The position numbers and the translations under genes are program-made. Shown here piece after piece: positions 1 to 34,953 of a stretch of DNA of 34,953 nucleotides (position 1 is its first letter; each line of letters begins with the position of its first letter). Location of the stretch: positions 1 through 34,953 of the forward strand of contig PWGV01000081.1 of the NCBI GenBank assembly GCA_003554585.1. Reading direction: 5' to 3'. This DNA comes from Halobacteroidaceae bacterium. Its GTDB lineage: Bacteria > Bacillota > Halanaerobiia > B1SED10-174. The notes under the pieces are model-generated. The model ran no database searches. It was not told the DNA's origin and saw only the letters and a program-made list of their open reading frames with translations.

Positions 1-1463
1 AAATAGCGGGTAACCTCGGGGTGAGTTATGGTAACCGGTCCACCTTTTTTAATCTGTTCTTTGAAGAGGGGGATCGCGCTGCCCTCGCTTCCTAAAACAT
101 TACCAAAGCGGACGGCCACGTAGTCGGTTTTACTCTGGTTATTTTTGGCCTGGATAACACGTTCGGCAATTCGCTTGGTCGCTCCCATTACATTTGCAGG
201 GTTAACTGCCTTGTCGGAGGAAATTAAGACAAAGCATTCCGCTGCAAAATTGTGGGCTTCTTCGCTGACATTTATGGTCCCGAAAATATTGTTTTTCACA
301 GCCTCCGAAGCATTGGTCTCCATCAGCGGAACATGTTTATAGGCGGCGGCGTGGAAAATTACCTGGGGCCGGTGGGTTGAAAAAACATCCTTAACCCTCC
401 CCCGGTCCTGGATAGTTCCCACAACTGGAACAAGTTTTATATCAGGAAATAGGGATTTTACCTCCCGGGAAACATGAAATACACTGTTTTCACTTACATC
501 AAAAAGAATTATCTCCTCCGGTTTATAATTGGCAATCTGGCGGATTAACTCCGAACCAATGGATCCCCCACCTCCAGTTACCAGGACTCCCTTGCCTTCG
601 AGGTAACCGCAGATACTTTCATTGTCAAGTTTTATCGGATCCCGGCGCAGGAGATCGTCCACCCTGACCTCCCGCAGTTGATTAATATCTACTTCTCCGC
701 TCAGCAATTCAAACATCCCGGGCAGGATGCGGACATCTATCCCTTCCTCTCGGCAGAGATTATTTATCTCCCGGATAATTGTTCCAGGAGCCGTTGGTAT
801 TGCTATTATTACCTCCTCGATTTTCTTCTTTTTGATTACTTCCTTTAAGCGGGAACGGTTACCCAAAACCTTAATCCCGTGGATTTCCATCCCCTGTTTT
901 CCGGGATCGTCGTCCATAATTCCAACCACATTATAGTTCAACTCCCCGTGTTTTTTGAGTTCCCGGATAACCATTTCCCCGGCATCTCCGGCCCCATATA
1001 TTAGGATTTTTTTCTCGGGCTTTTCAACTGATAGTTTCTTCCTTTTAGTCCTTTCCCGCCATAACCTCCAGGAAAAACGGCTTCCCCCAATGAAAAGAAT
1101 AGTCAGGGCCCAATTAATTGCAAGGATACTCCTGGGATAGACAATATTGGGATTTAGGAAAAAGTATGTACCGATCAGTCCGCTGCTGAGTGTGGTGCTT
1201 ACCACAATCATTTTTAATTCATCAAGGCTAGCATAGTGCCAGAGCCGCTTGTAGAGCCCGAAATAGTAAAACATCCCCAGCCTTGATAAAAGGGAAACCC
1301 CAAGAATATTGAATAGGACAGCAGGCTGAAGGTAGGTTGAAGGAATATTAAAATCAAATCGCAACAAAAAACCCAGGAAAAAAACCAGGCAAACCACAAT
1401 GGAATCAAGGAAAATTAAAGCTATCCTTCTGTAACTTCCCCCCAAAAAAATCATCCTTTCCAT
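1..1463 (-). CDS. Membrane-bound nucleotide-sugar epimerase/dehydratase (CapD/PglF/WbpM type), 3' end cut by window edge
   Basis: I translated this by hand from the ATG at 1461-1463, which directly follows the parB-like stop; an AAAGG lies 9 nt upstream. 487 codons are visible. Residues 1-135 hold about four hydrophobic segments, followed by a Rossmann-like CoA-binding domain (ILIYGAGDAGE) and then a second Rossmann domain with VLVTGGGGSIGSELIRQI. Further on are HAAAYKHVPLMET, ISSDKAVNPANVMGATKRIA and VRFGNVLGSEGSAIPLF. The Met in NVMGATK, where classical short-chain dehydrogenases have Tyr, and the S-D-K stretch are typical of UDP-GlcNAc 4,6-dehydratases such as PglF and WbpM (family knowledge). 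The reaction would be UDP-GlcNAc to the UDP-4-keto-6-deoxy sugar at the cytoplasmic face, feeding surface glycan synthesis. The C-terminal part lies beyond position 1. Exact sugar specificity is inferred. Confidence 0.93.
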   Translation of the reverse strand, partial: MERMIFLGGSYRRIALIFLDSIVVCLVFFLGFLLRFDFNIPSTYLQPAVLFNILGVSLLSRLGMFYYFGLYKRLWHYASLDELKMIVVSTTLSSGLIGTYFFLNPNIVYPRSILAINWALTILFIGGSRFSWRLWRERTKRKKLSVEKPEKKILIYGAGDAGEMVIRELKKHGELNYNVVGIMDDDPGKQGMEIHGIKVLGNRSRLKEVIKKKKIEEVIIAIPTAPGTIIREINNLCREEGIDVRILPGMFELLSGEVDINQLREVRVDDLLRRDPIKLDNESICGYLEGKGVLVTGGGGSIGSELIRQIANYKPEEIILFDVSENSVFHVSREVKSLFPDIKLVPVVGTIQDRGRVKDVFSTHRPQVIFHAAAYKHVPLMETNASEAVKNNIFGTINVSEEAHNFAAECFVLISSDKAVNPANVMGATKRIAERVIQAKNNQSKTDYVAVRFGNVLGSEGSAIPLFKEQIKKGGPVTITHPEVTRY

Positions 1464-2384
1464 CTATTTTAACCTTTTTTTATCCCCGGTAACCCCTCCA
1501 GGAATTGCTTGTTCCAGAAGGCTTTCTAGATATTTAAACTCAGCGATAATATCTTCCTTCTTTTCGGCAAGAATTTCATGTTTGCTTTCCATGATTTTGG
1601 TTAAAATTCCTTCCAGGCGGTTAAAGGCTTTCTCCAGTTCCTCAAAACTTGGTTCTTTATCTTCATTTTCAAAATCTCCCTTTTTCATTTTTTTTTGCTC
1701 CCGGTTGATTAAAATACCTGCAACAATTTCTTCCAGGGGAACAACCGGGTTCTTGCGGAAGGTGTCAACAATTTTGCGGGTTTCACCCCGGCTTAAATTA
1801 TATTTTAAAATATAGTCAAGGAGCTGGTTTTTCTTGGTAGGATCATCAGTGCTTTTATCCAGGGTATTGGCCTGGGAAATGTGGGAAAGGGTCAGCGGTG
1901 AATCTTCCCCGTAATAATTTTCCAGCACCTTTTTTTGATAGAACTGGTTTACCTCAAGAATATTCAACCAATCATTAATAGTAGTCCTGGGAATACCCAG
2001 CCGCCTGCTGGCCTCTTTTTTTGATAACTCTTCTTCTTTAATGTAATCTCTTATTGCTATGGCGCGCTCCAGGGGATTTAAATTTTCTCTCTGCAGGTTT
2101 TCCGCAAGCTGGATCAAACGTACTCTTTCCCGCTCCATGTTTTTCCTTACAACCATTGCCCAAACAGTTTTTTTCCCTTTTTCCTTGAGCGCCATGATCC
2201 GGCGCTCCCCGGCGATCAAAATATAATTTTCTTGTCCAGGTTTAACAATAACTGGCTGGATTTGGCCAATTTCTTCTATTGAACGGGCGAGGGCGGCGAG
2301 GCTTTCTTCACGAAATTCTCGGCGGACTTGATACCTGTCAATTTTAATTTTTCCCAATTCGATATTTTTTAATTCCATCGACAT
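1464..2384 (-). CDS. Orphan ParB/Noc-like DNA-binding protein
   Basis: A ParB-family protein of 306 residues. The N-terminal ParB/Srx domain carries the nucleotide-binding box AGERRIMAL and the second box AENLQRENLNPLERA, which in ParB and Noc form the CTP pocket (family knowledge). A helix-turn-helix follows (LSKKEASRRLGIPRTTINDW), then a charged, probably helical C-terminus. There is no parA next to it; the neighbours are polysaccharide genes. The open frame extends upstream to an ATG at 2402, but a GGAGG at 2389-2393 sits 4 nt before the ATG at 2382-2384, and the promoter at 2414-2443 would leave that upstream ATG almost leaderless, so I prefer 2384. The stop abuts the start of the dehydratase gene, suggesting co-transcription. 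The role is unknown: chromosome segregation, nucleoid occlusion or a local regulator. Confidence 0.88.
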   Translation of the reverse strand: MSMELKNIELGKIKIDRYQVRREFREESLAALARSIEEIGQIQPVIVKPGQENYILIAGERRIMALKEKGKKTVWAMVVRKNMERERVRLIQLAENLQRENLNPLERAIAIRDYIKEEELSKKEASRRLGIPRTTINDWLNILEVNQFYQKKVLENYYGEDSPLTLSHISQANTLDKSTDDPTKKNQLLDYILKYNLSRGETRKIVDTFRKNPVVPLEEIVAGILINREQKKMKKGDFENEDKEPSFEELEKAFNRLEGILTKIMESKHEILAEKKEDIIAEFKYLESLLEQAIPGGVTGDKKRLK

Positions 2385-2413
2385 TGATCCTCCGTTTTTC
2401 ATTTCTTTCCGCC

Positions 2414-2443
2414 TAATTCAACAAATACGATCTCTTTTCCTGC
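2414..2443 (-). promoter_or_regulatory. Sigma-H-like promoter of the parB-like gene
   Basis: The minus strand reads GCAGGAAAA-N12-GTTGAATTA. This fits the Bacillus sigma-H consensus RnAGGAwWW-N11/12-RnnGAATww at every defined position. The transcript would start near 2409, about 25 nt before the ATG at 2384. It lies just downstream of the wzz terminator, so parB-dehydratase would form a separate unit. Confidence 0.6.
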
Positions 2444-2539
2444 AGAGAATTGCAGAACTGCCCAAACCGGACCAGAACTATTTGCCTTTTCCTGTTTTTC
2501 TTTTCCCCTAAATCTTTTAATTAGTGTATTTTTCCGAAA

Positions 2540-2571
2540 CAAAAGGCGGAGCAAAATTCTCTCCGCCTTTG
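2540..2571 (-). terminator. Intrinsic terminator after wzz
   Basis: A 10-bp perfect stem (plus-strand arms AAAGGCGGAG at 2542-2551 and CTCCGCCTTT at 2561-2570) with a 9-nt loop. On the minus strand it is followed by TTTTGTTTC. It lies about 40 nt after the wzz stop and also has a T-rich flank on the plus strand. Confidence 0.8.
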
Positions 2572-2610
2572 TTTTATTTAATTTTCAAACTGCTTTTTAC
2601 CTTTTTAACC

Positions 2611-3813
2611 CTATTCGTTTCCTTTTTCATCTTCCCGCAGGAAATGGTAAAACAAAAGACCGCCTGTTCCAAGGAAAATCCCCAAAACTCCAGCCAGGGC
2701 GAGGTTCAACTTATGATTCGGTGCTACTCTCCCTTCTCTAATATAGGGTTCTTCCATTATCGCAATTCCACATCCGGAAAGATTTTCTAAAAAGAAGTTA
2801 AGAGATTCATACTCCTGGACAATTCGTGCTAAATTTGCGTCGGCTCTTTCATGCCGCCGCTGCAGATCAATTTTTTCGGTCTTGACCTCCAGCAATTGGA
2901 ACTGAATTTCTTCAATTTCTTCATGCATTTCTCCGGTCAATTTTTCCAGATCTGATTTTTTGTTCTCCAGCTCTTCCAACCGGACCCGTTGATCTATACT
3001 CTGCTGTCTGAGAAAAACCCAAACGGGGCTTACTTCTTCCAGATGCAAGGCAAGTTGTCTTAGGTTTTGGTAATATGTTTCCTGTAATAACCGATCCATA
3101 CTCCGGATAGCCTCATCAACATCCCCTTCTTCCTTCGCTACCAATTCTTCAAGGAATGGAGAAGTTGTTCGAAGAACATCCAGTTCAACCTTTGTTTGCT
3201 GGAGTTCATCCATGTAAGAAGTTACATTCCTCTCCAGCCAGGAAAGCCTATTTTCCATTTGTTCAATGTTATTTTCTTTCTGGAAAGCGATTAGTCGATC
3301 ATTAATCTCCTCAAAATTCCTGGTGGCACTCCTCATTGTTGCTTCTAACTGGGCAAGATTTTCCCGGTTTTGGGAAGTAATATATTTCATTAATTCCTTA
3401 TTATTAGTCTCAATCCAGGCCGAGAGTATATCCCTTGCTGCTTCTGGATCATTGTCCCGGAAAGAAAGGAACAAGAAATTATCTTCTCCATCCAGTTCTG
3501 ATTCCAGGCTGCGAGCAGTTATTTCCCGACCAAAATCCTGGCCAATTTTTTCCTGCAGGGGGTTCATAACCAGTTGGCTGGTAAAAAAAGACACGTACCC
3601 TGACAGGGAAAGAGAAACCACCTCTGTTCCATTTGCTTCACCAGGTATCGGCCTAATCCGAAGAGTTGCCCTGCTCTCAAAAACGGGGTCCAAATAGACA
3701 AAGGTGTAAAGAGAAGCCAGCAATACAGCCAGGATAAAAATCCCGATTATGAAATACTTGCCTTTCCAGAGCTTGAAAAAGAGTTCGCGCAAATCAATTT
3801 CATATTCTTCCAA
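2611..3813 (-). CDS. Wzz/chain-length determinant family protein (polysaccharide co-polymerase)
   Basis: Expected to set the length of polysaccharide chains at the inner membrane. It has a short cytoplasmic N-terminus, a first membrane helix (YFIIGIFILAVLLASLYTFV), a long periplasmic part that is mostly predicted coiled coil (residues about 130-330), and a second helix near the C-terminus (LNLALAGVLGIFLGTGGLLF) preceded by the Pro-containing PNHKLNL that is typical of Wzz proteins. No Walker motifs follow, so this is a Wzz-only protein without a BY-kinase domain. The open frame could begin at a TTG at 3834, but the run GGGGGAGGG lies inside it, 6 nt before a second TTG at 3811-3813, so I choose 3813 (400 residues). 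It follows the DegT gene by about 40 nt and is the last gene before a terminator. Confidence 0.87.
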   Translation of the reverse strand: MEEYEIDLRELFFKLWKGKYFIIGIFILAVLLASLYTFVYLDPVFESRATLRIRPIPGEANGTEVVSLSLSGYVSFFTSQLVMNPLQEKIGQDFGREITARSLESELDGEDNFLFLSFRDNDPEAARDILSAWIETNNKELMKYITSQNRENLAQLEATMRSATRNFEEINDRLIAFQKENNIEQMENRLSWLERNVTSYMDELQQTKVELDVLRTTSPFLEELVAKEEGDVDEAIRSMDRLLQETYYQNLRQLALHLEEVSPVWVFLRQQSIDQRVRLEELENKKSDLEKLTGEMHEEIEEIQFQLLEVKTEKIDLQRRHERADANLARIVQEYESLNFFLENLSGCGIAIMEEPYIREGRVAPNHKLNLALAGVLGIFLGTGGLLFYHFLREDEKGNE

Positions 3814-3853
3814 AAAACTCCCTCCCCCAAACAAAAAATCTTATAAACACGGT

Positions 3854-4951
3854 TTACCTCCAGGCCTCATAAAAAGAACCAATTGCCCTACTAATTTTTT
3901 GAAGTTCCTCATTATTTAAACCAGGATGCACTGGAATTGAGAGAACCTCCTGGCTGGCCTGTTCGGTAATAAGAAGTGAATAATCACCCAAACCCAGTTC
4001 CTGGTAATATGGCTGTTGATGCAGCCCCCTGGGATAGTGAATCCCCGTTCCTACACCTTCTTCCCTCAGGTGCTTCTGAAGTTCATCCCGCCTCTGGCAA
4101 CGAAGGGTATACTGATTATAGGAGTGATAACACTGCGGCGGAATATAGGGGGTTTCTACCTCGGGGATCATCCCCAGTTGCTGATCAAAAAATTCGGCGT
4201 GAGTCCTGCGGATAGCCACAAATTTTTCCAACCGCTCAAGCTGCACCAAACCCATTGCGCCACCCATTTCGGTCATGCGGTAATTAAAACCCATTTGCTT
4301 GTGGTTATAGCGCTCCGGAGCTCCATGGTTGATATAAAGACGAATTTTTTTGGCCAGGACTTCGTCGGAGGTTACTACCATTCCTCCCTCACCTGTTGTC
4401 ATATTCTTGGTAGGATAGAAACTAAAGATCCCCGCCCTTCCCAGGGCACCTACAGGTCTGTCTGCGAATCTGGAACCGTGGGCCTGGGCAGCGTCCTCAA
4501 GCAAATCAACTTCATATTTTTGGGCCAGATATTCAAAATCAGCCATATTACATGGTAGCCCGTAAAGGTGAACAAGCAAAATTGCCTTAATAGAACTGTC
4601 TCTGGCCAGGATTTCCTCGGACTGTTCAGGATCAAGGTTAAAAGTTCTGGGCTCAATATCGGCAAAAACAGGGCGGGCTCCAGTGTTAAGAATTGAGTTA
4701 GAAGTAGCAATAAAGGTAAAGGGAGTTGTTAATACCCGATCCCCCGGGCCTAACCCCAAGCCAAACATCAGAGCCTGCAGGGCTGTAGTTCCCGAAGAAG
4801 TTGCAATTGCCTCCGAAGCCCCAATTCTCCCTGCGAAGTTTTCCTCAAATTTTTTAACCCGGTCTCCGGCAGCAAGCATTCCCGAAGCCAGGACCTCCTG
4901 GACAGCATTTTTTTCTTCTATTCCTAAAATTGGCCTGGCAACTGGGATCAC
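3854..4951 (-). CDS. DegT/DnrJ/EryC1/StrS sugar aminotransferase (GnnB- or WlbC/WbpE-like)
   Basis: A PLP-dependent transaminase of 365 residues, the usual length for the family. The PLP-binding Lys is in SFYPTKNMTTGEGG, the phosphate-contacting stretch is TSSGTTALQALMFGLG, and LLEDAAQAHG carries the Asp that contacts the PLP ring nitrogen. It starts at a GTG overlapping the stop of the preceding oxidoreductase gene by 4 nt (GTGA), so the two are translationally coupled. A 3-oxidase plus aminotransferase pair converts UDP-GlcNAc to UDP-GlcNAc3N (GnnA/GnnB, used for amide-linked lipid A) or a uronic acid to its 3-amino form (WlbA/WlbC in O-antigen). The neighbourhood allows both; I lean to GnnB because of the partner's features. 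Confidence 0.92.
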   Translation of the reverse strand: MIPVARPILGIEEKNAVQEVLASGMLAAGDRVKKFEENFAGRIGASEAIATSSGTTALQALMFGLGLGPGDRVLTTPFTFIATSNSILNTGARPVFADIEPRTFNLDPEQSEEILARDSSIKAILLVHLYGLPCNMADFEYLAQKYEVDLLEDAAQAHGSRFADRPVGALGRAGIFSFYPTKNMTTGEGGMVVTSDEVLAKKIRLYINHGAPERYNHKQMGFNYRMTEMGGAMGLVQLERLEKFVAIRRTHAEFFDQQLGMIPEVETPYIPPQCYHSYNQYTLRCQRRDELQKHLREEGVGTGIHYPRGLHQQPYYQELGLGDYSLLITEQASQEVLSIPVHPGLNNEELQKISRAIGSFYEAWR

Positions 4952-5952
4952 CTGCTTAAAGCCCCCTCATCCCTGGTTTTATAGGCAAGAGTTTTTTTAA
5001 TATTTTTCTGGATGTCCATACTGATGCGGAGCGCCTCAAGCCCATCATTACCGGTAATAATTGGCTTGGTTCCCTCCTGGATACACCCAATAAAATGAGC
5101 CAGCTGATTTCGAAGAGGTTCTTCGTCTGAAGAAAAAACCCTTTCCACCTTGTTTTCCTGGTGGTACTCGGAAAAATGGTCAAGGGAGGCATAACCACCC
5201 TTGTGAGATATCGTGATCCGCCTTTCCAGGTAATCCAGTTCAATATATGCGGCCATGGTTGTAATGGTTAAACGCCGCACCTTTTTATTTGTTACCCGGG
5301 AAGCAGTCAGGGATACGATTATGTTATCTTCAAGCAGAAGATTGGCCACAGCAAAGTCCACATGCCCATTGGAAGAACGGATAACCCTTCCAAAGGACTG
5401 CATCTTCTTAACCGTCTGGGGCAAAATGGAACGCATTATATCTATATCATGGATCATCAGGTCCTGCACAACGTCTGTATCTTCGATCCTGGGATCAAAG
5501 GGGCCCATCCTATCCATGCTGACAGCTATAATCCTCTGCTCTCTAAGGATTTTGGGAAGTTCCATTACAGCAGGATTAAACCTTTCAATATGGCCGACCT
5601 GCAGAATTCTCTCCTTCTGCTTGGCCAGCTTTAAAAGTTTCTGGGCCTCTTCAACAGTTGAAGTGATGGGTTTTTCAATTAATACATCCAGTCCCTTTTC
5701 CAGGGCCTTGCGGGCAATTTCGTAGTGAGTAGTGGTAGGAGTGACAATGCTAACCGCGTCAACATTTTCTATTAATTCTTCAAGGGTGGAAAATTCCTCG
5801 ATTCCGTAGCCCCTTGCTATATCACTACTCCTCTTATCATCAATATCATAGATACCCATCAGGTCACAGATGTGTTTTAATGCTGCATATGATTTTACAT
5901 GATGGCGTCCCATGTTTCCCACACCGATCACGCCAACTTTTACTTTCCCCAA
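4948..5952 (-). CDS. Gfo/Idh/MocA family NAD-dependent sugar oxidoreductase (GnnA-like)
   Basis: A 334-residue oxidoreductase. The N-terminal Rossmann motif is VGVIGVGNMGRHH, and the family Lys lies in DVLIEKPITS (EKP motif). VGHIERFNPAV and DLMIHDIDI resemble, from memory, the oxidoreductases that sit in lipid A operons and oxidise the 3-OH of UDP-GlcNAc (GnnA). Its partner aminotransferase overlaps it by 4 nt. It starts at a TTG with GGAGG 8 nt upstream, 23 nt after the LptD-like gene. The product would be UDP-3-keto-GlcNAc, aminated by the next gene. The alternative is a WlbA/WbpB-type dehydrogenase acting on UDP-GlcNAcA for surface polysaccharide. The assignment of substrate is inference. 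Confidence 0.92.
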   Translation of the reverse strand: MGKVKVGVIGVGNMGRHHVKSYAALKHICDLMGIYDIDDKRSSDIARGYGIEEFSTLEELIENVDAVSIVTPTTTHYEIARKALEKGLDVLIEKPITSTVEEAQKLLKLAKQKERILQVGHIERFNPAVMELPKILREQRIIAVSMDRMGPFDPRIEDTDVVQDLMIHDIDIMRSILPQTVKKMQSFGRVIRSSNGHVDFAVANLLLEDNIIVSLTASRVTNKKVRRLTITTMAAYIELDYLERRITISHKGGYASLDHFSEYHQENKVERVFSSDEEPLRNQLAHFIGCIQEGTKPIITGNDGLEALRISMDIQKNIKKTLAYKTRDEGALSR

Positions 5953-5975
5953 CTTAATTGCCTCCTTTTTTGCAT

Positions 5976-7688
5976 TTAAAATGGAATTCCAATAGTAAAT
6001 TCAAAATCACTTCTAATCGGATCTGCTTCCAGGCTCCAGAAGTAGCAGTCTTCTTCCTTTTTTAATAAACCTTTTAATTTTTCAAGTTTCCCTTTTAGCA
6101 AATTTAATTCTGTCTCCAAACCCGCGGTGTAAATGGGAAAATGCTTATTTTCATTGAACTTCGCCGTCCACTTAGAAAATACCTGCTGCTTTTTTTCAAT
6201 AATATCAAAGTCAAAGGGTGTTTCACCGGTAATTTCCCTGAATGAAACCCCAATTGCAAAGTCGTGGCTGTCCCACTCCCAGGACCAGGCTAAGCTCCCT
6301 TCAAGAGCCCCCTGGAAATCAAATTGGGGATAATCATAACCTTCAAAACTCACCCGGGCGGAAAACGGTCCCCAGTCTCTATTTAAGGAGTACCTGGCTC
6401 CAATACGCTGTGATTCAATATCACCTTCCCTGAAAAAACCCAGGTCCAAAAAGCCTGCTCCTCCGCTACCGGCGTTAAAGGAAAACCTCATCTGGGGCAG
6501 CCTTTCCACCCTGGTTCCCCGGCGCTGACGAATCCACCATTTCCATTTATCCTCTTCAAATCCCAGGTCCACGTGAAGCTGTTCCCGGTAGCGCTGCCAG
6601 TCTCCAGAAAAATTTAACCCATCTACTGCAAATTCCCCCTGCAGTCGATGTAATTCTCCTTCCAGATTCCATTCAAGGGCCAGGGAATTTTCTATTTCCC
6701 TTCCCCGGTATTCCCATCCCGGGGTGAGATAATAATCATCTCCCCTGCCTTTAAAGCCCATAAAAATCTCAAATTCGGGTATGATTTTAAAACCATAGGA
6801 AGTTCCAAGCTCCCAGGGTTCATCTTTTTCTTTTTTTAAGTCAAATTTTCCCCTTACCCGGGTAGCAGGATCGTGGGAAATAGAAAGATCCAGGATTTCA
6901 ATGTAATTGGTGCTGGTAAATTCAAAATAATACTCTCCAGACCAGTTTTGGGTAATTTCATGTTCAAAGAGGAGCTCTCCCAGAAAAAGATGCTCTCGGC
7001 TAGTTGTTTCAACAAAATATTCTCCCTTAAGTTTATCGGTTATATTGTGGTCAAAAGTTAAGCCCAGAAAAAAACCTTTATCACTATCATACCCAAAAGA
7101 AGGTATAGGGAAGGGGCTGGTTATAGTTCCATCTTCATACCGCGCAACATAATAGGGCAGGAAAAAGATTGGGGTTTCCCCCCAGAGCACCGTTACGCTG
7201 TAGGCATCTATCCTTCCCTCCGGAGAAATAACTACCCGCCGGGAACTTACCCTGTAATGGGGATCTGGTAAAATACAGGGAGTTATTGCTCCCTTTTCTA
7301 TTTCCGAAAATTCCGGAGTAAACTCCAACCTGTCTCCCCAGAGAGTTAATTCATCGTAAGCAGTCCTAGGGGAAATTATCTGTCCCCTGCCTTCAGCGAA
7401 GAAAAACTGTAATTCTTCACCCTTTATTATTTCTTCTCCTTCCCGCAGGGAAACGTCACCCCGGGCAATAAGCATTTCCCGTTCAAGGTCAATGAATAGT
7501 TCTGCACAGGAAACAAAAATATCCCCGTAACGAAAATTTACTTCTCCACGGGCAGAGACCAGGTTATCCTCCAGATCATAGTCTATATCTAAGGCTTCAA
7601 GTTGAATATCCCGTTCTAAGGATTGCCCCAAAACAGAAATAGATAGGAGCAATGTAATCAGGATAGTATAGAAAATTATTTTCTGCAA
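5976..7688 (-). CDS. Short LptD/OstA-like outer-membrane protein (second LptD homologue)
   Basis: A signal peptide is followed by an OstA-type beta-taco part (residues about 25-110: LEALDIDYDLEDNLVSARG, then MLIARGDVSLREG), then the LptD junction TPCILPDPHYRVSSRRV and a C-terminal beta-barrel of alternating aromatic strands ending in Phe (GIPF). At about 570 residues it is shorter than the other LptD in this window (29751-31898). LptD proteins insert LPS into the outer leaflet (family knowledge); what a second copy does is unknown. The frame can be extended to a GTG at 7745, but that codon sits in the T-run of the upstream terminator. GGTGGAG lies 7 nt before the TTG at 7686-7688, which gives a normal signal peptide, so I choose 7688. 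It precedes the oxidoreductase/aminotransferase pair. Confidence 0.85.
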   Translation of the reverse strand: MQKIIFYTILITLLLSISVLGQSLERDIQLEALDIDYDLEDNLVSARGEVNFRYGDIFVSCAELFIDLEREMLIARGDVSLREGEEIIKGEELQFFFAEGRGQIISPRTAYDELTLWGDRLEFTPEFSEIEKGAITPCILPDPHYRVSSRRVVISPEGRIDAYSVTVLWGETPIFFLPYYVARYEDGTITSPFPIPSFGYDSDKGFFLGLTFDHNITDKLKGEYFVETTSREHLFLGELLFEHEITQNWSGEYYFEFTSTNYIEILDLSISHDPATRVRGKFDLKKEKDEPWELGTSYGFKIIPEFEIFMGFKGRGDDYYLTPGWEYRGREIENSLALEWNLEGELHRLQGEFAVDGLNFSGDWQRYREQLHVDLGFEEDKWKWWIRQRRGTRVERLPQMRFSFNAGSGGAGFLDLGFFREGDIESQRIGARYSLNRDWGPFSARVSFEGYDYPQFDFQGALEGSLAWSWEWDSHDFAIGVSFREITGETPFDFDIIEKKQQVFSKWTAKFNENKHFPIYTAGLETELNLLKGKLEKLKGLLKKEEDCYFWSLEADPIRSDFEFTIGIPF

Positions 7689-7714
7689 ACAAATCACTCC
7701 ACCGGTTTTTTTAT

Positions 7715-7743
7715 TACTTCTCCATACCGGAATAGTTCCCTGC
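7715..7743 (-). promoter_or_regulatory. Weak sigma-H-like promoter before the short lptD-like gene
   Basis: The minus strand reads GCAGGGAAC-N11-GGAGAAGTA, two mismatches from the promoter motif repeated elsewhere in the window (AGGG for AGGA, GAAG for GAAT). Its spacing to the chosen TTG (32 nt from the -10-like G) matches the other copies. Read-through from the porin gene is the alternative. Confidence 0.3.
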
Positions 7744-7745
7744 AC

Positions 7746-7780
7746 ATAAAAAAGGACCCCCGATTACTCGGAGGCCCTTT
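7746..7780 (-). terminator. Intrinsic terminator after the SLH porin gene
   Basis: Plus-strand arms AAAGGACCCCCGA (7751-7763) and TCGGAGGCCCTTT (7768-7780) form a 13-bp stem with two G-U pairs in the minus transcript and a 4-nt loop, followed by CCTTTTTTATG. It starts about 15 nt after the porin stop. Confidence 0.85.
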
Positions 7781-7794
7781 CTTTATTAATTAAC

Positions 7795-10056
7795 TTAGAA
7801 GCTTACACCGATACCTGCTTCGACACCTTTGTAGGTGTAGTCAAGTTCTTCAGCATCCAGGCTGTTATACTTACCCCAGATCAGGTCGAAGTTAGCCAGA
7901 CCAGCGTAGTCAAACCCGGTGGAAAGTTCCATCCAGGTACCATCTGCATGGCCTACAGGGTAACGGTTGAGCTCGCGGTAGTCATAAGTGGCTGCGTTTA
8001 CCCAGTCGAGGTTGGCAAGTACTTCCTTGGACAGGGTCAGACCAGCGTTATAGTTAAGTGCTTCGTGGGTAATACCATACCATACGCCTGCAGTCGGGGC
8101 AACATCAAAGCCCAAGAGACCGAAGGGGCCGGGAGCAGCGTCGGCATGGACAGAAGCGGTAAGAGGATCAGGAGTATCCAGACTATAAGCAACGTTTCCA
8201 CCCATGGTCAGCCAGTCCATTGGAGTCAGGGTCAGGCTACCATCGAGGTCAACAGGCATGTCTCTTACATCGTCCATTATATCATACTTTGCACCAGCAC
8301 TGATTTCAAGAATATCAATGGGGTACAGATTCAGGCGGGCGTTTACATTGTGGGCCTCGCCTACCTGAACGTTACCACCAGCAACCCAGCTAAATACAAA
8401 GGGACGACCCGGGCCCATTCTGTGGAAATAGCTCAGAGTAAGATCAAATACATCGGTTCCTGTTCCCAGGGATACGTCACGGAGGTCATACCACATTTGC
8501 TCTCCGTCCAGGTCATAGGTGTATTCGCCAAAGGCGTTGAGCTCCATGGGACCAAAAGTCAGAGCTTCGTCAAGTCCTACGGACCCACCAACTCTGTTAA
8601 CTATACCAGCAGTTGGGACGCCAAGATCATACTTGTCGGTATACCAGGCTTCCAGGGCCAGGATGCCTATAAGGGCATCAGCGTTTACGCCGAGTCCACC
8701 TTTGGGCTGGACTCCATCTCCCAGGGGTGCAAACTCTTCAACACCGAGGGTGTAGTCTACACCAAGGTTGAGGAAACCAAGAGAAGCATCTGCTTTAGCA
8801 GTTGCGAAGTAAGCAAGTTCTTCACCTTCAAAAAGACCGGTTTCACTTACGGCGGTATCCAGGGTCAAAGTAAGGGGATCCAGGCTTGCTACATGCTTCA
8901 TACCCAGGACATACTGATCGTCAAAGTTCTTGGTTCCAAAGGTGAAGGTAGAAGTCAGCATTTCCAGGGGCTTGGCGGTGTAGTCACCGATCATGTAGAA
9001 ATTCACATCGGGACCAAGTAGATCTTCGAGAACCACTTCATCAGGATCAGTAAAGATAAAGGAAAGGCTTCCCTTGTCATGAGTGACAATTGCACCGCGG
9101 TCTTCTACTTCAATGTAACTGGTAGGAGCAACTTCGTACTCGTCGGTCAGTAAAACTTCGAAGATCGGGGTGGTAAGAGTTCCAGTTAAAGCTGGGAAAG
9201 GAATATCATAATTATCAAACATCCAGATCCCATCCTTGAACAGGTCCAGCTCCAGATCCATGTCGACCAGTTCAGTGCGGCCATGGATACCCAGGGTCAG
9301 GTCATAGGTGTAGGAAGCTCCTTCGGGAACAAGGATCGGGGCCCACCAGTGGGCAGAAGTCCTGTGCTGGAAGGGGTTTCTGTAAAGGGTTCCGTCGCCT
9401 GCTAGGCGCTTGTAAGCGCTAATGTCGAATCCAGCGTCGAGGCTGAAGGAAAGCTGAGGTTCTTTTTCCAGCTCGGCCCAGATTTCATCGATTTCATCTC
9501 TGAATTCGCGGGTCAGAGCGCGGATCATGATCATTACATCTTCAGCCTGCTGATCAGTAAGGCCCTGTCTTTGCATTTCGGCTCTCAAAGCGCGAGCGGT
9601 CTGATCAACATAGGACTTGATTTCACCTTCAGTTGCATCCACCTGGGCTGCAACTTCAGCGATCTTGGCATCCATAGCTTCGACATCGTCTTGCATCTGG
9701 AGAACCATGAATTCGAGGTCAAAATGCTCACCCATGAGGACCATCAGGTCGCTGCGGAGGTTTCTGATGTCAGTCTTAATTTCCTGATCATCAAAGTCCA
9801 CATCAGCCAGAGCTGCTTCAATGCTCTCATCCACCCAGTCCATCATACGGGCGGTGATAATAGCAGCCTGGTAACGGGGGAGGTTCTCGGCCCCACGGAA
9901 GGTTCCGTCGGGGAACCCGATAATAATTCCAACTTCAGCGATTTTTGCCAGATAGTCTTCTGCCCAGTGACCTTCGGGTACGTCAACGAAGGCAAAAGCA
10001 GGGGTAGCCAGGCTTAACATCAAAGCCACGGCCAGAATTACACTTAGTTTCTTCAT
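7795..10056 (-). CDS. SLH-domain outer-membrane porin (OmpM family)
   Basis: A 753-residue protein that probably tethers the outer membrane to the cell wall and forms a porin, as OmpM does in Negativicutes (family knowledge). Residues 1-22 are a signal peptide (MKKLSVILAVALMLSLATPA, cut near AFA). Residues 23-75 are one SLH domain (FVDVPEGHWAEDYLAKIAE, GFPDGTFRGAENLPRYQAA). Residues about 80-195 form a coiled-coil stalk. The rest is a beta-barrel of amphipathic strands ending in GIGVSF with the terminal Phe expected of outer-membrane barrels. An AAGGAGG lies 9 nt before the ATG. It has its own promoter and a 210-nt leader and is followed by a terminator, so it is mainly monocistronic, which suits an abundant protein. 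Confidence 0.93.
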   Translation of the reverse strand: MKKLSVILAVALMLSLATPAFAFVDVPEGHWAEDYLAKIAEVGIIIGFPDGTFRGAENLPRYQAAIITARMMDWVDESIEAALADVDFDDQEIKTDIRNLRSDLMVLMGEHFDLEFMVLQMQDDVEAMDAKIAEVAAQVDATEGEIKSYVDQTARALRAEMQRQGLTDQQAEDVMIMIRALTREFRDEIDEIWAELEKEPQLSFSLDAGFDISAYKRLAGDGTLYRNPFQHRTSAHWWAPILVPEGASYTYDLTLGIHGRTELVDMDLELDLFKDGIWMFDNYDIPFPALTGTLTTPIFEVLLTDEYEVAPTSYIEVEDRGAIVTHDKGSLSFIFTDPDEVVLEDLLGPDVNFYMIGDYTAKPLEMLTSTFTFGTKNFDDQYVLGMKHVASLDPLTLTLDTAVSETGLFEGEELAYFATAKADASLGFLNLGVDYTLGVEEFAPLGDGVQPKGGLGVNADALIGILALEAWYTDKYDLGVPTAGIVNRVGGSVGLDEALTFGPMELNAFGEYTYDLDGEQMWYDLRDVSLGTGTDVFDLTLSYFHRMGPGRPFVFSWVAGGNVQVGEAHNVNARLNLYPIDILEISAGAKYDIMDDVRDMPVDLDGSLTLTPMDWLTMGGNVAYSLDTPDPLTASVHADAAPGPFGLLGFDVAPTAGVWYGITHEALNYNAGLTLSKEVLANLDWVNAATYDYRELNRYPVGHADGTWMELSTGFDYAGLANFDLIWGKYNSLDAEELDYTYKGVEAGIGVSF

Positions 10057-10270
10057 TCGTTAATTCCTCCTTGATTGTCTTGATTTTTTCCTTTTTGGCC
10101 CCTATCTGGCTGGGTCACAAATATGAGTCGCCTTGTTTCCTCAATTTGTTTCCCTAGTTATGTAGGCACCAAAAAGGTTTATCTCACACATCCCATATTT
10201 GGGTCCCGCGGCAATCAAGGGCACCTCCTTTCTCCGCAGTATAACCCGGGATGGTAAGCTTTAACCATTA
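10057..10270 (-). promoter_or_regulatory. Structured 5' leader of the porin mRNA with two crossing complementary pairs
   Basis: The region 10057-10375 has no recognised gene; its promoter-distal 210 nt is the porin leader. In transcript order are four segments: A (10207-10192, GGGACCCAAATATGGG), B (10177-10165, CCTTTTTGGTGCC), C (10127-10112, CTCATATTTGTGACCC) and D (10102-10090, GGGGCCAAAAAGG). A can pair with C (13 Watson-Crick plus 1 wobble of 16) and B with D (11 Watson-Crick plus 1 wobble of 13). The pairs cross, so they form either a pseudoknot or two alternative states. I do not recognise a known riboswitch class. Confidence 0.4.
10141..10218 (-). CDS. Possible 25-codon leader peptide in the porin leader
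   Basis: A TTG at 10216-10218 is preceded, 5 nt upstream, by AAAGGAGG, one of the best ribosome sites in the window. The frame runs 25 codons to a TGA at 10141 and encodes a short soluble peptide (begins MIAAGPKYGMCEINLF). It spans leader segments A and B, so translation would affect both pairings. There is no homology evidence; it may be only a ribosome-loading site or chance. Confidence 0.3.
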   Translation of the reverse strand: MIAAGPKYGMCEINLFGAYITRETN

Positions 10271-10276
10271 ATAAAC

Positions 10277-10305
10277 ATTCTACACTATTTATTTTAATCC
10301 TGCAA
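10277..10305 (-). promoter_or_regulatory. Promoter of the SLH porin gene
   Basis: The minus strand reads TTGCAG-N17-TAGAAT, a near-consensus sigma-A promoter. The same bases also fit the sigma-H-like form GCAGGATTA-N11-GTAGAATGT. Transcription would start near 10270, giving the long leader. The rest of the stretch, 10306-10375, shows nothing clear; no terminator is visible after the upstream YqgF-like gene, so read-through into this region is possible. Confidence 0.7.
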
Positions 10306-10375
10306 CTTAAACGCAGATAAAAACCATTTTTTTCTAATATGTTTTACATCCTCTACTGTTATTCGATAAAGCCCT

Positions 10376-10780
10376 CTAAACACCTTCTTTTTCAGCATAT
10401 TTTTTCAAAAACCTCAGCAAAATGACCTCTGCCGCGTAATCATCTATCTCCACCCGGGGAGTCAAAAGTCCCCTGGGAACAAGCTTTTTTAGCCCTTTCG
10501 GGGGGTTTCCCGCGAAAAAAAGCTTTCTGGCCTCTTCAGTACTTTTCACTTCTGAAACCAGAGAAAATCTTTTTTCTTTTTTGATTGCCAGGTCTTTTAT
10601 ATAATCCGAACCAGTACCATTACCTATCAGGATCAGATCCACCCCGAAACGGTTATCAACAGAACTTAAATAGGTGGGGAACTCATCCCGGGAAAGAACC
10701 CTCCGCTCCAGAATCCCCTCACCCACCCGGTAAAGAACGGTCCCGACCTTTTCTCGGCCGGGGTCTACAGCAAAAATCAC
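10376..10780 (-). CDS. YqgF/RuvX-like RNase H-fold protein
   Basis: A 134-residue protein with the RNase H-fold layout of YqgF/RuvX: first acidic motif FAVDPGREKVGTVLY, IGNGTGSDYI in the middle, Glu in LVSEVKSTEEARKLFF, and C-terminal Asp in EIDDYAAEVILLRFL. All three acidic positions seem present, so nuclease activity is plausible. YqgF family members process pre-16S rRNA or are annotated as Holliday-junction resolvases (family knowledge); this is a diverged relative, so the substrate is unknown. It starts at GTG with a 4-nt overlap (GTGA) with the DUF3084 gene, which argues that the two act together. It is the last gene of the lpx operon. Confidence 0.75.
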   Translation of the reverse strand: MIFAVDPGREKVGTVLYRVGEGILERRVLSRDEFPTYLSSVDNRFGVDLILIGNGTGSDYIKDLAIKKEKRFSLVSEVKSTEEARKLFFAGNPPKGLKKLVPRGLLTPRVEIDDYAAEVILLRFLKKYAEKEGV

Positions 10781-12207
10781 TCTTCTCCCCCCAGCTCAGA
10801 AACCTTAAAACCAATATTTTCATTTATACTGTCACTTCGCCAGATATTTTCCGAGGCAATAACTGCCACCTCCAGCGGACCTTCTTTTTCTTTTAGTTCA
10901 TCCAGGAGCTCATAGAAAACAACGAAATCAATTGTACCAAGATAACCGTGGGCATCCGGCAGAATTCCACTTTCAAGGGCAGCAATTCTTAAATCGTTAA
11001 AAATCTCTTCCAGCTCTTTCTCCAGTTCGTAAGGGGCCAGTTTTTGCTCAAACTCCTTGACCAGGATAATTTCTCCCTCTTCAAATACAATATAGTCAGG
11101 GATTAACTGGAAACGCGCCCGCAGGGGCTCCCCGGGAGTAGCATTGTTTTCGGCAACCAGCCTCATAATAAACCGGCCTTCCCGCTGGCGGAGTTCCCGG
11201 GCTACAGCAAGGAACTCGTTAGCATAAAAAACGATACTCCTGCCTGTTTCCGGATCGTGAAGTTCAACTCCCCGGGCCTGCGCGATTTCGTTGGCCTCCT
11301 GGACGAAGTCCTCCATTTTCTCCCAGATAACCCTTTCGTCCTGGCCACCTTCAATCAATGCCCAGTGGATTTCATCCCCGCGGAGATAAATAATATCTCC
11401 TTCTGCATACTCCTGGTATCGCTCCCCAAGGGCCTGGTATAAACGGCCAAGCTCCTGGAAACGTTCTTCATATTCTTCTTCCATTATCATGTAGGCAGTT
11501 TCCAGAGTTTCGGTTTTTTCTTCGAGTTCTTCCACTTTTGCTTCCAGTTCCCGGCGTTGAACAAGCAGGGCTTCAAGCTCTTCGGTTTGCTCGTCAAAAA
11601 TTCGGTTTAGATATTCTTTATCCTCTTCCAGTTGAGCGATTTCTTCTCTTGCAGCGTCCAGCTCTTCGGAAACCTTGACCAGTTCTTCAGTAACTTCTTC
11701 CAGCTCTCCCGAAACCCTATTATATTCTCCGGTTACTTCTTCCAGTTCTCCCGTAACCCGCTCCAGTTCACGGGTTGCTTTTAAATATTCGCTGGTTGTT
11801 TCATCAAGTTCGGCTTCAAGCTGGGCTCTGTCCTGGCGGATCCTTTTCAGTTCATCTTCGGTCTGCTTAATTTCCTCTTCCATTTCTCCAAGCTGAGCAT
11901 CCCGTTCCTGCAGCTGCGCGTCCCGTTCCTGCACCTGGAGAGAAAGGGCAGCCAGGTCCGATAAAACCCCCTGCAGGTTAAAGATAGCAGTTCTGACATT
12001 GCGGGAAGTTGCGAGCAAAATGGTAATGGAAAGGGAAGCAATCAAAACTCCGGTAACAATAGTGATGATAACCGAGGTGTGGCGGGGGCGAAGTCCGAAA
12101 AGGGATAATCTCTTCTTACCGACCTTGCGTCCAACCCGGTCACCAAGAAAAGCAATCAAGCCGCTGATAATTATTAGTCCCGCTATTAAAATCCAAGGAT
12201 ACATCAT
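10777..12207 (-). CDS. DUF3084-like membrane-anchored coiled-coil protein
   Basis: The 476-residue product has two N-terminal membrane helices (PWILIAGLIIISGLIAFLGD and TSVIITIVTGVLIASLSITI) separated by a basic loop with GRKVGKKRLSLFGLRPRHTS, as in DUF3084 proteins. Residues about 90-255 are a long coiled coil with imperfect repeats of the type ELEEVTGE/ELVKVSEE. Residues about 260-476 are a mixed alpha/beta C-terminal domain (IYLRGDEIHWALIEGG, RLVAENNATPGEPLRARF). Its function is unknown. Being encoded directly after the Lpt genes suggests a role at the envelope, perhaps scaffolding. GGAGG lies upstream of two consecutive ATG codons (12207 and 12204); either may be used. Confidence 0.82.
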   Translation of the reverse strand: MMYPWILIAGLIIISGLIAFLGDRVGRKVGKKRLSLFGLRPRHTSVIITIVTGVLIASLSITILLATSRNVRTAIFNLQGVLSDLAALSLQVQERDAQLQERDAQLGEMEEEIKQTEDELKRIRQDRAQLEAELDETTSEYLKATRELERVTGELEEVTGEYNRVSGELEEVTEELVKVSEELDAAREEIAQLEEDKEYLNRIFDEQTEELEALLVQRRELEAKVEELEEKTETLETAYMIMEEEYEERFQELGRLYQALGERYQEYAEGDIIYLRGDEIHWALIEGGQDERVIWEKMEDFVQEANEIAQARGVELHDPETGRSIVFYANEFLAVARELRQREGRFIMRLVAENNATPGEPLRARFQLIPDYIVFEEGEIILVKEFEQKLAPYELEKELEEIFNDLRIAALESGILPDAHGYLGTIDFVVFYELLDELKEKEGPLEVAVIASENIWRSDSINENIGFKVSELGGEE

Positions 12208-12225
12208 CCCCGCCTACCTCCCTTC

Positions 12226-13317
12226 TTAACGATCTGTAAAGAAAAGCATCACAAAACCAATAAAACCAAAAACAATATTTTGCAGCCAGCCACCGACTAC
12301 GGGGAGAATATGTCCCGCTTCAGCAAGGGCTGAACCCACAGTCATCAGCATGTAATAAGCAAAAATCAGGCAAACGCTGACGCCCATTCCAATCGACGTC
12401 CCCGAACGGGTTGGCTGGATCCCCAGGGGAGCGGCAAGCAGAACAATAATAAAAGAAGCCAGGGGAACCGCCCAGCGTTGATGGTAAAAAACTTCATATT
12501 CCAGGGCTTCCCGGTTTTCTTCCCTGCGGGCAAGGATTATTTCCCGCAGTTCGCTCATGCTCATTTCCCGGGTGGGTTTCCGTCCCAGGGAAATCTGTCC
12601 CGGCGTTCGCTGGAGTTCTGGTATTCTATATTCAGAAAAAGTTCCCTGCAGAACCCTCTCCCCGGCAACAAACTGGTAGGTCCGCCCGTTAATAAAAACC
12701 CACTGCTGGTTGCGCCACAGCGCCTCTTCTGCTTCAATTACTGATACCAGGCGTCCTTCCTCGTAATTCTGGAAGATTACATCCCGTAAAAGTTCTTTTC
12801 CATCAAAATAGTGAGCGTAAAATATAAAGTCCACTTTACCCGTGGCCCGGTCCAGGGGAGCCATGTAGATATTTTCCTGCGATATGGGCATTTCCCGGTT
12901 GTAACGAGCGTAATAGGTCAGCTCTCGCACCCGCTCCTGGGCCAGCGGAGTCACGGTCTCATTGAAGAGGATGTTGATGCCGCCAAGGACCAGTGCCGCC
13001 AGGAGAAGCGGATAGGTCAGGCGCTTGATGCTGACCCCCCCCGCCCGAAATGCCGTTATTTCACCCTCCCGGCTCAGGCGGCCAAAGGTCATTACAACAC
13101 TGATCAAAACACCCATGGGCAGGGTCAAAACCAGAATTTCCGGCAAACTGAGGAAGAAAATCCTTGTAACCAGATGAAAAGGAGCATTGTAATCGACCAT
13201 CAGGTTGGCCAGGGAATAAAGGACATCTGTACCCACAAAAATTGCGGTAAAAGTTGCTATCCCGAAAAGAAACGAGGGGAGGTGCTGGCGCAAAATATAA
13301 CGGTCAAAAATTGTCAT
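12226..13317 (-). CDS. LptF/LptG-family LPS export permease (YjgP/YjgQ), copy 1
   Basis: A 363-residue inner-membrane subunit of the LPS export ABC complex. It has the LptF/G layout: three N-terminal helices (including LPSFLFGIATFTAIFVG and EILVLTLPMGVLISVVMTFG), the coupling motif GRLSREGEITAFRAGGVS that contacts LptB, a periplasmic beta-jellyroll (about residues 125-265), and three C-terminal helices. The frame extends upstream into lptB, but the ATG at 13317 gives the family start MTIFDRYILRQ and has GAGGTG upstream, 10 nt after the lptB stop. A second family member lies at 31911-33005. Which is LptF and which LptG cannot be decided by eye. Confidence 0.92.
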   Translation of the reverse strand: MTIFDRYILRQHLPSFLFGIATFTAIFVGTDVLYSLANLMVDYNAPFHLVTRIFFLSLPEILVLTLPMGVLISVVMTFGRLSREGEITAFRAGGVSIKRLTYPLLLAALVLGGINILFNETVTPLAQERVRELTYYARYNREMPISQENIYMAPLDRATGKVDFIFYAHYFDGKELLRDVIFQNYEEGRLVSVIEAEEALWRNQQWVFINGRTYQFVAGERVLQGTFSEYRIPELQRTPGQISLGRKPTREMSMSELREIILARREENREALEYEVFYHQRWAVPLASFIIVLLAAPLGIQPTRSGTSIGMGVSVCLIFAYYMLMTVGSALAEAGHILPVVGGWLQNIVFGFIGFVMLFFTDR

Positions 13318-13327
13318 GCCCCACACC

Positions 13328-14047
13328 TCACATCCGGAACCTTTCGCCCAGGTAAATTTTCCGGGCGATTTCGCTGGTCGCAATCTCATCGGAGGATCCG
13401 GCTGTTAAAATCTGCCCCTGGTGGATAATATATGCTCTATCGGTAACTGAAAGGGTATCGCGGACACTGTGGTCAGTTATCAGGATTCCAAAACCTTTCT
13501 CCCGAAGGTAGGTCAGCATTTCCTGGACGTCCCCCACACCAATTGGATCCACTCCGGAAAATGGTTCGTCCAGGAGAAGGAAGGAAGGTTCAGTTGCCAG
13601 GGCCCGGACTATTTCAACCCGGCGCCTCTCTCCACCTGAAAGCGAAGAACCCTTCTGGTTGCGGAGCTGGATCACTCCGAATTCCTTCATCAGCTGTTCG
13701 CTGCGCTCCTTTGCTTCGGCCTGGGGAAAATTATTGGCTTCAAATATTGCCAGGAGATTCTGCTCAACAGTCAGCCCCCGAAAAATTGAGGCCTCCTGGG
13801 CTAAGTAGCCGATGCCCCGGCGGGCCCGCAGGTGCATGGGCAGGCTGGTTATATTATTCCCATTGAGAAAAACCCGGCCCTGTTCAGCCCGAAGCAACCC
13901 TACAACCATATAAAAAGATGTGGTCTTTCCAGCACCATTGGGCCCCAAAAGACCAACAATTTCTCCGGGTGAAACTTCAAAATTAACCCCATCCACAACC
14001 CGTTTCCCCCGGTAACTTTTAACCAGATTTTCCGCGACTATTGCCAT
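13328..14047 (-). CDS. lptB: LPS export ABC transporter ATPase LptB
   Basis: A 239-residue ABC ATPase that powers extraction of LPS from the inner membrane with LptF/LptG. It shows Walker A GPNGAGKTT (residues 35-43), Q-loop in YLAQEASIF, signature LSGGERRRVEI (136-146), Walker B FLLLDEPFSGVDP and the switch His in LITDHSVRDTL, the form characteristic of LptB. It starts at an ATG directly after the lptA stop (TAAATG) and is followed 10 nt later by the permease gene. Confidence 0.97.
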   Translation of the reverse strand: MAIVAENLVKSYRGKRVVDGVNFEVSPGEIVGLLGPNGAGKTTSFYMVVGLLRAEQGRVFLNGNNITSLPMHLRARRGIGYLAQEASIFRGLTVEQNLLAIFEANNFPQAEAKERSEQLMKEFGVIQLRNQKGSSLSGGERRRVEIVRALATEPSFLLLDEPFSGVDPIGVGDVQEMLTYLREKGFGILITDHSVRDTLSVTDRAYIIHQGQILTAGSSDEIATSEIARKIYLGERFRM

Positions 14048-14743
14048 TTAATCCTCTCCTGCGGGTAGAAAAATGCGCCCCTTTTCCATGATTACCCGTT
14101 CTTCCTCGGGGGGAAGAATATAACGGACTTTTTGACCCTCAATCCGCATCCTTTTATAGTTACCGTGGACATTGCCCACGAATAAAACAAACTCCTCATC
14201 TCTAAATTCAATCCGGTCCGCCCAGATTTTCAAATCTTCATATTCCAGGTGAGCTTCTTCTTCGGCGACGAGGTTATCTCCTGCGAGATCAAGGGAAAAA
14301 TTATTTCCTTCCAGGTAAAACCCTTCTCTTTTAATCCAGCCCGGGCCTGTAAGTTCTCCGGTCCTGTCTTCTGCAAGGGAAAGTTCTTCCCCCTGCATCT
14401 CCCATTGTTCATATGAACCCTGAACAGATCCCTGCACCCAGAGGGTTTCTTTTTCCAGGTTGATTTCCATTTTATCCCCCTGGACTAAAAGACCCTGTTG
14501 CTCCAGGCGGCAGGAACCCTCTACAAATAACTCTTCCTTATCAATTTTAAATTTAGCATAATCGGCGGTAATTTGCAAATCCGGACCAGTTATCACTACA
14601 TTTCCCCGGGCTTCAACTATCTCATTTATAACATCCCAGTCAATTTCATCTCCGTCAATAATGTAGTCTTCAGCAGCATTAACAGGAAAGGCCAGGAGTA
14701 AAATTAAAAAACACCAGAACAAACTACGGAGTTTCAACTCCAT
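14048..14743 (-). CDS. lptA: LptA-like periplasmic LPS bridge protein (OstA domain), copy 1
   Basis: After a signal peptide (LFWCFLILLLAFPVNAA) come repeated beta-taco strands of the OstA/LptA type, such as DYIIDGDEIDWDVINEIVEA, ITADYAKFKIDKEELFVEG and LEYEDLKIWADRIEF. Such proteins form the hydrophobic groove that carries LPS across the periplasm. The order lptC-lptA-lptB with overlaps supports the call. The ATG at 14743 is preceded by GAGAAGG and a GTG codon; start at either. It overlaps the lptC 3' end by about 20 nt. At 231 residues it is longer than E. coli LptA (185), and a paralogue is encoded at 28543-29181. Confidence 0.88.
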   Translation of the reverse strand: MELKLRSLFWCFLILLLAFPVNAAEDYIIDGDEIDWDVINEIVEARGNVVITGPDLQITADYAKFKIDKEELFVEGSCRLEQQGLLVQGDKMEINLEKETLWVQGSVQGSYEQWEMQGEELSLAEDRTGELTGPGWIKREGFYLEGNNFSLDLAGDNLVAEEEAHLEYEDLKIWADRIEFRDEEFVLFVGNVHGNYKRMRIEGQKVRYILPPEEERVIMEKGRIFLPAGED

Positions 14744-15293
14744 CACCTTCTCTCCTCAAATAAAGCCGGGCATCTCCCCGCAGGTATATTAATTCCATTT
14801 TATCCCGTAATTCAACTTTCTCTCCCTGTCCCGAAAAACCTTCCCCCTGAATTAAAACTCCGCCTCCACCATAAAGAGTGGGATCGCCCCCATACCATTC
14901 CAGAAAACCCATTTCCATAGTATAAAGGGGATTCTTGAGCCCAACATTATTTTCCAGTCGCAGATATTCTGGATCCATTTCTAAATATCCCAGATCTGCT
15001 TCAACTTCGTAGAAACCTTCTGATTCCAAACCCTTAAACTCCCCCCAAACTACTTCCAAATCCATGTAAGTTCCATCGGGACTTTCCACCAGCAAATCTC
15101 CCCGCAATTCAAGCCCAAATCCATCTTCCTGGGGGGGAAGAGAAAGCTGGAAATTTTCAACTTCCCGGCGGGGCAGTTCTATCTCTTCCTGGGGTTCTTC
15201 CGGAGTTAAATCAACCGGTCGGAACAAAAAATAAATCCCTGCCCCCAGAAGGACCAGGAGAATAACTGTTAAAGGCAGAACCCATTTCTTCAT
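14724..15293 (-). CDS. lptC: LptC-like LPS export protein, copy 1
   Basis: 189 residues: one N-terminal membrane helix (WVLPLTVILLVLLGAGIYFLF), a Pro/Glu-rich linker (LTPEEPQEEIELP) and a periplasmic LptC-type beta-taco domain (VESPDGTYMDLEVVWGEFKG ... LEWYGGDPTLYGGGGVLIQG). LptC links the inner-membrane LptBFG complex to LptA. The start ATG overlaps the acyltransferase stop by 4 nt, and the 3' end overlaps lptA. The sequence is weakly conserved across the family, so the call rests on topology, domain pattern and position. Confidence 0.85.
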   Translation of the reverse strand: MKKWVLPLTVILLVLLGAGIYFLFRPVDLTPEEPQEEIELPRREVENFQLSLPPQEDGFGLELRGDLLVESPDGTYMDLEVVWGEFKGLESEGFYEVEADLGYLEMDPEYLRLENNVGLKNPLYTMEMGFLEWYGGDPTLYGGGGVLIQGEGFSGQGEKVELRDKMELIYLRGDARLYLRREGDGVETP

Positions 15294-16177
15294 GAACTCA
15301 CCGCCTTTGCCCGCCTTTCTCTCCAGCGGGGCCGGAGAGCAAGCCAGGCCGCAGGTTCATTCCTGATTTCCTCGCCAAGGTGTTCATTAAGGTCTTCCAG
15401 TATTTCTGGGACAGTTCTTCCTTCCGTCGGGACGGGTTCTTTTATAACGACCCGGTGCCTGTCATTGGGCAGGTAACGGATGGCCACGGGTAAAACCGGA
15501 CAGGAAAATTTCCGGCTTAATACTGCAGCCCCGGAAAAAGTGGGGGTTTTCCGCCCGCAGAAATCCACTTCAACTCCCCGCGCCCCTGCGAATTCGTCCA
15601 TCATTACCAGGAGAACTTCCCCCCGCCGCAGGACCTGAAAGGCTTCCCTGAGGGCCAGTCCTTTCTGGTATATAAGCCCAAGGCCCAGGTTTTCCCGCAA
15701 TTGATTTATCAATTTATCAGTCCGGGGGAGCTTTTGTTCTTTAATTATGGCGTGCACGGGATAGCCTTTTTTCCCGATTGAAATTATCTTCAATTCCCAG
15801 TTGCCAATATGCCCCCCTGCCAGGATTACACCTTTATTTTCTGCATAAGCCTGTTTTAAAATGTCCAGGCCGGAAAATTCCACTTTTTCTGCAAACTTTT
15901 TTTCCCTCCAGCCGGGGAGGAGTAGAAACTCCCCGAGGGTCCTTCCCAGCCTCATTAAATTGGTCCTGACCATTTCTGGTTTGAACTGATTTTCCCCCAG
16001 GGCCTGCTTTAAATTTTCAGCAACAATCCCCCTTTTGCGGGGGCTAAATCTAAAAATCAACCAGCCGAAAATTTCTCCAAGCCGGTAGGTGAAACTATCG
16101 GGAAAAACCCGGGAGATTAAAAGTAAGAAGCGGAGGAAAAAATAAATGGTGGCATCTCCGGGTTTCAATAAGGCCAC
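15290..16177 (-). CDS. Lipid A late acyltransferase (LpxL/HtrB family)
   Basis: A 295-residue member of the lysophospholipid/lipid A acyltransferase family that adds a secondary acyl chain to Kdo-lipid A at the inner membrane. The catalytic HX4E motif is HIGNWE in VILAGGHIGNWEL. An N-terminal membrane helix (FFLRFLLLISRVFPDS) precedes RKRGIVAENLKQALG, and the second motif region is VMMDEFAGARGVEVDFCGR. Start: the GTG at 16177 is used here, but GGAGG lies 8 nt before a TTG at 16168, so the protein may begin three residues later. It overlaps the end of kdsC by about 13 nt. This is the only lpxL-type gene in the window. Confidence 0.9.
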   Translation of the reverse strand: MALLKPGDATIYFFLRFLLLISRVFPDSFTYRLGEIFGWLIFRFSPRKRGIVAENLKQALGENQFKPEMVRTNLMRLGRTLGEFLLLPGWREKKFAEKVEFSGLDILKQAYAENKGVILAGGHIGNWELKIISIGKKGYPVHAIIKEQKLPRTDKLINQLRENLGLGLIYQKGLALREAFQVLRRGEVLLVMMDEFAGARGVEVDFCGRKTPTFSGAAVLSRKFSCPVLPVAIRYLPNDRHRVVIKEPVPTEGRTVPEILEDLNEHLGEEIRNEPAAWLALRPRWRERRAKAVSS

Positions 16178-16671
16178 CTCCCCTGCCCCTTGAGGATCAT
16201 TTCAACTACTTCCCTTACAGCCCCGCGGCCCCCGCTCCTCCCGGTAATATAATGGGCCAGGGCTTTGAGTTCTGGAGCTCCGTTGGGAACTGTCACGGCA
16301 AGGCCAACTTTTTCCAGCAGGTAGAGGTCGTTCAGGTCGTCCCCGATATACGCAACCTGTTCAAAATCAAGGTTTTCTTTTTGCAGGATTTCTTTCATCC
16401 GGCCCAGCTTATCCCTGACTCCCAGGTGAACATCATCCAGTCCCAGTTCTTCCGCCCGGCTGTTTACCGCCTGGGAAAATTTTCCCGTGATTATTGTTAC
16501 CAGAAGACCCTGTTTCTGGGCCAGGTTTAAGCCCAGACCATCATGGGCGTGGAAAGCTTTCATTTCTTCCCCTTGGCCTCCCACATAAAGCAGGCCGTCA
16601 GTTAGAACGCCATCAACATCGCAGGCCAGGAGTTTTATTTTTTTCACCCGTTCCAGAAGTTCTTTCTGCAT
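16165..16671 (-). CDS. kdsC: 3-deoxy-D-manno-octulosonate 8-phosphate phosphatase KdsC
   Basis: A HAD-superfamily phosphatase of 168 residues that removes phosphate from Kdo-8-P. Motif I is LLACDVDGVLTDG, motif II is VTIITGK, the conserved Lys lies in GVRDKLGRM, and the metal-binding motif is YIGDDLNDLYLL. It has no cap domain, as expected of the tetrameric KdsC group. The frame opens at 16767 inside kdsD, but the ATG at 16671 is preceded by GAGGTGAAGG, 10 nt after the kdsD stop, and gives the usual family length. Confidence 0.96.
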   Translation of the reverse strand: MQKELLERVKKIKLLACDVDGVLTDGLLYVGGQGEEMKAFHAHDGLGLNLAQKQGLLVTIITGKFSQAVNSRAEELGLDDVHLGVRDKLGRMKEILQKENLDFEQVAYIGDDLNDLYLLEKVGLAVTVPNGAPELKALAHYITGRSGGRGAVREVVEMILKGQGRWPY

Positions 16672-16681
16672 TTCCTTCACC

Positions 16682-17644
16682 TCAGACAACACCCGCTTGG
16701 AAAAGGTCCTGGTAATTAACAAGCCCAAGGGGGCGCCCTTGTTTATCAACCACCGGGAGGTGGCCAATCTCTTTCTCTTCCATGATTCGCACTGCTTCTG
16801 CAGCCAGCTTTTTCCCGTTAATGCTCATGGGATCAGCGGTCATTATTTCTCCCGCAGTCCTGGCCATAATATCCCGTCCCTCCCGGGAAAGGCTCCGGCG
16901 AATATCTCCATCGGTAATAATCCCGACCAGTAGTCCCGCGTCATCAACAACGCTGACTGCTCCCATTCGGCTTGAAGTCATGGCCAGGAGAGCCTCGTCT
17001 ATCGTGGCTTCGGGAGAAATTTTGGGATTTTTTCCCCTCACTTTTAACACATCTGATATCCGCAAAAGCAGCCTGCGGCCCAATCTCCCGCTGGGGTGGA
17101 AACGAGCAAAATCTTCTTCACTAAAATCCCGGGCTTTCAGGAGGGCCATCGCCAGGGCGTCGCCCAGGGCGAGACTTGCTGTGCTGGAAGCTGTTGGCGC
17201 AAGGCCAAGGGGGCAGGCCTCTTCCCTCACCGGAACCAGGAGCGAGATATCACTTTCCTGGCCCAGGCGGGAATCATTCCGGCTGCAAAAAGATATCAGG
17301 CGGGCCCCCAGCCTTTTAACAACAGGAACCAGGTCCAGGAGTTCTTCGGTTTCCCCCGAGTGAGAAAGGGCGATAAAAATATCATTTTTGGTTACCACCC
17401 CCACGTCCCCGTGCAGGGCATCTGTAGGGTGCAGAAAAAAAGCAGGGGTCCCGGTACTGGCCAGGGTAGCGGCTATCTTTCTCCCGATCAAACCACTTTT
17501 GCCCACTCCGCTTACAATTACCCGACCGGAATTATCCAGAATCATTTCCACGATCTTCACAAAATCCTCGCCCAGCTTCTCCCGCAGGGCCAGGACCGCT
17601 TCTCCTTCTATTGTCAGAACGCGCCGGGCTTCCTCCAGAATCAT
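16682..17644 (-). CDS. kdsD: Arabinose-5-phosphate isomerase KdsD (SIS plus two CBS domains)
   Basis: Converts ribulose-5-phosphate to arabinose-5-phosphate, the first committed step to Kdo. The SIS domain spans about residues 35-170 with [31 protein letters not shown] and [22 protein letters not shown] and [13 protein letters not shown] are typical of KdsD/KpsF. Two CBS domains follow (about 205-320; [20 protein letters not shown] and [20 protein letters not shown]), perhaps for nucleotide sensing. It overlaps kdsA by 4 nt and has GGGAGG before the ATG. 320 residues is the normal length. Confidence 0.97.
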
Positions 17645-18471
17645 TTTCCCACCTCCCGCCGGGCATTATCAATGGCAATAACTTCCCTCAAGGTACCTTC
17701 TAACTTTTCCAGGGGAATCATATTGGGACCATCGCTTTTTGCTTCCCCGGGATTGTCGTGGACTTCCAAAAACAAGGCATCGATACCGGCTCCTGCTGCA
17801 GCTCGGGCTAAATGTGGTGCCATGGCCCAGTCTCCCCCCGAAGCACCTCCGGCTCCCCCGGGCATTTGAACGCTGTGGGTGGCATCGAATACAATCGGGT
17901 AACCGGTTTCCCGCATAATCACCAGGGACCGCATATCAACAACAAGATTGTGGTAACCAAAAGTGGTGCCTCTCTCCGTGAGCAAAATTTTCTCACAACC
18001 TCCCTGTTCCAGCTTACCAACGGCATGAACCATATCTCCCGGGGCAAGAAACTGCCCTTTTTTTACATTCACAGCCCGACCGGTCCCGGCAGCGGCAAGG
18101 AGAAGATCGGTCTGTCGGCATAAAAAAGCGGGGATCTGGATAACATCCACGAAGGGAGCGGCAAGTTCCGCTTCCTTGGGAGAGTGGACATCAGTTAAAA
18201 CCGGGCAACCAGTTTCCTTTTTAATTTCCTGTAAAATCTTCAGTCCCTCTTCCTGGCCAGGCCCGCGGTAGGAGCTGATTGAAGTCCTGTTGGCCTTGTC
18301 GTAGGATGACTTAAAAACATAGGGAACTCCCAGTTTCCGAGCGATTTCCCCAATTGAGCGGGCCATAAAGAGGGCGTGTTCACCACTTTCAATGACACAG
18401 GGCCCGGCGATTAGCAGGAGGGGAGAGCCTCCCCCTGCATGAATTTTCGGAGTTATTTCTACTTTCTTCAT
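17641..18471 (-). CDS. kdsA: Kdo-8-phosphate synthase KdsA (metal-dependent type)
   Basis: A 276-residue synthase that condenses arabinose-5-phosphate with phosphoenolpyruvate. Motifs seen: [90 protein letters not shown] and FLEVHDNP. The Cys in GPC, with the His of ATHS, Glu of FLEVH and Asp of HDNP, is the metal-ligand set of the metal-dependent class known from Aquifex; the E. coli type has Asn in place of that Cys. It overlaps kdsB and kdsD by 4 nt each. Confidence 0.98.
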
Positions 18472-19205
18472 ACCTTTTCTTCCTCCCTGAGAATACCTGT
18501 TACCACGTCCAGGTCACTGGGCCGGTCCACACCAACAGTCCGGTGCTGGGTATAAACTACCCCCATGCAGTAACCGTGCTCCAGGACCCGGAGTTGCTCC
18601 AGGCTCTCTCTCTGTTCCAGGGGAGTCCGGGGTAGCAGGGGAAACCGGAGCAAAAAATCCCGCCGGAAACCGTAAAATCCCAGGTGCAGCAGAGAATTCG
18701 CTCCCTCGCTGTTCCAGGGGAACGGAATCGGGGCCCGGGAAAAATAAAGTGCATAGCCCCGGATATCAGTTACCACCTTTACCCGATGCGGATCTTCCAG
18801 GTCCTTTCCCTGCATGTCAGTGGCTAAAGTTGTCATATGCACATTTTCATCATTAAAAAGTGGGGCCAGGAGGTTTTCCAGCATTTCCGGCCGGACCAGG
18901 GGCTCATCCCCCTGGACATTGATGATGAAATCTGCATCCAGTTCACCAACCACCTCGGCCAGTCGATCGGTTCCAGTAGGGTGATCGGAAGCAGTCATTA
19001 CTGCCTCTCCACCGAATTCCTCGACAGCCCTTTTTATTCTCCGGTCGTCTGTAGCCACCAGGACCCGATCCAGGAGCTTACACCTGGCTGTCCTCCGGTA
19101 AACCCATTCAATCATGGAGCGATCCAGAAGTGGGGCCAGCGGTTTGCCCGGAAAACGAGTCGAACCATATCGGGCGGGAATTATTGCAACCACATTTTTA
19201 CTCAT
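18468..19205 (-). CDS. kdsB: CMP-Kdo synthetase KdsB
   Basis: Activates Kdo with CTP to CMP-Kdo. The 245-residue protein has [20 protein letters not shown] at the N-terminus, [33 protein letters not shown] and [12 protein letters not shown], all typical of KdsB. The frame is open further upstream, but the ATG at 19205 gives the family start and has GAGGAG upstream; it overlaps the lpxK stop by 8 nt. The C-terminus ([11 protein letters not shown]) is as expected. Confidence 0.97.
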
Positions 19206-20388
19206 CAGTTTCTCTCTCCTCGGGAAAAATTTGGTTAATTTTTTCTTCCAGGATCTCTCTACCTTCGCTGACTTCAACCTCGATCCCCAGAACCCATAGA
19301 CCCATTGCCTGCCCCGCTATTAACTCCTTGAGTTCATCGGGAAGACCGACTATATCTTTTTCCGTGGTAATAATCATTCCTGCTCCCCGCATAAAAGCCA
19401 TGGAGAATATCTCCAGGAGTTCCTCCTGGGTATAGCGGTGGTGGTCGGGAAAACGCAACCGGAGGACCAGTTCTGCCCCCATACCTTCCAGGGTCCTTTC
19501 AAAAGAAGCGGGATCTCCAATCCCGGAAAAAGCAATTACTTTCTTTTTGTTCAGGCCCAGGCCCCTCTCTTTCACGCCGGTAAAATCACGCAGCCACACC
19601 GGCCGGTGCCGGGCCTGGATGATTTTACCCTTTTTACCCAGGAGTTGTTGCAACTTCTCCAGTACCCTTTCCCGGCGTTTCAGGGGTAAATAGTCTGCCT
19701 TGGTCAAAATTACTAAATCCCCCCGCCTTAAAGACCAGCGTGGTTCCCGCAAAAGTCCCCGCGGAAAGATGTAACCGGAGCCAAAGGGATTTGTCGCGTC
19801 AATAGCAACAATATCGAGATCTCTCTCCAGGGTTCGGTGTTGAAAACCATCATCCAGAATAACTGCATCTACTCCCAGTTCCTCGACAGCATATTGACCG
19901 GCCGCATAGCGGCTGGCGCCAATAATAACCGGGACTTCCGGCAGCTGGGTAGCCAGCATCAGGGCTTCTTCCCCCGCCTGCTCAGAATCCATTAGAATTG
20001 AGTACCCATCGGAGACCACGGCAAATTCACCTTTAAAGGACCCCTTGTAACCACGGATTAAGATGGCCGGAACCAGGTTTTTTTTCTTGATTATATCTGC
20101 AACCATTCTAACCAGAGGAGTTTTCCCCGTCCCTCCGATAGTAATATTGCCAATACTGATAACCGGTATATTGAGTCTCCTGCGGGGTAAAATCCTTAAT
20201 CTATAGAGAAAATTGCGGAACAGAATTACCAGGCCGTAAAAAAATGAAGCGAGCCGGAGAAAAAAGAGAAGAATTGGAACAAAAGGGCCTTTTTTCTTGC
20301 CCTGGACGAGCCGCAGATAATTATTCTTCCAGTTCTGTTTCTTTTGCATAAGTCGGGCCAGTTTAAGCCCTCCACCTCCTCTGGTCAT
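19198..20388 (-). CDS. lpxK: Tetraacyldisaccharide 4'-kinase LpxK
   Basis: Phosphorylates the 4' position of the lipid A disaccharide at the membrane. Motifs: a membrane-associating N-terminal stretch (PILLFFLRLASFFYGLVILF), PVISIGNITIGGTGKTPLV with the Walker A, DGYSILMDSEQAGEEALMLA, LDDGFQHRTLERDLDIVAID, and KVIAFSGIGDPASFERTLE. The length (up to 396) is slightly above E. coli LpxK (328). The start is uncertain: the ATG at 20388 lies inside msbA without a ribosome site. GGAGGTGGAGGG at about 20371-20382 would better serve a CTG at 20361; an ATG at 20349 is further away. Confidence 0.95.
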   Translation of the reverse strand: MTRGGGGLKLARLMQKKQNWKNNYLRLVQGKKKGPFVPILLFFLRLASFFYGLVILFRNFLYRLRILPRRRLNIPVISIGNITIGGTGKTPLVRMVADIIKKKNLVPAILIRGYKGSFKGEFAVVSDGYSILMDSEQAGEEALMLATQLPEVPVIIGASRYAAGQYAVEELGVDAVILDDGFQHRTLERDLDIVAIDATNPFGSGYIFPRGLLREPRWSLRRGDLVILTKADYLPLKRRERVLEKLQQLLGKKGKIIQARHRPVWLRDFTGVKERGLGLNKKKVIAFSGIGDPASFERTLEGMGAELVLRLRFPDHHRYTQEELLEIFSMAFMRGAGMIITTEKDIVGLPDELKELIAGQAMGLWVLGIEVEVSEGREILEEKINQIFPEERETDE

Positions 20389-22120
20389 TTTTATCTATTA
20401 ATTGAGCCTGGCAGAGCCTGTGGTACCTGCCCCTGCGGGCCATGAGTTCTTCGTGGGTTCCTCTTTCTTTGATCTGCCCTTCCTCTAAATACAGGATCTG
20501 ATCCGCCCGGCGAACCGTAGAGAGGCGGTGAGCTATGACAAAAGTTGTCCTGTTTTCCATGAGCCGGTCCAGGGCTTCCTGGACCAGGGCTTCCGATTCC
20601 ACATCAAGGCTGGAAGTAGCTTCGTCCAGGATTAAAAGGCGAGGGTTTCTTAAAAGAGCCCGGGCAATGGCAACTCGCTGTTTTTCTCCTCCCGACAATC
20701 TACTCCCCCGCTCCCCCAGCGGGGTTGAATAACCCTGGGGTAATTTTTGAATAAACCTGTGGGCATTTGCCGCCTTTGCTGCCTCCTCAATTTCTTCTGG
20801 GGTGGCATCTCTTTTCCCGTAACCGATATTATCAGCAACTTCTCCAGAAAAAAGAATAATATCCTGGGGAACAATGGCCAGATTTTTCCGCAGCGAAGCA
20901 ATTTTTATTTCCCTGATATCCCGGCCATCAATTAATACCCGGCCTGAATCGGGATCGTAAAAGCGGGGAATCAGATCCACCAAAGTCGATTTACCCGCTC
21001 CACTGGGACCCACTATCGCCAGGACCTGGCCGGGTTCTGCCCGTAAATTAATATTTTCCAGGGAAAACTCTCCCCCGGGATAGGCAAAAGAAACATCCCG
21101 GAAAACAACTTCGCCTCTAACTCCCTTTAAAGCTACTGCCCCGGGGCTATCCTTTACCTGGACTACCGCGTCCTGGAGTTCAAAAACTCTTTCCCCAGCT
21201 GCCAGGGCCTGCTGGATTTTCTGGACCAGCTTGCTCAGAGATTTTATCGGAGTCCCGATAATAGTCAGGTATCCGAAAAAGGCAACCAGTTCACCGGGAG
21301 TAAGGTTTCCCCGCATAACTTCCAGCCCACCGTACCATAAAACCGTGATAAAGCCAAGGGCAGTCATGGTCTCCACCAGGGGCGAAAGGAGAGCACCCAG
21401 CTGGGCGTTTTTCATGTGGAAGCGGTAATTGGACTGGTTTTCCCGGGTAAACCTCTCCACCTCTTCCTCTTCCATCCCGAATGATTTTACAACCCGGACC
21501 CCGCTGATTGTCTCCTGCAGAACTGAGGTAATATCTCCCATTTTGGCCTGGGCCCTCCTGCTGATCCCCCTGATCCGGCGGGAAAAATGGTTAAAAGCCC
21601 AGACGATTGGGGGGAGGACAATCATGGTAAACAGGGTCAGCTGCCAGTGGAGATAAAAGAGGTAGCCTACAATTGCGATCAGGGTAATCCCCTGATTAAA
21701 AACGCTTACGGTTCCACTAACAATTATATTCTGGATCAGGTTTATATCATTGGTCAATCTTGCCACCAGCTGCCCCGTATTCTGGGTTTGATAAAAACTC
21801 ATGCTCAAATCCTGCATTCTGGTGTAGGTATCCCGGCGCAAATCCCTTACAGCACGCTGGCCCACCTGGGCGGTGAGGTAACCCTGGAGGTAATAAAACA
21901 CCCCTTTTAAAATGAATAATCCCAGCATGAGCAGGGCAACGGTATTCAGAATGGTTAGCCCCTCGTCATTTATTGCATAAACAAGGGTATCCACGAAACT
22001 TCCGAAAAACCTTACCACTAAAACGGTGCAGAGCGCGTGCAGCCCCATGGCAATAATTCCAGTAAAAAATCGACCTTTATAAGGATTTAAATAGGAAAGG
22101 AGCCTTTTTCCAACACCCAT
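20363..22120 (-). CDS. msbA: Lipid A export ABC transporter MsbA
   Basis: A 585-residue half-transporter with a fused membrane domain (six helices, residues 1-310) and a nucleotide-binding domain. Walker A is GPSGAGKST (371-379), Q-loop VPQDIILFSG, signature LSGGEKQR (475-482), Walker B LLILDEATSSLD and H-loop IAHRLSTVRRAD. Its position between lpxB and lpxK identifies it as the lipid A flippase rather than a drug exporter. Its ATG overlaps the lpxB stop by one base (TAATG). Confidence 0.95.
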   Translation of the reverse strand: MGVGKRLLSYLNPYKGRFFTGIIAMGLHALCTVLVVRFFGSFVDTLVYAINDEGLTILNTVALLMLGLFILKGVFYYLQGYLTAQVGQRAVRDLRRDTYTRMQDLSMSFYQTQNTGQLVARLTNDINLIQNIIVSGTVSVFNQGITLIAIVGYLFYLHWQLTLFTMIVLPPIVWAFNHFSRRIRGISRRAQAKMGDITSVLQETISGVRVVKSFGMEEEEVERFTRENQSNYRFHMKNAQLGALLSPLVETMTALGFITVLWYGGLEVMRGNLTPGELVAFFGYLTIIGTPIKSLSKLVQKIQQALAAGERVFELQDAVVQVKDSPGAVALKGVRGEVVFRDVSFAYPGGEFSLENINLRAEPGQVLAIVGPSGAGKSTLVDLIPRFYDPDSGRVLIDGRDIREIKIASLRKNLAIVPQDIILFSGEVADNIGYGKRDATPEEIEEAAKAANAHRFIQKLPQGYSTPLGERGSRLSGGEKQRVAIARALLRNPRLLILDEATSSLDVESEALVQEALDRLMENRTTFVIAHRLSTVRRADQILYLEEGQIKERGTHEELMARRGRYHRLCQAQLIDKNDQRRWRA

Positions 22121-23208
22121 TATGCTTCCCTCCTGCCGGCGGCCAGTAATTCGGCCACCCGTCCCGGGGTATCTTCCAGTTCCAGCATTGATTGCACCCG
22201 GGAAAGTTTTTCTATAATGTCCCTGTATCTATTCGGTTTAAGGGTTTCAATTGCAGCCTCCGCCAGGTTTTCGGCAGTAAAGTTTTCCTGCAAAAGTTCC
22301 GGGAGAAAGCGTTCCCCGTAAACCAGGTTGGGAAGCCCGATTGAATCCACCCTGGCCATCCGCCTGCCCAGCCAGAAAGTCAGGCGGTCGGTATGGTATA
22401 CAATAACTGAAGGGGTGCCCAGTAAAGCGGCTTCCAGGGTTACGGTCCCTGAAGCGGCAAGAGCAAGACCAGCCCGGCCTGTTATTTCCCGGGTTTTCCC
22501 CTCAACAATCTCGATCCCCACCTCCCGGGCCGGCTCGAAAAGCTCCTCGGCCAAACCCGATGCCCGGGCCAGAATAAAGCGAAGTTCGGGCTTTTTTTTC
22601 TTTAAGATGGTTACCGCTTTAGCCATTACCGGCAAAATATCCTTTAATTCCTGGGTTCGGCTCCCGGGAAGAACTGCAATCAGGTCCTTTTCCTTTTCTT
22701 TTTCCGGGGTAAGCTCCTGGGCCAGGGGGTGGCCAACGTAATGGGTTTCAACCCCGAAATCTCGGTAAATCTCGGCCTCCCGGGGAAAAATACAGGCAAC
22801 TTTTATTCCCCGCCGGGCCAGAAAACGGGCCCGCCAGCGCCCCCAAAACCATACCCCCGGCGGAATATAATGGAGAACCTCGATGCCCCTCCGGCGCAAA
22901 AGGGAACCAAGATACATGTTGAAACCGCTGCTGTCAACAAGGAGTGCTTTTTTTATTCCCATCTCCTTCGCCCTGCGGGCTGTCCGCCGGGCCAGGGCCA
23001 GGAGCGAAAAGAGATTAGAAAGGCCTCCCTTGACTCCAAAAGTACTGCGGTTCAGGGGATTTTCCCAGATGGAAACTCCGGCACCTTCAAGGGCTTCTCC
23101 CCCAAGGCCGCAGAGGAACTCAGGGTTATAATCTTTTAATTTTTCGGCTGCCTGGGCAGCATAGTAATCGCCTGAAACCTCCCCGGCAACAATCAGATAT
23201 CCGGCCAA
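22120..23208 (-). CDS. lpxB: Lipid A disaccharide synthase LpxB
   Basis: A GT19 glycosyltransferase of 362 residues joining UDP-diacyl-GlcN and lipid X. N-terminal VAGEVSGDYYAAQAAEKL with the general-base Glu, VDSSGFNMYLG, HYIPPGVWFWG, VLPGSRTQELKDILPVM and ALAASGTVTLEAALLGTPSVIVYHT all fit the family. It starts at a TTG with GGAGG 7 nt upstream, overlapping the lpxI end by 16 nt. Confidence 0.97.
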   Translation of the reverse strand: MAGYLIVAGEVSGDYYAAQAAEKLKDYNPEFLCGLGGEALEGAGVSIWENPLNRSTFGVKGGLSNLFSLLALARRTARRAKEMGIKKALLVDSSGFNMYLGSLLRRRGIEVLHYIPPGVWFWGRWRARFLARRGIKVACIFPREAEIYRDFGVETHYVGHPLAQELTPEKEKEKDLIAVLPGSRTQELKDILPVMAKAVTILKKKKPELRFILARASGLAEELFEPAREVGIEIVEGKTREITGRAGLALAASGTVTLEAALLGTPSVIVYHTDRLTFWLGRRMARVDSIGLPNLVYGERFLPELLQENFTAENLAEAAIETLKPNRYRDIIEKLSRVQSMLELEDTPGRVAELLAAGRREA

Positions 23209-24011
23209 TCCCCTACCTCCTCAGCCATAATCAGCAGGCGGTTTTCTTTTGCCTTTTTTATAACTTCCGGCCCATCCACAAGCATAACTCTGCCCGCTTC
23301 TAAAACCAGAGCTCGAGCTTTTATTTTAATTAGTAATTCCAGAGTATCCGGACCGACAACGGGTTGTTCGATCTGGCGGTAATCTTCCCTCCAGGCAACC
23401 TTGGCTACCACAAGTTCCTCTCCGGCCAGTTCATAGGCCCTCTTTAAAGCCCGGTCGGTTCCCTCCATGGCTTCTACTGCAACCACCATGCCTTTCTTTA
23501 CGGCCACGGTCTGGCCAATCCCCAGTTTGCTTAGCTGCAGGGCCCGGTTTAAGGCCAGGTCAAGCTCACCCTTTAAATCATCATCCGGGGCAGTCCCGGT
23601 TAAAATTCCCGGCGAGGGAATAAAGTCCTGGAGAAACTCCTTCTGGGACCGAACCTTAATCCCCTTTTTCTCCAGGTCTCCCACCAGTATATTAATTATT
23701 TCCTCTTCGCTGCGGTTGCGTACTGCGCCCAGCAGGCGAAGCAGGTTCTTTCCCCGACCCAAAGCCTGGAATACCAGTTTTTTATCGAACCGGCCAGCAG
23801 CGGCAATTTCCTCCAGCCCTTCCTGCTGGAGGAGATCAACGAAATAGTCCCAGTCAATCTTTTCCAGGCGGTGAAAAGCATCTGCAAACGCTTCCAGGTC
23901 CTCTGTCCCGGGAAGAGCCAGGACAATCACCTCATAACCCCTACCCCTGGCTGAGTTTATCCAGAGTCTGGGCATTTCTCCTGTCCCTGCAAGAAGACCG
24001 ATTTTTTTCAT
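23193..24011 (-). CDS. lpxI: UDP-2,3-diacylglucosamine hydrolase LpxI (DUF1009 type)
   Basis: Makes lipid X from UDP-2,3-diacyl-GlcN, in place of LpxH. Motifs: IGLLAGTGEMPRLWINSA, AAAGRFDKK, AEEVG at the end, GQTVAVKKGMVVAVEAMEGT and DYRQIEQPVVGPDTLELL. The 272-residue length is typical. In the last motif most LpxI proteins I know have RFDxPxVG, with the catalytic Asp (D225 in Caulobacter); here the aligned residue is Glu216, which lies at almost the same distance from the C-terminus. The ATG at 24011 shares a base with the lpxA stop (TGATG). Confidence 0.94.
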   Translation of the reverse strand: MKKIGLLAGTGEMPRLWINSARGRGYEVIVLALPGTEDLEAFADAFHRLEKIDWDYFVDLLQQEGLEEIAAAGRFDKKLVFQALGRGKNLLRLLGAVRNRSEEEIINILVGDLEKKGIKVRSQKEFLQDFIPSPGILTGTAPDDDLKGELDLALNRALQLSKLGIGQTVAVKKGMVVAVEAMEGTDRALKRAYELAGEELVVAKVAWREDYRQIEQPVVGPDTLELLIKIKARALVLEAGRVMLVDGPEVIKKAKENRLLIMAEEVGDWPDI

Positions 24012-24811
24012 CAATCCTGCTCCCCCACTGCTTTTTTAATAATACCCCTGCGGCTGTTTTCGATAAAACTGGCCATCCTTCTGCACTCGAGAAATTCACC
24101 CAGCTCAGAATTGATTTTCTCCAGGGCCTGTCCTGTATTCAAACCGGACCGGTATAGATATTTATAAGCCCTACGCAGGGCTTTTCTCGTTTCAGAAGGA
24201 ACTTTATTCCGCCTGAGTCCTACCGCATTTATATTGCGCACCACGGCAGGTTGTCCCGCTACAAGCAAAAACGGGGGCACGTCCTGGGTAATTGAGCTCT
24301 GCAGCCCTACCATGGCCATCTCGCCCACCCGGACAAACTGGTGAAAAGTGCAGTACCCCGATAAAAAAACGCTATCTTCAACCTGAACATAACCCCCAAG
24401 AGCGGTCATGTTTGCTATATTAATCTGATTACCCAGAACACAGTCATGGGCAATATGGACAAAAGCCATCAGCATATTATAATCACCTATCCGGGTGGAC
24501 CCATTTTCCTCAGAAGCCCTGTGGATGGTAACATATTCCCGGATAATGTTGCCCCGGCCTATTTCTACCGAGGAGGGGATGTCAGGTTCCACCCCCTGGT
24601 CCTGGGGCGGGGCTCCGATAACAGTTCCGCTGAAAACCTTGTTTCCCGGCCCCATCTTTACCCGTCCGGTAATAGTAACATTATTGCCAATTACACAGTC
24701 TGCCCCTATTTCCACCTCCGGGCCAATTACCGAGAAGGGGCCAACTTCTACTCCCTGCCCCAGAACTGTTCCTTCTTCAATTATTGCCGTGGGATGTATT
24801 TTATCCTTCAT
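24011..24811 (-). CDS. lpxA: UDP-sugar acyltransferase LpxA
   Basis: Adds the first 3-hydroxyacyl chain to UDP-GlcNAc or UDP-GlcNAc3N. The N-terminal left-handed beta-helix shows hexapeptide repeats (IHPTAIIEEGTVLGQGVEVG), the catalytic His122 lies in HIAHDCVLGN, then FHQFVRVGEMAMVGLQS and DVPPFLLVAGQPA. Length 266 is normal. The position matching Gly173 of E. coli, which sets acyl length, is Leu170. The start ATG overlaps the fabZ 3' end by 11 nt and has GGAGG upstream. Confidence 0.97.
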   Translation of the reverse strand: MKDKIHPTAIIEEGTVLGQGVEVGPFSVIGPEVEIGADCVIGNNVTITGRVKMGPGNKVFSGTVIGAPPQDQGVEPDIPSSVEIGRGNIIREYVTIHRASEENGSTRIGDYNMLMAFVHIAHDCVLGNQINIANMTALGGYVQVEDSVFLSGYCTFHQFVRVGEMAMVGLQSSITQDVPPFLLVAGQPAVVRNINAVGLRRNKVPSETRKALRRAYKYLYRSGLNTGQALEKINSELGEFLECRRMASFIENSRRGIIKKAVGEQD

Positions 24812-25157
24812 CCTCTTCCTCCTGCAATAAAAATTCCGCTTCCAGGACTACCCGGCCATTTTTAAGCCCCCTGCCTTTTATCAGGGCGGAATCGGTAACG
24901 CTTGCTTCCAGTTCAATCTGGTCTCCAGGCCGCACCTGCTGGCGAAAGCGGATTTTATTTAATTCTTTAACAAAAGTTTTTTCCGGTTTAATACCCCGGA
25001 TTTTTCCACCAAGACCTATCAAAAGCTCCAACAACAAAACACCTGGCATTACCGGAAATTCGGGAAAGTGACCGGAAAAAACCGGTTCTTCCCTGGAGAA
25101 ATTAACCCGGCAACACCCTTCTTTTCCCTCAATTATCCGCAGACATTTTTCCTCCAC
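24801..25157 (-). CDS. fabZ: FabZ-like 3-hydroxyacyl-ACP dehydratase, short at the N-terminus
   Basis: A hot-dog-fold protein. The active-site His lies in FSGHFPEFPVMPGVLLLE, and the catalytic Glu is at the end of that motif. IRFRQQVRPGDQIELEASV is also family-typical. The frame opens at 25229 inside lpxC, but the best start is a GTG at 25155-25157 with GGAGG 9 nt upstream, giving 118 residues. This is shorter than the usual 140-150 because the N-terminal PHRYPFLLVD segment is absent in any frame. The gene overlaps lpxA by 11 nt and starts 5 nt after the lpxC stop (TGA at 25162). Dehydratase activity is plausible but the substrate range may be altered. Confidence 0.85.
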   Translation of the reverse strand: MEEKCLRIIEGKEGCCRVNFSREEPVFSGHFPEFPVMPGVLLLELLIGLGGKIRGIKPEKTFVKELNKIRFRQQVRPGDQIELEASVTDSALIKGRGLKNGRVVLEAEFLLQEEEDEG

Positions 25158-25161
25158 CAGA

Positions 25162-25983
25162 TCAGGCCTCCTCTGTCTGCAGTTTTCTGGCCAGTTGGTT
25201 ATGCAGTTTGTGTCCCGCTCGAACGGCAATTATGTGCCCCAGAACGGGTCGGTAAAGGGCAAGGTCACCCAGGAGATCAAGAACCTTGTGGCTAACGGGT
25301 TCATCGGAAACCCGGTAAGGGGGAGAATCCTCTCCCGGGTTAAAAATCAGGGCACAATCAGTCCCGCCTCCTTTAGCCAGGCCTTTTTCTCTTAAAACTC
25401 GGGCCTCTTCAGCCCAGCCAAAAGTGCGGGCCGGAAGTAAATCTTCCCAATCTTTTTCCAGGTCAATAACCTGTCTTCCGATCGGGGGAGGGGCAATAAA
25501 AACGCAGGTAACTCTAAAACCATCCCAGGGAAGGGCGATCAGGGAAGCTAAGCCTTCCCGAACAAAGGAAACCTCTTCGATTTTTCGATAGATCCTTGGC
25601 GCTTCCTGCTTTTTTATTCCGCCTTTCTTTAATTCGGAGAAAATTGGTTGTGCGCTGCCGTCAAGAATGGGCATTTCCGGGCCATCAGTTTCTATTTTAA
25701 GGTTATCCAGGCCCAGGACTGCTGCAGCAGCCAGAAAATGTTCAACAGTACCGATCCGACAATTTCCCTCTCCAAGTTTAGTGGCCCGGTTTGTTTCAAT
25801 TACCTTTTCCGGGCTCGCTTTAAAAGATGGGCCCCCGGGGAGGTCCCTGCGGCCAAAAATAAAACCGCTATCGGGAGGCCCTGGTTTTACAGTTACAGAA
25901 ACCAGGGCCCCGGAGTGGAGTCCTCGCCCCTCAATTTTCACCGTATTCTGAAGAGTATGCTGCTGCCCCCTGCTGGTTAACAT
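25162..25983 (-). CDS. lpxC: UDP-3-O-acyl-N-acetylglucosamine deacetylase LpxC
   Basis: The zinc deacetylase that commits precursors to lipid A. Key residues are all present: Glu81-His82 in TVEHFLAAAA, His232 and Asp236 in SHKVLDLLGDLAL, and His258 in VRAGHKLHNQLA; LDGSAQPI and PARTFGWAEE are also conserved. 273 residues is the short form common outside Proteobacteria. It is the first gene of the operon, with GGGGTGAGG before the ATG and a promoter at 26016-26045. Confidence 0.98.
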   Translation of the reverse strand: MLTSRGQQHTLQNTVKIEGRGLHSGALVSVTVKPGPPDSGFIFGRRDLPGGPSFKASPEKVIETNRATKLGEGNCRIGTVEHFLAAAAVLGLDNLKIETDGPEMPILDGSAQPIFSELKKGGIKKQEAPRIYRKIEEVSFVREGLASLIALPWDGFRVTCVFIAPPPIGRQVIDLEKDWEDLLPARTFGWAEEARVLREKGLAKGGGTDCALIFNPGEDSPPYRVSDEPVSHKVLDLLGDLALYRPVLGHIIAVRAGHKLHNQLARKLQTEEA

Positions 25984-26015
25984 TCCCTCACCCCGGTCCT
26001 CTTCAAACTATGTAG

Positions 26016-26045
26016 TATTTCAAGAAGAAACCTTATATTTCCTGC
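26016..26045 (-). promoter_or_regulatory. Sigma-H-like promoter of the lpxC operon
   Basis: The minus strand reads GCAGGAAAT-N12-CTTGAAATA. The -35-like half fits exactly; the -10-like half is GAAA instead of GAAT. The start would be near 26009, about 26 nt before the lpxC ATG. No good sigma-A promoter was seen in this 110-nt gap. Confidence 0.5.
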
Positions 26046-26091
26046 ATAAAGGGGGAAAAGTCCCCCTGTCTTCTTTGCTGGCAACACCCTG

Positions 26092-26134
26092 CTGAAAACA
26101 AAACTCCCTGCCCTTTCTCCGGGCAGGGAGTTTT
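26092..26134 (-). terminator. Strong intrinsic terminator after the BsuPI-domain gene
   Basis: A 14-bp perfect stem with plus-strand arms AAAACTCCCTGCCC (26100-26113) and GGGCAGGGAGTTTT (26121-26134) and a 7-nt loop. On the minus strand it ends in TTTTGTTTTC. It separates the gene at 26153 from the lpx operon. Confidence 0.9.
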
Positions 26135-26152
26135 ATTTTTAAATTACTCAGT

Positions 26153-26911
26153 TCATCGACTGATATTAATGGTTATTTCTTCACTGCTTACTTCTCTATT
26201 ATGGATAGTCAGTTTACCTTCCAGGGTGTAATTCCCTGTTACAAAAGTCCGGATCTGATTGGTGGGGATAAGGAAAGTTTCCAGCCAGGCTTCGTAGGGC
26301 TCCATCCTTTTCGTCTGGAAAGCCTGGGTAAAGGCCTTATCGTGCGACCACTGCCAGACCACCCGGCCCCCTCTGCGTAAAACAAGATCATGAGTTTGAC
26401 CAGTTGAGAATTCCAGCTCAACTGACCGATCGGATTTATTGAAAATCAACATGGAAACGGCAATATAATCACCGTACTTGTAGCTGGAGCGGTCGGTATC
26501 GATAATAACCAGAAGCCCTCTCGCATCCCTGGCTGGAGGAGAAGGTTCTCCTCTTTCAATATCAATAATACCCCTCCTCTGATCCCAGTTTGTATTGAGG
26601 CCAAGGTGATCTTCTAAGAATTCCAGGGAAACCATCAGGTAGCCGTGAACGATAATCGGCCTATCAATAACAAAGTTATTGCCTGCAACCCGTCCCCTGA
26701 CCTGTTTCCCGGTAACATTCCAGTTTAGGCTGATATTGAAATAATCAGTTACCTCTTCCAGGGGGACAAAGATCCGCCCATCAATCTCCAGGGGTTTGAC
26801 TTCCGGCCTTACCCTCCGCCCATCAAAATATAAGTCAGCGGCCATTAAGCTAGAAGATAGCCCAATAACCAGGGCAAAAACGATTAACCCCAAAAATATT
26901 TTCTTGCTCAT
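26153..26911 (-). CDS. Secreted protein with copper-amine-oxidase-N-like stalk and BsuPI proteinase-inhibitor domain
   Basis: 252 residues. A signal peptide (KIFLGLIVFALVIGLSSSLM) is followed by a copper amine oxidase N-terminal-like domain (about 26-120; LEIDGRIFVPLEEVTDYFN and MVSLEFLEDHLGLNTNWDQR), a domain common in secreted Bacillota proteins. A BsuPI-like domain follows (about 130-250; YKYGDYIAVSMLIFNKSD, FSTGQTHDLVLRRGGRVVWQ, FLIPTNQ and GNYTLEGKLT). BsuPI was first described as the inhibitor of an intracellular subtilisin of Bacillus (family knowledge). Here it is exported and the gene lies directly after a subtilase-like gene, which suggests but does not prove a functional pair. It has its own promoter and terminator, with GGGAGGTG before the ATG. 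Confidence 0.85.
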   Translation of the reverse strand: MSKKIFLGLIVFALVIGLSSSLMAADLYFDGRRVRPEVKPLEIDGRIFVPLEEVTDYFNISLNWNVTGKQVRGRVAGNNFVIDRPIIVHGYLMVSLEFLEDHLGLNTNWDQRRGIIDIERGEPSPPARDARGLLVIIDTDRSSYKYGDYIAVSMLIFNKSDRSVELEFSTGQTHDLVLRRGGRVVWQWSHDKAFTQAFQTKRMEPYEAWLETFLIPTNQIRTFVTGNYTLEGKLTIHNREVSSEEITINISR

Positions 26912-26936
26912 TTTTGCAACACCTCCCAGTAATCAT

Positions 26937-26965
26937 ATTATAACCCTTTTTCTTTACATGGACAA
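26937..26965 (-). promoter_or_regulatory. Sigma-A-type promoter of the BsuPI-domain gene
   Basis: The minus strand reads TTGTCC-N17-TATAAT, close to the vegetative consensus and unlike the GCAGGA-type promoters of the envelope operons. The start would be about 20 nt before the ATG, just after the protease terminator. Confidence 0.8.
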
Positions 26966-27002
26966 TTTAATAAACCTACAGATCACTTACACCATTTTTG
27001 GG

Positions 27003-27028
27003 AAAAAACCGGAACCCTAGGGTCCCGG
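27003..27028 (-). terminator. Intrinsic terminator after the pseudo-subtilase gene
   Basis: Stem arms CCGGAACCC (plus 27009-27017) and GGGTCCCGG (27020-27028), nearly palindromic, followed on the minus strand by TTTTTT. It lies 7 nt after the stop. Confidence 0.85.
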
Positions 27029-27034
27029 CGTATT

Positions 27035-28270
27035 TCACTCTTCTTTTAGTTTTTCCATAGCCTTCTGGGCATCCAGTATGCCCCCGCTAATCTTATCTTC
27101 CAGCCCGGGAATAATTCTTGAAGACCCCTTAATAAGATCTTTAACTTCCTGAGGAGAAAGATCCATCTTTTCTGACCAGAGCAGGGCAGCCACTCCAACA
27201 GCATAGGCAGCAGCAACAGCGGTTCCATCCCAGTATCCATAACCTCCCCCGGTTACAGCGGAAAACACATCTTCACCCGGGGCTGCAATATCAACCCACT
27301 CTCCAAAATTGCTGAAATCAGTCAGCCTGTCCTGGGGGTCAATAGCTGCTACGGTAAGGACTCCCGGAGAGGCGGCGGGGAAAAACTTCTCTTCCATTCC
27401 CATGTCCCCGCTCCCGGCAACAATTAAAATCCCAGATTCCTGGGCAAATTTTACTGCCTGCTCCAGGAATGGACTGGGAAAACGCCACCCTCCGTCCATG
27501 AGGGCAATTATTCTTTTTTCGGGGTTTTCCCTGGCCCATTTTCCGATCCAGACCAAGCCTCCAATCAAGTCCGCCCTGTAATGGCGCGCCTCCGAATCAT
27601 GAGTCTTAACCCCAATAAAACTGGTTTCCGGGGCAATTCCCCTCATTCTTTCCAGGCTTCCACCTGCAGCAATAGAAGCAATATGGGTTCCCCGACCATG
27701 ATCATCATGGAAGGGTATGGGAGCATCTTCCTCAGCTAATAGAGGTGAAAAACCATCAAGAACCCGGTTAATTACCTTGGGATGCTGGGTATCCAGTCCC
27801 GTATCCATTACTGCTATTACTACATCTCGATTACCCAGGGTAATATCCCAAGCACCAGCCACTCGAATTTTATCAAGTCCCCATCTTCCCCCGGTCCTTG
27901 CCGGGGAGGGAGTAGGTGCGGATGCCCCCAAGAAGTCGGGTTCAACCTGGCGTATGCCTCCCATTGCGAGAAGGGATTCCAGGGCCTGTGAGGTGGCTAT
28001 TCCCACCGGCATTCGAACCAGGTACAGATTAATAGCTTCCCAGGCAGTTTCAATTCTTCCCCCCCAGGCTTTTATAATATCTTCAGGATTCCTTTCCGTT
28101 TGAAATTCTACAAGGATCCTTTTGGGGTGATAGATTTCCACCTGTTCTGCGGGGTCATCCCGGTCGGCAAACCCCCATGGAATAAGGACTGCCCCTCCAA
28201 CAAGCAGCAGGACCAGTACCAGCAAGAGGTCGAAGGTAACAAATTTAGTTTGCTTGAATGGGCGTTCCAT
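27035..28270 (-). CDS. Membrane-anchored subtilase (S8) homologue lacking catalytic residues: probable pseudoprotease
   Basis: 411 residues. There is an N-terminal membrane anchor (FDLLLVLVLLLVGGAVLI), an I9-like propeptide region (about 50-112; KRILVEFQTERNPEDIIKAW) and a subtilisin fold (about 128-405). The catalytic Asp156 is kept in VIAVMDTGLDTQHP. The His motif, normally GHGTHVAG, reads GRGTHIAS, so the catalytic position is Arg193. The Ser motif, normally GTSMAAP, reads GTAVAAA (Ala351, codon GCT at 27218-27220). The oxyanion Asn is Ser287 (VAGSGDMG). The frame is otherwise intact, with GGGAGGAG before the ATG, so this looks like a retained non-proteolytic protein rather than a decaying gene. 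Its BsuPI-domain neighbour is downstream, and an apparently active subtilase is at 34442. Confidence 0.88.
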   Translation of the reverse strand: MERPFKQTKFVTFDLLLVLVLLLVGGAVLIPWGFADRDDPAEQVEIYHPKRILVEFQTERNPEDIIKAWGGRIETAWEAINLYLVRMPVGIATSQALESLLAMGGIRQVEPDFLGASAPTPSPARTGGRWGLDKIRVAGAWDITLGNRDVVIAVMDTGLDTQHPKVINRVLDGFSPLLAEEDAPIPFHDDHGRGTHIASIAAGGSLERMRGIAPETSFIGVKTHDSEARHYRADLIGGLVWIGKWARENPEKRIIALMDGGWRFPSPFLEQAVKFAQESGILIVAGSGDMGMEEKFFPAASPGVLTVAAIDPQDRLTDFSNFGEWVDIAAPGEDVFSAVTGGGYGYWDGTAVAAAYAVGVAALLWSEKMDLSPQEVKDLIKGSSRIIPGLEDKISGGILDAQKAMEKLKEE

Positions 28271-28312
28271 GGAAATTACTCCTCCCGGGCTAAATTACTG
28301 GATAATATAATT

Positions 28313-28341
28313 ATATTCTTTATTGGATTTAAAAAACCTTC
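28313..28341 (-). promoter_or_regulatory. Possible promoter of the pseudo-subtilase gene
   Basis: The minus strand reads GAAGGTTTT-N11-AAAGAATAT: a full match to the GAAT half and one mismatch (AGGT) in the -35 half of the sigma-H-like motif. The region is very AT-rich, so an overlapping sigma-A promoter (TATAAT and TATATT are present) is also possible. Confidence 0.35.
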
Positions 28342-28420
28342 AGGAAAATGGAAGGCGAAAAGTAAGGTGCCAACTTCTTCAAAATAAAACTAAATCGTCC
28401 CTTTTTTGAATTTAAGAAGT

Positions 28421-28480
28421 TTAACCCACCTTAGGAAAGGATTTTCCTGCCAATAAGGGTGGGAAGCCACCCTTTCCCAA
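28421..28480 (-). other. Intergenic hairpin with a 19-codon TTG reading frame
   Basis: Between the LptA-like stop (28543) and the pseudo-subtilase there are 270 nt. They hold a perfect 8-bp hairpin, AAGGGTGG-CTTC-CCACCCTT (28455-28474), not followed by a U-run. A GGTGGAGGG precedes a TTG at 28480, opening 19 codons to a TAA at 28421. It may be the end of the lptA transcript or a leader; I see no recognised family. Confidence 0.25.
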
Positions 28481-28542
28481 TAATTCCCTCCACCTATGAA
28501 ATTTTTTCTCCGAGGAGCCTTTCCCTGGACAAAAAGACCGGA

Positions 28543-29181
28543 TCAAGGGTTCTCCCGTAGTTCAAATTCGCTCTCCATTTTGTATGCAACAAAAGTACCA
28601 TCTTCCATATTGTACTCAATTTTTTCTGCGCGGAACCAGGAACCATCGTCCCTTAGAACATAAACATTACCGGTTGCGGTAAGTAGATCTTTTTCTTCTT
28701 CGATTAAAACCTCATCCGCTTCCATGTCCATATCATCGTAATAGGCTTTTACCTCTCCACTGGCCAGCATTTCTCCCCGTTGCTGCCAGATTTCCAGGGT
28801 ATCCGACCACATCTCCACGGGTATCTCTTCTCCCTCCTCTTCCTGCTGGAAGTAGAAGAAGGATTCCACCCTTCCACCCCGGAAAATGATATGTTCTTCG
28901 TCGAGGTTCATCCACATTTCCGGGCTTTTGATCCGGTTTTTTTCCTGGGTGGCTTCAACACTCTCTTTTAGGAGAAGTTCTTCTTCCTCGCTATCATATT
29001 CCCCGGTAAGGGCAGTTACCACCAGGTCTTCGTAGCGGATTTCTACTCCCCCTTCGAAGCGGATTATCTCATCTTTGAGATAACGAGTGGTTTCTGCAGT
29101 AATATAAACCCGCCTTTCTGCAGTTGCCATTCCTCCCATTAGCAATAGCAATAACACAAAACAGATTACTTTTTTCTGCAT
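28543..29181 (-). CDS. LptA-like OstA-domain periplasmic protein, copy 2
   Basis: 212 residues: a signal peptide (VICFVLLLLLMGGMATA) and then OstA/LptA-type strands with the repeating design (VYITAETTRYLKDEIIRFEG, YEDLVVTALTGEYDSEEEEL, DMEADEVLIEEEKDLLTATG). It is more acidic than copy 1. It is last in the lptF/G-lptD-lptC-lptA cluster. The frame begins at a TTG at 29190, but the ATG at 29181 has GGAGG 9 nt upstream. It probably carries LPS through the periplasm together with the neighbouring LptC and LptD. Confidence 0.82.
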   Translation of the reverse strand: MQKKVICFVLLLLLMGGMATAERRVYITAETTRYLKDEIIRFEGGVEIRYEDLVVTALTGEYDSEEEELLLKESVEATQEKNRIKSPEMWMNLDEEHIIFRGGRVESFFYFQQEEEGEEIPVEMWSDTLEIWQQRGEMLASGEVKAYYDDMDMEADEVLIEEEKDLLTATGNVYVLRDDGSWFRAEKIEYNMEDGTFVAYKMESEFELRENP

Positions 29182-29182
29182 A

Positions 29183-29767
29183 TCAGTCAACCTCCAGTCG
29201 ATGGATCATTTCGACTCCACCCTCAAAAATAATTTCATTTTCTTCCAGCAGAACCATCATTTTTTCAGCTTCAATATCAGTTTTTCCCACTCTGCCAATA
29301 ACTTTCCCGGGAGACCGGAGAATTTCATCTGCCTTGGTGTAGACCATCTCACTGCTTTCCATCCAGTCTCCCCCGGGAGTTTCCATCCGGAAACCAAAAA
29401 GGTTTAAATCCTCGGCCCGTGTATGGTAGTGGGCTTCCTCCACAGAAAAAGTAAAAAAGACCTCACCATCCCGGTAAAAATAGCCTTCTTCAATATCCTG
29501 TAAAATCAATTTCTCTCCCATTTTCCCGCTGCGTTCCCGTTCGGGATCAACAATTGTCTGGACTTTAATTCTCCAGATCATTTCTCCCCGGCTCCAGCCC
29601 ACAACTTCATTACCTGCAAGCCGGAAATGAAAACTTATTTCTTCCTCTTCCCCTATGGGCAGGATAAAATCTCGGGATTGGAAGTACCAAACCCCCCCCA
29701 CTGCCAAAGCAATAACTATAATCCCCAGTAATACGATTAGCCATTTTTTATTATTCCATGAAGTCAT
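29183..29767 (-). CDS. LptC-like protein, copy 2
   Basis: 194 residues: an N-terminal membrane helix (WLIVLLGIIVIALAVGGVWY), then a periplasmic domain in the LptC/OstA style (WRIKVQTIVDPERERSG, AHYHTRAEDLNLFGFRME, KADEILRSPGKVIGRVG, IEAEKMMVLLEENEIIFEGG). The last part is closer to the LptC pattern of converting strands that end in a short G-rich turn. It overlaps the lptD end by 17 nt, with GGGGGA upstream of the ATG, and its stop lies just past the copy 2 lptA start. The call relies on topology and context. Confidence 0.75.
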   Translation of the reverse strand: MTSWNNKKWLIVLLGIIVIALAVGGVWYFQSRDFILPIGEEEEISFHFRLAGNEVVGWSRGEMIWRIKVQTIVDPERERSGKMGEKLILQDIEEGYFYRDGEVFFTFSVEEAHYHTRAEDLNLFGFRMETPGGDWMESSEMVYTKADEILRSPGKVIGRVGKTDIEAEKMMVLLEENEIIFEGGVEMIHRLEVD

Positions 29768-31898
29768 CAAAAAGATCCCCCAAATCTAAATCAAATAACA
29801 TTGGTTCTTCGGGAGTACTGATAACCTGGACTCTCTGCCCGGGAAAGGCCAGAATTTGATACTGGACAAGAAATTCGGTTCGAATATGGTCGTAGGAAAA
29901 AACAAGCTGGCGGCAGTGTAAATCCCAGGCCATTCTAATAGCGCCGCTGTCCAACTCATTTCTAGAAATATCATAGGAGATAATACTTTCAAGTTTAATA
30001 TCTTCTGTCGCCTGCCAGGCTACCTGTCCTTCGACTTTTTTGTGCTCGAAGGGACTGGGGTTAAAACGGTAACCCAGGCCCAGTTCAATTCTGTCAAAAT
30101 CCAACCCCGCACTAATTACAACATCCCGCCACCTCTGGTTTTCAGTGCTGTATCCAGTGGCGAGTCTTAGATTCATATTGGAGGTCCTATACCGGATCTG
30201 CCCGGTTACATCGTAGAACCTTTGGTCAGCAAAATCCCGGCCGGAACTTACAGTTGCAGTCCAGGACTGCCAGTTTAGCCGGAGATCTCCCCGCAGGTTA
30301 TCCTGCAGCCTCCGGTAATCAAAACCGAAAGGACTTTCACCAAAAGGCTGGCGGTAAGTATAGGTCCAGGTTGAACTGAGCCAGTTTAAAGGACGTAGTG
30401 TTAGTCGGTTTCGGCTGGATAATTCCGCCTGCAAATCCCTGGTAGTATAACCATAAACACTCCCTTGCTGGGTCAGCTGCAGGTTGGCCCAGGTAAAAGG
30501 CCGGAAAAATCTATTATAATCAACTCTTAACCCTGCCCTTCCTGCCCGCAGGTCAACTTTTCGGTCATCGTAATAACCTCCCAGGACTTCAAAAGTAAAA
30601 GGCCGAAGGTAAGACGGGGGGGATTCATCCCAGTAAACTGGCCTGGTAGTAACTTTTACCTCGGGAATGGTGTAAAAGTGGTCTCCGCTGCCCCCTATAC
30701 TCGGAACCCTTCGCTCAAAAAGGACTTCATACCCCAGCCCAGAATCTCCGCCCCTGTAAAGAAAGGAACCTGCCCAGCGGTCATCGAATTCTCCGTCATC
30801 TATTTCGCTATCATATTCTCCATCCAGGCGGAAACGATGGCGGGGAGAAAGTTCAAAATTATACCGCCCCGAGAGCGAAGCCTCCAGTTCACTCCAAGCG
30901 TCATCTATTCCCCCATAAAAATAGGTTCCGTCAATATCTGTATCCAGGCGCAGGTCCCAGGAATCCTGGCTTCCCCTCCAATCAAGGTCGGTTCTCAGGT
31001 CAATCCTTTGCCCCTGGTAATTGGTCAGGCCAAGTCTTCCGGAAAAATTACCGGAAAAGGGAGTTTCCTGGCGATGTTCCAGCTGGGCCTGCCACAGGGG
31101 CAGACCTATTTCAGCTCTATCCTGCTGGAAATAAAAATAAAAACGCCCCAGGTCATCCTCCCGGTCCAGGTAGACGTGCCTGATTCCAAAACCGAGGCCC
31201 GTGCGGGTATAAACATCGGTAAGGATCTGGCCGTAAGAATTGTCCAGGGAATAGTTATAGGAAAACTTAACGAAAAAACCTCTTTGGGCAGAATAACCAA
31301 CCTCTGGGGTTATCTGCTGTTCTCTTTCTTTCAGGGAGATGTAAAGGTAGGGCCAGTAAAAAACAGGCAGCCTTCCCGACAGTTCCCAGAAGGAAACGTG
31401 CCGCGAAATTAATTTGTCCCCAGGATAAACCTCAACCTTTGAAGATCTTAGAAAGAAGTGGGGCTCCTCCAATTCACAGGTTGTAACCCTGGCTTCATCA
31501 ACAAAAACCCGTTCCCTTTCCCCTTCAATTCTTTTGCTGTGCAGGTATACATAACCTTCTACTTCATCGGTAACAAATTCTCCCCGGGCATCCAGAATAA
31601 TCGTTTTTTCCTGCTCAAAATAATAAGTTATTTCCTGGCTTTTAAAACCCGAATCTCCCTGGACAAAATAAACATTGCCCCGGGCGGTGAGGAAACCTTC
31701 GGCAAAATCGATAAATAGTTCATCACAGGTTAGCCTGTTATCTTCCCAGATAACAACAACATTGTTCCGGGCTTCGGCCTGCTCTTCCTTGAGAAAATAA
31801 TCCAGGCGTTCCGCATTAATATTGACCCGGGTTGCTGCCTGGGTAGAAAAACTAAAAATTAAAATGAAAATCCCTATAGCGAGTCCAATCCGTCGCAC
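29751..31898 (-). CDS. lptD: LPS-assembly outer-membrane protein LptD
   Basis: 715 residues, the longer of two LptD homologues here. A signal peptide (LAIGIFILIFSFSTQAA) precedes the OstA-like N-terminal domain (about 24-130; VNINAERLDYFLKEEQAEAR and FLTARGNVYFVQGDSGFKS). The junction has the LptD motif ARVTTCELEEPHFFLRSSK and LPVFYWPYLYISL, followed by a beta-barrel of about 500 residues. The protein ends in an acidic tail (DLGDLFDDFME) rather than an aromatic residue, which is unusual for a barrel. It starts at a GTG with GGAGG 8 nt upstream, 12 nt after the permease stop. With LptE absent nearby, partner proteins are unknown. Confidence 0.92.
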   Translation of the reverse strand: MRRIGLAIGIFILIFSFSTQAATRVNINAERLDYFLKEEQAEARNNVVVIWEDNRLTCDELFIDFAEGFLTARGNVYFVQGDSGFKSQEITYYFEQEKTIILDARGEFVTDEVEGYVYLHSKRIEGERERVFVDEARVTTCELEEPHFFLRSSKVEVYPGDKLISRHVSFWELSGRLPVFYWPYLYISLKEREQQITPEVGYSAQRGFFVKFSYNYSLDNSYGQILTDVYTRTGLGFGIRHVYLDREDDLGRFYFYFQQDRAEIGLPLWQAQLEHRQETPFSGNFSGRLGLTNYQGQRIDLRTDLDWRGSQDSWDLRLDTDIDGTYFYGGIDDAWSELEASLSGRYNFELSPRHRFRLDGEYDSEIDDGEFDDRWAGSFLYRGGDSGLGYEVLFERRVPSIGGSGDHFYTIPEVKVTTRPVYWDESPPSYLRPFTFEVLGGYYDDRKVDLRAGRAGLRVDYNRFFRPFTWANLQLTQQGSVYGYTTRDLQAELSSRNRLTLRPLNWLSSTWTYTYRQPFGESPFGFDYRRLQDNLRGDLRLNWQSWTATVSSGRDFADQRFYDVTGQIRYRTSNMNLRLATGYSTENQRWRDVVISAGLDFDRIELGLGYRFNPSPFEHKKVEGQVAWQATEDIKLESIISYDISRNELDSGAIRMAWDLHCRQLVFSYDHIRTEFLVQYQILAFPGQRVQVISTPEEPMLFDLDLGDLFDDFME

Positions 31899-31910
31899 AA
31901 TCCACTCCTC

Positions 31911-33005
31911 CTATAGCCGCCGGCCCTCACCCCTCAGGATTAAAAGCAGCCCGACAAAAAGGAAAATTCCGTTCGGCAGCCAGGCGGCAAGAAACGGTGC
32001 CAGGATATCATTGCGTCCCAGCGACCGGGCCAGGGAAAGCAATACGTAATACCCAAAGATCAGAGCTATACTTAAAACAACTGCAAGGCCTTTGCCTCTT
32101 CCGAAATTAATACTCAGCGGGACTCCCAGCAGAACAAATATTATGGCCGAAAGGGGAATAGCAAGTTTAATATGGTAATCAACAAGGAGAGAGTTAACAT
32201 TTAATCCGCTCCGGGAAAAAAGCTGAATTTCTTCCCGCAATTCGGCTCTGCTCATTTCCTGTGGGGTCCTCTGTCGCCCAAAAAAGCGCTCTATTTGCTG
32301 GCCCACATTGATTTCATACTGGTCGAAGCGGACCTGGAAAGCGGGATAACCTTCCTCGTCAAAATCGATTGCCAGACCTTCACGCAGGTACCAGATATCA
32401 TCAAAAAACCTTCCGCTGGAAGCTGTAATCAGCCGGGGTAATCTGTTCTCGCCTTCCAGCTCATAAACCATTATATCCTCTAAAGTCCCGGCGTCTGGGT
32501 TAACCTGTCCCACGTAGAAAAAACGGTCTCCAGGGCCCCGGAAAAACACATTTTCCTCCACTCCCGGAGGAGTTTCCTGTAAAACCACTTCCCTTATTAT
32601 ATTCTGGGAGCGGTGGGTGGCCCAGGGGGAAATTTTCTCGTTTATAAAATAGGTTAAACCGGACATAATAATGGCCACAAAAAGAAAAGGAACCATAATT
32701 CTCTGAAAACTCATACCTCCGAGCCGGAAAGCAGTGTACTCATTGTCTTTAACCAGCCTGCCCAGGGAAAAGAGGGTAGCAAAAAGGACGGCGAGGGGAA
32801 AAGTTTGGACCATTAGGGATGGAAGCCGGTAAGCCAGCAGTTTAATAACTGCCCAGACTTCAACCTGCTTGATGATGATTAAATCAGCAAGTTCAAATAA
32901 AAACCCACTGACCATCATCACAGAAATCCCCATGCAGGCAATCAAAAGGGGTTTTGCCATTTCCCTGATTAGATACCTATCGCTTATAGGTTTGAGGAAT
33001 GCCAT
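31911..33005 (-). CDS. LptF/LptG-family LPS export permease, copy 2
   Basis: 364 residues with the same layout as copy 1: N-terminal ISDRYLIREMAKPLLIACMG, coupling segment GRLVKDNEYTAFRLGGMS, periplasmic domain (about 120-265) and three C-terminal helices (LAIPLSAIIFVLLGVPLSIN, AVVLSIALIFGYYVLLSLA). The ABC complex needs one LptF and one LptG, so this and copy 1 probably form a heterodimer with the single LptB. The ATG at 33005 lies about 22 nt after the predicted transcription start; a GTG at 33014 is the alternative. It is first in the right-hand Lpt cluster. Confidence 0.92.
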   Translation of the reverse strand: MAFLKPISDRYLIREMAKPLLIACMGISVMMVSGFLFELADLIIIKQVEVWAVIKLLAYRLPSLMVQTFPLAVLFATLFSLGRLVKDNEYTAFRLGGMSFQRIMVPFLFVAIIMSGLTYFINEKISPWATHRSQNIIREVVLQETPPGVEENVFFRGPGDRFFYVGQVNPDAGTLEDIMVYELEGENRLPRLITASSGRFFDDIWYLREGLAIDFDEEGYPAFQVRFDQYEINVGQQIERFFGRQRTPQEMSRAELREEIQLFSRSGLNVNSLLVDYHIKLAIPLSAIIFVLLGVPLSINFGRGKGLAVVLSIALIFGYYVLLSLARSLGRNDILAPFLAAWLPNGIFLFVGLLLILRGEGRRL

Positions 33006-33032
33006 AAACTCCACCCAACCTTTCTCTGGTAC

Positions 33033-33061
33033 CTATTCGCCCTAAAAAGAGTGGTTCCTGC
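33033..33061 (-). promoter_or_regulatory. Sigma-H-like promoter of the right-hand lpt cluster
   Basis: The minus strand reads GCAGGAACC-N11-GGCGAATAG. The AGGA and GAAT cores are exact. The start would be near 33027. It is part of a divergent pair with the promoter at 33134-33163. Confidence 0.5.
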
Positions 33062-33133
33062 CGATTAAAACTCCCCCCTTCCTTTTCTTCAACCTGTTTT
33101 TGAACCCCTCTTTTTTATTTTCTTTATCTACCG

Positions 33134-33163
33134 GCAGGAAAAGAAACGAAAGAATGCGAAAAA
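33134..33163 (+). promoter_or_regulatory. Sigma-H-like promoter of the AEC permease gene
   Basis: The plus strand reads GCAGGAAAA-N12-TGCGAAAAA. The -35-like half is exact; the -10-like half is GAAA as in the lpxC promoter. The start would be near 33168, 26 nt before the ATG, the same leader length as at lpxC and parB. Confidence 0.45.
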
Positions 33164-33193
33164 GTATCAAAAACCCGGAAAGGAAATCAATCC

Positions 33194-34090
33194 ATGCACC
33201 TAGCCAATGAAGTGGTTGGTCCAGTTTTTTTAATTATCGGCGTGGGATACCTGTTTAACCGGGTATCACCCATTGATGTCCGCAGCCTTACCCGCCTTTT
33301 TTTATACGTTCTTTCCCCTGCCCTGATTTTCACTTCCCTTCTCCAGGCGGAGATAGGAGGGCGGGACTTTTTTTCCATTGCCCTGTTTGCCCTGGCAATG
33401 GCCACAGCCCTGCTTATTATTTCCTGGACGGTGGGCAAGTCACTGGGCTGGTCTAATTCCAATATTCTCTCCGTGCAGCTGGGGTCAACCTTCATCAATG
33501 CCGGAAATATTGGTCTTCCCCTATTGTATTTTGCCTTCGGACCAGAGGGGGTTCACATCGGAGCAGTTTTCCTTTTAATTCACTCTCTGCTCCACTACTC
33601 CCTGGGGATTTTTCTTTGTGCCAGAAATAAGGTTAACTACGGAGCCCTTCAATCAATCTTTCGCATGCCCATGCCCTATGCAGCCTTTGCGGCAATTATT
33701 ATTAAAGTAACCGGCCTTCCCCTTCCAACTTTTTTATGGGAGGGAACAAGCTTTCTCGGAGAAAGCGCAGTCGCGCTGGGAGCCCTTATTCTCGGAATAC
33801 AGCTCAGCAAAACCCGCCTTACCAGGCAGTGGCCGCAGATCGGCGTTACCGCTGTCCTGCGGTTATTTATTGGACCGCTTATTGCCTTTTTCCTGGTTGG
33901 TTTGTTCCCCCTGGATTCCCTGAGCAGCAGCGCCCTTGTTCTCCAGGCTTCCACCCCTTCATCAATTACAATTGTAATTATTGCCTCGGAGTTCGATGCC
34001 CAGCCCGGCCTCGTTTCCTCTCTTAACCTATCTACCACTGCCCTGAGTTTTTTTACAATCCCCCTAATTTTAAGCATTCTTCTGGGTTAA
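33194..34090 (+). CDS. AEC-family (auxin efflux carrier/malate permease-like) transporter
   Basis: 298 residues, the only plus-strand gene. It has about ten hydrophobic helices in two inverted halves, as in AEC transporters: N-terminal VFLIIGVGYLFNR, then LFLYVLSPALIFTSLL, the half-helix LGSTFINAGNIGLPLLYFAF (the conserved Asn-Ala-Gly-Asn-Ile-Gly-Leu-Pro stretch), and in the second half GALILGIQLS and LQASTPSSITIVIIASEFDA. Substrates in the family are organic acids or auxin-like anions; here the substrate is unknown. AAAGGA lies upstream of the ATG, and a strong terminator follows. It has no evident link to LPS apart from sharing a promoter type. Confidence 0.93.
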   Translation: MHLANEVVGPVFLIIGVGYLFNRVSPIDVRSLTRLFLYVLSPALIFTSLLQAEIGGRDFFSIALFALAMATALLIISWTVGKSLGWSNSNILSVQLGSTFINAGNIGLPLLYFAFGPEGVHIGAVFLLIHSLLHYSLGIFLCARNKVNYGALQSIFRMPMPYAAFAAIIIKVTGLPLPTFLWEGTSFLGESAVALGALILGIQLSKTRLTRQWPQIGVTAVLRLFIGPLIAFFLVGLFPLDSLSSSALVLQASTPSSITIVIIASEFDAQPGLVSSLNLSTTALSFFTIPLILSILLG

Positions 34091-34102
34091 ACTTTTTCCA
34101 GA

Positions 34103-34130
34103 CAAAAAACCTCCCGCGGGAGGTTTTTTT
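34103..34130 (+). terminator. Terminator after the AEC permease gene (bidirectional)
   Basis: A perfect palindromic stem, AAAAACCTCCCG-CGGGAGGTTTTT (34105-34128), followed by more T on the plus strand and by T on the minus strand, so it can end transcription from both sides. Confidence 0.92.
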
Positions 34131-34204
34131 ATGGGATTAATTTTCTGGAGTTACCACAGCAAAAGCTCTGCCCCCACAATCAGAGGACCGGGCTGATTTT
34201 TTTC

Positions 34205-34441
34205 TTAACCCCTGGAAACCTGGAAGAAAATTCCGAACTGGTCTCCTTCTTTGCGCCTGTATTTCCTGTTATTAGATACATTTTTAACAAAAAATTCTTT
34301 ATTCCCGTCGGAAAGGTCAAGCAAGTTAACAGGTGTTCCAGTATTGTCCCTGTTTCAACCTCAACTTCTTTCCAAATCCTCTCATCTCCCCGGAAATAGA
34401 AGTTTTGCAGTTACCCAGAATTTTTGCTTTCCCAGAAATAC
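34205..34441 (-). pseudogene. Decayed or frameshifted coding remnant after the subtilase gene
   Basis: No intact gene lies in 34131-34441. Minus-strand translation nonetheless shows protein-like text spread over frames. In the subtilase frame, directly after its TAG, is VFLGKQKFWVTAKLLFPG; then in another frame DERIWKEVEVETG; then in a third DNTGTPVNLLDLSDGNKEFF onward to QVSRG and a TAA at 34205. Both frame changes fall in G-runs: four G at 34388-34391, where three would restore the frame, and three at 34348-34350, where four would. The family is not recognised. It could be a former C-terminal extension of the subtilase, a dead separate gene, or an assembly error. 34131-34204 shows nothing. 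Confidence 0.4.
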
Positions 34442-34953
34442 CTATTCTTCCTCCACGATTTCCAGGCTTTCTACTCCCAGAGTAGAGAAATAATCCCCCC
34501 ACTGGTAGAGCAGATTGAGATCTTCAATATTCCTCTCTCCTCCTTCGGAGAAGTAATAAACACTGCTGCGGGCAAAATAGTCACCTTCGTCAATTTTTCC
34601 TGTCCCGTTTGCATCTATCCAGGCATATATCCTGCGATTTCCTGGCTCAACCCGATACAGCATGTATTCTCCCCCCCAGACCTCTGCTATCTCGCTTTTT
34701 AGGATTATCTGATTATCCAATTCTACCCCGGCAAAAACTTTAATATTGGGCATATCCGGAGCAAGGGCCCGGAAAACATCAATAGCACCAAAACCGACAT
34801 AATCATTGGGAAAATAAAAGTTTCCGGCAGTGCTCTGCATTCTGAAGCGGACCTCTTCAGGGCTAAGAGAGGGGTCCATTCCCATAATTAATGCTGCAAG
34901 GGCGCTGACGTGGGGAGCTGCCATGGAGGTCCCGCTCATCGTCCCGTAAGTAG
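34442..34953 (-). CDS. Subtilisin-like serine protease (S8), C-terminal part; 5' end outside window
   Basis: The frame is open to the right edge, so the start is not in the window. The catalytic Ser motif is intact (GTMSGTSMAAPHVSALAALI), unlike the homologue at 27035-28270. The protease fold ends with VGFGAIDVFRALAP. A C-terminal beta domain follows, with YAWIDANGTGKIDEGDYFA, which contains an EF-hand/dockerin-like DxNGxGxxDxGD loop and probably binds calcium. A secreted enzyme is likely, but the signal region is not visible. Its stop TAG is followed by a coding-like remnant in the same frame. Confidence 0.88.
   Translation of the reverse strand, partial: TYGTMSGTSMAAPHVSALAALIMGMDPSLSPEEVRFRMQSTAGNFYFPNDYVGFGAIDVFRALAPDMPNIKVFAGVELDNQIILKSEIAEVWGGEYMLYRVEPGNRRIYAWIDANGTGKIDEGDYFARSSVYYFSEGGERNIEDLNLLYQWGDYFSTLGVESLEIVEEE

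Follow-up and report, generated by a model that had tools for sequence, protein, structure and literature searches.

The pseudo-subtilase gene and its catalytic positions

The window, the whole 34,953-nucleotide stretch of Halobacteroidaceae DNA analysed here (contig PWGV01000081.1), carries in order the genes for LptF/G, LptD, LptC and LptA, a subtilase homologue referred to below as the pseudo-subtilase, a BsuPI protein and LpxC. The pseudo-subtilase frame runs unbroken on the minus strand from an ATG start at 28270 to 27035. The intact frame, ribosome site and terminator of the original prediction are recovered as a 411-residue open reading frame, a GGAGGA motif and a stem-loop with T run at 27008–27029. 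The features of the locus are as follows.

28313–28341, minus strand: upstream block pair GAAGGTTTT-N11-AAAGAATA, a promoter candidate of unsettled type; blocks near-invariant, spacer variable
28280–28286, minus strand: ribosome-binding site GGAGGA; GAGGAGT invariant across the four orthologues
27035–28270, minus strand: pseudo-subtilase gene, 411 residues, intact; three orthologues at 84–91% identity
28163–28270, minus strand: N-terminal membrane segment, residues 1–36, predicted helix 8–28, no lipobox; 92–100% identical across orthologues versus 80–90% for the rest
27935–28132, minus strand: Fervidolysin_NPro/I9-like prodomain, residues 47–112 (PF22148, 26.5 bits)
27119–27829, minus strand: Peptidase_S8 domain, residues 148–384 (PF00082, 107 bits, 1.4e-30)
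27803–27805, minus strand: Asp156, the catalytic Asp, kept
27692–27694, minus strand: Arg193 at the position of the catalytic His (Arg in 4/4 orthologues; all 30 active homologues have His)
27494–27502, minus strand: Leu257-Met258-Asp259, where all 30 active homologues have Asn-x-Ser in the 'NMS' strand
27404–27406, minus strand: Asp289 in place of the oxyanion Asn
27218–27220, minus strand: Ala351 in place of the catalytic Ser (Ser in 30/30 active homologues)
27008–27029, minus strand: intrinsic terminator-like GC-rich stem-loop and T run; similar stem-loops 3' of the gene in the related genomes G002, G003 and G004
26153–26911, minus strand: protein with Cu_amine_oxidN1 and BsuPI (subtilisin-inhibitor family) domains (PF12690, 74.5 bits), with its own promoter-like site at 26937–26965

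The gene looks monocistronic because it possesses its own conserved upstream blocks and terminator, and it forms no operon with any subtilase. The blocks at 28313–28341, separated by a variable spacer of 11 bases, resemble a sigma-H type promoter. This assignment is tentative, as spoVG of the same genus lacks the pattern and a loose version of it also occurs elsewhere in the window.

Catalytic positions were assigned from PDB alignments together with a multiple alignment with 30 active homologues. Both confirm that Asp156 is retained and that the His and Ser positions are occupied by Arg193 and Ala351, as originally proposed. The oxyanion Asn had been read as Ser287. In contrast, the PDB pairing '..agsgdmg' / '..AAAGNNG' and a column that is Asn in 30/30 active homologues place it at Asp289. 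The exchanges of Asn for Leu257 and of Ser for Asp259, absent from the original prediction, add two changes at positions invariant in the 30 active homologues. The protein retains 33 of the 46 positions at which at least 90% of the active S8 homologues agree; the fold is thus preserved around a replaced catalytic centre. Among the 13 changed positions are the two lost triad residues, His and Ser, as well as the oxyanion Asn, both 'NMS' residues named above and the Met following the catalytic Ser. The altered set is carried by none of the 30 other aligned S8 proteins, and the other S8 proteins retrieved in the class that span these positions all have D, H, N and S, none being visibly degenerate.

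By descent the protein is a member of family S8. The Peptidase_S8 match (PF00082 cut-off 21.8) and the Fervidolysin_NPro-like match both lie above cut-off, the latter corresponding to the I9-like region noted in the original prediction, and Foldseek aligns the predicted model with subtilisins (TM by target 0.79–0.92 among the best matches). The best PDB sequence match is AK.1 protease (E 2.6e-38), followed by thermitase. The pseudo-subtilase shares fold and domain order with the active S8A enzymes thermitase, AK.1 protease and Tk-subtilisin but lacks the H, N and S that these have in place. Of the Asp-His-Ser triad and oxyanion Asn that define an active S8 enzyme Asp156 is thus the sole survivor, against Arg193, Asp289 and Ala351. 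Nor does it belong to two other families, scoring 22 bits against the CspC non-triad pseudoprotease family NF040808 (curated cut-off 675) and 137 bits against the type VII secretion mycosin TIGR03921 (curated cut-off 278.75). The CspC-type jelly-roll insertion of ~130 residues is absent from its S8 domain of ~237 residues, and a search for anti-phage defence gave a generic subtilase match only. Judged by its sequence, the protein would fit the general description of a pseudoprotease: a protease fold, lost catalytic residues and a gene under selection. A separate subtilase of genome G153 (L137), with the oxyanion Asn read as Asp (SAGDGSK) and a GTT Ser motif (DGTTAAS), is possibly another altered subtilase.

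Conservation, origin and predicted structure

Orthologues are found in three other species-level genomes of the same genus, G003 (91% identity), G004 (85%) and G002 (84%), recorded as two Halobacteroidaceae and one Bacillota and, from their isolate names, taken to derive from soda-lake sediments. The Asp/Arg/Asp/Ala set is identical in 4/4 orthologues, over the limited span of four metagenome-assembled genomes of one genus; occurring in all four, it does not reflect chance or sequencing error. The orthologue search suggested with the original prediction thus finds Arg193 and Ala351 fixed and no orthologue with a normal triad. Beyond the genus, no orthologue was detected in 59 genomes of the class, and none above the general S8 background in 399 sampled genomes of the phylum. 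A genome-collection search, which reaches close relatives only, returned the same three. Genome G001 lacks the pseudo-subtilase, an absence that is uninformative because LpxC is missing too and the assembly therefore misses the stretch.

Pairwise dN/dS of the four orthologues (Nei-Gojobori) is 0.048–0.075, with several dS values near saturation (up to ~2) and the least diverged pair (dS 0.605) giving 0.075. The corresponding values in the same genomes are 0.02–0.14 for LptA, LptC, LptD, LptF/G, BsuPI and LpxC (0.03–0.14 for LptA/LptC), and 0.10 and 0.09 for two active subtilases. From the fixed altered set, the low dN/dS, the conserved membrane segment and the conserved upstream region and terminator, we infer that the gene very probably encodes a maintained, catalytically dead protein, as first proposed.

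In a tree of 60 rows the four pseudo-subtilases group together with full support, on a stem of 1.64 and with short tips. This clade joins subtilases paired with lipoproteins (93/72, not starred) inside a starred set of 14 rows. We considered whether it arose recently from active subtilases of the genus itself and rejected this: the tree places the clade outside them and forced placement is rejected (AU p 2.6e-06 with 7 rows, 0.005 with 8 rows), a result made uncertain by the long branches. The topology would fit an old duplication followed by fast change and then constraint, with long-branch effects possible.

The AlphaFold2 model (mean pLDDT 89, pTM 0.86) has unautoprocessed pro-subtilisin E and pro-Tk-subtilisin as its top Foldseek matches. 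Because the model best matches unprocessed pro-subtilisins, the prodomain probably stays docked. Predicted helices start at residue 193, the standard His position, and at residue 350, the standard Ser position, and the active-site geometry described here rests on the sequence alignment together with these helix positions. The N-terminal segment lies where active homologues carry a lipobox Cys. Residues 1–36 are more conserved than the rest of the protein although synonymous sites in this stretch do vary, the reverse of the N-terminal segments of LptA, LptC, LptD and BsuPI (signal peptides and the LptC anchor), which are less conserved than the rest. The segment thus seems to have a specific role, and an anchor is more likely than a cleaved signal. 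The inner-membrane anchor of the original prediction is thereby strengthened in part; Gly-Phe-Ala at 33–35 is a possible signal-peptide cleavage site, at which the segment could still be removed. No significant match to the segment was found among other proteins in three genomes.

Neighbouring genes and alternative explanations

The active subtilases around the pseudo-subtilase vary among relatives. In G002 it lies between two gene pairs, both consisting of a CarboxypepD_reg-type lipoprotein and, after it, an active lipoprotein subtilase; in G003 only a downstream lipoprotein is present up to the contig end; and in a second strain copy in G002, LptA is followed directly by the start of the pseudo-subtilase. 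The window's own genome has another lipoprotein-subtilase array on a small separate contig. With neighbours differing in this way, the pseudo-subtilase is thus the constant element between LptA and LpxC. The proposal that it regulates the active subtilase at 34442 finds no specific support: the intact G002 orthologue of that enzyme lies ~9 kb from the pseudo-subtilase, other active subtilases are nearer in some relatives, and they are not constant neighbours.

Several further observations concern these neighbours. The subtilase at 34442–34951 runs off the contig end; its 5' part appears to be the gene with which contig C213 (L005) begins, and the G002 orthologue of this subtilase (L039:2262–4121) has the full triad. 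The order CarboxypepD_reg-type lipoprotein then lipoprotein subtilase recurs across the class (L039:10061–13114, L039:15072–19358, L108, L109, L110 and L112). In G001 and in minor strains in G002 (L095, L096, L093, L094) a diverged LptD-LptC-LptA set is followed by a lipoprotein gene; the presence of two versions in a single bin points to mixed strains or a duplication.

The BsuPI gene directly downstream, overlooked in the original prediction, belongs to the family of the B. subtilis subtilisin inhibitor IPI (PMC3901451). In 14 genomes of the class BsuPI genes lie directly 3' of intact subtilase genes, on the same strand and at 2–115 bp (L146, L148, L149, L155, L160, L163, L164, L166, L169, L172, L174, L178, L098 and L108). 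This adjacency runs against the 2013 IPI structure paper, in which no completely sequenced genome had an IPI homologue gene near a subtilisin gene (PMC3901451), and it speaks for BsuPI proteins and secreted subtilases being functionally linked in this lineage. Since BsuPI follows intact subtilases in these genomes, the pseudo-subtilase here occupies the position of the active partners, and it might act as a decoy that binds the adjoining BsuPI protein or free prodomains, thereby controlling the amount of inhibitor available to active subtilases. We regard such a role as improbable: in G002 and G004 an active subtilase adjoins BsuPI, the pseudo-subtilase being ~5 kb away in G002; BsuPI is preceded by a promoter-like site of its own; a docked prodomain probably occupies the cleft, which is itself remodelled; and the function of IPI as a true inhibitor is itself stated to be in doubt (PMC3901451).

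A structural or regulatory part in the lipopolysaccharide-export neighbourhood formed by the upstream LptF/G, LptD, LptC and LptA genes is slightly less probable again. Its place downstream of LptA is constant in G000, in G003, in the second strain copy in G002 and, with an insert, in G002 itself, and the strength of selection is similar to that on the Lpt genes. Against this, the gene has separate upstream signals and its own terminator, and the matching stretch of the sister genus G005, downstream of its lipoprotein-subtilase pair, contains no copy. Lpt systems elsewhere are not known to need a protein of this kind.

That the protein is an enzyme after all, working through an unusual arrangement such as His191 or His196 with another nucleophile, is highly unlikely. 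His188, His191 and His196 do flank Arg193 and are invariant in the orthologues, but His196 corresponds to the structural His conserved in the HGTH motif, the helices predicted to begin at 193 and 350 fit the standard His and Ser positions, and Ser, oxyanion Asn and adjacent positions are lost jointly. Finally, the lost catalytic residues might point to a decaying gene copy, a reading rendered scarcely credible by intact frames in four genomes at dS of up to ~2, and contradicted by the selection test (dN/dS 0.05–0.075).

Proposed role of the pseudo-subtilase

The explanation we prefer is that this subtilase lost catalysis and was kept as a non-catalytic, membrane-inserted envelope protein that has its prodomain docked and acts by binding; taken as a whole, it is favoured with some reserve. 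In all four orthologues, and under strong purifying selection, the fold-determining residues are retained while a fixed set of residues replaces the catalytic ones. The N-terminal helix would be inserted in the inner membrane with the subtilase domain outside and, without self-cleavage, the prodomain would remain docked over the dead cleft. The protein may then serve as regulator or scaffold for a partner touched by both the membrane helix and the outer domain. By analogy with CspC/CspA, the likeliest class of partner would be an active subtilase of the envelope or the inhibitor system belonging to it; a role in regulating other subtilases is a tentative suggestion.

CspC and CspA are germination pseudoproteases of Clostridioides difficile in which two triad residues are replaced, the catalytic Asp is kept and the prodomain is not removed by self-cleavage (PMC6636752). 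The pseudo-subtilase likewise combines an S8 fold with two replaced triad residues and a kept Asp, and would similarly have been kept as a binding or regulatory protein. In contrast, CspC has Thr and Gly at the triad positions where the pseudo-subtilase has Arg and Ala, and CspC carries its jelly-roll insertion and is soluble in the spore, whereas the pseudo-subtilase lacks the insertion and has an N-terminal membrane segment. Its closest relatives in the tree are the lipoprotein subtilases paired with CarboxypepD_reg-type lipoproteins (519 and 517 residues in G002), which share its neighbourhood in G002 and G004 and have a related prodomain. These differ in possessing the full triad, a lipobox, a C-terminal extension and a gene placed behind that of the partner lipoprotein. 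The pseudo-subtilase is thus probably anchored in the membrane and has a binding or regulatory function comparable to that of clostridial CspC, yet it belongs to a separate lineage.

It is a speculative and rather unlikely extension that it represents a new family of membrane-anchored pseudo-subtilases, acting outside germination, that signal or regulate by way of a sequence-specific membrane helix and a prodomain docked for good, and that control envelope proteolysis together with BsuPI-type proteins. Among bacterial S8 pseudoproteases, the well-studied ones in the literature searched are the Csp germination proteins of clostridia. The BsuPI-after-subtilase order in this class offers a natural system for testing the role of a disputed inhibitor family and, if true, a separate and fixed loss of catalysis in a membrane-anchored subtilase of two-membraned Bacillota would mean that dead subtilases have been recruited more than once.
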